Shown piece after piece: positions 1 to 64,000 of a stretch of DNA of 64,000 bases. The notes under the pieces were generated by a model. The model did no database searches, had not been told where the DNA came from, and saw nothing but the letters and a program-made list of their open reading frames with translations. The DNA comes from Fimbriiglobus ruber (lineage in GTDB: Bacteria; Planctomycetota; Planctomycetia; Gemmatales; Gemmataceae): assembly GCF_002197845.1 (NCBI RefSeq), contig NZ_NIDE01000001.1:62001-126000 (forward strand), read 5' to 3'. The translations under genes were made by a program, and so were the position numbers. Each line of letters opens with the position of its first letter. Positions within the stretch are counted from its first letter, which is position 1.

Positions 1-1288
1 CGGCGTCTACCCATTCGCCCAACTCGGCCTGCCCGCGTGCGTCGACGGACAGGGTCAACAGGCGGTCGGCTGGTCGCTTCGACACAGCCGCTGCAATGAC
101 ATCGGGCTGAGTCAAATTGCGAGGGTGCGTGAGTAGAATCACGTCGCGGGGTTCTGCCTCGTCGTCAAACCCCCAGAGGGCGCGGTCCAGAACGCTCGCT
201 GGGTGGGGTGTCAGATCGCTCGCCTCCAACAATTCCGCCAGCGACACCGCGTCGGTCGGGATCGTGCCGTTCGGGTCGACCGTCGAGCTAACGAACAACC
301 GGGCTACCCCGAACCGCTTCTCGTCCTTTCCCAACAACAACACGGCCGCGGCTGTTAACGCGAGTCGGACGCCGCCCCACGTCCGTACCCCCTGGTCGAG
401 AACAATGATTCGGTGGGGCTTCTGAGCCGAATGCGGTTCTTCGCGCTTGAAGTAGAGCAATTCGTGCTCCGCGAACCGGCGGACGAAATCGTCCGGATCG
501 AGAGCGAACTGACTGGGCAAGAGTCGGTCCGGATCGCCCCGCGTCGTGACGTCGGCGTATCCACCTTGCGGCACCGCGGCTGCCGTGCGGCGGGGCGGCA
601 ACGTCAGGGCGGCGTCGAGGGCTGCGGTGAGACAAGCCGCCCCGACCAGACGCGGTCGTCGGCGGGCCAGGGTGAGGAGTTCGGTGACGCGATCCGGAAG
701 GGATTCGAGTGGCCGGGCGATTTCCTTCCCGTCCAACGGCGCGCAGCCGAATTTGAACCAATGCACTAACGTGGTCGCGTCAAACTTGCGGAGGCGGAGC
801 GCGACCACACTCAGGTAGTCTGCCCAGGCGATCGGTGGCATTAACTCCGGGTCATGGATTTCGGCACGGCCGGTCCGTCGTCTTCGCGCCAGGGCCAGGG
901 TCACCTCATCAATGGCCGGACAAGCGGGTACGCCGGGCAGAGTCCCGCAAAGTTCCGCGATCAGTAATCCGGTGTTCCGACTGAGAGAAACGGCACGTTC
1001 CTTGGCAGCGGTCGTATACGCCCGGGAGAGGCGGACGAGCCCTTCCAACGTGGCCGGTAGTTCACTCGGATCGGATTTCATGATGTCGAACAACATCATC
1101 ACGAACGCGAACGGGGGCACCGGCGGACGGGAAAATACGCCGTTCAGAATCAGGACGATTTCTTCGGCCACGGCCAACGTCATTCCGTTCCGCGATTCGA
1201 CGGCATCGCCCCCGGCCGACCACCGCAGTGTGTCGCCGAATTCTTGAGGGATCGTCAGGTAAGCGTCGGCTCTCTGGTGGGGGTTCAC
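1..1288 (-). CDS. vWA-like protein of a MoxR-associated operon (3' end outside window)
   Basis: Open frame with no internal stop from a GTG at 1288 to the window edge; about 429 residues are visible and the C-terminus is missing. The GTG overlaps the TGA of the upstream gene (GTGA), implying translational coupling. Residues 1-290 match nothing I recognise. From about 293 there is a Rossmann-like vWA core: strand RIIVLDQG, a helix, then RDVILLTHPRN at about 381-391. The usual vWA metal site (DxSxS) is replaced by DQGVRTWG, so metal binding may be altered or lost. vWA proteins beside MoxR ATPases normally act as adaptors or substrates of the ATPase. The vWA assignment rests on fold pattern and context, not on a search. 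Confidence 0.72.
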   Translation of the reverse strand, partial: MNPHQRADAYLTIPQEFGDTLRWSAGGDAVESRNGMTLAVAEEIVLILNGVFSRPPVPPFAFVMMLFDIMKSDPSELPATLEGLVRLSRAYTTAAKERAVSLSRNTGLLIAELCGTLPGVPACPAIDEVTLALARRRRTGRAEIHDPELMPPIAWADYLSVVALRLRKFDATTLVHWFKFGCAPLDGKEIARPLESLPDRVTELLTLARRRPRLVGAACLTAALDAALTLPPRRTAAAVPQGGYADVTTRGDPDRLLPSQFALDPDDFVRRFAEHELLYFKREEPHSAQKPHRIIVLDQGVRTWGGVRLALTAAAVLLLGKDEKRFGVARLFVSSTVDPNGTIPTDAVSLAELLEASDLTPHPASVLDRALWGFDDEAEPRDVILLTHPRNLTQPDVIAAAVSKRPADRLLTLSVDARGQAELGEWVDA

Positions 1289-2037
1289 GGGTGGTCCGTC
1301 ATGTGTTCGTGTTCCCGAGAAGCCAGGCGCACGCCGGCCCGGCTCAGTGGGGCGAACGCCGCCCGCGGAATGACTTCGACACCTTCCTCATCGAGAAAGA
1401 CCAGTTCGTCAGAGGAGGTTCCTATGGCATCTCTCAGGAGATTCGACGGAAGATCCGGGTCGGGCCGGAAGCCAACGGGGCTATAGATTTCCGTACCCCA
1501 ATACCGAATCGCATGGTTGATGGAAGGGAGTCTGCTTCCGAGTAAGACGGCACGCGACCCCGACCGAGTTCCTTGAACCGCCGTCAGTTCGGCGGTTGTG
1601 GCCGTGTCAACCCACCTCATGAGGTCCATGATCCGGCAAGCCAGTGCCGTCGCTTGTTTCGGTCCACCTCCCCGAACGATCCGTAAAAGGACAGGCGGGG
1701 TCGACTGGGCCGCCGGGATGACGGGCACGATTCGTTCGAGGTGAACGAGATTCGCGACCGGGACGCCTTCTTCGGCCGGCGGTCCGGCGCTTGTCGGGAG
1801 GCGGTTCCCGAAGCGATACCATTGCCCGCCCCGTTGGGTGAAAAACTCTACGCTCGGAGCAGGCAACAGGCACCGCACCACGTCGGCGCGGCCGGCTGGC
1901 CACACGACCCAGGCCGCATCGCTATCGACGATAATCCTCACATCTGGACGATCCCTGACGGCCGCCAGGCTCGTCAGACGGCTGACCGGCAGACGCGCTG
2001 CCGAAACGGCCTCCCACGGGTCGTCGGCCGCGCTCAT
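1285..2037 (-). CDS. Uncharacterised protein of the MoxR-vWA operon
   Basis: About 250 residues. The ATG at 2037 overlaps the TGA of the MoxR gene (ATGA), so I prefer it over a longer upstream start. There is no signal peptide and no membrane segment, so it is probably cytosolic. The N-terminal part has mixed strand-rich sequence (VRIIVDSDAAWVVWPAG) and the C-terminal half carries a conserved-looking WGTEIYSPVGFRPDPDLP segment. I do not recognise the family. Its fixed position between a MoxR ATPase and a vWA-like protein suggests it is the third component of a MoxR-vWA system; that role is inferred from context only. Confidence 0.7.
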   Translation of the reverse strand: MSAADDPWEAVSAARLPVSRLTSLAAVRDRPDVRIIVDSDAAWVVWPAGRADVVRCLLPAPSVEFFTQRGGQWYRFGNRLPTSAGPPAEEGVPVANLVHLERIVPVIPAAQSTPPVLLRIVRGGGPKQATALACRIMDLMRWVDTATTAELTAVQGTRSGSRAVLLGSRLPSINHAIRYWGTEIYSPVGFRPDPDLPSNLLRDAIGTSSDELVFLDEEGVEVIPRAAFAPLSRAGVRLASREHEHMTDHP

Positions 2038-3167
2038 CCGAGTTTCTCCGTCAGGGTGGCGGCCCGGGTTGTGAGGTGAGCCCGGGCCGCGGAATCTCCG
2101 ACCCATGCGGCCCGGTCAGCCACACTTTGAACGCGCTCGCGCAACCGGGCCAGGTCGACGAGCTTCAATCCGGGCGTGAGTTCTTCGCCAATTTGTTCCA
2201 ACTCCCGGGCCAGTTCTTCCGGGTCGACCTGCTCCGGGAGGGCGGCCCGGGGGTGTGGGGCGTCGGCCGGCCCGGCATCGAGTATACCCGCCACGAGAGC
2301 CGCCAGCGGACCGATCTGCTCCGCGCGATCCCAGACGTACCGGAGTACCCAGAGGTCAGAAATGTTTGCCGCCGTCCGCCCGCACATCACCGCCGACGCC
2401 GCGACCAGTTTCAACACCTTGACCGCCCGGCGATCGGAAAGAGCCACCCCCATATCGCGGACCTTTGTGATTACGTCCGTATACACGTCAAGGACTCCGT
2501 CCAATTGAACGGCTTTCGTTTGCCGGCCGAGTTCGCGGAGGTCTTCGGCGGTTGGCGCGTCGGCAGACAGAACGTCCACAGTACCGTCCCGTTCGATCGC
2601 CCACCCGGCCGTGAGTAGGGCGGGCAGTTGAGGGCGGGGCAGGGGATCGACCCGGCACCGTAGCAGAAATCGGTCGTAGAGTGCCAGCAGCGCGTCGTCT
2701 TCCGGCAGATGGTTGGACGCGGCAAAGACACTCATCAGGGGCAATTCGTGTGTTTCCGCACCGCGGCGGTAGACGCGCTCATTCAGGACTGTGAGGAGGT
2801 TGTTGAGGATCGCGCTGTTGGCGTTAAACAGTTCGTCGAGAAAAGCGAACTCTGCCTCCGGCAACATGCCGGTCGTGACCGTTGCAACCACACCCTCGCG
2901 GAGTCGTACCAGATCGACGGGTCCGAAGATTTCGTTCGGCTCGGAAAACCGGGTGAGTAGGTATTCGAAGTAATGACACCGAACCGCTACTGCGAACCGC
3001 CGGACGAGCAGCGACTTGGCTGTACCGGGTGGGCCGAACAGAAAGAGGTGTTCGCCGGCTACGACCGCGAGGGCGATCAGGTCGACGACCTCGTCGCGAC
3101 CGACGAAGAGTGCTTTGAGCGGGTCGATCACCCGGCGGCGGAGCCGACCGGCGGGGCTGTCAGACAA
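2034..3167 (-). CDS. MoxR-family AAA+ ATPase
   Basis: A 377-residue ATPase starting at TTG 3167, overlapping the upstream gene by 8 bases. Walker A is GPPGTAKS (residues 45-52), Walker B FAFLDELF (107-114), sensor-1 SN (151-152), and an arginine-finger region DRFLLR lies near 165-170. The residues FGPVDLVRLREG and the NSAILNNLLTVLNER helix are typical of the RavA/MoxR branch, which works as hexameric chaperone-like remodellers of vWA partners. The C-terminal 120 residues form the expected helical lid and extra helices. It sits in the middle of a four-gene coupled operon and is clearly different from the second MoxR protein at 34784. Confidence 0.93.
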   Translation of the reverse strand: MSDSPAGRLRRRVIDPLKALFVGRDEVVDLIALAVVAGEHLFLFGPPGTAKSLLVRRFAVAVRCHYFEYLLTRFSEPNEIFGPVDLVRLREGVVATVTTGMLPEAEFAFLDELFNANSAILNNLLTVLNERVYRRGAETHELPLMSVFAASNHLPEDDALLALYDRFLLRCRVDPLPRPQLPALLTAGWAIERDGTVDVLSADAPTAEDLRELGRQTKAVQLDGVLDVYTDVITKVRDMGVALSDRRAVKVLKLVAASAVMCGRTAANISDLWVLRYVWDRAEQIGPLAALVAGILDAGPADAPHPRAALPEQVDPEELARELEQIGEELTPGLKLVDLARLRERVQSVADRAAWVGDSAARAHLTTRAATLTEKLG

Positions 3168-3804
3168 CGGAATTCTCCTTCAACGACACCGGTACAGGCT
3201 TTCCAAGTTCGTGGAAAACGCGATCGACCCATTCCCGCGCCGGCCCGGTGGCCGGCACCCACGTCGGTCGCCCCGTGCGGGCCAGGCGTTCGGCGTACAG
3301 TTGCTGTAGCCCCGGGTGGCCGCCGAACTCCAGTGGGGTGGTCGGCCCGTCGTCCAGGTCGGCCAACACGTCCGAGAGGGGCCAGCGGCGTAAAAGGCTG
3401 GTCAGTTCGAGAGTCAACGGGTGACCGGGATCTCTCGACCGGGCTCGGCGGTAAACGGCCGGCAGGAACCGGAAGCAAACGTCAGCGGAGAGATGGTCAG
3501 CGGGCGATTGAGGTTCGCTGCCACTCGCTAACGGCACGCCTGTTTTGTCCTCAAAAGTCACCATCCACCAACAGGCGCGGGCGAGTTTGACCGCGGCCTC
3601 AAGTGCCGACTCCGGGTCAAACGCGATCACCGGCCCGGCAACGTCCAAAGCCTGCTGCTCGAACGCGGCCCGAAGCAACTCGATGACGAACGGTCTGGAT
3701 CGGGGTGAAAGAACGGGCGGCGAGACTTGAACGGATTCTCCGTCGGTCAGCGCTCTCGTTAACCAATCGCAGAATGGATCTGAATGCGTCACGTTTGCAA
3801 GCAC
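3160..3804 (-). CDS. Uncharacterised first gene of the MoxR-vWA operon
   Basis: A 214-residue protein whose stop codon overlaps the start of the MoxR gene. The start is a GTG at 3804 without a convincing Shine-Dalgarno; an in-frame GTG at 3792 is an alternative. It has no signal peptide or membrane segment and appears largely helical, with Trp and Arg-rich segments (ACWWMVTFEDKTG, FLPAVYRRARSR). I do not recognise the family. A TACAAT-like minus-strand -10 box lies just upstream at 3836-3841, which would give a short leader. Function is unknown beyond its association with the MoxR ATPase. Confidence 0.7.
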   Translation of the reverse strand: MLANVTHSDPFCDWLTRALTDGESVQVSPPVLSPRSRPFVIELLRAAFEQQALDVAGPVIAFDPESALEAAVKLARACWWMVTFEDKTGVPLASGSEPQSPADHLSADVCFRFLPAVYRRARSRDPGHPLTLELTSLLRRWPLSDVLADLDDGPTTPLEFGGHPGLQQLYAERLARTGRPTWVPATGPAREWVDRVFHELGKPVPVSLKENSVV

Positions 3805-4235
3805 CGGGGGCGGACGGTAATGTTGACACCTTTAAATTGTATCGGGCAAACTGATACCAGACAGACACATCGGCTTCGGTCGAGGTTCGGCGGAATGTCA
3901 ATTGTTTCACTATAGCAGGAGCAGGACTACATAACCCCAGGTTATCGCCGGCTCAGATCCGGATGTCTTGTACCACGTCAAAGACGGCACAGCTTTTGCC
4001 AGGTCGGATCCGCCCGCTTCAAAAATATTACGCGACTGCAATGGCCGCCTCGAAAAAGAGAAGAAGATGGTCAAAAGCGAACGCACATTTCTGTGGAGTA
4101 AGACGTATTGCGCTTCGGTTACGCAAGGGTGGGCAGCGAATTGCTCAAGCCGGGTGAGTGATCGGCTTTGTTTTGACCATGCGAGTCAATTTGTTGTGCC
4201 CCAAACTTCGGCGATTGCAGTCCGAGGGGCGTTGT
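3805..4235. other. Intergenic region between divergent genes
   Basis: About 430 bases separating the leftward MoxR operon from the rightward membrane-protein gene, so it should hold both promoters. It is more AT-rich than its surroundings in places. I see a minus-strand TACAAT-like -10 at 3836-3841 but no paired -35 that I would defend. Short open frames here lack a ribosome-binding site and any recognisable protein pattern. No repeat or RNA gene was seen. Confidence 0.5.
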
Positions 4236-5762
4236 ATGAGCGTCGTTGACAATTCGCTCGTCGAGCAACCGACCGCGGGCACTGCCGAGCGCCATCTTTG
4301 GGGGCGGCTCATTGCCGTCGCGGCTTTTGCCCTCGGAGCCGTATTGCTGGTGTCATACGAGGCCAAGCAGGACGTCGCCATTCACGGCGACGCCTGGGAA
4401 TACTGGTATCAAGCGGAATCGTTGTGGCGGCACGCTTCGCCGGAGTTGCAGCCGGCCGATTATCAGGCGGTCAACGACGAGGCCCGGCGACTCGGCCTGA
4501 ATCCGGCCCCGACTGTGCCCTACGCGTATGCGACCGCACCCGACGGGCGGATGTACGGCGTTCACTTCTGGACTTACGCCTTGTCGGCCGCGGCGGTCCG
4601 ACCGTATCTGCTTTGGTCCGGTGCGAGTGAATTCAGCGCGCTGCGCCTGGTCAACACGGTATGGCTCCTGTTGGCTATCGGGGTCACGCTGTTCGCTTCG
4701 TCGGCTCCGATCGGGGAGCGACTGGCACTCGTCGGGTTGGCCGCGATCGGGCCGGCCGTCACGTATCTGAGTTGGACAGGCGCGGAAGAATTTAGCTGGG
4801 CGTTGGGGTTGATGGCGGTGGTCGCCTACCGCGACCGCCGGGAGGGGTGGGCCGGGGTCGCCGCCGGACTGGCCGCGACACAGAACCCGACGGCGGCGTT
4901 CATCGGGGCCGCGGCGGTCGTGGCGGCGGCGTGGGATCGGCGGTGGCGGGCTGCCGCCGCGGCGGCACTCGGGACCGCCGTTTCGCTGATCCCGATGGCA
5001 TTCTTCCAGTACCACTTTGGGAAGCCGAATCTCATCGCCGCCGAATTCGCCAGCGCGGACAACTTGTCGTGGGTCCGCACCTGGGGGTTTTTCGCGGATC
5101 TGAACCAGGGACTATTTCCTTACGTCCCCTTGTTGGCGGTCGGGACCGTGGTCGGGGCAGGTCGATTGGTGGTTAAACAGGACGCCCGCGGGCTCATCCT
5201 CGTTGGGGGGACCGCCGCCATGGCTCTCGCGACCCAGGTCCAACACAATTGGAACTCGGACTGCTTCGGGCTCCAACGATACCTTCTGTGGATGATCCCG
5301 GCCGCGGCGGCCATCACGGTCGGGGGGTTGGCCGGAACCCGCTGGCTCGGTCCCTTCGCGGGCGCGGCCGTCCTCGTCCACGCCACCATTTTCTGCTTGT
5401 TTAATCTGTACGAAGTGACTGCGTCGGGCTACCTCCGACACACGCCGGTCGCCGGGTGGGTTCTGGAGTATTACCCACGCGCGTATTGGATCGACCCCGA
5501 GGTGTTCGTCGAGCGAGAACTCGAACGTGACGACTGGCCACATACGCCCACGGATTTTCCGGTCGCCCACGTCCGTCCGGACGGAACGGTCAGCAAACTC
5601 TTACTGGACGCCCGGAGTGTCGATCGACTGACTGAGCGGTTCGAGGTCGACCCCGACTACGTTGTGTCGTTGCGGGTGACGGCTGCCCGCGAGCCCGGAT
5701 TATTTTACTCCCACCCGCCGCCCGCTGCCGTTCGCGTCAAGCCCGCCGATCGCGTTCGTTGA
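4236..5762 (+). CDS. Polytopic membrane protein, possible GT-C-type glycosyltransferase
   Basis: About 508 residues. I chose the ATG at 4236 because GAGGGG lies 8 bases upstream, whereas an upstream in-frame GTG at 4158 has no such site. One membrane helix starts near residue 25 (LIAVAAFALGAVLLV). It is followed by an extracytoplasmic loop with HGDAWEYWYQAESLW and then about nine more hydrophobic helices to residue 430. A soluble C-terminal tail ends the protein. An acidic first loop (GDAWEYW) after helix 1 and multiple helices fit GT-C/PMT-like glycosyltransferases, but the sequence is not close enough to name a family. It is monocistronic and converges on the sulfatase gene with only 4 bases between stops. 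Confidence 0.75.
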   Translation: MSVVDNSLVEQPTAGTAERHLWGRLIAVAAFALGAVLLVSYEAKQDVAIHGDAWEYWYQAESLWRHASPELQPADYQAVNDEARRLGLNPAPTVPYAYATAPDGRMYGVHFWTYALSAAAVRPYLLWSGASEFSALRLVNTVWLLLAIGVTLFASSAPIGERLALVGLAAIGPAVTYLSWTGAEEFSWALGLMAVVAYRDRREGWAGVAAGLAATQNPTAAFIGAAAVVAAAWDRRWRAAAAAALGTAVSLIPMAFFQYHFGKPNLIAAEFASADNLSWVRTWGFFADLNQGLFPYVPLLAVGTVVGAGRLVVKQDARGLILVGGTAAMALATQVQHNWNSDCFGLQRYLLWMIPAAAAITVGGLAGTRWLGPFAGAAVLVHATIFCLFNLYEVTASGYLRHTPVAGWVLEYYPRAYWIDPEVFVERELERDDWPHTPTDFPVAHVRPDGTVSKLLLDARSVDRLTERFEVDPDYVVSLRVTAAREPGLFYSHPPPAAVRVKPADRVR

Positions 5763-5766
5763 GACG

Positions 5767-7212
5767 CTAGCGTTGGGCTGCGACGGCCGCGTCCGTTCGC
5801 TTGCGCCAGGCGCGCATGGCCTCGAACGTTACCGGGGAAGCGGTCGCCGGGGCGAATTTCGACGGGTCCGGGTCGATATACAAGGCCCTATGCTTGGTCG
5901 TGTCGAACGCCGGGTTTGGTGACATGGTTTGTGCCCCGAGTCCGGTCCGCCAAGTCGCAAGCTTTGCCCGCAAAGTCTTCACGCGGTCTGGGTACTTGGC
6001 AGCCAAGTCGGTCGTTTCGCCCGGGTCAGTCGTGAGGTCGAATAGCTCTGCCGAGTCGTCCTCAGCCCATTCGATGAGCTTCCAATTCCCATCCCGGATC
6101 GCGCTGCCGGGCCGCCCGCCCTGATTGGTATAGTGGGGTTGGTGCCAATACAGTGACCGGGGCACCGGCACTTCACCCCCCGTCAATTGTCCGCCGAAAC
6201 TAACTCCGTCGAGGCCCGCGGGAACTTTTCGGCCAGCGATCTCCAACAGGGTTGGTAGCCAGTCCGCCGTCTGGACAGGGGTGCTAATCACCATCCCTGG
6301 TTTCACCGTCCCGGGCCAACGGACGATGAGCGGAACCCGCAGGCCGCCTTCGTAAAGAAAGCCTTTGCCGGCCCTCAATCGACCGTTGTGCGTGACCCGT
6401 TCGTGCTTCAGCTCGGGGACGTGGAGTCCGCCGTTGTCACTGGTGAAGATCACGATCGTTCGGTCCGCCACCCCGAGGTTATCCAGAGTCTGCAGGAGTT
6501 GGCCGACCGACGCATCGAGCGACTCGACGACGGCGGCGTAGGTCGGCTCGAACGCGGCCGCGTTCGTCTTCACCCGGTCCGGACGGGCGGTGTACGGAAT
6601 GTGCGGGGCGTTGTGAGCCAGGTAGACGAAGAAAGGCCGGTCTTTGTTCTTTTCAGCGAACGCGCCGGCTGCCGCGGTCAACCCGAACTCGCCTTTCCCG
6701 CCCTCGTCAACACTCGGCGTCGTATTCGCCTGGCCGGGATAAAACTCGTCAAACCCGTGGTCGGTCGGCAGGTGCCCCTTGCCACCGAGGTGCCATTTGC
6801 CGAAGCATCCGGTCGCGTAGCCAGCTTCTTTCAGCAATCCCGGAAGGGTTGCCGTGTTGGCCGGGAGGTGGGTCGCGATGGTCGGGTGAAGGAGTTTCTG
6901 GGAGGGGGCGTCGCCTCGGCCGGGGAGAAACGTCGTCAGGTGCAGGCGGGCCGGGGAGAGCCCGGTCATCAGGGCTGCTCGGGTCGGCGAGCAAATGCTC
7001 GCGGCGGCGTAAGCAGCAGTGAAACGCGCTCCGGCCGCGGCCAACTTGTCCAGATTCGGCGTCCGGTGGTCGGTCCGCCCGTCGCACGCGAGATCGAAGG
7101 CTCCGAGGTCGTCGGCCAGTATCAACACGATATTCGGTTGTTTGGGCGGAGCGGCAGTCGCAGTCGACGCGAGGAACAAGAACGCGACCAAGGAGAGGGG
7201 CAAGTGGCGCAT
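5767..7212 (-). CDS. Secreted sulfatase (arylsulfatase A-like, type I)
   Basis: About 481 residues starting at the ATG at 7212, which begins a signal peptide (MRHLPLSLVAFLFLASTATA). The mature protein opens with PNIVLILADDLG, where the paired Asp residues bind calcium. The motif CSPTRAALMTG (Cys about 74) is the sulfatase signature whose Cys is oxidised to formylglycine. Later motifs GKWHLGG and VIFTSDNGG complete the metal site. It hydrolyses a sulfate ester outside the cytoplasm. Planctomycetes carry many such enzymes for sulfated polysaccharides; the substrate cannot be read from the sequence. No sulfatase-maturating enzyme is nearby. Confidence 0.95.
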   Translation of the reverse strand: MRHLPLSLVAFLFLASTATAAPPKQPNIVLILADDLGAFDLACDGRTDHRTPNLDKLAAAGARFTAAYAAASICSPTRAALMTGLSPARLHLTTFLPGRGDAPSQKLLHPTIATHLPANTATLPGLLKEAGYATGCFGKWHLGGKGHLPTDHGFDEFYPGQANTTPSVDEGGKGEFGLTAAAGAFAEKNKDRPFFVYLAHNAPHIPYTARPDRVKTNAAAFEPTYAAVVESLDASVGQLLQTLDNLGVADRTIVIFTSDNGGLHVPELKHERVTHNGRLRAGKGFLYEGGLRVPLIVRWPGTVKPGMVISTPVQTADWLPTLLEIAGRKVPAGLDGVSFGGQLTGGEVPVPRSLYWHQPHYTNQGGRPGSAIRDGNWKLIEWAEDDSAELFDLTTDPGETTDLAAKYPDRVKTLRAKLATWRTGLGAQTMSPNPAFDTTKHRALYIDPDPSKFAPATASPVTFEAMRAWRKRTDAAVAAQR

Positions 7213-7252
7213 GATGTATTTCAAGGCCACTGGATTTGGTGGCCTGTTTCCC

Positions 7253-7286
7253 AAAAAACCAGAGCCGTCCCTGCTATCGCAGGGAC
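7253..7286 (-). terminator. Probable intrinsic terminator of the M16 peptidase operon
   Basis: On the minus strand, downstream of the M16 gene that ends at 7351, an 8-bp perfect stem (GTCCCTGC / GCAGGGAC, 7267-7286) with a TATC-type loop is followed about 8 bases later by a run of six T (7253-7258 on the plus strand as A6). The slightly long spacer lowers certainty. Confidence 0.55.
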
Positions 7287-7350
7287 GCACGATGGGCGAA
7301 GCTGACTAAACCTGACCGGTGAAACTCGTCACATCAAACTCGACAAACTG

Positions 7351-8583
7351 CTAGCCCAGCTTTGCCAATGGGCCGTAGCCGACGACGGTTGCCGCGTCGA
7401 TCGGGTACTTGTCGAGGTAGCTGCGGATCGCTGCGAGGTCCACGGCGTCGAACCGGGCCATTTCCTGATCGACGTCTGAGTATTCGTCGCAATAGATCCA
7501 CGACGCCGCGATCGACCGCAACCGGCCCATCGGTCGCTCGGCCCCGCGGACGATGCGCGACGCGACCTTGTTTTTCGCCTGCGTGAGTTCTTCCGCGGTG
7601 ATCCCGTCCCGCTGTACGTCGGCCAGGATTCGTTGAACGATCGCCAGGTTTTCCGCGCCTTGTTCCGGGTCGCACGAAAATGAAGTGGCGGTCATCCCGC
7701 ACCCCTGGCTGGTGTCGGTTCCGCACCCGGCCGACTCGACCAACCCCGGGTCGACGAGTTCCCAGTAAAGCCGGCTTCCCGTATCGTCGCCGACGGCCAT
7801 GGTCAACACGGACGCGGCGTAGCGGAGGGGCGATTCGGCGGGCGGCCCGGACGACAGGACCAACACGTTCTGTTGAGTCGTGTTCTCCTTGGCAATCGCG
7901 TGAACGCCGCCGGCTCCTACTGTTTCACGCAGGTGGTCGCGCCCGACCGTGCCCGTCGGCCAGTGTCCACAGGCGCCATCGATCAGTTTCACAAATGCGG
8001 GCCAGTCGAAATTCCCGGCCGCCGTGACGACGATGTTCGGCGCGACGTACCGGCGGTCGTAATAGGCCTTCATTTGGTCCCGCGTGAGCGCGGACACACT
8101 CTCCATCGACCCGAGGATGGTGTTGCCCAGCGGGTGGTCGGCGAAGTAAATCCGCTTGGCGTGGTCCCAGGCCATTGAGCCCGGCGCGTCTTCGTACATC
8201 TTGATTTCTTCGAGAATCACCTGCTTTTCGGTGTCGAAGTCTTCGGTCCGCAGGCTCGGCCGGAGGATGTCGGCGAGGATGTCGACCACTGCGGGCAGGA
8301 ACTCGGGGAGGACGGCCGCGTAGTAGACCGTGTTCTCCTCGCTGGTGTATGCGTTGTAGTTCGCCCCGATCCGGTCGAAGTCGAGGTTCACGTCGAGCGC
8401 CGACCGGCGGGGTGTGCCCTTGAACAACATGTGTTCGAGGAAGTGGGAGACCCCGGCCACGTCCGCCGACTCGTCGCGTGACCCGGTCTTAACGAAGAAC
8501 CCGACGGCCGCCGACCGGGCGGACGGGATCGTCTCGCCGATGATTTGGAGGCCGTTCAGAAGTCGGTGCGTATGAAAGGGCAT
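7351..8583 (-). CDS. M16 zinc metallopeptidase, catalytic subunit
   Basis: A 410-residue peptidase of the pitrilysin/processing-peptidase family. The inverted zinc motif HFLEH is at residues 47-51 (GVSHFLEHMLFKGT), with the third zinc ligand expected in EKQVILEEIKMYED. There is no signal peptide, so it is probably cytoplasmic unless exported another way. The 412-residue gene just upstream (8776-10014) encodes a paralogue without the zinc motif. The two probably form the usual active/inactive heterodimer seen for bacterial M16B pairs. They are separated by 192 bases that contain a large perfect hairpin. Confidence 0.95.
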   Translation of the reverse strand: MPFHTHRLLNGLQIIGETIPSARSAAVGFFVKTGSRDESADVAGVSHFLEHMLFKGTPRRSALDVNLDFDRIGANYNAYTSEENTVYYAAVLPEFLPAVVDILADILRPSLRTEDFDTEKQVILEEIKMYEDAPGSMAWDHAKRIYFADHPLGNTILGSMESVSALTRDQMKAYYDRRYVAPNIVVTAAGNFDWPAFVKLIDGACGHWPTGTVGRDHLRETVGAGGVHAIAKENTTQQNVLVLSSGPPAESPLRYAASVLTMAVGDDTGSRLYWELVDPGLVESAGCGTDTSQGCGMTATSFSCDPEQGAENLAIVQRILADVQRDGITAEELTQAKNKVASRIVRGAERPMGRLRSIAASWIYCDEYSDVDQEMARFDAVDLAAIRSYLDKYPIDAATVVGYGPLAKLG

Positions 8584-8667
8584 TGTGGTCCCGAAAGATA
8601 GCTACAGAGATTTCTAATCTGTACGAATGAAACGACTTTGTCCGGAGACACACTCCAAGTGGGGCGT

Positions 8668-8751
8668 GCGGGGGACGTGAGTCTCCTGATTCTGGGAAGT
8701 AACGAACTTTGTAAGACGATTTCCCAGAATCAGGAGACTCACGTCCCCCGC
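8668..8751. repeat. Perfect 31-bp inverted repeat between the two M16 genes
   Basis: The left arm 8668-8698 and the right arm 8721-8751 are exact reverse complements (arm begins GCGGGGGACGTGAGTCTCC), separated by a 22-base loop. This is much longer than a typical terminator stem and lacks a T-tract. It lies in the transcribed spacer of the peptidase pair. It could be a dispersed palindromic (REP/MITE-like) element or an RNA-processing hairpin. Confidence 0.9.
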
Positions 8752-8775
8752 TCGCCAGTACCGGCCGCCCGAATC

Positions 8776-10014
8776 TCATACCGGAACCGTGAGCGCGTCC
8801 GGCCCGAGTGTCACCACGGTCAGGTCGCGAACCGGGAACCGCTCCAGATGCGCGAGAATTTTCGCGGGCGTCAGCCCGTCGATGGCGGCCTGGACTTCTT
8901 CCACCGTGCGCACGCGGTTGAGGTAGAACCAGTCACTGGCCATCGAACCCGCCCGCGCGGAGGTCGACTCCTGCTGCATCACCAGCGACGTTTTGAGTGC
9001 CGCCCGGACGCGGTCGACCTCGTCGGTCGTGATCCCGTCCTTGAGCCGCTTGAATTCGCCGACCATGACATCGAGCGTTTGCTGGGCGCGGTCCGTTCGG
9101 GTTCCCGAGTACCCGATCACGGTCCCGCGGTCCTTCACCGTGTCGTGCGATGCGTAGACCGAGTAACAGAGCCCCCGCTTCTCGCGAACCTCGGTGAACA
9201 ACCGGGCGCTCATCCCGCCTGATAACACGCCAACTGCCCCGCGGGCCGCGTAGTAATCGGGGTCGGAGAAGGGTGCGCTCGGAAACGCAAGCGCGATCTG
9301 TGTCTGCTGCGTGTCTTTCTGAATGTGGGCAGACTTCGGCACGTGCGCGACGGGGGCCGGTTCGGGGGTAGCCCCGCCGGGCCAGTCGCCGAAGAGCCGT
9401 TCCGCCTGGACTTTCAACGCCGGCCAGTCGACCGCCCCGGCCACGGACAGGATCGCGCCCGACGCTCGGAAGCGGTCGCCGTAATACTGCCGAATGGCGG
9501 CCGGCGTGAGTGCCTGAATCCCTTCGACAGTCCCGTACCGATTCCGGTTCAACGGCGGCGGGTAGTAACGAGATTTGAGTTCGAGAATCACTTTCTCTTG
9601 AGGAGAATCTTCCAACCCCAAGATGTCTTCCAGCGCGAGGTTCTGGACGGGTTCGAGTTCGTCGTCCGGAAGATGCGGTCGGCGGACCACGTCGGCGTAC
9701 AGGTCGAGTATGGCGGGCAGGTTCCGCGCCAGCGTCCCGGCCGAGAGAACGATGTTGAACGGCCCGACGCTCTCGTTCCGGTCGGTCCCGAGGTTGTCGA
9801 GGGCGAGGGAGAGTTCCTTGCTGTCCCGGTCGCCCGCCCCGCGGATCAGCATCTCGGACAGGACCGTCGCCGTCCCCGGGCGGTCGGCCGGGTCGTGCGT
9901 GAAACCGGCCGGCACGAGCAGGTACATGGTCGCCGAGCGGACGTGGTCCATCCGCTCGGCGAGCAAGGTCATGCCGTTCGACAGCGTGTGACGGAAAATC
10001 TGTTGTTCGGCCAA
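8776..10014 (-). CDS. M16 peptidase-like protein, non-catalytic partner
   Basis: A 412-residue M16 fold protein. The segment aligned with the zinc motif of its neighbour reads TATVLSEMLIRGAG (residues 48-61), so the H, E and H of HxxEH are T, S and E. It cannot bind zinc in the standard way. Conserved family features remain, such as REKRGLCYSVYASHD (substrate-binding Arg/Tyr region) in the C-terminal half. In bacterial M16B pairs the inactive subunit supplies those Arg/Tyr residues to the active one. It precedes the active subunit in the same direction. Confidence 0.92.
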   Translation of the reverse strand: MAEQQIFRHTLSNGMTLLAERMDHVRSATMYLLVPAGFTHDPADRPGTATVLSEMLIRGAGDRDSKELSLALDNLGTDRNESVGPFNIVLSAGTLARNLPAILDLYADVVRRPHLPDDELEPVQNLALEDILGLEDSPQEKVILELKSRYYPPPLNRNRYGTVEGIQALTPAAIRQYYGDRFRASGAILSVAGAVDWPALKVQAERLFGDWPGGATPEPAPVAHVPKSAHIQKDTQQTQIALAFPSAPFSDPDYYAARGAVGVLSGGMSARLFTEVREKRGLCYSVYASHDTVKDRGTVIGYSGTRTDRAQQTLDVMVGEFKRLKDGITTDEVDRVRAALKTSLVMQQESTSARAGSMASDWFYLNRVRTVEEVQAAIDGLTPAKILAHLERFPVRDLTVVTLGPDALTVPV

Positions 10015-10047
10015 GGGCGGTGCGTCCTTACCAGGAGTAATCGGGCG

Positions 10048-10614
10048 TCAAATCCCCATCCCGACGGAGACGGCGGCCGGGAGTTCGACCGGTTTGTACA
10101 GGGTGCGGCAACTCCGGAACCCGTGTTTACGATACAGCCGGACCGCGTGGTCGTTCTGGGCGGTGACTTCCAGGTGGGCGCGGGTGAACCCGGCGTCGTG
10201 GAATCCCTGTAGGGCTCGCAGGAGCAGCGCTTCGCCGATCCCCTGGCCCCGGTGTTCGGGCACGACGCCCACGTTCTGGATCGCCCCGGACCGCGAACCG
10301 TCGCGGAGTCCCTGGACCGTCCCGGCCCACCCTTCCGGGGTGGCCACGAGCCACGTCGCCCGCGGGCAAAACTCGTCCCGGTAGCGAATCGCCCGCATCA
10401 GTTCGCGGCACCCAGCCAGATGACCGAGACTCGGGAAGACCTGGGAATCGAGTTCGTCCCGGAAGCTGTGGTATTTGACCAGGGCGTGGGCGTCTACCAG
10501 CGTATCGCTCCACGGAACCCAGAAGAACCCCGCCGGCAGCACGGGTGGGGGGAGCGGGCGACCGAGATCGCATTCCATCCAGTACCGTTTGAAGTAGGTC
10601 GGCCGTGGGGTCAT
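10048..10614 (-). CDS. GNAT-family N-acetyltransferase
   Basis: A 188-residue protein with the acetyl-CoA-binding motif A IQNVGVVPEHRGQGIGEALL (R/Q-x-x-G-x-G/A) in the centre and a motif B region EVTAQNDHAVRLYRKHGF near the C-terminus, typical of Gcn5-related acetyltransferases. The N-terminal 80 residues (YFKRYWMECDL, DALVKYHSFRDE type segments) are probably a substrate-binding extension. The substrate cannot be inferred. The gene lies 33 bases upstream of the M16 pair on the same strand and may be co-transcribed with it. Confidence 0.9.
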   Translation of the reverse strand: MTPRPTYFKRYWMECDLGRPLPPPVLPAGFFWVPWSDTLVDAHALVKYHSFRDELDSQVFPSLGHLAGCRELMRAIRYRDEFCPRATWLVATPEGWAGTVQGLRDGSRSGAIQNVGVVPEHRGQGIGEALLLRALQGFHDAGFTRAHLEVTAQNDHAVRLYRKHGFRSCRTLYKPVELPAAVSVGMGI

Positions 10615-10680
10615 CGGTCTGCGTCAACCAGACGGTACGGGACACAAGGTATGGAATGGTATCAGGCGCGGGGGCGGGGG

Positions 10681-12099
10681 TCAAAAAAGTGACGCCCGCG
10701 CGACGACCCGGGCGATCACCCACCCGAACCCCGCTGCCAGGGCGAGCGCCAACGCGAGCGCCGTGGTCGCGGCCGGGAAAGCCCATTTCGGTAAGCGGGT
10801 GCGACCAAGAACCCAGTCGAGAGGCTGCGCGACGGCCGGGCTCGAAGGAACGCTCGAAGCCGTGGCCGGTTCGATCGGATCGACCGGCACGACGAGGCTA
10901 TCCTCGGACGACTCTTCCTCACCCGCGAGGTGAGACGCGTACCATTTTTCCTCAGCTTGGTGGAGAACCTCGGTAGTCAATGCGGTGGACAGTTGGGCGG
11001 CGGTGGCTCGAACCGGCTCGGCCCAGGCCGCCAGGCGGTCGGCCGCCTCCTGGGCGGACGCGGGGCGGTCTTCAGGACATTTGGACATCAGGGCCGCAAT
11101 CAGGTCGGCGAGGCCGGGCGGAACCGCCGGGTTGAGTTGGGTGATTGGCGGCGGGGCGGACGTCCGATGCCAGCGGATCTTGTCTTTGGAGGTGCCCCCG
11201 GGGAAGGGCGGGCACCCGGCGAGAGCGTAGTACAAGCTGCACCCGAGCGAGTACAGGTCGGCTGCCGGGCCTACGGTGACTGGGTTCTCGGCCTGCTCGG
11301 GAGCCATGTAGTCGGCGGTGCCGATCGCGTACCCCTGTTCAACGAGCTGAGTCGAGTCGGGCAACGCCGGCTCGCCGCGGAACGTGGCCAGGCCGAAGTC
11401 GAGTACCTTTGCCCGCCCGTTAGGCTCGACCATCACGTTCGACGGCTTGAAGTCGCGGTGGACGAACCCGGCCGCGTGCGCCTGGTGCAACCCGACCGCG
11501 GCGTCCGCGAACACGCGGGCCGCCCGCGGGACGGCGAACGGCCCGTCTTCCGAAAGATATTGTCGCGCGGTGCGCCCGCGAACGAATTCGAGGGCGAGGT
11601 AGTAAACTCCGGCGTGTTCGCCCGCGGCGATGGTACGCACCAGTCGCGGGTGGGCCGGCAGGCGGAGGCCGGTGTCTCCTTCGCGGCGGAACCGGGCCAG
11701 CATGCGCTCGTCTTTCTGGACCCGATGCGGGGGCAGCACCTTGAGCGCCACCAACTGGCTGCCCGCGGCGTCCGCGCCCGGTGGGGGCGGGTCGCCGGCA
11801 CGGGCCAGGTAAACGATTCCCATTCCCCCGCGGCCGAGCGGGCAGAGCAGGCGGTAAGGCCCGAGGATCAAGCCGCCCCAGTGACCGCGGAGCACTTTAT
11901 CGGCTTGAAAGCGGGTGAGGGCACCGAGTTCGACGAAGTGGTCCGCGAGGGTGGTCGCGGGCCACTTCTTGCCCGGCGGGGCTTCCTCGAACAGTCGCTC
12001 GACCCGGCCCGCGTCCAACACCCGGCTCCGAGCGACGTCTCGCAGGAAGTCGGCGACGGCCGGCACGGGCGTACTGGTCGGCGGGGGAGGCATCGACAA
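10681..12099 (-). CDS. Ser/Thr protein kinase with C-terminal membrane anchor
   Basis: A 472-residue protein. Residues 1-75 are an N-terminal helical region (ADHFVELGALTRFQADKVL) common to planctomycete kinases. The kinase domain is about 82-350: glycine loop LGRGGMGIVY (89-98), catalytic Lys in VALKVL (120), HRDFKPSN (214-221), DFG (234-236), and TADYMAPEQ in the activation segment. A single membrane helix near 441-463 (FPAATTALALALALAAGF) is followed by a short Arg-containing tail, so there is no large extracellular sensor. Next to nothing in the context reveals its target. It is divergently transcribed from phoU. Confidence 0.94.
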   Translation of the reverse strand: MSMPPPPTSTPVPAVADFLRDVARSRVLDAGRVERLFEEAPPGKKWPATTLADHFVELGALTRFQADKVLRGHWGGLILGPYRLLCPLGRGGMGIVYLARAGDPPPPGADAAGSQLVALKVLPPHRVQKDERMLARFRREGDTGLRLPAHPRLVRTIAAGEHAGVYYLALEFVRGRTARQYLSEDGPFAVPRAARVFADAAVGLHQAHAAGFVHRDFKPSNVMVEPNGRAKVLDFGLATFRGEPALPDSTQLVEQGYAIGTADYMAPEQAENPVTVGPAADLYSLGCSLYYALAGCPPFPGGTSKDKIRWHRTSAPPPITQLNPAVPPGLADLIAALMSKCPEDRPASAQEAADRLAAWAEPVRATAAQLSTALTTEVLHQAEEKWYASHLAGEEESSEDSLVVPVDPIEPATASSVPSSPAVAQPLDWVLGRTRLPKWAFPAATTALALALALAAGFGWVIARVVARASLF

Positions 12100-12309
12100 A
12101 CGTCCTCGGCTCCGGGGCGTCGTGTGGGTAAATACCGTGTGGGCTGTGAAGACGGTCGGCCGATTTTCGAGCCCGCCGGTTTTCGAGCCACGCGGAAATC
12201 AACTTGTGAACTACTATCCCAGCGGGGCTTTGTTTTTTAAACCGGCACCGTAATAATACGTCAAATTCTGGGCGGTCCGGCGCGAAACGGTTCGACGGGG
12301 GACGGATAC

Positions 12310-12981
12310 GTGTCTAAACACATGGCGCGGGACCTCGACAAGCTCCAACGCTCGATCCTCCGAATGGCCGGGGCCGTCGAAGAAGCCATTTACCAGGCCA
12401 CCCGCGCCCTCCAGGAACGGAGCCCGTCTCTCGCCCGCCAGGTGGTCGAGGGGGACAGCCAGATCGACAACCTCGAGAACGAGGTTCAGGACGAGTGCCT
12501 GAAGATTCTCGCTCTCCACCAACCCGTGGCCGTCGACCTGCGGCGGTGTTGCGCGGTCCTACTTATCTGTACGGACTTGGAGCGGATGGGCGATCTGGCC
12601 GTCGGGATCGCCGAGCGAGCCATCGTCCTCTCCAAGTTACCACAACCGGCGATCCCCGACCGCGTGGCCCGCATGACCCACGGGGCGACACGGATGGTCC
12701 GCATGAGCCTCGACGCATTCGTCCACCAGGACGCCGAGGCGGCCCGTGCCGTGATCCGGATGGACGACGAGGTGGACGAGGACAACGCGATCATCATCAC
12801 GGAACTGATCGGCGGGATGAAGACGACCGCCGACCAGATCGAAGCCGGCCTCTCCCTCTTTTCGGCCGTCCGACACATCGAGCGGATCGCCGACCACGCG
12901 ACCAACATCGCCGAAGACGTTATTTATCTGGTCGAAGGCGAGCTGGTCCGCCACCATCCCGAAGCGATCACCCGCGTTTAA
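12310..12981 (+). CDS. phoU: PhoU-type phosphate transport/signalling regulator
   Basis: A 223-residue all-helical protein with the two tandem three-helix PhoU repeats. It contains the metal-binding ExxxD-type signatures EGDSQIDNLENEVQDECLKIL and RMDDEVDEDNAIIITELI. PhoU couples the Pst phosphate transporter to the PhoR histidine kinase and limits phosphate uptake. The start is GTG at 12310; an in-frame ATG four codons later is possible. No pst or phoBR genes are present in the window, so it is an orphan here. Its stop overlaps the convergent cutC gene by 4 bases. Confidence 0.95.
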   Translation: MSKHMARDLDKLQRSILRMAGAVEEAIYQATRALQERSPSLARQVVEGDSQIDNLENEVQDECLKILALHQPVAVDLRRCCAVLLICTDLERMGDLAVGIAERAIVLSKLPQPAIPDRVARMTHGATRMVRMSLDAFVHQDAEAARAVIRMDDEVDEDNAIIITELIGGMKTTADQIEAGLSLFSAVRHIERIADHATNIAEDVIYLVEGELVRHHPEAITRV

Positions 12982-13706
12982 CCGGCTTCGTTCGCCAGGC
13001 GGTCGAGGGCCGCCCGCGCGGCGGCGACAGCGGCCCGATCCGTCCGCCGGTGTGTTCGTTCACTTCCAACCGGAATCCTTTCCACAAACGACCCGTGAAC
13101 CTCGCTGCAACCAGTCGCCCGCACAACTTCGATAGCTGATTCGGCCCGAATCCGCCCGCATGGCACGACTCCGATCCGCCCTGCTGCCCGCTCGATGACT
13201 CGGGCAATCACGTTCAGGCCGGCCACGGCTGTCTCCGCCCGCCCACTCGTCAGTATCCGCGCGAAGCCGGTTTCCGCAAGCTTATCTACGGCTTCGTCAG
13301 CATCGCGAGTGTGATCGAACGCGCGGTGAAACACACACGGCACCCCGCCCGCGCGATCGACAAGGTCGCAGGCTGCTGGCGCATTCACTTGCCCGCCCTC
13401 GGTCAACGGGCCGAAGATGAATCCGTCTGGTGCCAGCGGCAAGAAATGCTCGATGTCCCGGGCCATGACCCGGAGTTCGTCCGCATCGTAAACGAAGTTC
13501 CCCGGCCGCGGGCGGATCATGACGACGATTGGTATCCGGCAGGCAGCGCGGATTTCGAGAAAAGCCCCGACGCTCGGGGTCAGGCCATCCAGGTCGAGTG
13601 CCGCGCAGAGTTCTAGACGACCGGCGCCACCCGCTTCCGCGGCCCGCGCGTCGGCGACCGACTCGACGGCTACCTCGATCAAGACATGATTCGCTGGTTT
13701 TATCAT
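12978..13706 (-). CDS. cutC: CutC-family protein (copper homeostasis)
   Basis: A 242-residue TIM-barrel protein. The N-terminus IEVAVESVADARAAEAGGAGRLELCAAL and the segment PIVVMIRPRPGNFVYDADE are the CutC hallmarks, and VFHRAFDHTRD and ILTSGRAETA follow in order. CutC has been linked to copper tolerance in bacteria and animals, though its biochemical role is unsettled. It overlaps phoU tail to tail and lies 20 bases from the next gene on the same strand. Confidence 0.93.
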   Translation of the reverse strand: MIKPANHVLIEVAVESVADARAAEAGGAGRLELCAALDLDGLTPSVGAFLEIRAACRIPIVVMIRPRPGNFVYDADELRVMARDIEHFLPLAPDGFIFGPLTEGGQVNAPAACDLVDRAGGVPCVFHRAFDHTRDADEAVDKLAETGFARILTSGRAETAVAGLNVIARVIERAAGRIGVVPCGRIRAESAIEVVRATGCSEVHGSFVERIPVGSERTHRRTDRAAVAAARAALDRLANEAG

Positions 13707-13725
13707 TCCCGGACCCGACTCCTGT

Positions 13726-14586
13726 TCAGCGGGCGGCCCGTTCTTTGAGATAAGCCGCGAGGGCGTCCTGCCACGGCCGCGGCTTCGTGACCCCGGCTGT
13801 CGCGAGCTTGTCGCAAGCCAGTACGCTGTACCCCGGCCGCCGGGCCGGAGCCCCGAACTGGGCCGACGTCGTCGGCGTCAGATTGGCCGCCACGCCGGCC
13901 TGACGGAAGATCTCGGCGGCGAGTTCGTACCACGTGCAGTCGCCCGCACTCGTAACATGGTACAGTCCTTGAGCCGATCGCGCGACGAGGTCGGCGATGG
14001 CGACCGCCAGATCGGCCGTGTAGGTCGGGGTGCAGCGCTGGTCGTTGACGACTTTGAGCGGCTTACCCTGTCCGGCGACGCGGAGCATCGTCTCGACGAA
14101 GTTGCCCCCTTTGCCGCCGCTTCCCCAGACGCCGTACAGCCCACACGTCCGGATCACCAAATGCGCCGGGCACGTCGAGCGGACGACGTATTCGCCGGAC
14201 AATTTGCTGAGGCCGTACACGCTCACCGGGCCGGGCGGGTCGTCTTCCCGAAACGGGGTGGTTCGCGTCTCGTCGAGCCCGAAGACGTAATCGGTGCTGA
14301 CGTGAACGAGCCGGCTATTCGCATCCCGGCAGGCACGGGCCAGAGCCCGGACGCCCCACGCATTCACCCGGAACGCGGCATCCGGATCGTCTTCGGCCTT
14401 GTCTACGAAGTTGTAAGCCGCACAGTTGATGACCACGTCCGGACGATTTGCCGACAGGTACGCGGCGATCGTCTCCGGGCGATCCAGATCAATCTCTGCC
14501 CGGGTTAACGGTACGACTTCGCCCGCGAGCCGCGGACAAAGGTCGCGGCCGAGTTGCCCGTTCGCCCCGAGGACGGCAATTTTCAT
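13726..14586 (-). CDS. rmlD: dTDP-4-dehydrorhamnose reductase (RmlD-like)
   Basis: About 286 residues from ATG 14586. An upstream in-frame extension would run through an inverted repeat and is not credible. It is a short-chain dehydrogenase-type Rossmann protein: nucleotide loop VLGANGQLGRD at residue 5, VINCAAYNFVDKAEDD, and the catalytic Y-x-x-x-K as YGLSK. RmlD reduces dTDP-4-dehydrorhamnose to dTDP-rhamnose for surface polysaccharides. The other rml genes are absent here, so a related sugar-nucleotide substrate is possible. Confidence 0.9.
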   Translation of the reverse strand: MKIAVLGANGQLGRDLCPRLAGEVVPLTRAEIDLDRPETIAAYLSANRPDVVINCAAYNFVDKAEDDPDAAFRVNAWGVRALARACRDANSRLVHVSTDYVFGLDETRTTPFREDDPPGPVSVYGLSKLSGEYVVRSTCPAHLVIRTCGLYGVWGSGGKGGNFVETMLRVAGQGKPLKVVNDQRCTPTYTADLAVAIADLVARSAQGLYHVTSAGDCTWYELAAEIFRQAGVAANLTPTTSAQFGAPARRPGYSVLACDKLATAGVTKPRPWQDALAAYLKERAAR

Positions 14587-14605
14587 GGAAGCTATTCCGA
14601 TGAAT

Positions 14606-14695
14606 TTTGCCACGGATGAACACGGATGAACACGGATCAGAAAAAGATTCGTCTTGATTTCTGATCCATGTTCATCCGTGTTCATCCGTGGCAAA
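14606..14695. repeat. Near-perfect 38-bp inverted repeat built of CACGGATGAA units
   Basis: Arms 14606-14643 and 14658-14695 are reverse complements with one mismatch. Each arm contains two tandem copies of CACGGATGAA. The element ends 20 bases before the rmlD start, so it would be in its leader or promoter. This sequence type is familiar to me as a dispersed repeat in several bacterial genomes, but that is memory rather than a search. Confidence 0.9.
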
Positions 14696-14705
14696 TTAAA
14701 ATGAA

Positions 14706-14736
14706 ACGGCCCGGCGGGTGATTCCCGTCGGGCCGT
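14706..14736 (-). terminator. Hairpin terminator of the 14761-15732 gene
   Basis: A 13-bp stem with one mismatch (ACGGCCCGGCGGG / CCCGTCGGGCCGT) starts 25 bases after the minus-strand stop codon. On that strand it is followed by TTTCATTTT, which is adequate for intrinsic termination. Confidence 0.7.
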
Positions 14737-14760
14737 GACTTGTACGTCGTACTCCGTGCG

Positions 14761-15732
14761 CTACTTCTTCGCGGGCAAGAACGACGTGTCGGCCGTGTCC
14801 AGTTCCGTCTTTTGGTCCTGATACAGCGCGACCTTGGCTTCGGCGGTCCCGATGGTGACGTCGATGTCGCCCTTGAGGATGACGTTGAACTTGACCGACT
14901 CGACCCGACCCGTTTTCGGGTTGTAGAGGAGGATGCCCGGCTTGGTTTCCGGGGTCGTGGCCAGCGTGCCGCCCTTGATGCGGAACGGCAGGCCGTCGCC
15001 CGCGTCGTTGGAGGGCTTGTACGTCAACGTGGGCTTGACTTCGACCCGGTCGAGTTCCTTCTTCTCCGCGTCTTTGCCCTTGAACGTGTAGTTAAAGGTC
15101 CGCTCGTAGGAGCCGATCGGCCCGAGGGAAAGCGTGCTCTTCTTTTCCCAGCTGCTGTTCACGGCTTGCTCGGCGGTCGTGGCGACGCCGGCGCCTGGGT
15201 CGGTCATTTCCTTGACGGCTTCTTCGGAAAGAACCTTCTTGAGAACCGCTTCCATTTGCGGGTTCACGGCGCTCAACTTCTTCAGGAGTTCTTCGCGGCC
15301 GTCCACCTTCTCCACAACCCCGCCGGGGCCGAAGGTGACGGTGAATTCGGCACCGATCAGGTTCTTGAAGAACTCGACGAGCCCGGGGTTCCCGGCGGCG
15401 CCGGACGGGTTCGTCTCGGTCGAGTCGTACTCGATCGTTTGGCCGGCGATGTCCAGCTTGAACTTCACGCCCTCAATGGTCTGCTTGACCACCCATTTGT
15501 CCTTGTCCTGGCTCAGCGGCGTCCACTTGAAGAAGAAGGTTTGCTCGTGCTTCAGCGGGACGTCCGACCCGCCCGTGACCTTGAGATTCTGCTCGACCTT
15601 GGTGGTCAGCCGCTGGTAGAAGGCTTTATCCTTCTCGAACTTGATTTCAAACTTTTGCTTTTCTTGCGCGGTGGCGGCCGTTGCCAGGCCGATCAGCAGC
15701 CCGAAAACGATTCCCAAGCGAGCGAGAGACAC
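14761..15732 (-). CDS. Secreted protein of unknown function (DUF6263-like)
   Basis: A 323-residue protein with a signal peptide (MSLARLGIVFGLLIGLATAATA) and no further membrane helix. The mature part is strand-rich and lysine-rich (QKFEIKFEKDKAFYQRLTTKVEQNLKV style) and resembles the secreted DUF6263 proteins of planctomycetes. That assignment is from overall pattern and I could not search it. It stands alone with its own downstream hairpin. No enzymatic motif was seen. Confidence 0.8.
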   Translation of the reverse strand: MSLARLGIVFGLLIGLATAATAQEKQKFEIKFEKDKAFYQRLTTKVEQNLKVTGGSDVPLKHEQTFFFKWTPLSQDKDKWVVKQTIEGVKFKLDIAGQTIEYDSTETNPSGAAGNPGLVEFFKNLIGAEFTVTFGPGGVVEKVDGREELLKKLSAVNPQMEAVLKKVLSEEAVKEMTDPGAGVATTAEQAVNSSWEKKSTLSLGPIGSYERTFNYTFKGKDAEKKELDRVEVKPTLTYKPSNDAGDGLPFRIKGGTLATTPETKPGILLYNPKTGRVESVKFNVILKGDIDVTIGTAEAKVALYQDQKTELDTADTSFLPAKK

Positions 15733-15918
15733 GTGTTGCTCCCTTCATGAACTGCGGCGGACTGTCGAACAAAGGCCCGGACCGCGGGATGGTAGACCCA
15801 ATACCCGATGTTTTACGGTCTCCCGCTGTGGCGAACAAGGGAGACTGTCAAATCCGGCAAATCCCGCACGGCCGCCGCGAAACGGCGGAGATGAATGAAA
15901 AGGGCGCGAGTGTCAGGA

Positions 15919-17607
15919 TCAGTACACGTCCCGCTGGTATCGCTTGGCTTTGCTCAGTGATTTGACGTACTCCTTGGCCGCTTCGTCCGACATCTTTCCC
16001 TGCTCGGCCACCAGTGCGTGAAGCGCGTGGTCCACGTCGAGGGCCATGCGGCGGGCATCCCCGCAGACGTAGAAGTGCGCCCCTTCCTGTAGCCAGCCCC
16101 AAATCTCCCGGGCGTTCTGGGCCATGCGGTGCTGCACGTAGACCTTCTCCTTCTGATCGCGGGAGAAAGCCGTGTCCAGGCGGGTGAGTACGCCGTTCTT
16201 GAGATATGCGGCCATTTCGTCTTGATAAAGGAAGTCGCAGTCCTGTCGCTGGTCGCCGAAGAAGAGCCAGTTCTTGCCCTTCACCCCGGCGGCAGCGCGG
16301 TCTTCCAAAAATGCCCGGAACGGGGCGATACCCGTGCCGGGACCGACCATAATGACTGGCACGTCACCGGAAGCAGGCAGACGAAATCCGGGCGACGTGT
16401 GAACGAATACCCCGGCTTTCTGGCGTGTCTGGAGCGTTTCCGTCAAAAAGTTCGACGCGACACCCTTTCTCGGCCGACCGCCCTGCGTGTACCGGACGAC
16501 GCCGACTGTCAGATGAACTTCCTCGGGGTGCGCTTTCAGAGACGACGAGATGGAGTACAACCGCGGCTGAAGTGGGGACAGAGCCGCGATCATCTCCGCG
16601 ATCGGCGCGCGGGCGGAGGGGAACTGTTCCAAAAGATCCAGCACGTCCCAGGCGGCCGGGATGCCCTCGACGTCGTCTTCGACCAGCGTCTTCAGTGTGC
16701 CAGACTCGGACGCATCGGTAGCCGCAGCCGCGAGCAAGCTGGCCAATGCGTCGCTCACTTTCGTGATGACGTAGTATTTGGCGAGCGCGTCATAAGCATG
16801 GACGCGGACACCGCCGGGGACCGAGACCAGTTCATCCCCACGGGCTCCCATCGCTTTCAGGACCGCCTCCACCAACGCGGGATCGTTCTCTGGCATCAGG
16901 CCCAGGGCGTCACCGACTTCGTAACTCAGGCCACTGCCGCGAAGCGAAAAAGCCACAAAGCGGACATCTTTTTCCGATCCGGGCCGGTTTAGCGAGCGGC
17001 ATTCAAGGAGTGGGGCGTGAAACGGGTTTTTGCGATCGAAGGTGCCGGTGTGTGTCCCGTTCGATCCGACTTTGGCGGCAGCCCCATTCGATCCCGTGTG
17101 AGTATTGACCCCTGTCCCGTTGATCCCGGCGTGGGCGTCCGCGGAGAGCGTCGGCAGGGATTTTCTCCCGGCGACCAGTTCCTTGAGTTTTTTCGCCGTG
17201 TCCTTCCCGCCCGGCGAACACTTGGTCAAGTCGGTTTCTTCGCCGCCGGCAATGGCTTCGGAGTAAGTCTTACACAGGTACCCGCAGGCTCCGCAATCGA
17301 GTTGCGCCATCGCGGCCATCAAGACTCGCGGGTAGGGCTTCCCTTCGGCCAGTTTCAACCGATCACCCAGCGCTAGGGCTGGATCGTGCCAGGGATAATC
17401 TTCCTCGGCGGCCGGTGCAGCGAGGGCGGCTAGCGCGGGGAGTGAGTCCGCGTGCCCGTTCGTTGCGTGCCCGTTCGACGAATGTCCGTTCGTTGCGTGC
17501 CCATTCGTGCCCCGGTCGAGGCCGAAGACGCCGGCAAAAAAGCCGTTCAGCCACGCCCGCTGGGTCGACGAAAACGGGGCGGATTCGGGGAGGACGGGAA
17601 TCGCCAT
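15919..17607 (-). CDS. CysJ-like NADPH/FAD reductase with N-terminal Fe-S domain instead of flavodoxin
   Basis: About 562 residues from ATG 17607. An N-terminal Fe-S-type domain carries Cys at about 105, 108, 112 and 130 (CGACGYLC...KC). Then come a linker and an FNR-type FAD/NADPH reductase module: RLYSISSS (FAD) near 390, GPGTGIAPFRAF (NADPH), and the C-terminal KRYQRDVY typical of CysJ/P450 reductases. The FMN-binding flavodoxin domain of CysJ is absent. Residues 34-54 contain four copies of an NGH-containing repeat. It is the last gene of the nitrate operon, 14 bases after nirA, so it may pass NADPH electrons to nitrite reductase; a sulfite reductase role is the alternative. Confidence 0.88.
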   Translation of the reverse strand: MAIPVLPESAPFSSTQRAWLNGFFAGVFGLDRGTNGHATNGHSSNGHATNGHADSLPALAALAAPAAEEDYPWHDPALALGDRLKLAEGKPYPRVLMAAMAQLDCGACGYLCKTYSEAIAGGEETDLTKCSPGGKDTAKKLKELVAGRKSLPTLSADAHAGINGTGVNTHTGSNGAAAKVGSNGTHTGTFDRKNPFHAPLLECRSLNRPGSEKDVRFVAFSLRGSGLSYEVGDALGLMPENDPALVEAVLKAMGARGDELVSVPGGVRVHAYDALAKYYVITKVSDALASLLAAAATDASESGTLKTLVEDDVEGIPAAWDVLDLLEQFPSARAPIAEMIAALSPLQPRLYSISSSLKAHPEEVHLTVGVVRYTQGGRPRKGVASNFLTETLQTRQKAGVFVHTSPGFRLPASGDVPVIMVGPGTGIAPFRAFLEDRAAAGVKGKNWLFFGDQRQDCDFLYQDEMAAYLKNGVLTRLDTAFSRDQKEKVYVQHRMAQNAREIWGWLQEGAHFYVCGDARRMALDVDHALHALVAEQGKMSDEAAKEYVKSLSKAKRYQRDVY

Positions 17608-17621
17608 GATGCGGCAGCCTT

Positions 17622-19442
17622 TTACACTAAGGACGGTTGTTGTTCCGCGAACCACGCCTTCAAATCGTTCGTCGGGTGCTTACGGACGAAGTCGTTAAAC
17701 GAATCGTCGTCCGACTCCCGGCGTTCCAGGTAGGCACGCAGCATGCGCTCGATGACGGCCGGCGCGTCGGTCGCGGCGACGCTCCGAAACATTTCGCGGC
17801 CGATGCCCTGTTCCTCGCCGTACCCGCCGCCGACGAAAATGTGGTAGCCCTCGACCATGTCGTCGCCGGCTTCGACGCCGGTGCCGAGTAAGCCGATGTC
17901 GCCGAGGTAATGCTGGGCGCAGGAATTCGGGCACCCTGTTACGTGAATGTTGAGCGGGTGATCGAGTTCGAGGCGGGGTTCCAGGTAGTTGGCGATCTCC
18001 ATTGCGTGCCGCTTGGTGTTCGCGGCCGCGTACTTACAGCCGGCGTTGCCGGTACACGCGACGAGCGCGCCGCGGACGTTGGTCGCGTCCCAGTGGAGGC
18101 CGAGGGCTTCGATCCCTTGTTGGACGGCGGTCACGTTTTCCCCGGCCACGTCCGAAATGAGCAGGTTCTGCCAGACGGTCAGCCGAATGGTCCCACTGCC
18201 GTACTTGTCGGCGAGGTCGGCCAGCCCGCGCATCTGGTCGGTCGTCAGGCGGCCGACCGGGAGGAGTACGCCGAGGTAGAAGAGGCCCGTTTGTTTCTGC
18301 TGATGGACGCCTAGATGCCCGTGCTTAACGACGGCCGGCCTGGGTTCGCATTCGGCGAGCGGGAATCGGGTCAGTTTGAATGGCAGGAGCTTTTCGGTCT
18401 CCGCGACGTATTTCTCGTGCCCCCACCGGTCGAGGACGTATTTCAGGCGGGCTTTCTTCCGGTCAGTCCGGTCGCCGTTTTCGTTGAAGACGCGGACGAT
18501 CGCGTCGGCCACGGGCACGCACTGGTCGGGCGTAAGGAGTACGCCCTCGTCCTTGGCGAAGTCCTTGTGGCCGCTGATCCCGCCGAGCTGCAGGCGGAAG
18601 TAGACGCCCGCGGGCACGGCCTTCCCTTCACCGACGCGGACGGCCGTGAAGCCGATGTCGTTGGTGTCTTCCAGGGCACTGATGGCGCCACCGCCGTCGA
18701 ACGCGATGTTGAACTTGCGCGGCAGGCCGTACATCTCGCGGTGGTTCAGGATGTGGTAGTGCATCGCCCGGGCGAGCGGGCGTGTGTCGATTAATTCGTG
18801 CGGATCAATTCCGGCCGTCGCGCTGCCGGTCACGTTGCGAATGTTGTCCGCACCGGACCCGCGGGTGACGATCCCGAGGTCTTGGAGGTCCGTGACGACG
18901 GCCGGCCCATTGGCGGCTTTGATCTCGCGGATTTGAAGGTTCGCGCGAGTAGTGACATCCGTAAAGCCACCACCCCACTGATCCGCGACTGTGGCGATCC
19001 CGCGGAACTGGTGAGCCGTCAGGATGCCGCCCGGCATCCGCAGACGACACATGTAAGAGTCCTGAGCCGGGGCGACGTAGAAGAGGCCCTGGTATTTGAA
19101 CGCGAGGACATCATCACCTTTGGGGAAGCGGTCTTCGGCCGCGTGGCGAACGAGGTCGTCCCACATATCCAGGGGATGACGTTTACGCTTGGCCTCTTCC
19201 TGGGCACAGAGCTTCTTCCCCTCGGCCAGAGTGCGATTCTGAGCGAGGTGGTGGACGGCGTCCGGTCCGATCGGGACGGACTCGGTTGGTCCGGCCTTGA
19301 CCGGACCGGAGCCGTTCGACTCGGGGAGGCCGAGGGTGGACGCGAACGTGGCCAGGCCGCGGGCGACCCGGGTGAGTTCGGACCCGCTGACGAAGCCCTG
19401 GAGATACTGTTTCTGGTCGTCCGTAAAATCGTCGTTACGCAT
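17622..19442 (-). CDS. nirA: Ferredoxin-type nitrite reductase (siroheme/[4Fe-4S])
   Basis: A 606-residue assimilatory reductase that makes ammonia from nitrite with six electrons. Two tandem ferredoxin-like/siroheme half-repeats are visible ([17 protein letters not shown] and [14 protein letters not shown]). The Cys ligands of the siroheme-bound [4Fe-4S] cluster are CTGNAGC near 487 and GCPNSC about 40 residues later. Sulfite reductases share this fold, but the operon partners (nitrate reductase, nitrate transporter) argue for nitrite. It lies 39 bases after the transporter. Confidence 0.94.
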
Positions 19443-19481
19443 GACATGTCTCCGGGCTGTCGTCTGAACTCAGGGTCGCAA

Positions 19482-20792
19482 TTACTTGACCATCTCAACA
19501 GCCGCGTCGGTCTGCTGTACCTGAACCCGTCCCGTTCCGACCTGGCTCAGGAAGAACCACCCACAACTGATCGCCGTCAGGATCGTCAGGACGGCAAACG
19601 TCATCTGGGGCACGCTGGTCCAGAGGTTCAGGTAGGCCCAGACCGGCGGGAGGACGAACCCGCCCAACGCCCCGAGCATGCCGACCAACCCGCCGACCGC
19701 CCCGACGTCTCGCGGGAAGTGATCGGGGATCAGCTTGTAAACAGCCGCTTTGCCAATCCCCATGCCGCACCCGAGGACAACCGTCAAGGCGGTGAATACC
19801 CACACCCCTAACCCGAGCGGCACGGACAGGGCCAAACCCGAGACGAGCATGGTGGCGAATACTCCCCACAACACTCCTGTCGCACCCCACTTGTCGGACA
19901 TCCAGCCCCCGAGAGGGCGGAGAAGGCTCGCCGGGAAGATGAACAAGGTTGTGAGCAGACTGGCGACTCCCAGAACCTTCATCGCCCCGTCCTGACCGGC
20001 CGGGATGTCGAACGCCGCCCGTAACTCATTACCGTAGACCGCGACGAAGAACTTTGGCAGAGCCAACGAGAGCGCCACGTACGCGCCGAAGACGACGACA
20101 TATTGCAGGCTATACTCCCAGACGCGGGCGAACTTGAGCGGGGCCAGGATCGACCGGTAGGTCCGCCCCTTGGCGGGTGTGTGGTCCGGCTTCGGGGACA
20201 GGAACCAGACGGCTGCGGCTGTGGCGACCAACAGAACCGAATAGAGCATTGGGTAAAACCGCCAACCGCTCGGGATCAGTCCACCCAATAGCCCGCCGGC
20301 CGGGATTGCGACCAATAGGGTAGCCCCGAACAGCCCGAATATCAGCTTGGTCACGGACGCCCCGACGTTCCCCGCGCCGACGACGCCGAGGGCTAACCCC
20401 TGTTGCTGCTTCGGGAACCAGGCGGCGTTCCAAGCAATGCCGATGGTGAACCCGTTTCCGGCCATGCCGAAGAATAAGGCACACGCCAAAAGTTCTTCGT
20501 AACTCGTTGCCCGACTGACGAAGAAAGTCGGTACGGCGACGAGGAGAAGGACCAGCGTCATCATCCGGCGACCGCCGTAGACGTCGGACCAGATGCCGAA
20601 CGTCAGGCGGGGCAACGCCCCAGAAAGAACGGCGACTGCGCCGAGCCAGCCGAGTTGGACGTTGGTTAAATTAAGTTCCTCTTGGATCGGGACGCCCAAG
20701 ACCCCGAACATCAGCCAGACGGCGAACAGGAGGGTGAATGCGAATGTGGAGAGGCCCAACACGCGCAGTCGTCGGGTCGGTTCGGACGCCAT
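19482..20792 (-). CDS. MFS nitrate/nitrite transporter (NarK/NasA type)
   Basis: About 436 residues from ATG 20792, the first Met before the first membrane helix; a longer upstream frame overlaps the neighbouring gene and is rejected. Twelve hydrophobic segments are expected. The motifs GLALGVVGAGNVGASVTK and GCGMGIGKAAVYKLIPDHFP, with the repeated Gly-rich nitrate signature in helices 5 and 11, are typical of the nitrate/nitrite porter family. It imports nitrate for the assimilation enzymes on either side. Only 5 bases separate it from the preceding gene. Confidence 0.94.
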   Translation of the reverse strand: MASEPTRRLRVLGLSTFAFTLLFAVWLMFGVLGVPIQEELNLTNVQLGWLGAVAVLSGALPRLTFGIWSDVYGGRRMMTLVLLLVAVPTFFVSRATSYEELLACALFFGMAGNGFTIGIAWNAAWFPKQQQGLALGVVGAGNVGASVTKLIFGLFGATLLVAIPAGGLLGGLIPSGWRFYPMLYSVLLVATAAAVWFLSPKPDHTPAKGRTYRSILAPLKFARVWEYSLQYVVVFGAYVALSLALPKFFVAVYGNELRAAFDIPAGQDGAMKVLGVASLLTTLFIFPASLLRPLGGWMSDKWGATGVLWGVFATMLVSGLALSVPLGLGVWVFTALTVVLGCGMGIGKAAVYKLIPDHFPRDVGAVGGLVGMLGALGGFVLPPVWAYLNLWTSVPQMTFAVLTILTAISCGWFFLSQVGTGRVQVQQTDAAVEMVK

Positions 20793-20797
20793 ACGCT

Positions 20798-22234
20798 TCA
20801 GCCCTTCCCGCGCCCGGCTACGACCGGCGCGTTTTTGAGGATCAGGTCGGCCAGTTGGCCCCGGCACGAGCCGCAGCCCGTGCCGGCTTTCGTCTTGGCC
20901 GAGAGTCGTGCCAGGGTGTCGCATCCGCCGCGAATCTCGCCGACCAGCGTGGACGTGGACACGTGATGGCAGTTGCACACTTCGGGATCGCTGCCCGCCG
21001 GCCCGCCCGAACTCCAGCCGGGGCTCAGGACTTCGAGGCGATCGGGCGGCAAGGGCGAGCGGTTGTCAAAAAGTCGCACCAGGACGGCCGCGGCCGACGA
21101 ATCGCCGACCAGAACCGCCCCGGCCAGACGGCCGTCACGGACGATGATCTTGCGGTAAGCGCCGCGCTTTTCCTCGACGATCTGCACGACCTCGTCGTCG
21201 ACCTGTTCGGCATCGACGGCCCCCATGCTGGCGACCTCGACCCCAGCCACTTTCAACTTCGTGTACACCTTCGACCCGCGGTATCGGGCGGTCGGGTTCG
21301 ACCCGGTTAACGTGTCGGCGAGTACCGAACATTGTTCGTAAATCGGCTGCACCGTTCCGTACACGGTGCCGTTGTGTTCGGCACACTCGCCGACCGCGTA
21401 GAGGCCGGGCAGGTGGGTTTCCAAGCGGTCGTCCACGAGAATGCCGGCGTTCGTCGGCACGTCCGAATCCTTGGCGAGATCGACCCGCGCCTTGATGCCG
21501 CTGGCGAAGACGACCATGTCCGTCGGCAACTGCTCGCCACCCCCGAATTCCAGGGCCTCCACCCGCTTCGCGCCGAGAACGGTCTTGGTGTTCGCCGAGG
21601 TGCGAACGGTAATCCCGAGCCGCTCGATCGCCCGCCGGAGAAACTGGCCGCCGAGTTTGTCCACCTGACGGTTCATGAGTGTGTCGAAGATGTGGGCGAC
21701 CGTGACCGACAGGCCGAGGTCGGCCAGCCCCTTGGCCGCTTCCAGCCCGAGCAGACCGCCGCCGACCACGACCGCGTTCATTCCCGGACGGGCGTGGTCC
21801 CGCATTCGCTCGACGTCGGTTACGGTCCGGTAGGCGAAGACGCCTTCCTTCGGTTTGCCGTCGGCTCCCTTGTACCCCTCGACCGTTGGCACCCGCGGCA
21901 GGCTGCCGGTGGCGAAGACGGCCATGTCGAAGTAATGCTCGCGTCCGTCCGTGGTCCACAGCCGTTGGGCCGCGTGAGACAGGCGATTCACGGCCAGGCC
22001 CGGGTAATACTTGACCCCCTTGTCCGCGTACCACCCGACCGGTTTGAGCGTGATGTCGTCGACGTGGCCGCCTTCGAGTACCCGGTTCAGCAGGATGCGG
22101 TTGTAGCACCCGTGCGGTTCCTCGCCGAAGACGGACACCTCGAACGAGCCGAGTCCGCCGCGCCGGGCCAACTCGTCCAGGAGCCGGCCCGTGGCCATGC
22201 CGTTGCCGATGATCGCGAGCTTCTGCCTGGTCAC
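20798..22234 (-). CDS. FAD-dependent oxidoreductase with BFD-like [2Fe-2S] domain (NasB/NirB N-terminal-like)
   Basis: A 478-residue protein. The FAD site is LAIIGNGMATGRLLDEL (residues 6-22), the NAD(P)H site VVVGGGLLGLEAAKGLADLG and the second FAD motif GLYAVGECAEHNG. A C-terminal BFD-like domain has CNCHH...GCGSCRGQ, four Cys for a [2Fe-2S] cluster. This layout matches the electron-transfer part of NirB and the NasB/NasC subunits that feed assimilatory nitrate reductase. Its start overlaps the nitrate reductase stop (ATGA), consistent with a stoichiometric partner. No siroheme domain is attached. Confidence 0.92.
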   Translation of the reverse strand: MTRQKLAIIGNGMATGRLLDELARRGGLGSFEVSVFGEEPHGCYNRILLNRVLEGGHVDDITLKPVGWYADKGVKYYPGLAVNRLSHAAQRLWTTDGREHYFDMAVFATGSLPRVPTVEGYKGADGKPKEGVFAYRTVTDVERMRDHARPGMNAVVVGGGLLGLEAAKGLADLGLSVTVAHIFDTLMNRQVDKLGGQFLRRAIERLGITVRTSANTKTVLGAKRVEALEFGGGEQLPTDMVVFASGIKARVDLAKDSDVPTNAGILVDDRLETHLPGLYAVGECAEHNGTVYGTVQPIYEQCSVLADTLTGSNPTARYRGSKVYTKLKVAGVEVASMGAVDAEQVDDEVVQIVEEKRGAYRKIIVRDGRLAGAVLVGDSSAAAVLVRLFDNRSPLPPDRLEVLSPGWSSGGPAGSDPEVCNCHHVSTSTLVGEIRGGCDTLARLSAKTKAGTGCGSCRGQLADLILKNAPVVAGRGKG

Positions 22235-24369
22235 GCGGGCGTTTCCTCCGGCGGACGCACTTCGACGATCCTGACGGCCGCGACCTTGAACTCGGGCATG
22301 CGGCTCGTCGGGTCGAGGGCCGGGTTGGTCAACAGGTTGGCCGAGTTCGCGCCGCCCCAGTGGAAGGGGACGAACACCGTGTCCGGGCGGATGTCGGGGG
22401 TGACGTCGGCGACGAAATCGGCCCGCCCGCGGCGGCTCTCGATCGTCAGGAGACTTCCCGTCTGTGCCCCAATGCGGGCAGCGAGGCGAGGGTGAAGTTG
22501 GACCCGCGGCCGGGGGCGGGCCTTTTCGAGTTCCGGCACGAGCCGAGTCTGCGCCCCGGAGTTGTAATGCTCCTTGTACCGGCCGGTCGTGTAATAGAGT
22601 GGGTAGTCGGCGTCAGGCTCTTCGCCCGCCGGTCGGTGTTCGACAGGGTGAAATCGCGCTTTACCGTCGGGGTGGCCGAATCGATCGGCGAACAGCCGCG
22701 GAGTGCCGGGGTGGTCTTCCGACGGGCAGGGCCAGAAGACGCCTTCCTCGGCGTCGATCCGTTCATAAGTGATGCCGCTGTAGTCGGCGATCCCGCCTGC
22801 CGTCGCCCGACGGAGTTCGTCGAAGACCTCGCGGGGAGAGTGGAAGTCGAACCGGTCGCCGCAACCGAGTCGGCGAGCCAACTCGCGGAGGATATCGATG
22901 TCCCCGCGGACGCCGTTAGGCGGGTTTGTAACGACCCGGCGGCGAATGACCCGCCCTTCCAGGTTCGTCATCGTCCCTTCTTCCTCGGCCCACTGATTAA
23001 CGGGCAACACGACGTGCGCGTGCTGCGACGTGTCGTTCGGGAAGGAGTCGCAGACGACGAGTAAGTCCAGAGATTTCAGCCGCTTCGCGATCCTTGCCGC
23101 GTCCGGCGACGCGACGGCGACGTTCGAGCCCATGACGAGCAAGCCGCGAATGCCACCGTCCGGCCCGAGCGAATCGAGCAATTCGAACGCGCTTTTGCCC
23201 TTGCGGGGCAGGCTCGCCGGGTCGACACCCCAGACCTTGGCCACCGCCGCCCGGTGCGCGTCGACCTCGATCAGCCGGTAGCCGGGGAGTTGGTCCGCCT
23301 TCTGACCGTGTTCGCGGCCACCTTGTCCGTTCCCCTGGCCGGTCAAGCACCCGTATCCGCTGGCCGGCTTGCCGACTTTTCCGATCGCCAGCATGAAGTT
23401 GATGAAGGCCAGGACCGAATCGGAGCCCTTGCTCTGCTGCTCTGGCCCGCGGCCGGTCAGGACCATCGCCGACTTGGCCTCGGCCAGCCAGCGGGCCGTT
23501 TGCCGCAAAGTGGATTCACTGACGCCGGTGATCCGCTCCACGTACACCGGGTCGTAAGCCAGCACCGTCTGGCGGACGGCGCTGAAACCGTTCGTCCGTT
23601 CCGCGATGTATTCCGGGTCGATGAGCTTTTCTTCGATAGCGACGAAGAGCAAGCCGTTCGCGAGGGTGAGATCGGTTCCGGGTGTAATCGGTAGATAAAG
23701 GTCGGCGACGCGGGCGGTCGATGTCCGCCGGGGGTCTGCAACGATCAGGCGACCGCCGGCCGCTTTTTGCCGGTCGAACCACTGCATGATCGGCGGCAGC
23801 GTGTCGGCCGCGTTCGCACCGACGAGCAGGATGACTTCCGCCCGTTCGATGTCCTCGACGGGGAAGGGGAGCCCGCGGTCGATGCCGAACGCCTTGTTCC
23901 CGCCAGCTGCCCCACTCGACATGCAGTAGCGGCCGTTGTAATCGATGTGCGGGGTGCCGACAGCAACCCGGGCGAACTTCCCGAGCAGATAGGCTTTCTC
24001 GTTCGTCAGGGCGCCCGAACCGAATACGCCGATGCTTTCCGGGCCGTATTGTTTGCGCAGATTGAGCAGGCGGTCTGCGATGAGGTCGAGCGCGTCGTCC
24101 CAGCGGGCCGGAATCATTCGACCGGACGCGGATCGGAGTAACGGTGCGGTGAGTCGTTTCGGGTGCCCGAGCAGATTGGAAGATGTCCACCCTTTGATAC
24201 ACAGCTGGCCATTGTTGACGGGGAACTGCGGATCGCCGGACACGACCCAGCCTGTCCCAGTGGGATCGCCGGGCATCAGAATTCCGCATTGGTAGGCGCA
24301 GTACGGACAGTGCGTACGAACCGCGACTTCAACCGGTGCCACATCAAGTTGGATCAATGAGGCCGGCAC
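22231..24369 (-). CDS. nasA: Assimilatory nitrate reductase, molybdopterin catalytic subunit
   Basis: About 712 residues. I prefer GTG 24369 because GAGGAA lies 6 bases upstream; a TTG at 24411 would extend it by 14 codons. The N-terminal [4Fe-4S] ligands are CPYCAYQC (21-28) and C in QLCIKGW. RYCMSSGAAGGNKAFG carries the presumed molybdenum Cys ligand, and GRGPEQQSKG and VLPVNQWAEEEGTMTNLEGRV are further bis-MGD oxidoreductase motifs. The C-terminal molybdopterin dinucleotide-binding domain starts near 590. It reduces nitrate to nitrite in the cytoplasm and is the first gene of a five-gene operon. Confidence 0.95.
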   Translation of the reverse strand: MPASLIQLDVAPVEVAVRTHCPYCAYQCGILMPGDPTGTGWVVSGDPQFPVNNGQLCIKGWTSSNLLGHPKRLTAPLLRSASGRMIPARWDDALDLIADRLLNLRKQYGPESIGVFGSGALTNEKAYLLGKFARVAVGTPHIDYNGRYCMSSGAAGGNKAFGIDRGLPFPVEDIERAEVILLVGANAADTLPPIMQWFDRQKAAGGRLIVADPRRTSTARVADLYLPITPGTDLTLANGLLFVAIEEKLIDPEYIAERTNGFSAVRQTVLAYDPVYVERITGVSESTLRQTARWLAEAKSAMVLTGRGPEQQSKGSDSVLAFINFMLAIGKVGKPASGYGCLTGQGNGQGGREHGQKADQLPGYRLIEVDAHRAAVAKVWGVDPASLPRKGKSAFELLDSLGPDGGIRGLLVMGSNVAVASPDAARIAKRLKSLDLLVVCDSFPNDTSQHAHVVLPVNQWAEEEGTMTNLEGRVIRRRVVTNPPNGVRGDIDILRELARRLGCGDRFDFHSPREVFDELRRATAGGIADYSGITYERIDAEEGVFWPCPSEDHPGTPRLFADRFGHPDGKARFHPVEHRPAGEEPDADYPLYYTTGRYKEHYNSGAQTRLVPELEKARPRPRVQLHPRLAARIGAQTGSLLTIESRRGRADFVADVTPDIRPDTVFVPFHWGGANSANLLTNPALDPTSRMPEFKVAAVRIVEVRPPEETPA

Positions 24370-25160
24370 TGCCGTTCCTCGGCAAAATTTTTTCTCAATC
24401 AATAAAAGCAAAAATCTGGAGCCGTCATTCTCAAATGTGCTCGGGAAATAATCGCCACGTTCCGCGCGTTTGCTCTCGGAACTTGTCTGAGATGACGGTG
24501 ACCGTTATCTGATGGAAAAGCAGAAGGTGCGCCGGGAGCAAAAGAAGCCGAGGATAAGGCGTAACCACATGGTGTTTAAAGTCTTCCGAATCGATTGGCG
24601 AAGGACGAATAACAGAAACAACCTTTTTTGTTTTAGTTTTTGATGCGCTTCATTGCACTTGTCGCCCGCTTTACGTGCAGAAGCAAATGAATTGCATGAA
24701 ACCGATCGGGACGGATTTTAGAATCTCAATGCGTCTTGCTACACCACATGGACTGTACGCGGTCAGTTCAGTCACGAGGCGTCCCCAGGTCCGGCGCGAA
24801 CAGGGGAGCGGTGGTCTCACGCCCCATCTGGTCGCAGAAGGGAGTTCGGAAGGTGGCGGGTGCCTGTTGTCGGGACACCCGTGTGGTCTAGACCGTCACG
24901 CCTGCCCCTTTCTTGCACTCCTGTCCATATCCATGCTCTTTGAGGAAACACGATCCAAGGCGCAAAAAGCGCAAAAACTCTCTCCGGCACTTTCACTGTT
25001 CGAAGACCGCGTTGCACGGTCTTCGGAGCGGGTGGTCGGTCAAAGTCGGGCATAGACTCGATTCGCACCGAGGTTAGTCTCAAGTCAGAGAGTCGATCCG
25101 TTCGAGCCACAACACCGCTTCCGTTCAAAATGGTCAGCGGCTTTTTGTGTTCGGCTGGAC
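24370..25160. other. Long leader/intergenic region upstream of the nitrate operon
   Basis: About 790 bases, AT-richer than its surroundings around 24370-24720. It must contain the nitrate-operon promoter, reading leftward. I found no sigma-54 -24/-12 pair, no NtcA-type palindrome and no riboswitch or antiterminator pattern that I can defend. A 43-codon plus-strand frame from ATG 24512 is very basic and has no homology I recognise. A 126-codon frame at 24675-25055 has no ribosome-binding site and the composition of non-coding sequence. Confidence 0.5.
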
Positions 25161-25748
25161 CTATTCATTCGAGAAGGAGACACCGAGTTCTTGGAATTTC
25201 CCGAGAACATACGTCCGTACTTCGTCCGTGAGTTTCGATGTCGGAAGGAATAATGTTGGAGCCGCTTCGAAGGAGAGAATCCAAAACGTCGGGAGTATCT
25301 TGACTTTCTGGACTTGTTGCCATGCCGTGAAACGAACTCGATCGACCGATTCCGTCTCAAACCCAGTGTCGAAGAAACGCCAGCAAACTACGGTATCCAG
25401 AAGCGTTCTGTTGGCCCGACACATCCGCCATCGGAATAACAATCGGCAAACCGGAAGGAATACGTCCATTCCCAATTCGATCAGATAAGGAATGGCGAAC
25501 AGAATCGACAGGACAATGAAAAATGCCAGAACAAGGCAGGCGGGAACCATCAGGACGGTCGATCCGTCGTCGAGATAGATGGCTGCGACAAACGTGCTAG
25601 CCAAGCACGTTCCGATTGTGCAGTGAATTTTGGCCCGCCGCAATTTGGGCGAACTCTGGGGCGCTTTGAACGGAGGGATGATGCACCGTACCGTTTGGGC
25701 GATGAAATCCCTCGTCACCACGTATTCAATCCGATCAATTTCACGCAT
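25161..25748 (-). CDS. Membrane protein with YcxB-like C-terminal domain
   Basis: About 195 residues from ATG 25748; a TTG nine codons upstream is possible and neither has a strong ribosome-binding site. Two adjacent membrane helices lie in the first half (IGTCLASTFVAAIYL and the long segment VPACLVLAFFIVLSILFAIPYLIEL). The C-terminal 65 residues (VDRVRFTAWQQVQKVKI ... FLPTSKLTDEVRTYVLGKFQ) resemble the small strand-rich domain of YcxB-like proteins. Function is unknown. Base composition is lower in GC than the neighbours, which may indicate later acquisition. Confidence 0.7.
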   Translation of the reverse strand: MREIDRIEYVVTRDFIAQTVRCIIPPFKAPQSSPKLRRAKIHCTIGTCLASTFVAAIYLDDGSTVLMVPACLVLAFFIVLSILFAIPYLIELGMDVFLPVCRLLFRWRMCRANRTLLDTVVCWRFFDTGFETESVDRVRFTAWQQVQKVKILPTFWILSFEAAPTLFLPTSKLTDEVRTYVLGKFQELGVSFSNE

Positions 25749-25905
25749 GGCTCGACCTATAACGCGACAAGGCAACGTGAAAAAGTAGGACCAAAACGGT
25801 CACTGGCAAGCAGATCAAAGTGGGCGGCTCTTTTCACCAACCCGTCGATCGCGAGTAAATCGCATTTCTGGCCCATCTTGTTTCGACAGCGGGAGTAAGG
25901 CAATA

Positions 25906-27129
25906 ATGAAGCCCATGTCTCGTATCGCCGCGTTTGTCTCGTTGGCTGTTGTTGTGATCGGAGTCGTTGCGTATTTGTGTGGCCTTTTTAAACCAGCTGA
26001 TACTCCCGTTCCCAACACCCAACCCGCGACCGTTTGGGTGTACGAAGTGCCTCACCGTGGTGGGTTCGTGGCGGCCCCGTGGGTCGAAGGGGAAACGATC
26101 TACGCTACCGCCGTACTCACGCGCGGACTGCGACTCGCCGGTGCCGCCTACGCGATAGACCCGGCGACCGGAAAGTCGCGGTGGACCTTCGACGGCGACC
26201 ACCAGATGCTCGCGACCGCGTCGGCCCCGGTCTACGCGGACGGCCGGGTTTACTTCGGCGAAGGGATGCACGCCAACTTCGTCTGCAATCTTTACTGTCT
26301 GGACGCCGCGACGGGTCAGAAGGTTTGGACGTTTGAAACATCCGATCACGTCGAGGCGACGCCGACCGTCGCCGACGGCGTCGTGTACTTCGGGGCGGGT
26401 AATGACGGGGTCTACGCCCTGGACGCAAAAACCGGTGCGAAGAAATGGCAGTTCACAGCGGAACTCCATGTCGACGTCAGCCCGTTCGTTTCCGGGGGCC
26501 GCGTCTATTTCGGGAGCGGACCGAGCCGGCGGTACAAATCGTTTCAAGTGGTCTGTCTCAATGCCGAAACCGGGGCGCCCGTCTGGCGCGTGCCGACCGA
26601 CTTACCCGCGTGGGGCGGACCCCGGGTCGCGAACGGGCGCGTGTACGTTGGTTTGGGTAACGGGCGACTCACGGAAGGGGCGAAGCCGCCGGAAAAACCT
26701 GCGGGGGCTCTGCTCTGTCTCTCCGCGGACGACGGCCACACGCTCTGGACAGTTCCCGCGGCCGACGCGGTGTTTCAACAACCGACCCTGGACGGGGATA
26801 GGGTTTATTTCGGTTCGCGCGATGGCAACTTATATGCCGTCCACGCCGACTCGGGCGCCGTCTTGTATAAAGTCCCCGTCGGCGGGCCGGTGATTTCGCC
26901 CCCCGCGGTGGCTGACGGCGTGGTGTACGTGGCGGCGATGAACGGCCACGTCCGCGGGTTGGCCGCGGCCGACGGTCGCGAACTCTGGCACATCGACCTG
27001 GCGAACAAGACCAAGACCGAACCGCTCGTCGTGGCTGCCGTCCGGGCGTCCCGCGGGCGGGTCTATGTGGCTGCCGAACTTCAGACCGGTGCCGGCGGCA
27101 TGGCGACGATTTATTGCCTCAAACCCTAG
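25906..27129 (+). CDS. Membrane-anchored PQQ-type beta-propeller protein
   Basis: A 407-residue protein with an N-terminal helix (IAAFVSLAVVVIGVVAYLCGLF) acting as signal anchor, and about seven repeated blades of the PQQ/BamB kind. Each carries GxVYFG and YALDAKTGxxxW-like motifs, for example YFGAGNDGVYALDAKTG and YFGSRDGNLYAVHADSG. Such propellers outside the cytoplasm are usually protein-binding scaffolds. The Asp/Glu and Cys pairs of PQQ dehydrogenases are not evident, so enzymatic activity is unlikely. It is followed after 13 bases by the HEAT-repeat gene, so the two are probably co-transcribed. Confidence 0.88.
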   Translation: MKPMSRIAAFVSLAVVVIGVVAYLCGLFKPADTPVPNTQPATVWVYEVPHRGGFVAAPWVEGETIYATAVLTRGLRLAGAAYAIDPATGKSRWTFDGDHQMLATASAPVYADGRVYFGEGMHANFVCNLYCLDAATGQKVWTFETSDHVEATPTVADGVVYFGAGNDGVYALDAKTGAKKWQFTAELHVDVSPFVSGGRVYFGSGPSRRYKSFQVVCLNAETGAPVWRVPTDLPAWGGPRVANGRVYVGLGNGRLTEGAKPPEKPAGALLCLSADDGHTLWTVPAADAVFQQPTLDGDRVYFGSRDGNLYAVHADSGAVLYKVPVGGPVISPPAVADGVVYVAAMNGHVRGLAAADGRELWHIDLANKTKTEPLVVAAVRASRGRVYVAAELQTGAGGMATIYCLKP

Positions 27130-27142
27130 CGAGGAGGCCGGG

Positions 27143-28096
27143 ATGAAAAAGGTAGGGATTATCGGGCTCGTGGTCGTGCTGCTCGTCGTTATTCTTGGCG
27201 GGATCTACGCCTACGTCGACCCAAACAAACGAGTTCAGGGTTTGGTTCACAACGAACCAACGTACAACAGCCGACCCGCGTCTGCCTGGCTCACCGATTT
27301 TCAGTCAGCCGACGAAAACACGCGGACCCTCGCGGCCAAACAACTGAAAGAAGGCGGCGCGGACGCGGTGCCGGTGCTGGAAGTGTTGCTCAAAACGGAG
27401 GGACCGGCCGGCCCGCGCTTCCTCGCTGCCGACACCCTGGGGCAAATCGGCGCACCCGCCCGCCCAGCCGGACCGGCACTCATCGCCGCCCTAAAAGACT
27501 CCGACTCAACGGTGAAGGCCGTGGCCGCGAAATCCCTCGGGAAGCTCGCCCCCGAAGTGCCCGGGGCCGTTCCGGCGTTGGTGGGTAACTTCCCGAGTAT
27601 CGAGGCGATTCGCGCGGTCTCCGACTTCGGCCCCGCGGCCGGCGAAGCCATCCCCGCCCTGATCGGTCTTCTCACAAACTCGGACGCGACGGTTCGGTGG
27701 CAAGCGGCCCGCGCCCTTCAGAAAATCGGCCCCACGGCGGCGGTAGCGATACCGGACATTATCAAGCAACTCAAAGACGAAGACGGGTTGGTCCGGGAAC
27801 ACGCGGCCGAAGCCCTCGGCTTCCTCGGCCCGACCGCGACCGTTGCCATTCCGGACGTGGTGAAAGTGTTGGACGACAAAGTCTGGCGGGTCCGCCGCGA
27901 CGCGGTACGGACCCTCGGGGGGTGGGGGCCTGCGGCGAAGGATGCGTTACTGAGCGTTCAGAAATTGAAGAACGATCCGGAGCAACAGGTCAAGGACGCC
28001 GCGACCAAGGCCGAACGGCTGATCGATCCGTCGTTGGCCGGCAAGGACAAACCCGCACCGGACAAAGCTGCCGAAAAGGACCGGGCCACCGAATGA
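27143..28096 (+). CDS. Membrane-anchored HEAT-repeat protein
   Basis: About 317 residues from ATG 27143, which has GAGGAGG about 9 bases upstream. An N-terminal membrane helix (VGIIGLVVVLLVVILGGIYAYV) is followed by about six HEAT/PBS-lyase-type repeats of some 37 residues (for example ADTLGQIGAPARPAGPALIAALKDSD). The C-terminus is a Lys/Glu-rich tail. HEAT arrays bind proteins; here the array would face outside the cytoplasm next to the propeller protein. A good terminator follows at 28101. Confidence 0.87.
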   Translation: MKKVGIIGLVVVLLVVILGGIYAYVDPNKRVQGLVHNEPTYNSRPASAWLTDFQSADENTRTLAAKQLKEGGADAVPVLEVLLKTEGPAGPRFLAADTLGQIGAPARPAGPALIAALKDSDSTVKAVAAKSLGKLAPEVPGAVPALVGNFPSIEAIRAVSDFGPAAGEAIPALIGLLTNSDATVRWQAARALQKIGPTAAVAIPDIIKQLKDEDGLVREHAAEALGFLGPTATVAIPDVVKVLDDKVWRVRRDAVRTLGGWGPAAKDALLSVQKLKNDPEQQVKDAATKAERLIDPSLAGKDKPAPDKAAEKDRATE

Positions 28097-28100
28097 CGAA

Positions 28101-28152
28101 GACCCGACCCGCGGGCGGAGAACTTGAACGCCGTGTGGTCGGGTCGTTTTTT
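28101..28152 (+). terminator. Intrinsic terminator after the propeller/HEAT operon
   Basis: A 9-bp perfect stem (GACCCGACC 28101-28109 with GGTCGGGTC 28137-28145) is followed by G and six T (28147-28152). The 27-base loop is long, but position 4 bases after the stop codon and the T-run support it. Confidence 0.75.
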
Positions 28153-28311
28153 CGTGGGTTTCGTTACAACCCGATGTGTGGCCGGCGCAACCGGCCCGGT
28201 GTCTGATCATTCGCCCGAGAACTGTTATTCCACGAACGGCCCGGTCGATTACAATATCTTTTCAAACAAAGTCGCAAGTTTCACACTATGTCACGCCCCG
28301 AAGGTAGTGCG

Positions 28312-29262
28312 ATGAAGATCCGACGCGGTTACACGCTCATCGAACTTCTCGTCGCGATCGCGATCATCGGCGTCCTGATCGGCCTCCTCCTCCCGGCCAT
28401 CCAAAAGGTCCGCGAGGCGGCTATCCGGATGGCGTGCCAGAACAAGCTCAAACACATGGGGCTGGCCTGCCTCACGTATTACGACGCCAAGGGGGTTTTT
28501 CCCCCGGCTTTCATGTACACCCCCTTGCTCTCCCTGCCGCTCGTACAAACCCCGGCCTACGACCGCATCGCGCCGAATTTCTTCATCAACTTCAACGAAC
28601 CCGGGTGGGGGTGGGCGGTTTACCTGCTGCCGTACATTGAACAAAACGCGATGTACAACCTGCTCACCTTCACGGCCAGCAACAACAGTGTGGTCAACCA
28701 GGGTCCGCGTGAAATGCCGATGCCGATTTACACCTGCCCGGCCGACTCTTCGACGGGCCTGTTTCCACTGTACAACACCAACGGGCAGTTCATCGTTAAC
28801 GCGTCGACGATCAGTTACGCGGCTTGCTTCGGCGCCGACGGCACCCTGAACGCTACCCCGGACGCGGGCACGGGCGTGTACTACCGGAACAGCGCGACCA
28901 AGATCATGGACATCACCGACGGTGCGAGCCAGACGATCGCCCTCGGTGAGCGGGGCGCGATGTTCATCCAGTGTCCGTGGATCGGGGCGATCAGCATGGC
29001 CATGGTCCAGACCACTCCGAACGCCCCCGTCTCCCGCTCCGAGATCCAACCGCCGACGGTGATGGCGATGGCCCGGGTCGGACATCACCTCCTCAACGAC
29101 CCGATGAGCGAGCCCTACGACTACTTTTCGCCGCACGGCACGATCGTCAATTTTGTCTACGTAGACGGGTCGGTTCATCCGCTCACGATTAACACGGATC
29201 TCACAGTGCTCCAGGCTCTCGGAACCCGGGCCGGGGGCGACATCGTCAACGCCGACTGGTGA
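28312..29262 (+). CDS. DUF1559 protein with pseudopilin N-terminus
   Basis: About 316 residues. ATG 28312 is preferred (GAAGG about 9 bases upstream); the in-frame ATG at 28288 has no such site. The N-terminus [34 protein letters not shown] is a type IV pilin/pseudopilin methylation motif and helix, with processing expected before YTLIEL. The rest is the DUF1559 domain with NIPDG-like ITDGASQTIALGER and the C-terminal HGTIVNFVYVDGSVH. Planctomycetes encode dozens to hundreds of these; their role is unknown but surface filaments or secretion pseudopili are likely. Its stop overlaps the next gene. Confidence 0.93.
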   Translation: MKIRRGYTLIELLVAIAIIGVLIGLLLPAIQKVREAAIRMACQNKLKHMGLACLTYYDAKGVFPPAFMYTPLLSLPLVQTPAYDRIAPNFFINFNEPGWGWAVYLLPYIEQNAMYNLLTFTASNNSVVNQGPREMPMPIYTCPADSSTGLFPLYNTNGQFIVNASTISYAACFGADGTLNATPDAGTGVYYRNSATKIMDITDGASQTIALGERGAMFIQCPWIGAISMAMVQTTPNAPVSRSEIQPPTVMAMARVGHHLLNDPMSEPYDYFSPHGTIVNFVYVDGSVHPLTINTDLTVLQALGTRAGGDIVNADW

Positions 29263-29846
29263 ATTTGATGCGGACTTCGGCCAGCCGGTTTTCTTCGCCC
29301 TCGATTTGGTATCTCGTTGTGTTCGCGGTGGCGGCCGCCTGCGGCGGGTGCGACCCGGCCAAGCCCCGCGCGCCCGCTCTCGTCAACGAGGCGGTTTACC
29401 AGAACAACGATATCGGATTGCGATTCATGACACCGGAGGGATGGACCGTCTACTCGAAATCCGTGCTCCCGACCGGTCCTCTCAAGCGACCGTTACAGTT
29501 AGTGGCGTACATGCATGTCGAGGGGGATTCGAAGACGGACTTCGAACTGTACGCGCTCACAATGCCGAATGGGAAAGATTTACTCGCCTATCTGTCCGAA
29601 AATCCCGTCGGGCCGGAAAAGTGGACGATTCAGAGTCCGCCCACACCTCAAACTATCGACGGGGTCGTCGCGACCCGTAGCACGTTGGTCGCCAAGCACG
29701 GCCGCGCGGATGTCCGACGCGATCTTGTTTGGGCTAACCACAATGGCCGGACCCTCATGTTCTCCATCACATCGCCCGCGTCCGACGCCCAGGCCCGCGA
29801 ACAGGCCGCTCGTTCGATCGCGAGCGTGACCTGGATAGGTAAATAA
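29259..29846 (+). CDS. Putative lipoprotein with PsbP/DcrB-like domain
   Basis: A 195-residue protein starting at GTG 29259, overlapping the DUF1559 stop; ATG 29268 is an alternative. The N-terminus has a hydrophobic segment ending in AAACGGC, a plausible lipobox. The mature part begins with YQNNDIGLRFMTPEGWTVYSK, a pattern seen in PsbP/DcrB-like small domains, and ends with an alpha helix (DAQAREQAARSIASVTWI). The pairing of a DUF1559 gene with a small lipoprotein recurs twice more at 46641-49595, although that lipoprotein family is different. Confidence 0.8.
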   Translation: MNLMRTSASRFSSPSIWYLVVFAVAAACGGCDPAKPRAPALVNEAVYQNNDIGLRFMTPEGWTVYSKSVLPTGPLKRPLQLVAYMHVEGDSKTDFELYALTMPNGKDLLAYLSENPVGPEKWTIQSPPTPQTIDGVVATRSTLVAKHGRADVRRDLVWANHNGRTLMFSITSPASDAQAREQAARSIASVTWIGK

Positions 29847-29871
29847 CGCTAAACTTCGCTCGTGAGGCGAC

Positions 29872-31013
29872 ATGCATTCGATCGGGGCGGCCGTCGTAGG
29901 GACTGGGTTTATTGGTCCCGTTCACGTCGAAGCCCTGCGGCGGTTGGGCCATGTCGTGGTCGGCGTTCTCGGGTCGACGCCGGCCAAGAGCCGGGCGGCG
30001 GCGGAAGCCCTCGGCGTACCCAACGGGTACGCGTCGTTCGACGAGTTACTGGCAGACCCGTCGGTGCGGGTGGTCCACCTCGCGTCGCCGAATCGGGCAC
30101 ATTTCGAGCAATGTCAGGCGGCGATCGCGGCCGGCAAGCACGTGATCTGCGAGAAGCCGCTGGCAATGACGGCCGAGGAAACGGCCGAACTGGTCGCACT
30201 GGCGGCGGCCGCGGATGTCGTGACCGCGGTCAATTACAACGTGCGGTTTTACCCGCTCGTTCTCGACGCCCGCGAGCGCATTCGAAGCGGCGCGGTCGGT
30301 GACCTTTTTCACGTCACCGGCTCGTACCTCCAGGACTGGCTACTTTACCCAACCGACTACAACTGGCGGGTGTCCGCGGCCGACGGCGGCGCCCTCTGCG
30401 CCGTCGCCGACATCGGCACGCACTGGCTCGACCTCGCGTGCTTTATCACGGGTCTGGAAATCGAAGCCGTGTGCGCGGACCTCTCGACGGTCCATCCCGT
30501 CCGCCAAAAGCCGGCTGGCGGGGTGAGACGTTTACAGGGTCGGCCGGCGGCAAGGGCGGCGAGAGTGTTCCGGTCGCGACCGAGGATTACGGGTCGATTC
30601 TCTTACGCTTCCGCGGAGGAATCCGCGGGTGTGTGACCGTGTCACAAGTGACGGCCGGGCGTAAAAACTCGATCCGGTTCGAGGTCGCAGGGAGCCGGTC
30701 GGCCCTCGCGTGGGACGGCGAAGCCCCGAACACCCTTCACGTCGGATACCGCAACCGGGCGAACGAAGCCGCGATTCGCGACCCCGCTCTCCTGTCCGCC
30801 ACCGCGCGATCGTTCGCCGATTATCCGGGCGGGCACGCGGAAGGCTTCCCGGACACCTTCAAACAACTTTTCCGCGCGGTCTATGCTGACATCGCGGCGG
30901 GCCGCAAGTCGCCGGCGCCGCTGTACGCGACGTTTGCCGACGGTCACCGCGAGGTTCTTCTGTGCGAGGCGATCTTGCGCAGCCACCGGGAAAACCGGTG
31001 GGTCGTGCTGTGA
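29872..31013 (+). pseudogene. Gfo/Idh/MocA-family oxidoreductase with a one-base frameshift
   Basis: The first 215 or so codons (29872 to about 30520) encode a NAD(P)-binding Rossmann domain ([18 protein letters not shown]) with the family motif ICEKPLAMT, and the start of the substrate domain with [12 protein letters not shown]. The continuation ([24 protein letters not shown] and onward to 31013) lies in the -1 frame. Adding one G to the GGGG run at 30520-30523 would restore a normal protein of about 380 residues. So either the gene is freshly broken or the sequence has an error. Such enzymes oxidise or epimerise sugars and inositols. The TIM-barrel gene 10 bases on is a usual partner. Confidence 0.85.
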
Positions 31014-31023
31014 TGTCGGGGTG

Positions 31024-31893
31024 ATGAATCGGAATGTTTCCAGGTCTTTGTCGAGACGCCCGATGTTCCTCGGTTACAACACCAACGGCTTCGCCCACCA
31101 CCGACTCGATGACGCCATCGACATCCTGGCCGATCTCGGCTATCAGGGCGTCGCCTTGACGCCGGACGTGCACCACCTCGACCCTGCCTCTGTATCGTCC
31201 CAAGAGATCGACGCTTTTGGCCGCCGACTCACAGAACTCGGCCTCCGCTGTGTGATCGAAACCGGTGCCCGCTTCGTCCTCGACCCGCGGCGAAAACATC
31301 AACCGACCCTGCTCTCGGCGGAAGACAGCGGTCGGCGCCTGGAGTTTCTGACCTGGTGTGTCGATCTTGCTCAAAAACTCGGTGCCGACTGCGTCAGCTT
31401 CTGGTCGGGGACCGCGAGTGACGACGCACCACGAGACGCCCTGATGGGTCGGCTGGTCGATGGCTGCCGGCGCCTGGCTGATGCCGCCGTAGCGAAGAAC
31501 GTCCGGCTCGCGTTCGAGCCCGAACCGGGCATGTTTATCGAGACGATGGACCAGTTCGCGGAACTTCACGACCGCGTGAACCACCCCTCGTTCGGCCTGA
31601 CGGTAGACGTGGGGCACCTCGTCTGCAACGGCGAGTTGCCGGTCAGTCGTCACCTTGAGCGATGGTCGCGTCTGCTATGGAACATCCATATCGAAGACAT
31701 GCGCCGGGGGATTCACGACCACGTCCTGTTCGGCGACGGCGAAGTCGATTTCGCGGACGTGTTCGCGGGTTTGGCGGCCGCTCGGTACAAAGGCGGGGTA
31801 TACGTCGAGTTGAGTCGTCACAGCCACGACGCCGTTAATACGGCGAGAAAAGCCAAGTTATTTCTGGATCGGTACGTAGCCGGGCGGGCGTGA
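31024..31893 (+). CDS. Sugar phosphate isomerase/epimerase-type TIM barrel
   Basis: About 289 residues from ATG 31024; the ATG at 31063 begins the conserved fold (MFLGYNTNGFAHH) and is an equally possible start. AP-endonuclease-2-like barrel motifs are present: LGYQGVALTPDVHH, AFEPEPGMF (metal Glu), LTVDVGHLV (metal Asp/His), WNIHIEDM (metal His) and VYVELSRHSHDA (metal Glu). Such enzymes isomerise keto-sugars or inositol derivatives using a divalent metal. Association with a Gfo/Idh/MocA dehydrogenase suggests a sugar or polyol pathway; the substrate is unknown. Confidence 0.88.
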   Translation: MNRNVSRSLSRRPMFLGYNTNGFAHHRLDDAIDILADLGYQGVALTPDVHHLDPASVSSQEIDAFGRRLTELGLRCVIETGARFVLDPRRKHQPTLLSAEDSGRRLEFLTWCVDLAQKLGADCVSFWSGTASDDAPRDALMGRLVDGCRRLADAAVAKNVRLAFEPEPGMFIETMDQFAELHDRVNHPSFGLTVDVGHLVCNGELPVSRHLERWSRLLWNIHIEDMRRGIHDHVLFGDGEVDFADVFAGLAAARYKGGVYVELSRHSHDAVNTARKAKLFLDRYVAGRA

Positions 31894-31929
31894 AAGCCAC
31901 CCGCCCGGCCACGTTTTCAACGATCCTCA

Positions 31930-33384
31930 TCAGTCGTCTTTGCTCAGAGGAATCGGCTTGTCGATTTGCTTGACGCCCGCTTTCTTGTCTTTCTTCTCCC
32001 CTTCAGCTTCAGCCTTGGTGGCCTTCTTCTCGCCCTCGGGCTTGACGTCCGCTTTCTTGTCTTTCTTCTCCCCTTCAGCTTCAGCCTTGGTGGCCTTCTC
32101 GCCCTCGGGCTTAACGTCTTCTTTCTTGTCTTTCTTCTTCTCGCCTTCTTCGACGCCCGCGTCCTTGTCTTTCTTCTTGTCACCCTCGTCCTGGGCTTTT
32201 TTGTCGCCACCGTTTGCAGGATTATCCTTTTTGGCTTCGCCGTCATCGGCCTTGGCTGGTTCTTTCTTGTTGGCCGCTTCGATCGCCTTCTTCGCGGCGC
32301 TTTCTTCTTCCCTGAGGGCGGGGAGGATCACCTTGCTCGCCAGGAGACCGAAGCCTGCGATGGCAGCCGCGAAGAGTAACCAGAGGACAATCTTGCCACG
32401 TATACCGTACATGTTGAACAAGCTGAGGATGATCTGGGCGGCGAGCCCCAACCCGGCGGTAGCGCCCGTACCCATGATCGCCAGGGCGAACACCGGCCCG
32501 ATCTCGTCCAACCGGGCCAGCCACCAGCACGCGATGTCTGCGACGGTCGCCAGTAGGACAATCGGCCCCAGAATGCAGCGGACGAACGCCGGATAGCTGG
32601 TGAACGCGAAGGTCAGCCCGGTGAGGGCGAACAGGACTGAGAAGCTCAAGAGGTGGGCGTGCGTCGATTGCGTCAGCCCTTCGACGGAAAGTTGCCGGTT
32701 GGTGCGAACCCACTTATCGCCGAGATACTTGTTTTCCAGGATCTCGACCTTGGGGACAGAAATCAGCGGTAGAAGTTTCGGGTACTCGTCCAGGTCGGGT
32801 TTCTTGTCGCCGCCGTGGCAGCGCACGCACCGTTCTTCAATAATCGATTTGATCTTGGCTGTTCCGGTTGCTTTGTCAGCGAATTCTTCCGTAATCGGCC
32901 TCCCGGACAGAGTATCCGGGATCTTGAAGTCGTCCTTTTCGTAGGCTGTTTTACGCTCGTCCGGATCGGCGTTGATCCACGCGATTAGCGTCTGCCGCTC
33001 ACCCTCACGCTCCGCATCGACCTTGTCTTGTCCGCGGGTGGTGCAGTCCTTCTCGTAAACTTTGCCGGACTTCCCGAAGAACGCAGGGGCCATGTTGTTC
33101 TTGTCGAACGCGCCGTCCTTGGGCCCGGATACGATCCCCTCGATCTTGCTCTTCGCCACCTGTCCGTCGTGCGGCTTGAGGCCGGAGAACTTCTCGATCA
33201 CGTCCCACGGCGTCGGCATCGGCTCGCCGTTGCGACCCGAGTGCTGCATGTGGAGTTGAACGAGGGCGGAAAAGTAGCCGATCCCGACCGCGATCAGGAA
33301 CACGCTGATGACGAGTTTCGCCGGCAGCGGGAGCTGGCGCAACGTGAACCTGGCGGACTCAGGTGATTGGCCCATGACTGTCAC
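31930..33384 (-). CDS. Multi-helix membrane protein with one c-type haem site and Lys/Glu-rich tail
   Basis: A 484-residue protein. One membrane helix lies near 26-45 (AKLVISVFLIAVGIGYFSALV), followed by an extracytoplasmic domain. This domain contains CVRCHGG, a single CxxCH haem-attachment site of the kind in planctomycete cytochromes. Four or five further helices lie between about 240 and 365, preceded by THAHLLSFS. The last 110 residues are almost entirely Lys, Glu, Asp and Ala, including two near-identical 23-24 residue repeats. The charged tail should sit on one side of the membrane and may bind acidic or basic partners. Redox role is inferred from the haem motif alone. Confidence 0.85.
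   Translation of the reverse strand: MTVMGQSPESARFTLRQLPLPAKLVISVFLIAVGIGYFSALVQLHMQHSGRNGEPMPTPWDVIEKFSGLKPHDGQVAKSKIEGIVSGPKDGAFDKNNMAPAFFGKSGKVYEKDCTTRGQDKVDAEREGERQTLIAWINADPDERKTAYEKDDFKIPDTLSGRPITEEFADKATGTAKIKSIIEERCVRCHGGDKKPDLDEYPKLLPLISVPKVEILENKYLGDKWVRTNRQLSVEGLTQSTHAHLLSFSVLFALTGLTFAFTSYPAFVRCILGPIVLLATVADIACWWLARLDEIGPVFALAIMGTGATAGLGLAAQIILSLFNMYGIRGKIVLWLLFAAAIAGFGLLASKVILPALREEESAAKKAIEAANKKEPAKADDGEAKKDNPANGGDKKAQDEGDKKKDKDAGVEEGEKKKDKKEDVKPEGEKATKAEAEGEKKDKKADVKPEGEKKATKAEAEGEKKDKKAGVKQIDKPIPLSKDD
31969..32109. repeat. Two tandem 72/69-bp coding repeats
   Basis: Units 31969-32040 and 32041-32109 are almost identical apart from a three-base (one codon) length difference. 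They encode the DVKPEGEKKATKAEAEGEKK-type units at the C-terminus of the cytochrome-like protein. A degenerate third copy extends further right. Length variation between strains would be expected. Confidence 0.85.
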
Positions 33385-33541
33385 TCCGATCCGGAATTGT
33401 CGGGAGAGCTTCCGGGTAGGCAGGTCTTGGACGCCGGACGAGAAACGGGCGTTCCCGCCGACAGATCAGATGCGTCCGGCCGCGTCGCGTACACGTTCCA
33501 TGACTGCTGCCGGACACCAAGCAGAACATCATTCTAACAGG

Positions 33542-34531
33542 CTACCCGGCCGCCCGCAGCGCGTCTTCGGCCGCCGCCAGGACCAATTCCCGCGTCGTCG
33601 CCAGGTCGCCCGCGGACTGCGCCCCGGACGCCCGCTTGTGTCCGCCGCCCTGAAACTTCTCGGCCAGCGCCGACACGTCGACTTTCGCCCGGGAGCGGAA
33701 GCTGATCTTGGTGCCGCCGCCGGGTTGCTCGATAAACAACAATGCGACTTCCACGCCGTCGATGCTGCGCGGGTAGTTGATGAGGTCTTCGGTGTCGCCC
33801 GGGACCGCGCCGGTCGCTTCGTAGTCGCGGAGGTAAACTTCGGTGAACGCAATCTTCCCCCCCGCCCGAACTTGCATCCGTTGGAGGGCCGTCCCGACCA
33901 GTTTCAGGCGTGAAACCGGAGCGCATTCAAAGAGCTGTTCGTAAAGCGGCGGCGGATCGGCACCGAGGCGGACCAGTTCTTCGGCGAGGTGGAATGTCTC
34001 GGCAGTCGTGTTGGAATGGCGGAACCAACCGGTGTCGAGGGCGAGGGCCATGAACATGTGGTGCGCGGCCCGCTTCGAGGGCGTTTGCCCGAGGGCCCGA
34101 ATGATTTCATACGCGAGGCGCCCAGTGGCTTCGGCCGACGTGTCGACCAGGGCGATTCCGCCGAGATCGTCCTGCGTGCGGTGGTGGTCGACCACCATCT
34201 TCGGGACGTTCAGCGTGCGCAGGAATGTGCCGAAATCACCGAGCTGATTCCACGTTCCTGTATCCATTACGATCACGGCGTCGACTTTGCGGAAGTTGTC
34301 GCCGGGGAGACGAAAATCCTCAATCACGTCCCGGTTCGGGTCGAGGAACGCGTACCGGGGTGCGAGTTTGCTGGCGATCACGACCCGCGCGGTTTTGCCC
34401 ATTCCGGCCAGCGCGTCCGCCACGGCCAGTTGCGATCCAAGCCCGTCCGCGTCCGGGCGGACGTGGGTCATAAGCAGGAACGTCTGGTGTCGGCGGATGA
34501 GATCGACCAGCGGGGTCCAGTCCAGTGGCAT
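33542..34531 (-). CDS. nrnA: DHH/DHHA1 phosphoesterase (NrnA-type nanoRNase/pAp phosphatase)
   Basis: A 329-residue protein. Motifs in order: THVRPDADGLGS (metal Asp residues), VIVMDTG, the name-giving VDHHRT, and in the DHHA1 domain RSRAKVDVSAL and GGGHKRASGA near the C-terminus. NrnA degrades 2-4 nucleotide RNAs and dephosphorylates 3'-phosphoadenosine-5'-phosphate. Size and motif order match the family. It stands alone, divergent from the MoxR gene at 34784. Confidence 0.94.
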   Translation of the reverse strand: MPLDWTPLVDLIRRHQTFLLMTHVRPDADGLGSQLAVADALAGMGKTARVVIASKLAPRYAFLDPNRDVIEDFRLPGDNFRKVDAVIVMDTGTWNQLGDFGTFLRTLNVPKMVVDHHRTQDDLGGIALVDTSAEATGRLAYEIIRALGQTPSKRAAHHMFMALALDTGWFRHSNTTAETFHLAEELVRLGADPPPLYEQLFECAPVSRLKLVGTALQRMQVRAGGKIAFTEVYLRDYEATGAVPGDTEDLINYPRSIDGVEVALLFIEQPGGGTKISFRSRAKVDVSALAEKFQGGGHKRASGAQSAGDLATTRELVLAAAEDALRAAG

Positions 34532-34783
34532 CGAAAAACCCGGGTTGAGGGGAGTCCGATCATTATACCCCCGCGGGGAATTATGGCCCGGTCGGAACTG
34601 GGATGGTGGCCAACGGTCGACACAAAACGACCCCGCGGCGCTTCCTGCCCGGCCGCGAGTGTGAAGTCTCGATGATTGATCGGGCCGGATTGTGAAGGAG
34701 GTTTATATACTAATGAGATAGCGGGTTTGGTGTCGTAGCCGGCCCGTGTCGCCCGTACAAATTTGGCCGTGGACCGCTCCGTA

Positions 34784-35782
34784 ATGAATTCGGATAACCA
34801 CCCGCCCGGAGTTCTCCCGAACACCACCGTCCATGACACCCGGCCAGCGTCCGAACTGTTCCCGCTCCTGACCGCCTTGCGCGACAACGTGGCGGGGGTG
34901 TTTCTCGGCAAGCCCGAAGTGATCCACCTCTCACTCGTCGCCCTCTTGGCCGAAGGGCACCTACTGCTCGAAGACGTGCCCGGGGTTGGGAAAACGCTCC
35001 TCGCGAAAGCCGTCGCGCGGAGCCTTGCGTGTTCGTTTCACCGCATTCAATTCACCCCGGACCTGCTCCCGGGCGACCTCATCGGGACCAGCGTTTTTCA
35101 CCAGTCGACCTCGACGTTCGAGTTCCAGCCCGGGCCGATTTTCGCCCAGGTGATTTTGGCCGACGAAATCAACCGGGCGACCCCGCGGACGCAATCGGCC
35201 CTGCTCGAAGCGATGTCCGAGCGGCAAGTCACCTTCGACGGGCAGACCCGCCACCTCGGGCCGCCGTTTATCGTTCTGGCGACCCAGAACCCCTACGAGT
35301 TCGAGGGCACTTACCCGCTCCCGGAGAGCCAGCTCGACCGGTTTATGCTCCGGCTGACAGTCGGGTACCCGGACCGCGTGGCCGAACGGGCGATCTTGAC
35401 CCAGCACCGCGCGGGCGAGCCGGTCGACAGCCTCGACCCAGTCCTGACGCCGGCGGACGTGATCGCGCTCCAGCAGCACACCCGCGTCGTTCGTGTCGAA
35501 GCGCCGGTAGCGGAATACATCCTCGAACTGATCGACGCCACCCGCACCCACCCCGACGTTCGCCTCGGGGCCAGCACCCGGGCGGCCCTCGCCCTCTACC
35601 GCGCGGTCCAGGCGCTGGCGGTCGTGAGCGGGCGCGATTACGCGACCCCGGACGACGTCAAAACCCTGGCTGTCCCGGTCCTCGCCCACCGACTGATGAC
35701 CCGGGCCTGGGACCAGGGCGGGCGCGACGATGCCGCCCCGATCGTGAACGACTTGCTGAAAAGAATCCGCGTGCCAGTTTAA
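34784..35782 (+). CDS. MoxR-family AAA+ ATPase of a MoxR/DUF58/transglutaminase cluster
   Basis: About 332 residues from ATG 34784 (a TTG seven codons upstream is possible). Walker A is EDVPGVGKTLLAK (about 63-75), Walker B VILADEINRATPRTQSALLEAM, sensor-1 ATQNP and the finger region LPESQLDRFMLR. This is the common MoxR branch encoded next to DUF58 and transglutaminase-like membrane proteins. The ATPase is thought to remodel the DUF58 protein, whose C-terminal part is vWA-related. The DUF58 gene follows after about 106 bases. Confidence 0.95.
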   Translation: MNSDNHPPGVLPNTTVHDTRPASELFPLLTALRDNVAGVFLGKPEVIHLSLVALLAEGHLLLEDVPGVGKTLLAKAVARSLACSFHRIQFTPDLLPGDLIGTSVFHQSTSTFEFQPGPIFAQVILADEINRATPRTQSALLEAMSERQVTFDGQTRHLGPPFIVLATQNPYEFEGTYPLPESQLDRFMLRLTVGYPDRVAERAILTQHRAGEPVDSLDPVLTPADVIALQQHTRVVRVEAPVAEYILELIDATRTHPDVRLGASTRAALALYRAVQALAVVSGRDYATPDDVKTLAVPVLAHRLMTRAWDQGGRDDAAPIVNDLLKRIRVPV

Positions 35783-35888
35783 GTATCCGGTTTCAGTATA
35801 TAGAGCCGGCAGGTTACCGGTTGGAGAGTTGTTTCCGCAGGCGTTCCGGTATTCTCGTAACCCACATCCCGCCCGTCCGAGGTGGCTC

Positions 35889-37067
35889 GTGCCGGATTCC
35901 GCGGACCCGACAGTTCCGACGACCAAAATCCGGCTCACGCGCACGGCCGCCGTCTGGTTCCTGGTGTCCGTCTTGCTCGCCGTCGTCGGGTGGTACAAGA
36001 CGATCAACTTGATTTTGCTGCTCGGCTATACGCTCGTCGCCTTGCTCGGTGTGAACGGATGGTTGGCGTGGCGGACGACCAGACGGGTCGCGGGCCGCCG
36101 TCACCCGGTGACGCCCGTATTTCCTGGGGAAGAAGCAGTCGCCACGAGCGATCTCACAAACTCGTCGCAATGGCCGGTGACCGCCAAGGTGACCGACCGC
36201 AGTCGCGACAAGGAGGTGGCCTGGTTGGTGACGCCAATTAGCCCGGGTGAGACGCTGCTCGTGACGGCCCGGTGGTCGTTTCCCGCCCGCGGACGGTACC
36301 CGCTCGGGCCGATGATGATCGACGCGTCGTACCCGTTCGGTGTCATTCACGCCACCCGCCCGATCGCCGAGCCGGGTTCCGTACTCGTCCTTCCGTCGAT
36401 CGGCCGGATCGACCTCGACATGTTCCGCCGGTGGCTGATCCGCGGCGGCGCGGGCGATGGCCAGTCCCGCCGCCCGGCGCGCGGGCCGGCGACCGGACGG
36501 GGCGACGTGCGGGGCGTGCGCCCGTACCGCGCGGGTGACGCCCCGCGCGACATCCACTGGAAAACGTCGGCCCGACGCAACCAGCTTCTCGTCCGCGAGT
36601 ACGACCGCCCCGAACCCCTGGATCTGGTCATCGCCGTCGACCCGTGGGCACCCGCGGGGGCGCCGGCGGTCGCTCTTCAAAGAGTCGAGTGGGTGTTGAG
36701 CCTGGCGGCCACGCTCGGTCGGGCCTGGTGTGAGTCCGACGATCCCGCCGACTTGACACTGATCGTTCCCGGTACCCCGCCCGTGATCCGAACGGGCCGC
36801 GGGACGCCCGCCTTTGTGCGTCACGCGTTCGAGTGTCTCGCCGAATTGTCGGGCACGCCGAACGTGCCGGTCGTCCCGCCCGGGCTCGCCCGCCGCCGAT
36901 CGAACCGTTCGGCCCGCCTGTTGGTGAGTACCCGTGCTGTCAGTCCGCTGGCAGCGGCCTTCCGATCGGGCGGAGTTCCGTTCTCGACGATCGATCCGAG
37001 TGCGGCGCCGGCGTGGTTCGTGCCGCCCCCCGAGGCCGCAGTCTCTGGCGGGCGCTGGTCTGGTTGA
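35889..37067 (+). CDS. DUF58 membrane protein
   Basis: About 392 residues; GTG 35889 is preferred because GAGGTGG is just upstream. Two membrane helices near the N-terminus (AAVWFLVSVLLAVVGWY, INLILLLGYTLVALLGVNGWL) precede a beta-rich region. The diagnostic DUF58 motif GDVRGVRPYRAGDAPRDIHW-K-TSARR and LLVREYDRP follow, and then a vWA-like segment PLDLVIAVDPWAP. Where a true vWA has DxSxS, this has DPWAP. Usually the partner of MoxR in the same cluster. Confidence 0.93.
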   Translation: MPDSADPTVPTTKIRLTRTAAVWFLVSVLLAVVGWYKTINLILLLGYTLVALLGVNGWLAWRTTRRVAGRRHPVTPVFPGEEAVATSDLTNSSQWPVTAKVTDRSRDKEVAWLVTPISPGETLLVTARWSFPARGRYPLGPMMIDASYPFGVIHATRPIAEPGSVLVLPSIGRIDLDMFRRWLIRGGAGDGQSRRPARGPATGRGDVRGVRPYRAGDAPRDIHWKTSARRNQLLVREYDRPEPLDLVIAVDPWAPAGAPAVALQRVEWVLSLAATLGRAWCESDDPADLTLIVPGTPPVIRTGRGTPAFVRHAFECLAELSGTPNVPVVPPGLARRRSNRSARLLVSTRAVSPLAAAFRSGGVPFSTIDPSAAPAWFVPPPEAAVSGGRWSG

Positions 37068-37269
37068 CCGGCGTGCGAGTCCCCGGTCGTTTCCGTCGTG
37101 ACCAGGTCCGCCAACTGGTCGGTACCGGCTGCTCGAATCCCGCTTAAATCGCGACGCGGATTTCAAACACGGCGAATATGATTGCTGATACAGCGGTCGG
37201 TTCGACGTTTGCCCGTGCCGTGTCGTGAGCTTTGATTTCCCGCACCCGGGACCGACCCGAGGGTCGCCG

Positions 37270-39597
37270 ATGCCGACGCATTTCACGTTCCGGCTCAGCA
37301 CGTATCTGACGCTCGCCCTGGCGTGTTTGTGCATGGGCTACAGCGAGTGGGAGTTCCTCCGCGAGGGCTCGGTCTGCGCCGGCATCGTGATCGTACTCTT
37401 GGCCGTGTCGTTCCGGACGGGATCGCGTTACGAACTGAGTCTTCGGTCGGCTAACCGGGTCGGGTTCGTGATCGGCTCGGTCGCCGCTTTGTGGCTCGCG
37501 TACCAGTTCGCGAACCGCCGGAGTCTGATCTACACCCTACCGTGGCCGGCTAGTTTGCTGCCATATCTGGCTCCGCTCATCATGGTCCTGATGCCCGCCA
37601 AGCTGTTCCGCCCGAAACACGTGGGCGACTGGTGGGCGATGCAGGGGATCGGGCTGGCCGGGGTCGGGCTGGCGAGTTCGATGGCCGAGGACGAAATGTT
37701 CGGCCTGTTGTTCGCCATGTACACGGTTGCCGCGGTGTGGAGTTTGACGCTCTTTTTCTTCCGCCGCGAGGCGGGCGAACTGCCCGCCGTCCCGAACACC
37801 ACGCCCGGTCCCGTCCCCGTCCTCGTGACGTCCGGGACCGGGACCGGTTTTCTCGGCCGCGCGCTCGGGTGGCTGGCCGTGGCCGCCGTGATCTCACTGC
37901 CGCTGTTCTTCGCGACCCCGCGGTCCGCGGCGGCCCGCTGGCGGTTCGTGAAGCCGCAGATCGAGACCGGGATGCCCGGCGACCAGACCGTCGACCTCGA
38001 CCGGACCGGCGAACTGCGGATCAACAGAGACGTCGCTTTCGAGGTGCGGGCCACCTACCCGGACGGTCGCCCGAAAGTGGACCTGAGCCCCGGCCAGCGG
38101 TGGCGCGGGGTGTCGTTCAACCAGTACACGAACGGGAAGTGGACGCGGGTGGACATGGTCCCCCTGATGCGATTCCCGCTTCAGCTGGGGCTCGCACGGC
38201 AGGCGTGGCCCGATTTCGGCCCGAGCGCGTACTACCTCGATTTTCGGCCGACGGTGCCCGGAGGCATCCCGGTCCTGGCCGACCCGGTCCTTTGGGAGCC
38301 CCGGCAGTCCGCCCCGGTCGCCACGGTCGTCGACGGGCACCCGCAATTCTGGCTACAGGACCGGGAAACGGTCTACCGTCTGGTCGGACAGGACGCCAGC
38401 CGACCCGTGACCGAATACCGGCAGAAGACGCGTCCGCCGTCGGCCGAAAACCCCGACCTCGGTCCGCCGTTCGAGCCGGCCGACACGCTGCCGGACGCCT
38501 TCCGCGAACGGTTCGCCATCTACCGTGCGGTCAACCTGCCGCGGGTCGGCGAGTGGACCCGCGAAATGTTACGGACCCGCGCTCAGACGGACGACCGCCT
38601 TCGCGCGGCGATCGCGCGGGCGGCCGACCGGAATCCGTTCGAGGTCGTCCCGGAAGATTACGAACTGATCGCCCGGGTCTGCGAAGCCCACCTCGCTCAC
38701 GCCGGGGGATACTCGTACACGCTCAAACTCCGCCGCGACGACCGCGACATGGACCCGATCGAGGAGTTTCTTCTCAAGACGAAAACGGGGCACTGCGAGC
38801 GGTTCGCCGCCGGCCTCGCCCTGATGCTACGGACCGTCGGCGTACCGGCGGTGTACGTCCTCGGGTACAAGGGTTTTGACACGGATGGCGACGGCACCTA
38901 TCTGATCCGCCAGGAACACGCCCACGCGTGGGTTGAAGTACTCGTCCGCCGGCCCGCGCCCCCGGACTACATCTTTCACCCCCGGACCGAACTCATCCCC
39001 GGGGCCCCGCGGTATGTCTGGCACTGGCTGAGTGTCGACCCAAACCCGGCGAGTGAGGAAGTCGAAACGGATCACGGAATGGGGGATTGGTTCTCGACCG
39101 TCCGGGCGACCGGGGCGGCGTTCTTCCTCGACTTCATCGTTGGGTATAACCCGGACCGCCGGAAAGAGGCGGCCGCCGCGATCGGCGATCTGTCGTCGCG
39201 GGGCGGCACCGTGGCCATCTTGGTCCTGGGGATCGTCATCCTCGGGTCGGCCGGCCGCTGGGTGTGGAAAAATCGGCACCGCGTGCGCGGCACCGGCGGG
39301 GACGACGGACCGGGCACGACCGGCTTACCCTGGTTCGACCGGTATCAGGCGATCCTGTCGGCACACGGACATTCTCTCGAATCGGGGGCCACCGTCCGCG
39401 AACACGCCGCGGCTGTTGCGGCCGCGCTTGCCGATAGTGCCGGAACCGCCGGTGCGGCGGACGTCCCGGTTACTGTGGCGAAGGCCTTCTATGCCGCCCG
39501 CTACGCCGGCCAACCGCCCGAAGTTGATGAACTGACCCGATTGGAGCGGGATCTTTCACGCCTGGAAAAGGCAATGCGAACGGCCCGCAAGGAGTAG
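37270..39597 (+). CDS. TgpA-like membrane transglutaminase
   Basis: About 775 residues from ATG 37270 (GAGGG about 8 bases upstream). About six membrane helices lie in the first 220 residues. A long extracytoplasmic region carries the transglutaminase core with Cys in TKTGHCERFAAGLALMLR, His in RQEHAHAWVEVLV and Asp in WLSVDPNP, the complete Cys-His-Asp triad. One more helix near 650 (GGTVAILVLGIVILGSAGRWVW) precedes a cytosolic DUF4129-like tail ending in coiled helices. With MoxR and DUF58 it forms a widespread three-gene cluster of unknown cell-envelope function. Confidence 0.94.
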   Translation: MPTHFTFRLSTYLTLALACLCMGYSEWEFLREGSVCAGIVIVLLAVSFRTGSRYELSLRSANRVGFVIGSVAALWLAYQFANRRSLIYTLPWPASLLPYLAPLIMVLMPAKLFRPKHVGDWWAMQGIGLAGVGLASSMAEDEMFGLLFAMYTVAAVWSLTLFFFRREAGELPAVPNTTPGPVPVLVTSGTGTGFLGRALGWLAVAAVISLPLFFATPRSAAARWRFVKPQIETGMPGDQTVDLDRTGELRINRDVAFEVRATYPDGRPKVDLSPGQRWRGVSFNQYTNGKWTRVDMVPLMRFPLQLGLARQAWPDFGPSAYYLDFRPTVPGGIPVLADPVLWEPRQSAPVATVVDGHPQFWLQDRETVYRLVGQDASRPVTEYRQKTRPPSAENPDLGPPFEPADTLPDAFRERFAIYRAVNLPRVGEWTREMLRTRAQTDDRLRAAIARAADRNPFEVVPEDYELIARVCEAHLAHAGGYSYTLKLRRDDRDMDPIEEFLLKTKTGHCERFAAGLALMLRTVGVPAVYVLGYKGFDTDGDGTYLIRQEHAHAWVEVLVRRPAPPDYIFHPRTELIPGAPRYVWHWLSVDPNPASEEVETDHGMGDWFSTVRATGAAFFLDFIVGYNPDRRKEAAAAIGDLSSRGGTVAILVLGIVILGSAGRWVWKNRHRVRGTGGDDGPGTTGLPWFDRYQAILSAHGHSLESGATVREHAAAVAAALADSAGTAGAADVPVTVAKAFYAARYAGQPPEVDELTRLERDLSRLEKAMRTARKE

Positions 39598-39650
39598 CGG
39601 CCTGGCCGCGAAGGTTTGACGAACAGCGGTCGCCTCACTGGAGTGATTCC

Positions 39651-40229
39651 GTGCCCACACTCATCCCCCGACTGACCGCCGCGGACACTATTCTCGTTGT
39701 CGTCGACGTGCAGGATAAATTGCTGGCCAAGATGCCGACCGCCGGGGTGTTGGTGCGGAACGTCGAGTTTCTGTTGGATGCCGCCAATCTTCTCGCGGTT
39801 CCCGCCGTCGGGACCGAGCAGTATCCGAAGGGGCTGGGGCCGACCGCGGCCGGAATCGCAGCCCGGCTGCCGGGCGGTTTCCTGGCCAAGACCGCGTTCA
39901 GTTGCTGCGGGGCGGCGGGCTTCCTCGCGGACCTCAGGGGACGAGAGCGGCCGAACGTCGTACTGGCCGGGATGGAGGCCCACGTTTGCGTCGCGCACAC
40001 GGCCCTAGACCTGCTCGAAGCCGGGTTCCGGGTGTTCCTACCGGTCGACGCGATCGCGAGCCGGGCCGCCCTCGACGCCGACACCGCCGTCCGCCGGCTG
40101 GAACGGGCCGGTGCGGTCCCGACGACGGCCGAGGCGGTCGTGTTCGAGTGGGTTGGAGACGCGGCGCACCCACAGTTCAAGGCAATTAGTAAACTAATCG
40201 TCGGGCGGGCGACCCCGGGCTCCGATTGA
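39651..40229 (+). CDS. Isochorismatase-family cysteine hydrolase
   Basis: A 192-residue protein with the Asp-Lys-Cys triad of the family: Asp in VVVDVQDKL (about 19), Lys in GGFLAKTAFSC (about 80) and Cys in GMEAHVCVAHTALDL (about 112). The cis-peptide-adjacent sequence and size fit YcaC-like hydrolases. The start is GTG 39651 with GGAG about 8 bases upstream. The substrate is unknown; it may be read through from the transglutaminase gene 53 bases upstream. Confidence 0.92.
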   Translation: MPTLIPRLTAADTILVVVDVQDKLLAKMPTAGVLVRNVEFLLDAANLLAVPAVGTEQYPKGLGPTAAGIAARLPGGFLAKTAFSCCGAAGFLADLRGRERPNVVLAGMEAHVCVAHTALDLLEAGFRVFLPVDAIASRAALDADTAVRRLERAGAVPTTAEAVVFEWVGDAAHPQFKAISKLIVGRATPGSD

Positions 40230-40273
40230 TCGCGCCGCGACCTGCCCCGTGACTTCTGACTCCTGGTGTATTG

Positions 40274-41452
40274 ATGTCCCTCCCCGGCCAGCTGACCCCG
40301 TCCCCCCGCCTGCTCCTCGGTCCCGGCCCCAGCGACGCGCACCCGCGGGTTCTGACCGCGATGACCACGCCTCTGCTGGGTCACCTGGACCCGCAATTCC
40401 TGCAAATCATGACCGAAACGCAGGAAATGCTCCGGCAGGTATTCCGAACCAAGAACCGGCTCACCTTCCCCGTCTCCGCGACCGGGACGGCCGGAATGGA
40501 GACGTGCTTGGTCAACCTGATCGAGCACGGGGACAAGGCGGTCGTCTGCACGATGGGCTACTTCGGCAACCGCCTCGTCGAGATCGCGGGCCGGGCCGGC
40601 GCGGACGTCACAGTTATGCAGCAGACGTGGGGCCAGGTCTTCGACATCAACCAGATTCGAGAAAAGCTCAAGGAAGTCCGGCCGAAGGTTCTCGCCATTG
40701 TTCACGCGGAAACGTCGACTGGGGCGTGGCAGCCGATCGAGCAGCTCGGCAAATTGTGCCACGAATTCGGTACGCTCCTGGTCGTCGACTGCGTGACCTC
40801 GCTCGGCTGTACCCAGCTCGAAGTCGACGCGTGGGAACTGGACGCCGTGTTCAGTTGCTCGCAGAAGGGCCTGGGCTGCCCGCCGGGGCTCGCCCCGGTG
40901 ACGTTCAGCGAGCGGGCGATCGCGGCCCTCAAGGGGCGGAAGACCAAGGTCCAGAGTTGGTATCTGGACATGAGCCTGATCGAGAGCTACTGGGGCGGTG
41001 ACCGTGCGTACCACCACACGGCCCCGATCTCGATGGTGTACGCGATCCGCGAAGGGCTCCGCATCGTTCTCGAAGAGGGCCTGGAAGCCCGCTGGGACCG
41101 GCACCTGAAGAATCACAAGGCGTTGAAGGCCGGCTTGCTCGCTCTGGGCTTGAAATACACAGCCGCCGAAGGGCACCAACTCCCGCAACTCAACGCGGTC
41201 CGCATCCCGGACGGTCTGGACGACGCGGCTGGGCGGAAACTGTTGCTGAACGAGTTCGGCATCGAGATCGGCGGCGGGCTCGGCGACTTGAAGGGCAAGG
41301 CGTGGCGCATCGGCCTGATGGGGTACAACAGCAAGCCGTCGAGCGTCATGCTCGTCCTCGCCGCCTTGGAGCAAGTCCTCACGAAAATGGGCGCCAAGGT
41401 CGAGCCGGGCGCCGGCGTCGCCGCGGCTTCAAAGGTGTACGTATCCGGTTGA
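40274..41452 (+). CDS. Class V aminotransferase (alanine/serine-glyoxylate type)
   Basis: About 392 residues from ATG 40274. Fold-type I PLP enzyme with LLGPGPSDAHPRVLTAM at the N-terminus, FPVSATGTAGMETCLVNL (phosphate cup), VVDCVTSLGC (PLP-binding Asp) and the Schiff-base Lys in SCSQKGLGCPPGL. The C-terminal domain has LLNEFGIEIGGGLGDLKGKAWRIGLMGYN, carrying the substrate-carboxylate Arg. It resembles alanine-glyoxylate or serine-glyoxylate transaminases; I cannot separate the two. Confidence 0.93.
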   Translation: MSLPGQLTPSPRLLLGPGPSDAHPRVLTAMTTPLLGHLDPQFLQIMTETQEMLRQVFRTKNRLTFPVSATGTAGMETCLVNLIEHGDKAVVCTMGYFGNRLVEIAGRAGADVTVMQQTWGQVFDINQIREKLKEVRPKVLAIVHAETSTGAWQPIEQLGKLCHEFGTLLVVDCVTSLGCTQLEVDAWELDAVFSCSQKGLGCPPGLAPVTFSERAIAALKGRKTKVQSWYLDMSLIESYWGGDRAYHHTAPISMVYAIREGLRIVLEEGLEARWDRHLKNHKALKAGLLALGLKYTAAEGHQLPQLNAVRIPDGLDDAAGRKLLLNEFGIEIGGGLGDLKGKAWRIGLMGYNSKPSSVMLVLAALEQVLTKMGAKVEPGAGVAAASKVYVSG

Positions 41453-41498
41453 CCGGACGTTGAGTTTTCGGCTCTTACGCTGGAAGCGTTACAGAAGA

Positions 41499-41527
41499 GC
41501 CCGGGGTTCGCGGAGCGTACCCCGGGC
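41499..41527 (+). terminator. Weak hairpin after the aminotransferase gene
   Basis: A 9-bp stem (GCCCGGGGT / ACCCCGGGC) with an 11-base loop, 46 bases after the stop codon. There is no T-tract, so it may be a pause or Rho-dependent site rather than an intrinsic terminator. Confidence 0.4.
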
Positions 41528-41622
41528 GGCCGAGTGTCTGGCATTTCCCCGGCGTGCGCCTTGTGTAAGTCTGTTTTTGTCAACGTTAGCGGCGGCTTGG
41601 GCGAATGCGCGGAGGGGTCGTT

Positions 41623-42732
41623 GTGAAAATGCTCAAACAGATCGAAATTGAAGGGTACAGGTCGATTAAGGCCGTCAGTCTCGAACTCCGCTCACTCAAC
41701 ATTTTCATCGGGCCGAACGGCGCAGGAAAGAGCAATTTCGTTTCATTCTTCAAGATGCTTGCCGAAATGATGGGCAGCCGGCTCCAACAGTACATCGGCA
41801 CGTCAGGTCGCGGACAGGCGATTCTCCACTACGGCCCGAAGGCGACCCGACAGTTACTGGGCCGACTGGAATTTCAGGTGGATAACGGGACGGATCGGTA
41901 CACCGCCCGGTTCGCTCACGCGGCCGGCGACACCCTGGTTTTCGCAGAAGAAACGCTCGCGTCCTATCAGACCGGGTTTGAAAACCCGAAGACTGTATCG
42001 CTGGGGGCTGGGCACGCGGAAACGCGGCTCGACGAGGAAGCGGGCTCCGGCGACCCGACCGCCAAGGCCATCCGCGACCTGCTCAACCGGTGTCGCGTTT
42101 ACCATTTCCACGACACGTCCGCGTCTGCCCGGGTGCGCCAGCACTGCTTCATTCACGACAACCGCTTGCTGATGTCCGACGCGGGGAATCTTGCGGCCGT
42201 GCTCTACGCGTACCGTAGTCAGGCGAAGGTCGCATATCGTCGCATCGTCACGACCGTCAAAAAGATCGTACCCGAGTTCGACGACTTCGACCTTGAGCCG
42301 AGCCGCCTTAACCCGAACGAAATACTCCTCAACTGGCGGAAGAGGGACCGGGATTACCTGTTCGGTCCGCACCAACTTTCAGACGGTTCTCTCCGGGCGA
42401 TAGCGATCTGCACACTGTTTCTTCAACCCGAATACGATCTGCCTGGTGTCATCGTAATCGACGAGCCCGAGTTGGGGTTGCACCCTCATGCCCTGGAAAT
42501 CATCGCCGGCTTGATCCGGGCCGCCGCGACGACCACCCAAGTGATCGCGGCCACACAGTCCCAAACGTTCCTGAATTTTTTCGATCCGGATGAGATCATC
42601 ACCGTCGAAACTCAAGGCGGAAAATCATTGTTCCGCCGACTGGAACCCGCCCAACTCAAGGATTGGCTGGAGGACTACTCGATCGGCGACTTGTGGCAAC
42701 GGAACGTCCTGGGCGGGGGGCCGCTGCCGTGA
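41623..42732 (+). CDS. AAA_21-type ATPase (OLD/RecF-like), probable defence module subunit
   Basis: About 369 residues. GTG 41623 has GGAGGGG 5 bases upstream; ATG 41605 and 41629 are alternatives. ABC/SMC-like ATPase features: IEGYRSIKAVSLEL, Walker A GPNGAGKSN, signature-like LSDGSLRAIAICTLF, Walker B VIVIDEPELGLHPHALE and the H-loop-like ATQSQTFLNFF. A single insert separates the two halves, without a long coiled coil. It overlaps the DUF4276 gene by 4 bases. AAA ATPases of this type paired with a small nuclease-like protein are common in anti-phage systems; that function is inferred here. Confidence 0.92.
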   Translation: MKMLKQIEIEGYRSIKAVSLELRSLNIFIGPNGAGKSNFVSFFKMLAEMMGSRLQQYIGTSGRGQAILHYGPKATRQLLGRLEFQVDNGTDRYTARFAHAAGDTLVFAEETLASYQTGFENPKTVSLGAGHAETRLDEEAGSGDPTAKAIRDLLNRCRVYHFHDTSASARVRQHCFIHDNRLLMSDAGNLAAVLYAYRSQAKVAYRRIVTTVKKIVPEFDDFDLEPSRLNPNEILLNWRKRDRDYLFGPHQLSDGSLRAIAICTLFLQPEYDLPGVIVIDEPELGLHPHALEIIAGLIRAAATTTQVIAATQSQTFLNFFDPDEIITVETQGGKSLFRRLEPAQLKDWLEDYSIGDLWQRNVLGGGPLP

Positions 42733-43421
42733 AGCAGTTGAACGTCTTTTGCGAAGGGCAGACGGAACAGGCGTTCTGCGACCAGGTACTTCGACCCCAC
42801 CTCTTTCCAGCCAGCGACGGGATTGTTCACACGTTGGCGGTCGGTGAAAAGGACCACCACCACGTTTACGGCCTCGGTCGCAAAACGAAATACGAGCGGG
42901 TCCGGAAGTTTATCCACAACACGATCAAGCAGCGAGGAGGACGAAACGTCTACTTTACGACGCTGTTCGACCTATACGCCCTGCCGTCGGATTTTCCCGG
43001 GAAGGCCGTAAACGTCAGGGACGTGGTCAACCCGACGCCGTACGTCCTGGCGCTGCAGCAAGCGCTCGAAGACGACATCGGCTACCACCGTTTCATCGCC
43101 CACCTGCAGCTTTATGAATACGAGACCATGTTGTTTACCGACCCCGACGCGTTCGCCGTCGCGTTCGAGGATTGTGAAGTGGAAATCGGGCAGTTGAAGG
43201 TGATCGTGTCTTCGGAACACAGTATCGAACATATCAACGACGGCCGGGAAACCGCACCTTCGAAACGGATCATCGGCGTGTTCCCCGAATACGCGGGGTG
43301 GACGACGACGGCCGGGCCGGATATCGCCGAGTTCATTGGGGTCGCCAAGATTCGTGCGGCCTGCCCGCACTTCGATCGCTGGCTCGTCCGGTTGGAAAGT
43401 ATCCCGTGGGAAATGGCGTAG
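42729..43421 (+). CDS. DUF4276 protein, partner of the AAA_21 ATPase
   Basis: About 230 residues starting with GTG 42729 inside the stop region of the ATPase gene (GTGA overlap). The N-terminus LNVFCEGQTEQAFCDQVLRPHL has the E-G-x-T-E motif typical of DUF4276 and reminiscent of the TOPRIM glutamate of OLD-like nucleases. LQLYEYETMLFTDPDAFA is the second family block, with an acidic cluster. Such proteins are nearly always encoded after an AAA ATPase. A toxic or nuclease effector role controlled by the ATPase is inference. Confidence 0.88.
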   Translation: MKQLNVFCEGQTEQAFCDQVLRPHLFPASDGIVHTLAVGEKDHHHVYGLGRKTKYERVRKFIHNTIKQRGGRNVYFTTLFDLYALPSDFPGKAVNVRDVVNPTPYVLALQQALEDDIGYHRFIAHLQLYEYETMLFTDPDAFAVAFEDCEVEIGQLKVIVSSEHSIEHINDGRETAPSKRIIGVFPEYAGWTTTAGPDIAEFIGVAKIRAACPHFDRWLVRLESIPWEMA

Positions 43422-43467
43422 ACGCGTCCGTCTTTCCGGCGATCTCTGGTCCGATCACGCTACAAGC

Positions 43468-43502
43468 AAGGTGTGGGGGCGGATGATCCGCCCCCACACC
43501 TT
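43468..43502. terminator. Bidirectional hairpin terminator
   Basis: A 17-bp perfect palindromic stem (AAGGTGTGGGGGCGGAT and its complement) lies between the convergent DUF4276 and surface-protein genes, 47 bases after one stop and 24 bases from the other. Arms begin with AA/TT only, so the T-tract is short. Confidence 0.7.
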
Positions 43503-43525
43503 CCGTTACGTCTCGTCGCCGGTGT

Positions 43526-44971
43526 CTACCACCGCCACCCGGAGAACGGCCCGCCGCCCAGCGGCCCGCCGTTGCCGAGCCCGCTGGAAGAACCACTCGA
43601 CACGCGAATGCTCGCAGTTCCCGTTAAGGTCGACGTGGTCGTGTCGGTCGCGGTGATCGTCTGGGTGCCCGACGTCGCGAACGTCGCGGTGAAGACGTGG
43701 ACCCCCTGGTCGTCCGCGGTAAACGTGTAGTCGGCCGGGACCGAGGCGCCTGTGGCGGTGTCGGTCGTCGTGAAGTGAACCGTGCCCGTGTAGTTTTGTA
43801 CGGGTTGGTTGTTCATGTCGAGGGCCACGACGGCGAACTGGGTCGCCGTGCCGGTCGTGGCTCGCCCCTGGGCCACGACCGCGAAGTGGGTCGCCACTTG
43901 CGTCGCGTTGACGCTGATCGTCGTCGACCCGGTGATGGACGAGGTGGTCGTGTCGGTCGCGGTGATCGTGTCACTGCCGGTCGCTGACGGGGTGACCGTG
44001 AAGACGTGGTAACCGTTATCGCTCGAAGTGAACGTGTAGTTCGCCGGGAGCGAGTCGCTGGAACCCGTACTCGTAAAGCTGACCGTCCCGGTGTAGTTCG
44101 TGACGATGTGGTTGGACGCGTCCAGGGCCGCGACCACGATCTTCGTGGGTTCGTTCGCGTAGGCCGACGGCTGGCTGACTACGATCAGGTGCGTGGCGGT
44201 CGGGGCGGCGTTCACGTTGACGGTCGCCGACCCGGTGATCGACGAGGTCGTCGAATCGGTCGCGGTGATCGTCTGTGATCCGGTCGTCGCGAGCGTCGCG
44301 GTGAACTCGTGGGCGCCCCGGTCGTCCGCCGTGAAGGTGTAGGTCGACGCCGAGAGGGTGCCGGCCGAATCGGACGTCGTGAGCGTGACGGTGCCGGTGT
44401 AATCCGCTACCCGCCGGTTGTTCGCGTCCAGCGCGACGACGATGAAGTCGCTCGACTGGCCGGCCTCGGCCTGCGACCGCGCGATCACCGCGAAGTGCGT
44501 CGCCACCTGGGCGCCGTCGACCGTCACCGAGGCGGACCCGGTGATCGACGCGGTCGTCGTGTCGGTCGCCGTGATCGTCTCGCTCCCGGTCGCACTCGGG
44601 GTTTCCGTGAACAGGTGGAACCCGTGGTCGTCGCTGGTGAACGTGTAGTCGGCCGGCAGTGTCGCGCTACCGTCCGAACTCGTGAAGTGGACGGTTCCCG
44701 TGTAGTTCGAGACCGGGCGGTTCGACGCGTCGAGCGCGACGACTTCGATCGGGGTCGTCGCCCCGACCTGGGTCGATTCCGGCGTAATGACCAGAAAATG
44801 GGTGGCCGTGTCCGAAGTATCCGACGTGAGCCAGAACGGCGACGCGCTGGGCGCGAGGCGGTCGGTCAGGGGTTCGAGAGACAGGCGGGTGGAAGTTCTG
44901 TTTCCAGATGATTTTTGTACAATAGTCTTAGTTTTAAAGCGCATCGCTTTCTTCCAGAGTGAGAAAATCAT
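43526..44971 (-). CDS. Surface protein of four tandem Ig-like repeats
   Basis: 481 residues from ATG 44971 (GGAG upstream); ATG 44944 with GGAAG upstream gives 472. The N-terminal RLSLEPLTDRLAPSA is a motif seen at the start of many large planctomycete surface and secreted proteins. It is followed by four repeats of about 98 residues starting ATHFxVI. Each contains the sequences VVALDASNxxVxNYTGTVxFT, YTFTxDDxGxHxFT and TGSxTITATDTTTxSITGSA. They are Ig-like folds of the Big/invasin kind. The C-terminus is a Gly/Ser-rich tail (GLGNGGPLGGGPF). Few charged residues and high Thr content suggest an extracellular adhesive or structural role. Confidence 0.88.
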   Translation of the reverse strand: MIFSLWKKAMRFKTKTIVQKSSGNRTSTRLSLEPLTDRLAPSASPFWLTSDTSDTATHFLVITPESTQVGATTPIEVVALDASNRPVSNYTGTVHFTSSDGSATLPADYTFTSDDHGFHLFTETPSATGSETITATDTTTASITGSASVTVDGAQVATHFAVIARSQAEAGQSSDFIVVALDANNRRVADYTGTVTLTTSDSAGTLSASTYTFTADDRGAHEFTATLATTGSQTITATDSTTSSITGSATVNVNAAPTATHLIVVSQPSAYANEPTKIVVAALDASNHIVTNYTGTVSFTSTGSSDSLPANYTFTSSDNGYHVFTVTPSATGSDTITATDTTTSSITGSTTISVNATQVATHFAVVAQGRATTGTATQFAVVALDMNNQPVQNYTGTVHFTTTDTATGASVPADYTFTADDQGVHVFTATFATSGTQTITATDTTTSTLTGTASIRVSSGSSSGLGNGGPLGGGPFSGWRW

Positions 44972-45477
44972 GTGGGCAACTCCGTATCGGAAGAGAAGAC
45001 CGAGGATCTACTCGGCGCGGTGAGTACGCAAACCCGCATCGTGCGCGTTCGGAACTCGTTTGAGACCGCAACCGAGGTGCCGCGGAGCCCGACCGCATCG
45101 TTTCAAACCGATGTCGGGGGGTACGCCCACCGGCGATGCACGCCGGGCCCGCGGAACCCTCGGACCACAAAGAACGGCGTTCCACCCTGAAAGGTGGTAG
45201 GCCGGTTACGCTTTCCTAATCGCTCAGTGCAGTTCCAAGCGGGCGCAAAATGCATCGATTTCGGTCTGCCGCGGTTGTATTTTGTCGTAAGTACATGATA
45301 AAGAGCAATTTAAAATTATGAATGCGAATAGCAACTACCCCCATTTCCGGTCGCACAGGACCGGAGACAAGTTCGCAAGGTATTTCTGACACCGATTTGG
45401 CTGTCGTTGAGATATTGCCTCGGGTTCTGGGTCTGGTCTGTTTGACGTTTTGCCGGGAACCGCTTACACTGCGACGG
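44972..45477. other. Intergenic region without recognisable genes
   Basis: About 505 bases between divergent genes. An AT-rich stretch at about 45285-45325 is the likeliest place for the promoter of the Cys-rich gene. Short frames on both strands lack ribosome-binding sites and protein-like composition. No repeat or RNA structure stood out. Confidence 0.45.
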
Positions 45478-46005
45478 ATGAGTCGCAAAGATTTCCGAAT
45501 TCGAGCCGTCACTTTTTCGCTCGTCTGTGCGATGAGTTTTGGTGCGGTGTTTCCTCCGCAGCGGGCATGCTTTTGCCCTTCCGACGGCTGCTCAGCTGCC
45601 TGTGACCGCCCGGGGACCCCAGAAGCTTATTCCGTCGAGCGGACCCGTGCTGTGTGCTGCCACCACAGCACGGGCAAATCTTGTTGTTCCGCGGGACTTG
45701 CGAAATCTGGTTCGTGCTGCTATCGCGCCGAGCGTATGGCCGGTGACAGTCGAAAGCATCCGGCTTCCGCGCGAACGGATTGCCAGTCCGCGATTTGCGG
45801 TTGTGCTGAAATGCCGCCGGCGCCCGATCCGGTTGTTCCCCCACCTCCCGTGACCGGCAAAGTGACTGTGGCTTCGTTGGAACTCGTAATCTGTGTGCCT
45901 TTCTGGTTCGACTCGGATTTTGACTCGCGGCAAACATTTCCGAAGTACCAGGGGATTGTCGCGCCGCCCGACCTCGTCATAACACTCTCTCGCTTAACTT
46001 GTTAG
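45478..46005 (+). CDS. Secreted Cys-rich protein, unknown function
   Basis: About 175 residues from ATG 45478. A hydrophobic N-terminal segment (AVTFSLVCAMSFGAVF) looks like a signal peptide. The next 90 residues hold about 16 Cys, several as pairs (RAVCCHHSTGKSCC, GSCCYR), plus His, then PPAPDPVVPPPP and a Cys-poor C-terminus. The pattern suggests metal binding or disulfide cross-linking. I do not recognise a family. A Cys-containing lipoprotein follows 180 bases downstream on the same strand, supporting a shared metal-related role. Confidence 0.65.
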   Translation: MSRKDFRIRAVTFSLVCAMSFGAVFPPQRACFCPSDGCSAACDRPGTPEAYSVERTRAVCCHHSTGKSCCSAGLAKSGSCCYRAERMAGDSRKHPASARTDCQSAICGCAEMPPAPDPVVPPPPVTGKVTVASLELVICVPFWFDSDFDSRQTFPKYQGIVAPPDLVITLSRLTC

Positions 46006-46185
46006 CTCGTTCTTCATTTGCCAGTACCGGCGCGCACTCCGAACTGTGGTTTTCCATCACGCTCCGAGGCGCGATCACGTTTCCTGTCGTCGGTCGTTGA
46101 CCGCAATGACCGGCGCGCGAGCTTTGGACCGTCTCAAAACTCAGGGGTCACCCCGAGATGACCCATCACACGTAAGGAGCCTGTA

Positions 46186-46560
46186 ATGTGGCAGTCCAGA
46201 ATATGGGCCTGCTCGGCAGCGGCGATTTCACTCGCGGTGTTCGGATGCGGCGGCAGTCGCAGTGCCCCACAAACCGTCTCTTCATCGGTGTCCACACCCA
46301 CTCTGAGCGGTGGCGAGGAAGCGGAAATTAAAGCCGCCCTCGACAAGTTGTCGGCCGACGACCGCAAACTTGCCGATGCCCAGAAGAGTTGCCCGATGTC
46401 AGACGAACCGCTCGGGTCGATGGGCATTCCCATCAAACTGACGCTGTCCGGTGAGCCGGTGTTCGTGTGCTGCAGGTCTTGTGTGAAACGAGCCGAAGCC
46501 GACCCGACCGGAACGCTGAAAAAGGTGGCCGCTTTGAAGGCGAAGCCGGCAGCGAAGTGA
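46186..46560 (+). CDS. Lipoprotein with TRASH/YHS-like metal-binding motif
   Basis: A 124-residue protein with AAGGAG about 6 bases before ATG. The N-terminal hydrophobic stretch ends in LAVFGCGG, a lipobox, so it is probably a lipoprotein. The mature part contains QKSCPMSDEPLGSMG and, after 20 residues, VFVCCRSCVKRAEADP. This C...CxxC spacing is typical of TRASH/YHS-like heavy-metal-binding domains often found near copper or heavy-metal efflux genes. No efflux pump lies in the window. Confidence 0.82.
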   Translation: MWQSRIWACSAAAISLAVFGCGGSRSAPQTVSSSVSTPTLSGGEEAEIKAALDKLSADDRKLADAQKSCPMSDEPLGSMGIPIKLTLSGEPVFVCCRSCVKRAEADPTGTLKKVAALKAKPAAK

Positions 46561-46588
46561 TGTTCGCGCGATGAAGGGGAAAGGAGAT

Positions 46589-46627
46589 CGGCCGGCCGCC
46601 GCGGATACTATCCGCGGCGGCCGGCCG
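46589..46627 (-). terminator. Long GC-rich hairpin, copy A
   Basis: A 19-bp perfect stem (CGGCCGGCCGCCGCGGATA and its complement) 14 bases after the stop of the minus-strand lipoprotein gene at 46641. The sequence, including flanks, is nearly identical to the hairpin at 48204-48252, marking the ends of two duplicated transcription units. There is no long T-tract. Confidence 0.75.
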
Positions 46628-46640
46628 GTTTCGAGAACGA

Positions 46641-47036
46641 CTATTTGATGTCGATGTTAAACGTCTTATTGCCACCGCTGTAATCAAACGACAATCCGTT
46701 GTCCGGCGTCGTGTACTTCGGCGGGATAACCGGGCCGCCGGCCGATCGCGCCGAGGGTGTAAAGCCCGGCGGGGGTGGTGGAGCCATGGATGCGAGTTGA
46801 AACTTCAACGCACCTTTTGGCGGGTTTTCCATCCGATAACGCCCTTGTGCGTTTGTGAGCGCACTGACCTGACCAGTGCTTCCGATAGCAATAACATTCA
46901 ATTCCTTAACGGGTTGGCCGCCAACGGATACGGTTCCCGAGAGGACGTTTGACGACCCCCCATCAGGACCACCGCAGCCGAACAAAATCAAACAGAAAGA
47001 CGAGACAAGAACCAGAAACAGTCGGGTATAAATCAC
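46641..47036 (-). CDS. Small lipoprotein with carboxypeptidase-regulatory-like domain, copy A
   Basis: About 131 residues from GTG 47036, which has GGAG about 10 bases upstream and begins the hydrophobic segment; the upstream in-frame start at 47093 is an alternative. The lipobox is LILFGCGG. The mature protein is a small beta-sandwich with LSGTVSVGGQPVKELNVIAI and GRYRMENPPKGALKFQL, then a Pro-rich linker and the conserved end PPKYTTPDNGLSFDYSGG. Copy B at 48261 is its close paralogue. It follows a DUF1559 gene and probably works with it at the envelope. Confidence 0.85.
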   Translation of the reverse strand: MIYTRLFLVLVSSFCLILFGCGGPDGGSSNVLSGTVSVGGQPVKELNVIAIGSTGQVSALTNAQGRYRMENPPKGALKFQLASMAPPPPPGFTPSARSAGGPVIPPKYTTPDNGLSFDYSGGNKTFNIDIK

Positions 47037-47061
47037 TTGGTGAGTTCTCCGAATCTGAGTA

Positions 47062-47083
47062 ACCGAAGGGAATCCCCTTCGGT
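47062..47083 (-). promoter_or_regulatory. Hairpin between DUF1559-A and lipoprotein-A
   Basis: A 9-bp perfect stem ACCGAAGGG / CCCTTCGGT with a four-base loop lies in the spacer 26 bases before the GTG start of lipoprotein A. Copy B has no equivalent. It could adjust the ratio of the two products, or mean nothing. Confidence 0.45.
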
Positions 47084-47102
47084 CGAGGAGCAACTTTTTG
47101 AG

Positions 47103-48020
47103 TTAGTTCCAGTCGGCCGGAAGTACCGTACTGTCGTTGGGTACCGCGGCGAGCCAGAATGTGGTCGCAGACGTACCCGAGGTGATCCCTCGAACGCTGC
47201 CGTCCATCATCGCGCAAACGATGGAAGACGTGTGACCGGACTGCAAGGCCCACCGCACGGCCGCACTGGGTTGCGGCGAGAATTGCCAACTCTCAGAACT
47301 GTAAAACCACCAACCGCCAGGGAATCCGTTCGGGTAATAGGTCTGGTAAATGCCGAACAGCGGGTAGTTGTACGTCGCGAAACTGGGGTCCGGGTAATAG
47401 AACCCTCGATCGCGGTCGTTCGTGTCCCCTTCGGCGACCATGTACCTTTCCGAGAAACCGACTGTGTTCGATGTGCCGTCGGGGATGTTGCCGATCTTGT
47501 AAATCGATTTGTGCCACTGGCTCGGGTAGTAGCTTCCCTGCCCAAACAGGATGAAATTCGCGGCATAAGATGTACCGGCCCAGCCACTTGAGCCGACGCC
47601 GGTGCCTGCGGTCGGGTCGGCCGGGCAGAGGAACGTTTTCACTACCTGAGCGGTATTCGGAGTGTTCAGGTAACCAGTCTGTTGGTGCGCCTGGAACAAA
47701 TTCGTCTGCTCCATGAACGGCAGTAGCGCGTACATGATGCTCCCGTAAGCTTGCCCTTCCGACACGCCGGTCGGTGCCGTCCCCGTGGGCGAAACGAGGG
47801 TATCGACCGGTGGTAAGTTGTCTTGGTAAACCCCGGCGTAGTTGTGACAGGCCAGCGCGAGCTGCTTGATGTTGTTCTGACAAGTCGCTCGGGCGGCCGC
47901 GGCGCGGACTTTCTGCACGGCGGGCAGGAGCAGGCCGATGAGAATGGCGATGATCGCAATGACGACCAGCAATTCGATCAGCGTAAACCCGCGCCGGCGC
48001 GCAGCATGACTGGTAAACAT
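47103..48020 (-). CDS. DUF1559 pseudopilin-like protein, copy A
   Basis: 305 residues. N-terminus [43 protein letters not shown] is the prepilin cleavage site and helix. The DUF1559 domain includes [16 protein letters not shown] and ends VCAMMDGSVRGITSG ... TFWLAAVPNDSTVLPADWN. It should be processed by a prepilin peptidase and inserted in the membrane as a pseudopilin. It is the first gene of duplicated unit A and is preceded by a leader conserved with unit B. Confidence 0.94.
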   Translation of the reverse strand: MFTSHAARRRGFTLIELLVVIAIIAILIGLLLPAVQKVRAAAARATCQNNIKQLALACHNYAGVYQDNLPPVDTLVSPTGTAPTGVSEGQAYGSIMYALLPFMEQTNLFQAHQQTGYLNTPNTAQVVKTFLCPADPTAGTGVGSSGWAGTSYAANFILFGQGSYYPSQWHKSIYKIGNIPDGTSNTVGFSERYMVAEGDTNDRDRGFYYPDPSFATYNYPLFGIYQTYYPNGFPGGWWFYSSESWQFSPQPSAAVRWALQSGHTSSIVCAMMDGSVRGITSGTSATTFWLAAVPNDSTVLPADWN

Positions 48021-48150
48021 AAGAACCTCGACGAATTAAAAGATGCAGGCGATTCGAGACATGATTGGAGAGCGAGTCTGTCTCAAAGACTGGTATGCGC
48101 CGGCGGACCCGGACCGGACGCGCTCGGGAAAGAAAAGTGAAAAAAATGTG
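48000..48150 (-). repeat. Duplicated leader/promoter region, copy A
   Basis: About 150 bases upstream of DUF1559-A closely match the bases upstream of DUF1559-B (49582-49730). The best block is about 45 bases reading, on the plus strand, GAGCGAGTCTGTCTC then TGGTATGCGCCGGCGGACCC. A shared poly-A segment near the outer end (GTGAAAAAAATGTGA at 48137-48151) reads as a T-run in the transcribed direction. It probably holds promoter and 5' leader. Confidence 0.75.
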
Positions 48151-48203
48151 ATTAGTTGGAACCCGGCTCGCTGTGAAGTGAAAGGTTGTCTGGAACAGAA
48201 ACC

Positions 48204-48252
48204 GAAACCGGCCGGCCGCCGCGGATAGTATCCGCGGCGGCCGGCCGGTTTC
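48204..48252 (-). terminator. Long GC-rich hairpin, copy B
   Basis: A 24-bp perfect stem starting GAAACCGGCCGGCCGCCG, 8 bases after the lipoprotein-B stop. It is the same element as at 46589. The extremely stable stem should separate unit B from unit A. Confidence 0.8.
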
Positions 48253-48260
48253 GAAAACGA

Positions 48261-48659
48261 CTATTTGATGTCGATGTTGTACGTCTTCTTGCCTCCACTG
48301 TACTCGAACGACAGCCCGTTTTCCGGCGTCGTGTACTTCGGCGGGATGGCGGTTGCGCCCGGCGGCGGCGGCGGTGCGGTGATGCCCGGCGGCGGCGGCG
48401 GAGCGAGAGTCGACAGGCGAAACTTCATCGCGCCCTTGGGCGGGTTCACGATGCGATAAGTCCCGTCCGCCCCGGTGAGCCCGCTGGCTTCGTGGCCGCC
48501 GCCCGAAACGAGGGCGACCACCGTCACGTCCTTGGCCGGTTGACCGTTGACCGTCACCTTGCCCGAAAGCACGTCACTATCAGCGGACCCGCCACCGCAG
48601 CCGGCTGCGAGGGTGGCGGCAAATAGGGCAACGAATCCACTTCTCACGAACGAAGTCAT
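48261..48659 (-). CDS. Small lipoprotein with carboxypeptidase-regulatory-like domain, copy B
   Basis: 132 residues with GAGGG about 10 bases before ATG. Lipobox TLAAGCGGG. The body DVLSGKVTVNGQPAKDVTVVAL, GTYRIVNPPKGAMKFRL, a PPPPPG-repeat linker and PPKYTTPENGLSFEYSGG parallel copy A throughout. The linker contains two PPPPPG blocks where copy A has one. It follows DUF1559-B by 21 bases. Envelope location is expected; function unknown. Confidence 0.87.
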   Translation of the reverse strand: MTSFVRSGFVALFAATLAAGCGGGSADSDVLSGKVTVNGQPAKDVTVVALVSGGGHEASGLTGADGTYRIVNPPKGAMKFRLSTLAPPPPPGITAPPPPPGATAIPPKYTTPENGLSFEYSGGKKTYNIDIK

Positions 48660-48680
48660 CGGAAAATCGCCCTCGGTTGG

Positions 48681-49595
48681 TTAGTTCCAGTCGGCGGGGA
48701 GTACCTGGCCGTCGGCGGGCATCACCGCCAACCAGAAAGTCAGGATGTTCGTACTCTGATTCACGCCGCGGACACTCCCGTCCGCCATTCCGAGCTGAAC
48801 CGTCGCCGGGTGAGCCGAGTTCGCGCCCCAGCGGACCCCGGTGGTGCCGACCACGCCCGGTTGAATGCTTTGGCTGCTGTACCACCAGTTCGACGTGGCC
48901 CAGTAAGAAGGGTAAGTCGTCTGATACTCGCCGATCGAAGCCGAGTAATACTGGTCCTGGCCGGTCCAAAGAATCGGCATGTCCCGGCTGCAAGTGACGG
49001 ACGTTTCGGTCAGCATCTTGCGTTCGGCGATCGCCACCGTATTCGACGTACCGTCGGGAATGTTCCCGATGGAATACTTCGGCTGGCTGACGTTCGTGAC
49101 GTTGAACCACCCCGCCGTGGCGAGCAGCAACGAGTTGACCGCGTAACAGCTGCCGGCCCACCCGTTCGGGCCGACGCCGGTCCCGTAGGTATCGTCGGAG
49201 GGGCACTGGAACGTCTTGACAACTATCCCCTTGTTGACGGTCACGTCGCCGGCAGCCATGTGGGCCCGGTAGAGGGCGTCTTGTTCCACGTAAGGAAGCA
49301 GGCCCGTCAGCGCGCTGGCCTGTCCGGAGGTGGAAGTCGAGTCCGAGGTGCTGGCCGTCGCGGCGTTTAACGTAATCCGCAGCGGGGGCAGTTTGTCGCC
49401 GTTCGTTCCGGCGTAGTTGTGAATAGCCAAGGACAGTTGCTTCAGGTTGTTCGAGCAAGTCGTTCGGGCGGCCGCCTCGCGAACTTTTTGCACGGCAGGC
49501 AGGAGAAGGCCGATGAGGATGGCGATGATCGCGATCACCACCAACAATTCGATCAGCGTAAACCCGCGCCGGCGCGCAGTATGACTGGCAAACAT
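48681..49595 (-). CDS. DUF1559 pseudopilin-like protein, copy B
   Basis: 304 residues. The N-terminus [20 protein letters not shown] is identical to copy A in this segment. Later segments ([58 protein letters not shown]) align along the full length. The central region has diverged more, as expected for an old tandem duplication. Processing and location as for copy A. Confidence 0.94.
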
Positions 49596-49730
49596 GAGAA
49601 CCTCAGCGAATTAAAAAGATGCGGGCGGAGTTGAGACAAGAATGGGGAGCGAGTCTGTCTCGAAGAGTGGTATGCGCCGGCGGACCCGGACCGGACGCAT
49701 TCGAGAAAGAAAGGTGAAAAAAATGTGACT
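49582..49730 (-). repeat. Duplicated leader/promoter region, copy B
   Basis: Counterpart of 48000-48150. The similarity runs from the DUF1559-B start codon almost to the stop codon of the kinase gene at 49733, so the duplicated unit was probably bounded by that gene. Confidence 0.75.
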
Positions 49731-49732
49731 GG

Positions 49733-51802
49733 TTAGCGAACAACGGGCGCGGCCGGTTGCCAAAACTCCTTCACGGGCTTGTCATTAATGTGAGTCAGCT
49801 TCGGCATCCGGCGGACGAGTTCGCCGTCCCGGTCCGGGCGCACGTCCGCCCAAAGTTGTTTGATCGGGCTATCCGCGAGCGGCTCGAGTGAGCCGACCGG
49901 GGTTCCGGTAATGGCCAAAAGACGTAATTTGGGCATCGTGCGGATCGGGTCGAGGTCGGTGATTCGCGTGTGGTCGATGAATAATTCTTCGAGCAGCGTC
50001 CCGTCGATCGCTTCGAGCGATGAAACGCCGGTGTCCGAAAGCTCCAGCCGCGTAATGTGCTGGCCCTGGAGGGGCGTGAGATCCGTTAGATTCGGGTTAT
50101 TGGTCAGAATGACCGTATGCAGACGCAACCCGCGGAGTGGCTCCAAGTTCTCGAATTTGCCCCGCCCTGGTGCCGTACCGCTCAGGCCGAACGTCCGCAT
50201 GTCCGCGAGCCCGCGGACCGGCCGGACATCCTGAACGGCGTCCGAAATCATGCGGAAGCGGATGACTCCTTCATCTTCCACCCACCCGCTCGCGTGTTGC
50301 GAGTCGTACCCCGGATTCAGCTCCGCGATCTTTCGGGCGACGGCCGTGAATTGCTGTTTGCTTGGCAGCTCGCCGAGTTCCTTGCACCACCATTGGTCTG
50401 GCGGACCGGCCGGGAAGGGGGGCCGATCGGGCGGGACCGCCTGAACGTGTACGCCCCGGGACTGCCCGGTCCCCCAGGTGGTCCCCCAGGTCTCGTAGGC
50501 GATCGCACCAACCCCCAGAACAAGGATCAAAAACCCGGCCGCGACGAATCCGGTCCGCGCCCAACGTCGCGGCCGACGGGCCGCCGCCAACTCGGCTTCC
50601 AGCGCCTCCAGCTCACGCTCAACGGCCCGGGCCGATGGCGGCCGGTCGTTCGGGCTGTCCGCGAGCAACCGGCCGATCAGGTCGGAGAACTTGGCGGGAA
50701 CGGCTGGGTTCAGGTCGTGGGCCGGCGCCGGCGGCGGGTCGCCGGTGCCCGTCGTCGGGACGGTGCCGCGGCCCGGGAACGGGTGTTCGCCGGTGGCCAA
50801 CTCGTAAAGCACGCAACCGAGGGCGAACAGATCGACCCGCCCGTCGATCGGGCCGCCCCGGAACTGTTCGGGGGCCATGTACGCCGGCGTACCGCCGATG
50901 CCGTCGTGGTCGGCCGGGTCGAGGTTCGACGACGCGGCCAGACCGAAATCGATGATTTTGACGCGCGCCACCGAGCCGAACGCCGGTCGGTCGTCGGCCG
51001 GGTCGTCTTTCCATCTCGGAGGGACTTCGAGCCACAGGTTCGATGGCTTCACGTCCCGGTGCGTCAACCCGGCCGCGTGGGCCGCGGCCAACCCTCCCGC
51101 GACCTGGCGGCCGATCCGCACGACCCACGAGACGGGCGGCCGGCGGTTGGCCCGCATCCAGGCGTGCAAGCTTTCCCCGTCGAGCAGTTCCATCGCCAGG
51201 TACGGCACCTCGTTGCCGACCGGGGCGGTAAACAAGCCGACCTGGTGGACGACCGCGATGTGATCGTGCTTGACCGCGGCCATGGCCCGGGCTTCGCGCA
51301 AAAAACGGTCCCGTGCCCCCGGCGCCCGGCCGGCCCGCGGGTGGAGGACTTTGAGCCCCACGGGGCGGACGAGCAATGTGTCCTCGGCCTCGAATACGAA
51401 TCCCATGCCGCCGCGGCCGAGCAGCCGGATCACTCGATAGCCGGCCAACCGCCCGAGTTCACCGGCTCCTTGAGGAGGCAGGAGAAACGGCGTGCCGTCT
51501 TCGAGGGGCCGGCCGATGGCGGCGCTGTCGCCCACCGTATCGTCCACCCGCCCGGGAAGCATTCGCTCCAAGCGGTCCATCAACCCCAGAAGCCCCGGCG
51601 GCACGTCCTCGGGTTCGGCGGCCGGTTTGTCGGCCAGGAATTTCATGAGCCGGCTTTCGAGCTTCAACCCGTCCACGCGCGCCGGGCAGGATTCGCACCA
51701 GTCGATGTGGCGCTGCACGGCCGCCGCACGGGCGAGCGGGAGCTGGCCCAGGAGCAGGGCTTCCAACTCGGTGGTCGACGGGCAGGGACCGGGGGTCGAC
51801 AT
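49733..51802 (-). CDS. Ser/Thr protein kinase with N-terminal zinc-finger-like and C-terminal LRR domains
   Basis: 689 residues. The N-terminus HIDWCESC has the H-x3-C-x2-C of anti-sigma zinc fingers. The kinase domain is about 120-400: RLLGRGGMGFVFEAED, VGLKVL, HRDVKPSNLW, IDFGLA, GTPAYMAPEQF. A membrane helix near 425-445 (TGFVAAGFLILVLGVGAIAYETW) leads to an outer region with four or five leucine-rich repeats (LTDLTPLQGQHITRLELSDTG and so on), a likely ligand sensor. It starts 15 bases after the ECF sigma gene, with GGAGAGGGAG before the ATG. The kinase probably controls that sigma factor. Confidence 0.94.
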   Translation of the reverse strand: MSTPGPCPSTTELEALLLGQLPLARAAAVQRHIDWCESCPARVDGLKLESRLMKFLADKPAAEPEDVPPGLLGLMDRLERMLPGRVDDTVGDSAAIGRPLEDGTPFLLPPQGAGELGRLAGYRVIRLLGRGGMGFVFEAEDTLLVRPVGLKVLHPRAGRAPGARDRFLREARAMAAVKHDHIAVVHQVGLFTAPVGNEVPYLAMELLDGESLHAWMRANRRPPVSWVVRIGRQVAGGLAAAHAAGLTHRDVKPSNLWLEVPPRWKDDPADDRPAFGSVARVKIIDFGLAASSNLDPADHDGIGGTPAYMAPEQFRGGPIDGRVDLFALGCVLYELATGEHPFPGRGTVPTTGTGDPPPAPAHDLNPAVPAKFSDLIGRLLADSPNDRPPSARAVERELEALEAELAAARRPRRWARTGFVAAGFLILVLGVGAIAYETWGTTWGTGQSRGVHVQAVPPDRPPFPAGPPDQWWCKELGELPSKQQFTAVARKIAELNPGYDSQHASGWVEDEGVIRFRMISDAVQDVRPVRGLADMRTFGLSGTAPGRGKFENLEPLRGLRLHTVILTNNPNLTDLTPLQGQHITRLELSDTGVSSLEAIDGTLLEELFIDHTRITDLDPIRTMPKLRLLAITGTPVGSLEPLADSPIKQLWADVRPDRDGELVRRMPKLTHINDKPVKEFWQPAAPVVR

Positions 51803-51817
51803 CTCCCTCTCCGTTGA

Positions 51818-52378
51818 TTAGTCGGCGATGACGTCGGATAAGACGGTGTGCAACCGGGCGACGACCCGGGCCTTCGCCTTGTACACGGCGTCCACGCTGA
51901 GCCCGAGTTCGGCCCCGACCTCGGTGGCCGGGCGGCCCTCGACGACGGACGCCCAGAACGCGGCCCACGTGGTCGGCTGGAACTGGCCTTTGAGAGAGGG
52001 GACGAGGTGCCCGAGTAGGTGCCGCCGGAAGTCGTCTTCCTCGGCGGTCACCGCCGGACGGTCAGGCACCTGATCGGCGTTGGTCGCCGCGTCGATGGGG
52101 AGCTTGAGCCGGCGCGTCCGCTCCAGGTGCTTGTTCCGGGTGACGACCCAGAGCCATTCCCGGAACCCGCGGTCGGCGTCGTACGTAAACTTGGGCAGTT
52201 TCTCGACCAGCGTGGCGAACACGTCCTGAACGAGATCGAGGGCGTCCGCCTCCTGGAGCCCGGACCGCCGGGCCCAGGCGTACAGCATGGGCGAGTAAGT
52301 GCGAACGAACCGGGACCAAGCCGCGGGAGAAGCGGACTCGCGCAGGCTCATCAGCAGGCTGGCTGACGTGGTGTCCAT
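51818..52378 (-). CDS. ECF-type RNA polymerase sigma factor
   Basis: About 186 residues from ATG 52378; longer in-frame starts have no supporting site. Region 2 contains FVRTYSPMLYAWARRSGLQEADALDLVQDVFATL, then FREWLWVVTRNKHLERTR. Region 4 contains FWASVVEGRPATEVGAELGLSVDAVYKAKARVVARL, a helix-turn-helix for -35 recognition. This belongs to the planctomycete sigma type encoded next to Ser/Thr kinases. No separate anti-sigma factor is present, and the adjacent kinase with its zinc-finger-like N-terminus may fill that role. Confidence 0.93.
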   Translation of the reverse strand: MDTTSASLLMSLRESASPAAWSRFVRTYSPMLYAWARRSGLQEADALDLVQDVFATLVEKLPKFTYDADRGFREWLWVVTRNKHLERTRRLKLPIDAATNADQVPDRPAVTAEEDDFRRHLLGHLVPSLKGQFQPTTWAAFWASVVEGRPATEVGAELGLSVDAVYKAKARVVARLHTVLSDVIAD

Positions 52379-52722
52379 CCAATTCCGGGGGCTCCCAATC
52401 GAGGCAAGGTCATGATAGGCCAAGACCTCGCGGCGGGGAACCGGAACGCGTGAATCCCGTGTCGCATAATCGGAATCGAGGCGGACCATTCCCACGAGGC
52501 ACGGCAAAGACCGCTCGCCAGCTCTTTCGGGTCGAGTAATTTGGCCATCCCTACCAGATGTGACGGGCGACCGATTGTGAAGACCGCACCGGTTCGGTCG
52601 TTCCCATCCGCGCGACAGGTGCTATTCTCGGACTCGCCTGAAGTGACACAAGTCGGCCTTGAGCAACCAGGCCTGGATAGCGGAGGATAGATCCTTCACC
52701 GATCCGTCTGCGGGAGGGCAAG
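52379..52722. other. Region upstream of the sigma gene and left end of the IS element
   Basis: The first 245 bases hold the sigma-factor promoter region; I see no gene or clear promoter there. From about 52625 the sequence belongs to the IS630-type element. AGTGACACA at 52642-52650 is repeated in inverse orientation at 53771-53779. Confidence 0.45.
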
Positions 52723-53796
52723 GATGCGTCCCCAATATTCGTTTCCCGAACCCGTGGTCCAAGCGATCGCGGACGCGCGCTATCGGCACCCGGACCCGCG
52801 TGTCCAAGAGCGGATGGAGATTCTCTGGCTCAAGACCCGGAACGTGACGCACAGTCGGATCGCGGAGTTGGCCAACGTGTCGCGCTCCACGGTGCAGCGG
52901 ACCCTGCGGATCTATGCGGCGAAGGGTCTGGATGGGGTCCGATCGTTCGGCTGGAAGGGCCAACCCAGTGCGCTGACACCGCATCACGGGACGATCGAAG
53001 ACGCGTTTCGCCGGCACCCGCCGCACACGGCCCACGAGGCGGCGCGGCGGATCGAGGACCTGACGGGCGTCCGACGCAAGGCGTCGCGGGTGCGCCAGTT
53101 CTTGAAAGAGGATCTGGGGATGAAATGCCTGAAGGTGGCACCCATCCCGGTGCCGCCCAAGAAAACGGTCGACGAACACGCCCGCACGCAGGCGGATTTT
53201 TTAAAAGACGGAACTGGAACCGAAGTTGGCGGAAGCCCGCGACGGTAAGCGGACGGTGTACTTCGTGGACGCGTCGCACTTCGTCTTGGCGTCGTTCCTG
53301 GGGTGGGTGTGGTGCTTCGTCCGGTTACATGTCCGGGCCGCGTCGGGACGGCAGAGGTACAACGTGCTGGGTGCGCTGAACGCGGTCACGCACGAGCTGG
53401 TGACAGAAATCAACACGACGTACATCACGGCCACCTCGGTGTGTGCGTTGCTCCGCAAGATCGCGGCCCTCGGTGGGTCATTGCCGATCACGCTGGTACT
53501 CGACAACGCCCGCTACCAGCGGTGCGCGCTGGTGGAGCACACGGCCAAGGCACTCGGGATCGAGTTGTTGTTCCTGCCGTCGTATTCGCCGAACCTGAAC
53601 TTGATCGAGCGACTCTGGAAGTTCGTGAAGAAGGAGGCGTTGAACAGCCGCCACCATCAGGACTTCAAGAAGTTCCAGGAGGCCATCGACCATTGCTTGG
53701 CGGATCTGCCGACGAAACACCGAGAGAAACTGGCGACCCTGATGACCCACAAATTCCAGACGTGGGACAATGTGTCACTCCTGGACGCGTAAAGTA
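52623..53796 (+). mobile_element. IS630/Tc1-mariner-type insertion sequence
   Basis: About 1.17 kb centred on the frameshifted transposase. AGTGACACA (52642-52650) and its inverse complement (53771-53779) lie at matching distances inside the ends, as part of an imperfect terminal inverted repeat. TA dinucleotides at 52623-52624 and 53795-53796 fit the TA target duplication of this family. Exact ends are inferred. Protein content and length are those of the family. Confidence 0.65.
52724..53792 (+). pseudogene. IS630-family transposase split by a one-base shift
   Basis: The first part (52724-53206) encodes the helix-turn-helix region (THSRIAELANVSRSTVQRTLR) up to RTQADFLK. The second part encodes the DDE catalytic domain with D in VYFVDASHF, D in LVLDNARYQ and E in NLNLIERLWK, all present. 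The reading frame moves by +1 at TTTTTTAAAAG (53197-53207). With one A fewer the protein would run on as ADFLKTELEPKLAEARDG, about 355 residues. So it is inactive by mutation, expressed by slippage on the T6/A4 run, or affected by sequence error. A Shine-Dalgarno (GGAGGG) precedes ATG 52724. Confidence 0.88.
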
Positions 53797-53917
53797 TATG
53801 ATCCGGTCGAGCAAGCGGGTATCACCTTCGAGGCGGTGGCCCGTGGATGACCGATGCGACGGTCCGGCGCAGGCGTTCGCCCCAGTCTTTTCACCAGGTT
53901 TTTCAACAGGAGCTACG

Positions 53918-55510
53918 ATGATCCGGCGTGTCGGCTCCGCTTTGGGGCTGTGTCTGTTTCTGTCGATCGTGCCCGCCGCCTCCGCCCAGGTCGATCCGGC
54001 AGGACTGATTTACAGTTTGTATCGGAAGTATACCGGGGCCGACCCGACCCCCCAGCAATTGCAAATCTGGATCAGGGAGATGCAAAAGGGGGTGTCGGCC
54101 GCCGACGTCCACGCCAACCTGATCGGGAGCAACGAGTACTTCAACCGCTGTCAGCGCAACCCCGTGACGTTCGTCAACGGCGTATACGCCGAAGTTCTCA
54201 GCGCGGCTCCCGATCCGAAAGCCCTGGAGTACTGGCTCGACCAACTGCGGCGGAACCGGAACGACCGGGTCAAGTGGGCGAAGCAGTTTTTGAAGGCGGC
54301 GGGCGTTACGATCCCGCCGGGGGTGGCAAACCCGCCGGGGGTGGTTGCCCCCTCGGACCTGCCGCTCCGCCTGCTCACGACTTGCCAACTCCTCCTTCAA
54401 GCGAGCCAGTCCGAGTGCGCCGGACAGGCCGGGTGGTTGATCCAGAACCAGGCCAAGAACTTCGTGTCATACGTCCGGGCCAGCATGAACACCATTCGGA
54501 ACCCCGGAGCAGATCCGAACGCTTATCGGACGTTCCTGAGCCAGATGGATTCCGGGGTCAACGGCATCCGGACCGGTCTGACCGCCGGCGGGCTCCCGGC
54601 CCCGGCGACCCGCCAGCACGTTGAACAGGTGGCCCAGATCGTGGCCGCGATGGCGGCCGTCCCCGGCCCGCAGCCGCCGGTCATTTGGCCGCCCGTGCCG
54701 CCCGGCCCGCCGCTGATCCCGGGGGGGATTTCCCGCGACGAATTCGTCCGCTACCGCGGGCTGATCCAGGAAACCGCCCAGACCGCCCGACAGAGCGCGA
54801 GGGTTTTGCGGTCGGTGATCCCGGGCGGTTGGGGGACGACGCGGTTATTGGCCGAGGTCGACGGGTTCGTGACTTCGGTCGACCGGCTCCGGACCGGGTT
54901 GCGGGTCGGTATGCCAGTGAACGACTTGCGGATTCAAATCGACGGTGTTCGGAACGAACTGGCTGGGCTTACCGGCCGCATCCAAACCGAAGTCCGGGAC
55001 GCCCGGGCGATCCAGTCCTGGTATCAGACGGTCCTCACCTTCAACCGGCTGGCGGCAATGATCGGCGTTCCCGCCGCCCCGGGAGTCCCGGCGATCCCAC
55101 CCCCGCCACCACCAGTACCGGGCGTACCGGGAGTGCCGGGGTTGCCCGTTGGTCCCGGCTTCGGCAACGTACCCGGTGCCATCGCCGCGATCGACCGCGG
55201 GATTTCCGAATGCGACGCACTGATCGCCGCGTTCGGCCCGTACGTCTACCACAACCCGGCTGTCCCTCGGCTCCAACAGGAATTGCGCGTGGTGCGGAAC
55301 AACTTCGTCGGCCTCCGCCAAGCGGTCCAACGAAACCCGAACAGGAACGATCTCCAAGCGCGGTACAGCACGATCAAGGTGGCCATGAACACCAGGGTCA
55401 GCCTCTATTGGAACCAGGCCGTTACCGGAGCGCGGGTCCAGAACGCCCCGCCGTTGACCGGCCTCACGATCGCGGTCCAAGACACCGGGCGGCTCCTCAG
55501 GCTCAACTGA
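53918..55510 (+). CDS. Secreted DUF4214-domain protein
   Basis: About 530 residues from ATG 53918 (CAGGAG about 6 bases upstream). A longer frame back to 53303 only reads through the transposase and is rejected. Signal peptide IRRVGSALGLCLFLSIVPAASAQ. The next 90 residues (IYSLYRKYTGADPTPQQLQIWI ... FVNGVYAEVLSAAPDPKALEYWL) are two DUF4214 motifs (phycobilisome-linker-like), as in S-layer-associated proteins. Pro-rich linkers and helical regions follow (IPPPPPPVPGVPGVPGLPVG). It probably belongs to the cell surface. The thioredoxin-fold gene begins 34 bases later. Confidence 0.87.
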   Translation: MIRRVGSALGLCLFLSIVPAASAQVDPAGLIYSLYRKYTGADPTPQQLQIWIREMQKGVSAADVHANLIGSNEYFNRCQRNPVTFVNGVYAEVLSAAPDPKALEYWLDQLRRNRNDRVKWAKQFLKAAGVTIPPGVANPPGVVAPSDLPLRLLTTCQLLLQASQSECAGQAGWLIQNQAKNFVSYVRASMNTIRNPGADPNAYRTFLSQMDSGVNGIRTGLTAGGLPAPATRQHVEQVAQIVAAMAAVPGPQPPVIWPPVPPGPPLIPGGISRDEFVRYRGLIQETAQTARQSARVLRSVIPGGWGTTRLLAEVDGFVTSVDRLRTGLRVGMPVNDLRIQIDGVRNELAGLTGRIQTEVRDARAIQSWYQTVLTFNRLAAMIGVPAAPGVPAIPPPPPPVPGVPGVPGLPVGPGFGNVPGAIAAIDRGISECDALIAAFGPYVYHNPAVPRLQQELRVVRNNFVGLRQAVQRNPNRNDLQARYSTIKVAMNTRVSLYWNQAVTGARVQNAPPLTGLTIAVQDTGRLLRLN

Positions 55511-55544
55511 CTCCCACCTCGCATCGAACGCGGAAGGATGACCC

Positions 55545-56815
55545 ATGAGGCTCAGCAACGTCGCTCTCGCGCTCTTCCTCGGCTGCGGACCAGTCGCCGC
55601 GCAGGACGCCGGAACCCCCCGCCGCCCGCGGACCAGCCTGCCGCGAAGGACGAGCCGACGGACGCCGAGAAGGCGTTCGAGGACGCCGTCCGGGCCGCCG
55701 AGAAAGCGATCCGTGGCGCGAAGGCTTACACGCTCAAGGCAGAAGCGGCGTGGAAGCATTCCGGCCCCGGGGGCGACCGGTCGGGGACCAACGTTGCCGA
55801 GGTGACGGCCGCCGGGGCGGACAAGCTCCGCCTGGAAATCTTCGCGCCGGGTGTGGCCGGCCGGTACGTCGCCGCGGCGGACGGCAAGACGCTCACCCGG
55901 TTGTACACGGCGGCGAACCTGTACTCCGTCACCCCGACCGACCAACCGCTGCACGAACTCCAGACCGACGGGCTGACGGTGGCCGGGCTGCGCGAGGTGG
56001 GCGTGGACTTCATACTTCACCCGGACATGCACGGGGCGGTGATGGCTCAGACCGTCCGGGTCGAGGATCTGGGCGAAACCGGCGACAAGGAACGAAAGGT
56101 CCGGGCGTTCCGGGTGGGTCTGGTCAACGGGCGGACGGTAGAAGTCCGGTTCGCCGCCGGTCCGGAACCGCTCCCGATTTCCCTCCGCACGACCGCCGTC
56201 ATCCCGACGGACGAAAAGACCGTGTACAAGCTCATAGTCGAAACGAAATTGACCTGGGATCTGGCGGCCCGCCCGGTGGCCGACGTATTTACCGTCGCGA
56301 TCCCGGCCGGCGCGAAGAAGGTCGATGATTTGACTGACGAGCTACGTGGGCAAGTGACCGAGGACGCGATCGGCCAACCGGCCGGACCTGCCACCTTCAT
56401 TGGTCTGGACGACAAACCAGTCGACATCGCCGACTGGAAAGGAAAAAGTGTGTTGGTCGTGTATTCGTGGGCCACGTGGTCAGCTCCGAGCACCGACGAC
56501 ATGGCGGGGTTGAACCGGTTCGTGGCCGCGTACACCGGCAAGGGTGTGACGTTCCTGGCGGTGAACGCCGGCGAGTCGGCGGATGCGGCCAAGGCTTACG
56601 CCGAGAAAGCCGGGTACAAGGGGACCGTCGTACTCGACCCCAAAGGAGAGGGGTTAGCGTCCCTCAAGCTGCAGACCGTGCCGGGTGCCGTCATTTTGGA
56701 TAAGGACGGGACGGTCCGTGCGTACCACCGCGGCGGCAAGCCCCACACCAAGGACGCGGTGAAGAAAGACCTCGACACGCTACTCAAAGGCGAACAACCC
56801 GCGCCGAAAAAGTAG
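55545..56815 (+). pseudogene. Secreted LolA-like/thioredoxin-fold protein, frameshifted and lacking the redox CxxC
   Basis: The signal peptide (MRLSNVALALFLGCGPVAAQ, ATG 55545) is in one frame and the rest of the protein in the -1 frame; adding one C to the C6 run at 55615-55620 joins them. The body has an N-terminal domain of about 230 residues resembling outer-membrane lipoprotein carrier/DUF2092 folds. A TlpA/AhpC-like domain follows from about 290. Where TlpA has WCxxC, it reads SWATWSAPSTDDM, both Cys replaced by Ser, so it cannot act as a thiol oxidoreductase. Without the shift it would have no signal peptide. A sequence error is as likely as a true pseudogene. Confidence 0.82.
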
Positions 56816-56854
56816 TGCGGAATTCGCCCGTACCAGTGTCAGCCACGCACGGGT

Positions 56855-56880
56855 CCGGTGCCGTTTTTTGCCGGCACCGG
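56855..56880. terminator. Hairpin between convergent genes
   Basis: A 9-bp stem (CCGGTGCCG / CGGCACCGG) around a T6 loop lies 40 bases after the thioredoxin-fold stop and 12 bases from the glycosyltransferase stop. The T-run is in the loop, not after the stem, so efficiency is uncertain. Confidence 0.5.
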
Positions 56881-56891
56881 GATCTACCGAT

Positions 56892-58313
56892 TTAAGACTT
56901 GCGTTGGTTGGCGACCTTGATTTGAGGCAATCCGCGGCGGTCTTTTTGGAAGTAGCAGATCTCGACCAGTGTGGGCCACAGCTCGATCGAGCCTTTGATG
57001 ACGGTGACCACGTCGTCCACGATGCGGAGCAGGTTCTGCTGGAAGAAGTCGGGCTCGAAGGCGTAAAAGGCTTTCTGCAGGTTGGCCGCGAAGAGCTTGA
57101 GGGCGTCCGCCCGCTGCGGGGTGGCCGCCCGGTCGGCGGCGTCGATCGCGCGGGCGTACATCGTCGCGACCTTGTCCAGAATGCCCTTGGCGTCTTCGGC
57201 GGTCACGTGCCCGTCGTAGTCGAAGGCGATGCCGAGTTCGTCCACCCGGGAAACCGAGTCCTTGATCTTCCGCTTGAGGAGGTTGGCCACCTCCTCGTTG
57301 AAGATCTCGGCGGCCACCGGGTTCCGCATGTAGTTCGACTTGGTGTGATTTTGTGCGGCGTCGACGTGGGCCGCCGCGATGCCCGGTTGCTGAACCCAGA
57401 GGCGGTAGATGTAGTCCTCGAACCGGAGGCGGGTCGGGAAGAACGGGGGCAGGCCGGCCGTGTTGTCGTACCCGGCCACGCCGCAGTCCATTCGCCAGTT
57501 CTTGTTCGTGACCGCCGGCCGGAAGTTGACCAGGACGTACAACTCGTTCAACTCGTCCGGGTCGACCTGGTCTTCGTTCGCCAGGAACAGTTCGGCGAAG
57601 TCGAGCGCGTCCACGTCGTTCGTCCCGGACCGGAACGTTTGGGCCATCTTGACCACGGCCCCCGGTTCGACGGTTCCTCTTTCCAATAGAAGGGAGTTTT
57701 CCCGGCTCATCCCCTTGGTGGCGTTCGTTTCCAGGTCCATGGCCGTGTCGATCAGCAGGTCGCCCTTCTCGTAATTGTCCGGCACCTCGGCGGCGGTCTT
57801 TCCGAGGACGTCGAGGAACGCCCCGACGATATCAAACGACTTCCGCGTGTACCCGTTCTGGCCGGTCCGGTGCAACCGGCCGCGGCTGACCTCGCCGTCC
57901 GTGAGTGACTCGCGTCCGTGTTCGACCAGGGCGTACGGCCGCATGTCGTCGTCGGAACTGACCACCAACCCGCCGAGGGTGTACATCAGGGTGAAGTTGC
58001 GGTTCCCGCCGTAGCTGGGGCGGAACAGGTTCTTGACCAATCCGTCCAACCGCTTGTCCCGCAGTCGGTGGCTGATGTAGGCCGTGAACTGTTCTTTCTC
58101 TTTTGGGCCGACGTAGTACAGGTCGGCGTGCGTCCGGGTCTGTTCCAGGATTGGGTAATACTTTTCCTGGGCGACGGGACTGGAGTCGTCGAAAACGACG
58201 ATCTTTGGGGCGTGGCCGTTTCGCCAGAAGTGTTCGTCGTACTGCTCGACGGTTTCCCCGACGTCGCGGAGCCGGTAGGTGGGGATGACGAACGAGAGGT
58301 CGCTGGCGTGCAT
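56892..58313 (-). CDS. GT-A-fold glycosyltransferase-like protein
   Basis: 473 residues. The N-terminus DLSFVIPTYRLRDVGETVEQYDEHFW with KIVVFDDSSP is the nucleotide-binding start of family-2-type glycosyltransferases. VVSSDDDMRPYALVEHG provides the metal-binding DxD. The middle part (FPTRLRFEDYIYRLWVQQPG) contains an ED motif usual for the catalytic base region. The C-terminal 150 residues are helical. There is no membrane segment. Acceptor and donor are unknown. Confidence 0.78.
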   Translation of the reverse strand: MHASDLSFVIPTYRLRDVGETVEQYDEHFWRNGHAPKIVVFDDSSPVAQEKYYPILEQTRTHADLYYVGPKEKEQFTAYISHRLRDKRLDGLVKNLFRPSYGGNRNFTLMYTLGGLVVSSDDDMRPYALVEHGRESLTDGEVSRGRLHRTGQNGYTRKSFDIVGAFLDVLGKTAAEVPDNYEKGDLLIDTAMDLETNATKGMSRENSLLLERGTVEPGAVVKMAQTFRSGTNDVDALDFAELFLANEDQVDPDELNELYVLVNFRPAVTNKNWRMDCGVAGYDNTAGLPPFFPTRLRFEDYIYRLWVQQPGIAAAHVDAAQNHTKSNYMRNPVAAEIFNEEVANLLKRKIKDSVSRVDELGIAFDYDGHVTAEDAKGILDKVATMYARAIDAADRAATPQRADALKLFAANLQKAFYAFEPDFFQQNLLRIVDDVVTVIKGSIELWPTLVEICYFQKDRRGLPQIKVANQRKS

Positions 58314-58347
58314 ACTTGCTGTCTCGAAGCTCCAGGGGCGTCGGGCG

Positions 58348-58584
58348 TTAGGCCCAATACCCCGATTCCATTAGCCCACCGGCGAACGCGCCAGTGATCG
58401 CGCCAACCACAGTGCCGGACTCGGGCGGGCCGCCGAATTGGATCAGGATCGCCAGAATGCCGCCTACGACGGCCCCCGGGAGGGCCCACGCTGCGGCCGC
58501 GGCGACGACCTGGATTTCCCAGGTGAACGAGGGCTCGGGCCAGCAATCGCGGTCGGTCGTCTCGTCTTCGGGCTTTTCAAACAT
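58348..58584 (-). CDS. Small membrane protein, unknown function
   Basis: About 78 residues from ATG 58584. An acidic N-terminus (MFEKPEDETTDRDCWPEPSF) precedes two Gly/Ala-rich hydrophobic segments (VVAAAAAWALPGAVVGGILAILIQF and TVVGAITGAFAGGLMESG). The Gly-zipper-like helices resemble small membrane-packing proteins. It ends 34 bases before the glycosyltransferase start on the same strand. No known family recognised. Confidence 0.65.
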   Translation of the reverse strand: MFEKPEDETTDRDCWPEPSFTWEIQVVAAAAAWALPGAVVGGILAILIQFGGPPESGTVVGAITGAFAGGLMESGYWA

Positions 58585-58761
58585 GGTTGAAACTCGGGTG
58601 CGGGCGAGGACCGGCGAGGGACGGGGTGGGGGTGCCTCTCCCTTCACCACCCACCCCCGGCTTACCCGGAGTGTTCCGGGCGAGCCGTCCCCTCACGCCG
58701 TCGTCACGGTGCTAATCGATCAGGCATCGCCGGGAGATCGTGGTCGGAAGCGGTGGGGAGT

Positions 58762-58882
58762 CGACCTCACCCCTAACCCCCTCTCCGACGCGGAGAGGGG
58801 GAACCGAACCGCCACCCCCGATCAGCGGGCCGTCCGCTCGGGCTCCCCTCTCCGCGTCGGAGAGGGGCTGGGGGTGAGGTCG
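58762..58882. repeat. Imperfect inverted repeat with about 39-bp arms
   Basis: The arms (about 58762-58801 and 58842-58882) pair along CGACCTCACCCC...CCCCTCTCCGACGCGGAG with a few mismatches, and each arm contains its own short palindrome around CTCCGACGCGGAG. It lies 48 bases beyond the kdpC stop and could act as terminator or be a dispersed MITE-like element. The rest of 58585-58930 holds no gene. Confidence 0.8.
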
Positions 58883-58930
58883 GCTCCCTGCGAGTAGCCA
58901 CTCCCCATACCAGAAGCGCTTGGGTATCGC

Positions 58931-60022
58931 TTACTTCCCCGGTGCTGGCGTGGGCGCCGGCGGCGGGACCGGGAACTTGGCGTCTAGCGCCAGGTTCAAT
59001 TCGAGTACGTTCACCAGCGGCTCGCCGACCAACCCGCTGAGTGGCACGTATGAGTGCGACCGGACCAGGAAGGTGATGCCGTGTTTGATTTTCTCGGCCT
59101 CCCCGGGGGACGCGGTTCGCTTCGCCGCCACCCGGTCGAGCTGGTAAACGGAAAGCGCGTTGCGGACAGTGATGTCCGGGTCGAGCCCGGAGCCCGACGC
59201 CGTCACCATGTCGGCCGGGACCGGCTCCAGGTCGGCGGCCTTGGTCTTGTAGGCCGGGTCGCTCAGCCAGAGGTCGAAGAAGTTCGACTGAATCTGGGCG
59301 TCGCTCGTGACCGGCTCGATCTTCTTCGTCACCGTCCCGTCAGCCTTCTTGGTCTCGACGACACCGGGCCACTTGGCCGGGTGGGTCTTGGCGAAGCTGG
59401 CGAAGAACTGCACGACCAGGTCTTCCGGCTTCGGCTCGTCGGTCTTGTCCGCGTTGGCCTTCTTCCACTCCTCGATAACGTCTGGATGGTCCTTGGCCCA
59501 TTGCGTGATGTAATCGCCCTGGATGCCGTACTTGTCGTTGGCAAAGTCGATCTTGGCCCAGGCCGGCGGGGCCACGCTCGAATCGGACGCCCAGTCGGCG
59601 ACGCGGTCCGGCTTCGCCGCGAACCACGCTTCGATGTCCTGCTGGGGCGTCCGGCCGCCGGCCGCCGACGGGCTGCCGGATTTGTAAACGACCATCGTCC
59701 CGAGTTGCTGGGCGACGCGGTCGCGGAGTTTGGGGTTGTTCGCCCCCAGGTTGCTCCCGCCCGATGCCGTCGCGTTGTACGACGCGGCCGACGGCCGAGG
59801 CCAGAAATACTCGTCCGACGAAAACGGCTGGGCGATCAGCCGGGCGCCGCGGGCGGCGGCCGGATCACGGGTGTCGTTTCCTTTCTCGTCGATCAATCCT
59901 CCGGCCGCCGTCGTCGGGGCCAGCACGCGCGCCGAACCGTACAGGACCAGCGGGTACAAACCACAACAGATGGCGACAGAAAACACGAGCAAGAACAAGT
60001 TTCCGCGTATATGACCGAGCAT
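58931..60022 (-). CDS. kdpC: K+-transporting ATPase subunit C with large insertion
   Basis: 363 residues, almost twice the family norm of about 190. Residues 1-110 (membrane helix NLFLLVFSVAICCGLYPLVLYG, then FWPRPSAASYNATASGGSNLG) and 267-347 (DMVTASGSGLDPDITVRNAL, VGEPLVNVLELNLALD) are standard KdpC. Between them lie about 155 extra residues, hydrophilic and helical (TPQQDIEAWFAAKPDRVADW, DYITQWAKDHPDVIEEWKK), on the periplasmic side. A Pro-rich tail ends the protein. KdpC stabilises the KdpFABC complex. It follows kdpB by 57 bases. Confidence 0.95.
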   Translation of the reverse strand: MLGHIRGNLFLLVFSVAICCGLYPLVLYGSARVLAPTTAAGGLIDEKGNDTRDPAAARGARLIAQPFSSDEYFWPRPSAASYNATASGGSNLGANNPKLRDRVAQQLGTMVVYKSGSPSAAGGRTPQQDIEAWFAAKPDRVADWASDSSVAPPAWAKIDFANDKYGIQGDYITQWAKDHPDVIEEWKKANADKTDEPKPEDLVVQFFASFAKTHPAKWPGVVETKKADGTVTKKIEPVTSDAQIQSNFFDLWLSDPAYKTKAADLEPVPADMVTASGSGLDPDITVRNALSVYQLDRVAAKRTASPGEAEKIKHGITFLVRSHSYVPLSGLVGEPLVNVLELNLALDAKFPVPPPAPTPAPGK

Positions 60023-60079
60023 GACTGAAACCTCAGTGGATTTATGTTGTGATAGCAGGTCCGCGACTCGTGTGACGGC

Positions 60080-62251
60080 TTACGCCAATCCGAGGACGAC
60101 TAGCCCCATGTCGATCAGCTTGATCCCGACGAACGGGGCGATCACGCCGCCGAGCCCCCAGACGAGCAGGTTCCGCCGCAGGAGCGCGTCGGCCCCGACC
60201 GGCCGGTAGGTCACGCCCTTGAGGGCGATCGGGATCAGTGCCGGGATGATGATCGCGTTGAAGATCACCGCCGACAGGATGGCCGACGTCGGGGACGCCA
60301 GGTGCATGAAGTCGAGGGCCTTCAGCCACGGTAGGGTGCCGGCGAACAGCGCGGGGACGATGGCGAAATACTTCGCCAGGTCGTTCGCGATGCTGAACGT
60401 CGTCAGGGCCCCACGGGTCATGAGTAGCTGCTTGCCGATCTCGACGACTTCAATCAACTTGGTCGGGTCGCTGTCGAGGTCGACCATATTCCCGGCTTCC
60501 TTGGCGGCCTGGGTGCCCGAGTTCATGGCCACCCCGAGGTCGGCCTGGGCGAGGGCCGGGGCGTCGTTCGTGCCGTCGCCCATCATGGCCACCAGCCTAC
60601 CGCCGAACTGCTCCTTGCGGATGTACGCCAGCTTGGCTTCCGGGGTCGCCTCGGCGATGTAATCGTCCACCCCGGCCTGGCCCGCGATGCTCTTCGCGGT
60701 CAGCGGGTTGTCGCCCGTCACCATGACAGTCCGGATGCCCATCTTGCGGAGCCGCTCGAACCGCTCCTTGATGCCGGGCTTGAGGATGTCTTCCAGGACC
60801 ACCAGGCCGAGTACCCGGTTTCCTTCGGCGATCAGTAGGGGAGTCGCCCCCTGGCTGGCGACCGCGTCCACCTGTTCCTGCAACCGGGCGGGCAGCGTCC
60901 CGCCCTGGGCACGGACGTGCTTCACGATCGCGTCGGCCGCCCCCTTACGGACCTGCCGGCCGTCCGGGAGGTCGACCCCGCTCATCCGCGTCTGGGCGGT
61001 GAACGGGACGAAATTCGCCCCGGCCGGGGCAGCGGCCGCCGCCGGGTTCCCGCCGGGCAGCTTGCGGTAGAGGTCGACGATACTCTTGCCTTCGGGCGTC
61101 TCGTCCGCCGCGCTCGACAAGGCGGCCAACAGACCCACTTCGGTCGCCGCCAGGTCGCCGAGCGGCAGGATCTGGGTCGCCCGCCGGTTCCCCATCGTGA
61201 TCGTGCCGGTCTTGTCCAACAGGAGTGTGTCGACGTCGCCGGCCACTTCGACGGCCTTGCCGCTCTTGGCGATCAGGTTGGCCCGGAGGGCGCGGTCCAT
61301 GCCGGCGATCCCGATCGCCGCGAGCAGCGCGCCGATGGTCGTCGGGATCAGGCAGACGAGCAGGGCGACGAGCGTGGGCACGTCGGTCCCCAGGCTCCGA
61401 ATGTTTTCCGGTGCTCCGAGGTAATCCTTCATGTACGATTCGGCGTTCGCGGCCATCGGCCAGAGAGCCGCGGTGACGATCAGGAAGATCAGCGTGAACG
61501 CACTCAGTACGAGCGACAGGGCGATCTCGTTGGGCGTCCGCTGACGGGCCGCCCCTTCGACCAGCGCGATCATCCGGTCGAGGAACGACTTGCCGGCCGC
61601 CGCCGTCACCCGGACGACGATGCGGTCGGACAATACCCGCGTCCCGCCGGTGACGCCGGACCGGTCTCCGCCGGCCTCGCGAACCACCGGCGCACTTTCT
61701 CCGGTGATCGCCGCCTCGTCGACCGAGGCGACACCGGCGACGATCTCTCCGTCGGCCGGAATGAGTAGTCCGGCGTCCACGACGACAAGGTCTCCTTCCT
61801 TGAGCGCGGTCGAAACGCTCCTTTCGAAGCTCGAAATCGGCGCGTCCAACGCTTGCCGGGGGTCGTCGTGGGCGCGCGCCAACCGGTAGGCCGGAGTTTC
61901 CTGACGGGTCTTACGGAGGGCGTCGGCCTGGGCCTTCCCCCGGGCCTCGGCCAGCGCCTCGGCGAAGTTGGCGAAGAGGACCGTCAGGAACAGCCAGACG
62001 TCGAGCGCGATCAGGTAGCCGAGTGTCGCGTGGGTCGAGGCGGGAACGAAGACCTTGTACACCGTGTACACGACCGACAGCACCGTCCCCACTTCGACCG
62101 TGAACATGACCGGGTTCTTCCACATCAGGTCCGGCCGCAGCATGACGAACGCCCGGGCCAACGCGGCCTGCAGGAGGTCGGGTGCGAACAGCCCTTGCTT
62201 GCGACTGAGTCGGCGGGCGGCCTTCAAGTCAGGTAAGGTAACGGCGGACAT
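60080..62251 (-). CDS. kdpB: K+-transporting P-type ATPase subunit B
   Basis: About 723 residues from ATG 62251; an upstream in-frame extension has no KdpB similarity. Motifs: TGES in [13 protein letters not shown] (actuator), [14 protein letters not shown] (phosphorylated Asp), [20 protein letters not shown] and [22 protein letters not shown] (hinge). The membrane segments [15 protein letters not shown] and PLLGDGT-type hinge region fit KdpB. It energises high-affinity potassium uptake through KdpA. KdpF and KdpDE are not visible. Confidence 0.97.
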
Positions 62252-62381
62252 CGGAGACCTCGGAAGAAAGCACACGCAAAGTCGCAGTGACACAGATTTC
62301 AGGAAGGCGGATCTCACGCGGGGACAGGGCAGCCGGGGCAATCACGCCAGCCGCCCTGTCCGCCGCGTAAGACTCACCGGG

Positions 62382-64000
62382 TTACCGACCGAACGGCATC
62401 GGCCCCAGGTGTTCGGCGACCGGCCCGAGGGCCAGGGCCGGGAGGAACAACAACGCGCCGACGAGGAGGACCGTCCCGAGCAGCACGAAGCCGAACGTCA
62501 CCGTGTCCGTCCGCAGCGTGCCCGCCGTGAACGGGACCCGCTTTTTGGTCGCCAGGCTCCCGGCCAGGGCGAGCGGGGCGATGATCGGGACGAACCGCCC
62601 GAGCAACATCACCAGCCCGGTCGCGATATCCCAGTGCGGGGAGTACGGGGCCGGCGTCGACAGGTTCTTTGCTCCATCGTTGAACCCGTAAGTGTCGCCC
62701 AGACCCTCGAACCCGGACCCGTTGTTCGCGGACGACGAGGTGAACTCGTACAGGATTTCACTGAAGCCGTGCGCCCCGGGGTTGCTCTCCGCCGCCTTGC
62801 CCCAATCCAGGGCCGCGAAGAGCCCGGTCGGCCCGAGGACGAGGAGCGGGTGGACCAGGAGGGCAAGCATGGCCAGTTTCATCTCCTTGGCCTCGATCTT
62901 CTTGCCCAGGTACTCCGGGGTCCGCCCGACCATCAGGCCGGACAGGAACACCCCGACGACCAGGTAGATCAGCATGTTGATCAGCCCGACGCCCTTCCCG
63001 CCGAAGACGCAGTTCAGCATCATGCCGACCATCGGAGTGATGCCGGCCAGGGGGTTCAGGCTGTCGTGCATGCAGTTCACTGAACCGCACGTGACCGCCG
63101 TGGTGACGGCCGAGAAGGTCGCGCCGGCCGACGGACCGAAGCGGAGTTCCTTCCCTTCCAGGTTTCCGACGCCGGATTGGTCAACGGGCAACCCGACGAG
63201 CGGTGGAACCACTTTCTCAGGCGCCCCGGGTACGACGATCTTTCGCTCCGGTTGGGCGGTGAAAGCGGGGTTCGGCGTCAGGCTGTCGTGGTAGACCGCC
63301 CACCCGATCATTGCCACGAACATCAGCATCATGACCGAGTAAATCACGGCCGCGTGCCGCTCCTGACGGAGCATCCGCCCGAACATCACTACCAGGGAGA
63401 ACGGGAAAACCAGGATGCTGACGCACTCGATGAAGTTGGTCCACGCCGACGGGTTTTCGTACGGGTGGGCGGAGTTGGCCCCGAAGAAACCGCCGCCGTT
63501 CGTCCCGAAGTGCTTGATCGGGAGGATCGCCGCCACCGGCCCGCGGGCCACGACCTGCGGCTTGGGCACGTCTTTCCCGTCGACCGAGTCAGTACCCATC
63601 GCGCCGGCCTGAACCGTCTTCACCTCGGCGGACGGTTCGAGTGTCATCGGCATCCCGCACAGGATCAGGAGGACGCCGGCGACGACGCTCGCGGGGATGA
63701 ACACGTAAACGATGACCCGCCACATGTCGAGGTAGTAGTTACCCATGTGCGTGTCGCCGCGGAGCCCGCGGATGACTGCCGCCAGGGCGCAGAACCCGAC
63801 CGCCGCGGACGTGAACATGTTGAACACCACGAACAGCAACTGGCTGAAGTACGACAGGTGCTGCTCGCCCGAGTAGTGCTGCAGGTTGGTGTTCGTCATG
63901 AACGACACGGCCGTGTTAAAAATCGTCGTCGGGGACAGCATCAGTTTGCCGTCCGGGAACGCCGAGTCGTGCTGGTTCAGCGGTGCGAACGGTTGAACCA
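62382..64000 (-). CDS. kdpA: K+-transporting ATPase subunit A (N-terminus outside window)
   Basis: The frame is open to the right edge, entering as VQPFAPLNQHDSAFPDGKL before MLSPTTIFNTAVSFMTNTN, so about 539 residues are visible and only a short N-terminal part is missing. Selectivity-filter-like loops are present: FMTNTNLQHYSGE (loop 1), FGTNGGGFFGANSAHPYENP (loop 2), CGSVNCMHDSLNP (loop 3) and TSSSANNGSGFEGLG (loop 4). KdpA is the channel-like subunit of the potassium pump. The order kdpA-kdpB-kdpC is the standard one. Confidence 0.97.
   Translation of the reverse strand, partial: VQPFAPLNQHDSAFPDGKLMLSPTTIFNTAVSFMTNTNLQHYSGEQHLSYFSQLLFVVFNMFTSAAVGFCALAAVIRGLRGDTHMGNYYLDMWRVIVYVFIPASVVAGVLLILCGMPMTLEPSAEVKTVQAGAMGTDSVDGKDVPKPQVVARGPVAAILPIKHFGTNGGGFFGANSAHPYENPSAWTNFIECVSILVFPFSLVVMFGRMLRQERHAAVIYSVMMLMFVAMIGWAVYHDSLTPNPAFTAQPERKIVVPGAPEKVVPPLVGLPVDQSGVGNLEGKELRFGPSAGATFSAVTTAVTCGSVNCMHDSLNPLAGITPMVGMMLNCVFGGKGVGLINMLIYLVVGVFLSGLMVGRTPEYLGKKIEAKEMKLAMLALLVHPLLVLGPTGLFAALDWGKAAESNPGAHGFSEILYEFTSSSANNGSGFEGLGDTYGFNDGAKNLSTPAPYSPHWDIATGLVMLLGRFVPIIAPLALAGSLATKKRVPFTAGTLRTDTVTFGFVLLGTVLLVGALLFLPALALGPVAEHLGPMPFGR

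What the first reader, a model, noticed from the sequence alone, without database searches (positions are those of the whole stretch)
58931..60022. KdpC with an extra domain of about 155 residues
The standard KdpC halves flank a hydrophilic helical insertion (about residues 111-266) on the outer side of the membrane. KdpC touches KdpA near the ion entry, so an added domain could influence potassium access, complex stability or interaction with the unusual planctomycete envelope.
Basis: partly seen in the sequence, partly recalled or inferred. Interest (0 to 1): 0.5.

Follow-up and report, generated by a model that had tools for sequence, protein, structure and literature searches.

The report
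Potassium pump subunit with extra domain
One subunit of a planctomycete potassium pump carries an extra, conserved, apparently folded outer domain that is missing from the standard form; it is a real add-on to a well-known machine, and its presence in some relatives and absence in others offers a way to ask what this poorly understood subunit does.

Summary
KdpC (58931-60022, minus strand, 363 aa) is interrupted by a 156-residue insert (residues 109-264, nt 59231-59698) on the outer side of the membrane. It is no artefact: homologous inserts lie in KdpC of 26 of 95 family genomes and of ten more class genomes. They evolve under constraint similar to the KdpC core, contain degenerate W..P..W repeats, and the insert alone is modelled fairly well (pLDDT 76.8, pTM 0.70), without a PDB match. 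The insert belongs to one of two Kdp lineages. The simplest history is one gain, three losses and one partial loss; the same-genus genome G001 lacks it. An enlarged outer KdpA loop goes with it in 27 of 29 loci and is absent from 7 of 7 others, but that is only one or two independent contrasts. I read the insert as an extension of the KdpC cap packed against KdpA, tuning stability or K+ access; this mechanism is inferred. A link to the planctomycete envelope is untested. New variant of a known kind; no known domain family matched.

The parts
58931..60022 (-). kdpC, 363 aa, long form
59231..59698 (-). insert domain, KdpC residues 109-264 (156 aa), W..P..W repeats and a predicted beta hairpin
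59690..60001 (-). N-terminal half of KdpC (residues 8-111), membrane helix and first part of the outer domain
   Evidence: Pfam PF02669 stretch
58979..59224 (-). C-terminal half of KdpC (residues 267-348)
   Evidence: NCBIfam TIGR00681 stretch; E. coli alignment
60080..62341 (-). kdpB, P-type ATPase subunit (longest open frame; the true start is probably inside it)
61400..61426 (-). KdpB outer-loop extension, 9 residues here
62382..64000 (-). kdpA, channel-like subunit; runs past the window end (open frame L079 7401-9239, that is to about 64220)
63198..63260 (-). KdpA outer loop before filter strand 3, 21 extra residues, found where the KdpC insert is found in 27 of 29 loci
   Evidence: filter strand named from recall by the CGSVN motif
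62634..62681 (-). KdpA outer loop after filter strand 4, 16 extra residues, general to this Kdp lineage with or without the KdpC insert
   Evidence: filter strand named from recall

Best explanation
Shown: a planctomycete Kdp lineage carries a long KdpC in which a conserved domain (roughly 80-170 residues beyond the 30-35 of short forms) is inserted in the loop between the two halves of the outer domain; its simplest history is one gain, three losses and one partial loss. Predicted: it is a compact, mostly helical domain with a beta hairpin, built partly from degenerate W..P..W units. Inferred mechanism: the domain extends the KdpC cap over the KdpA vestibule and packs on the enlarged KdpA loop that precedes filter strand 3 (perhaps also on the longer KdpB outer loop), stiffening the outer face of the pump and tuning K+ access, affinity or complex stability. 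It is an accessory, since sister operons exist without it.
For: Two-piece KdpC match in one open frame; homologous insert in 26 of 95 family genomes, each time at the KdpC locus, and in ten further class genomes; identity of the insert to the four nearest relatives 66-74%, flanks 54-76%; insert dN/dS 0.12-0.23 in 9 of 10 hand-picked pairs (one saturated), core 0.09-0.25 in 10 of 10; internal repeat reached by 0 of 500 shuffles at 16 columns and 1 of 500 at 20; insert-only model pLDDT 76.8, pTM 0.70; KdpA loop enlarged in 27 of 29 insert loci and 0 of 7 others; KdpB outer loop 7-9 extra residues in 23 of 24 long rows, against 1 in four insert-less rows and 0 in G044; KdpC lies close to the selectivity filter in E. 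coli and was suggested to raise K+ affinity (PMC6255902, passages).
Against: Only one or two independent contrasts link KdpA loop and insert; no significance. G019 and G083 have the insert without the loop. G029 keeps the loop (27 residues) and the KdpB loop with only a 32-residue remnant of the insert, and is one of the 27. The KdpB loop stays at 7-8 in G039, G081 and G082, which lack the insert. Against six more distant relatives the insert is less alike (34-45%) than the flanks (46-58%), and its dN/dS exceeds the core's in 5 of 9 pairs. Length varies and it was lost repeatedly. The full-length model was poor (pLDDT 51.7), so the placing of the insert relative to KdpA is unknown. KdpC does not move between the E. 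coli states compared, which speaks against a moving gate (PMC6255902, passage).
Confidence: 0.42

Rival explanations
1. The insert is a docking module for something outside the pump: peptidoglycan, an outer-membrane or coat protein, or another membrane complex. The pump itself would run as usual.
For: Folded-looking, with conserved aromatic and proline positions. Added outer parts recur: genome G057 has a KdpC with a different insert and a C-terminal extension of about 250 residues. Intact copies were seen only in planctomycetes, whose envelopes are unusual (established knowledge), although only that phylum and plasmids were searched in depth.
Against: No partner found; no known domain matched in Pfam, NCBIfam or PDB. 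The KdpA loop association points inward. A decayed copy on Caballeronia plasmids shows that it has reached a proteobacterium.
Confidence: 0.25
2. The insert is a tolerated ornament: a folded spacer in a permissive loop, without a transport or docking role.
For: The same loop holds inserts that look unrelated in G209 and G057. Three losses and one partial loss. The loop region spans 113 to 201 residues in the 22 of 26 long family rows that both anchors could measure.
Against: Constraint similar to the KdpC core. The motif QQDIEAWFA..PDR.A.W is invariant in the window and its five aligned relatives, though in a wider eight-row set only D, E, W, F, A and W of it are.
Confidence: 0.22
3. A local artefact (frameshift, mis-assembly, chimera) in this one genome.
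For: Absent from the same-genus genome G001.
Against: Homologous inserts in 35 other genomes, a few of them cut by contig ends or fragmentary, with excess synonymous change.
Confidence: 0.01

Closest known systems
KdpC of E. coli KdpFABC (PF02669; PDB 6hra_C, 7bgy_C, 5mrw_C)
   Same: Conserved halves, alignment over residues 5-110 and 267-347
   Different: E. coli has nine residues between the halves, the window protein 156. The stricter NCBIfam name cut-offs are missed by the window protein, whose match is split (TIGR00681 120.6 of 152.55 bits; NF001454 154.2 of 178)
Long KdpC of other planctomycetes (25 further family genomes, ten further class genomes)
   Same: Homologous insert in the same loop
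   Different: Length varies; G088 and G090 are shortened and G029 keeps a remnant; G013, G017, G020 and G080 lack repeat segments
Standard (type I) KdpC in the same family: 13 of 46 KdpC-bearing genomes (12 by the KdpA+KdpB tree, G032 by KdpC score alone)
   Same: Same subunit, same operon
   Different: No insert; KdpA 40-45% identical to the window's, against 57-84% in the window's lineage within the family; a KdpD match near kdpC on the same contig in 11 of 13, in an open frame over 900 aa in 6
Beta subunits of Na+/K+- and H+/K+-ATPase (analogy only)
   Same: Outward-facing accessory subunit of a P-type pump; likeness proposed in PMC6255902 and PMC8385062 (passages)
   Different: No test of homology made here

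Membership tests
KdpC (PF02669) | Profile match over the curated cut-off | tested here: met
   161.8 bits against 24.1, in two stretches. The NCBIfam name cut-offs, which are thresholds of those models, are not reached: the insert splits the match.
KdpC (PF02669) | Operon place directly after kdpB, with kdpA before it | tested here: met
   kdpB 60080-62341 and kdpA from 62382, same strand
KdpC (PF02669) | N-terminal membrane helix and core motifs (LIAQ, RPSA, GLDP, NVLELN; chosen from the alignment) | tested here: met
   alignment with standard KdpC rows; helix 2-34 in the full-length model
KdpC (PF02669) | Assembly into a working KdpFABC pump | not testable with these tools
   needs expression and purification
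Any known domain family for the insert | Significant profile, sequence or fold match | tested here: not met
   Of eight members, none matched a Pfam or NCBIfam family together with another; best single E 0.0069 and 0.06; PDB sequences best E 0.32; PDB folds best E 0.35, 0 of 987 chains at Z 2 or more
Long-KdpC insert family defined here | Match to the profile of eight inserts | tested here: met
   E 1.6e-59 for the window, which is itself one of the eight

The most novel reading that the evidence does not exclude
The insert, the enlarged KdpA loop before filter strand 3 and the longer KdpB loop form one extra outer lid over the K+ entrance: a lineage-specific layer of control of a P-type pump, gained as a set and partly dismantled as a set.
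Probability: 0.15. Interest if true: 0.65.

Novelty: new variant of a known kind. Interest (0 to 1): 0.42.

Why it matters
The role of KdpC is described as still unknown (PMC9651954, passage) or as that of a structural chaperone (PMC12629597, passage). A natural series of KdpC with full, partial and no insert in close relatives (for example G019/G083 against G081/G082), most of the carriers with a matching KdpA loop, makes a testable system for what the outer cap of this pump does. Seven full-text searches for KdpC or Kdp with planctomycetes, insertion, insertion domain, additional domain, Gemmata, cryo-EM or chaperone listed nothing that describes such an insert, judged by titles, abstract starts and the passages seen; most subscription papers are not in that library.

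Tried and rejected
Full-length AlphaFold with six sequences gave pLDDT 51.7 and was not used for topology. A first repeat test was faulty: of 21 rows eight came out empty and G087 was cut short; it was replaced. That the insert is confined to one family, suggested by 1 of 392 phylum genomes (ten candidates scored per genome), was withdrawn after the class search found ten carriers in other families. KdpB-KdpC fusions, suspected from long open frames, were by eye only open upstream sequence in the nine loci read. An RNA switch in or before the operon: no Rfam match at the curators' threshold in 7,501 bases. KdpD as partner of the insert: in the window's lineage 27 of 30 KdpD open frames are 379-553 aa, with and without the insert; the others are G013 952, G113 862 and G011 219. 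Rows left out: G017 and G032 have no KdpA or KdpB on their pieces and are in no tree; G076 (chimeric frame, long branch) and G090 (29% filled) were dropped, so the trees lack them; G609 and the Caballeronia loci were not put into; of its 43 rows, six without their KdpA and G081 with a partial one are not in the loop table (36 rows). G585's only KdpA hit belongs to another Kdp type and was not used.

Full report
What is there. The gene at 58931-60022 lies on the minus strand, encodes 363 residues and follows kdpB and kdpA on the same strand. Pfam KdpC matches in two stretches. Against E. coli KdpC the halves are residues 5-110 and 267-347, which in E. coli are separated by nine residues. The insert is residues 109-264, 156 aa, net charge -5, seven tryptophans, no cysteine.

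Distribution. In the family, 46 of 95 genomes have a KdpC. A profile of eight inserts matches 26 of 95 at E 0.001; each match lies at the KdpC locus, and none lies elsewhere among the candidates scored, up to 42 per genome. Of the other 20, 13 have the standard Kdp type (12 by the tree, G032 by KdpC score alone) and seven (G001, G010, G011, G029, G072, G081, G082) belong to the window's Kdp lineage without the full insert. The profile matches 1 of 392 genomes drawn across the phylum, the window's own, although 40 of 392 have KdpC. In the class it matches 36 of 397: the 26 above and ten from other families. Reading these ten shows the insert inside KdpC, G587 with two copies and G609 with only a 90-residue fragment. 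In some searches at most ten candidates per genome were scored, so misses are possible. A first scan of one genome per species with short patterns of the window protein found five loci, all planctomycete; it finds close relatives only. Among 72,556 plasmid records two match, both Caballeronia, of 444 with a KdpC match. That operon is decayed: KdpC has internal stops, only the last 220 residues of KdpB align, and KdpA is not found in the stretch. Phyla other than this one were not searched with the profile.

History. The tree of KdpA plus KdpB separates a standard lineage (16 rows, none with the insert) from the window's lineage (35 rows: 25 long, 2 middle, 8 short). Within the latter the long state needs five changes, of which well-supported branches force five or four (with more rows). 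Because the inserts are homologous, one gain followed by losses is the simplest reading: full loss in G039, in the group G001/G010/G011/G072 and in G081/G082, whose nearest relatives G019/G083 keep the insert, and partial loss in G029, which keeps 32 residues. Transfer of operons is likely too, since the window's genus-mate G001 sits in another part of the tree.

Is it functional? dN/dS of the insert is 0.12-0.23 in nine of ten pairs that I picked (one was saturated), against 0.09-0.25 for the core; it is above the core's in five of nine, below in three, equal in one. Identity to the window is 66-74% (flanks 54-76%) for the four nearest relatives, but 34-45% (flanks 46-58%) for six more distant ones. 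So the insert is constrained, though it drifts faster over long spans. The window and five relatives share an invariant QQDIEAWFA..PDR.A.W; in a wider eight-row set fifteen positions of the insert are invariant. It contains degenerate repeats of the pattern I/F..W....P..v..W: the best self-match is reached by 0 of 500 shuffles at 16 columns and 1 of 500 at 20. Alone, with short flanks, it is modelled with mean pLDDT 76.8 and pTM 0.70 (the five models range from 62.7 to 76.8) as helices plus one beta hairpin, with short strands near both ends. I infer, without having seen coordinates, that these end strands pair and form a stem. Residues 1-11, 53-57 and 62-69 of the model are below 50. No fold match was found: best PDB E-value 0.35, 0 of 987 chains at Z 2 or more, none at E 0.001 among viral models. 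No sequence family matched.

Coupling to KdpA and KdpB. Directly before filter strand 3 (named from recall) the KdpA outer loop has 15-38 extra residues in 20 of 22 long-KdpC loci of the first set and 27 in G029; it has none in the six insert-less loci of the lineage with usable KdpA and in G057, none in 13 of 14 type I rows and 8 in G096. With the second set the table is 27 with both, two with the insert alone (G019, G083), seven with neither, none with the loop alone, of 36 loci (G029 counted as having the insert, G057, with its different one, as lacking it). Only one or two independent contrasts exist, so no significance can be claimed. A KdpB outer loop has 7-9 extra residues in 23 of 24 long rows (0 in G090, a partial KdpB) and in G029, G039, G081 and G082, but 1 in G001, G010, G011 and G072 and 0 in G044 and G057. 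A KdpA loop after filter strand 4 is enlarged with or without the insert.

A permissive loop. Two other planctomycete KdpC have additions in the same loop that look unrelated: G209, a proline-alanine linker with a short domain, a genome of the phylum set without a match to the insert profile; and G057, a charged stretch of about 50 residues, judged by eye, plus a C-terminal extension without a Pfam match.

Reading. In E. coli KdpC sits outside, near the filter of KdpA, and does not move between the states compared; its role is undecided (PMC6255902, PMC9651954, PMC12629597; passages). The most economical mechanism is an enlarged cap that packs on the enlarged KdpA loop and tunes stability or K+ access. 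Docking to something else and ornament remain plausible rivals. A complex structure, or removal of the insert, would decide.

Noticed in passing
58778-58800 and 58845-58867: Facing inverted copies of CCCCTCTCCGCGTCGGAGAGGGG just downstream of kdpC; the genome holds 29 copies with up to 2 mismatches, often in facing pairs 50-85 bases apart, against 0 of the reversed control. Looks like a dispersed palindromic element.
   Followed up: partly
52724-53792: Transposase in two overlapping + frames: helix-turn-helix part (52724-53248) and DDE_3 part (53226-53792); such a layout can mean a programmed frameshift (recalled) or decay.
   Followed up: partly
55538-56815: A DUF2092 periplasmic domain joined to a redoxin/AhpC-TSA domain in one protein.
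   Followed up: no
56892-58313, minus strand: 473-residue protein downstream of the kdp operon with no Pfam match at E 0.001.
   Followed up: no
L083 7983-9485 (genome G057): KdpC with a different short insert and a C-terminal extension of about 250 residues, coiled-coil-like by eye, no Pfam match beyond KdpC.
   Followed up: partly
L121 from about 8001, and L122 (genome G209): Two KdpC copies with a proline-alanine linker and short domain in the same loop as the window's insert, unlike it in sequence; the second holds masked bases.
   Followed up: partly
L126, L127 (Caballeronia plasmids): Decayed remnant of a long-KdpC operon; the KdpB end is about 83% identical to the window's over 220 residues, which points to transfer beyond planctomycetes.
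   Followed up: partly
L079 9514-10992 (beyond the window, divergent from kdp): Sigma-54 type response regulator next to the kdp operon; the genome's only KdpD match is about 1.09 Mb away, in a 492-residue open frame.
   Followed up: partly
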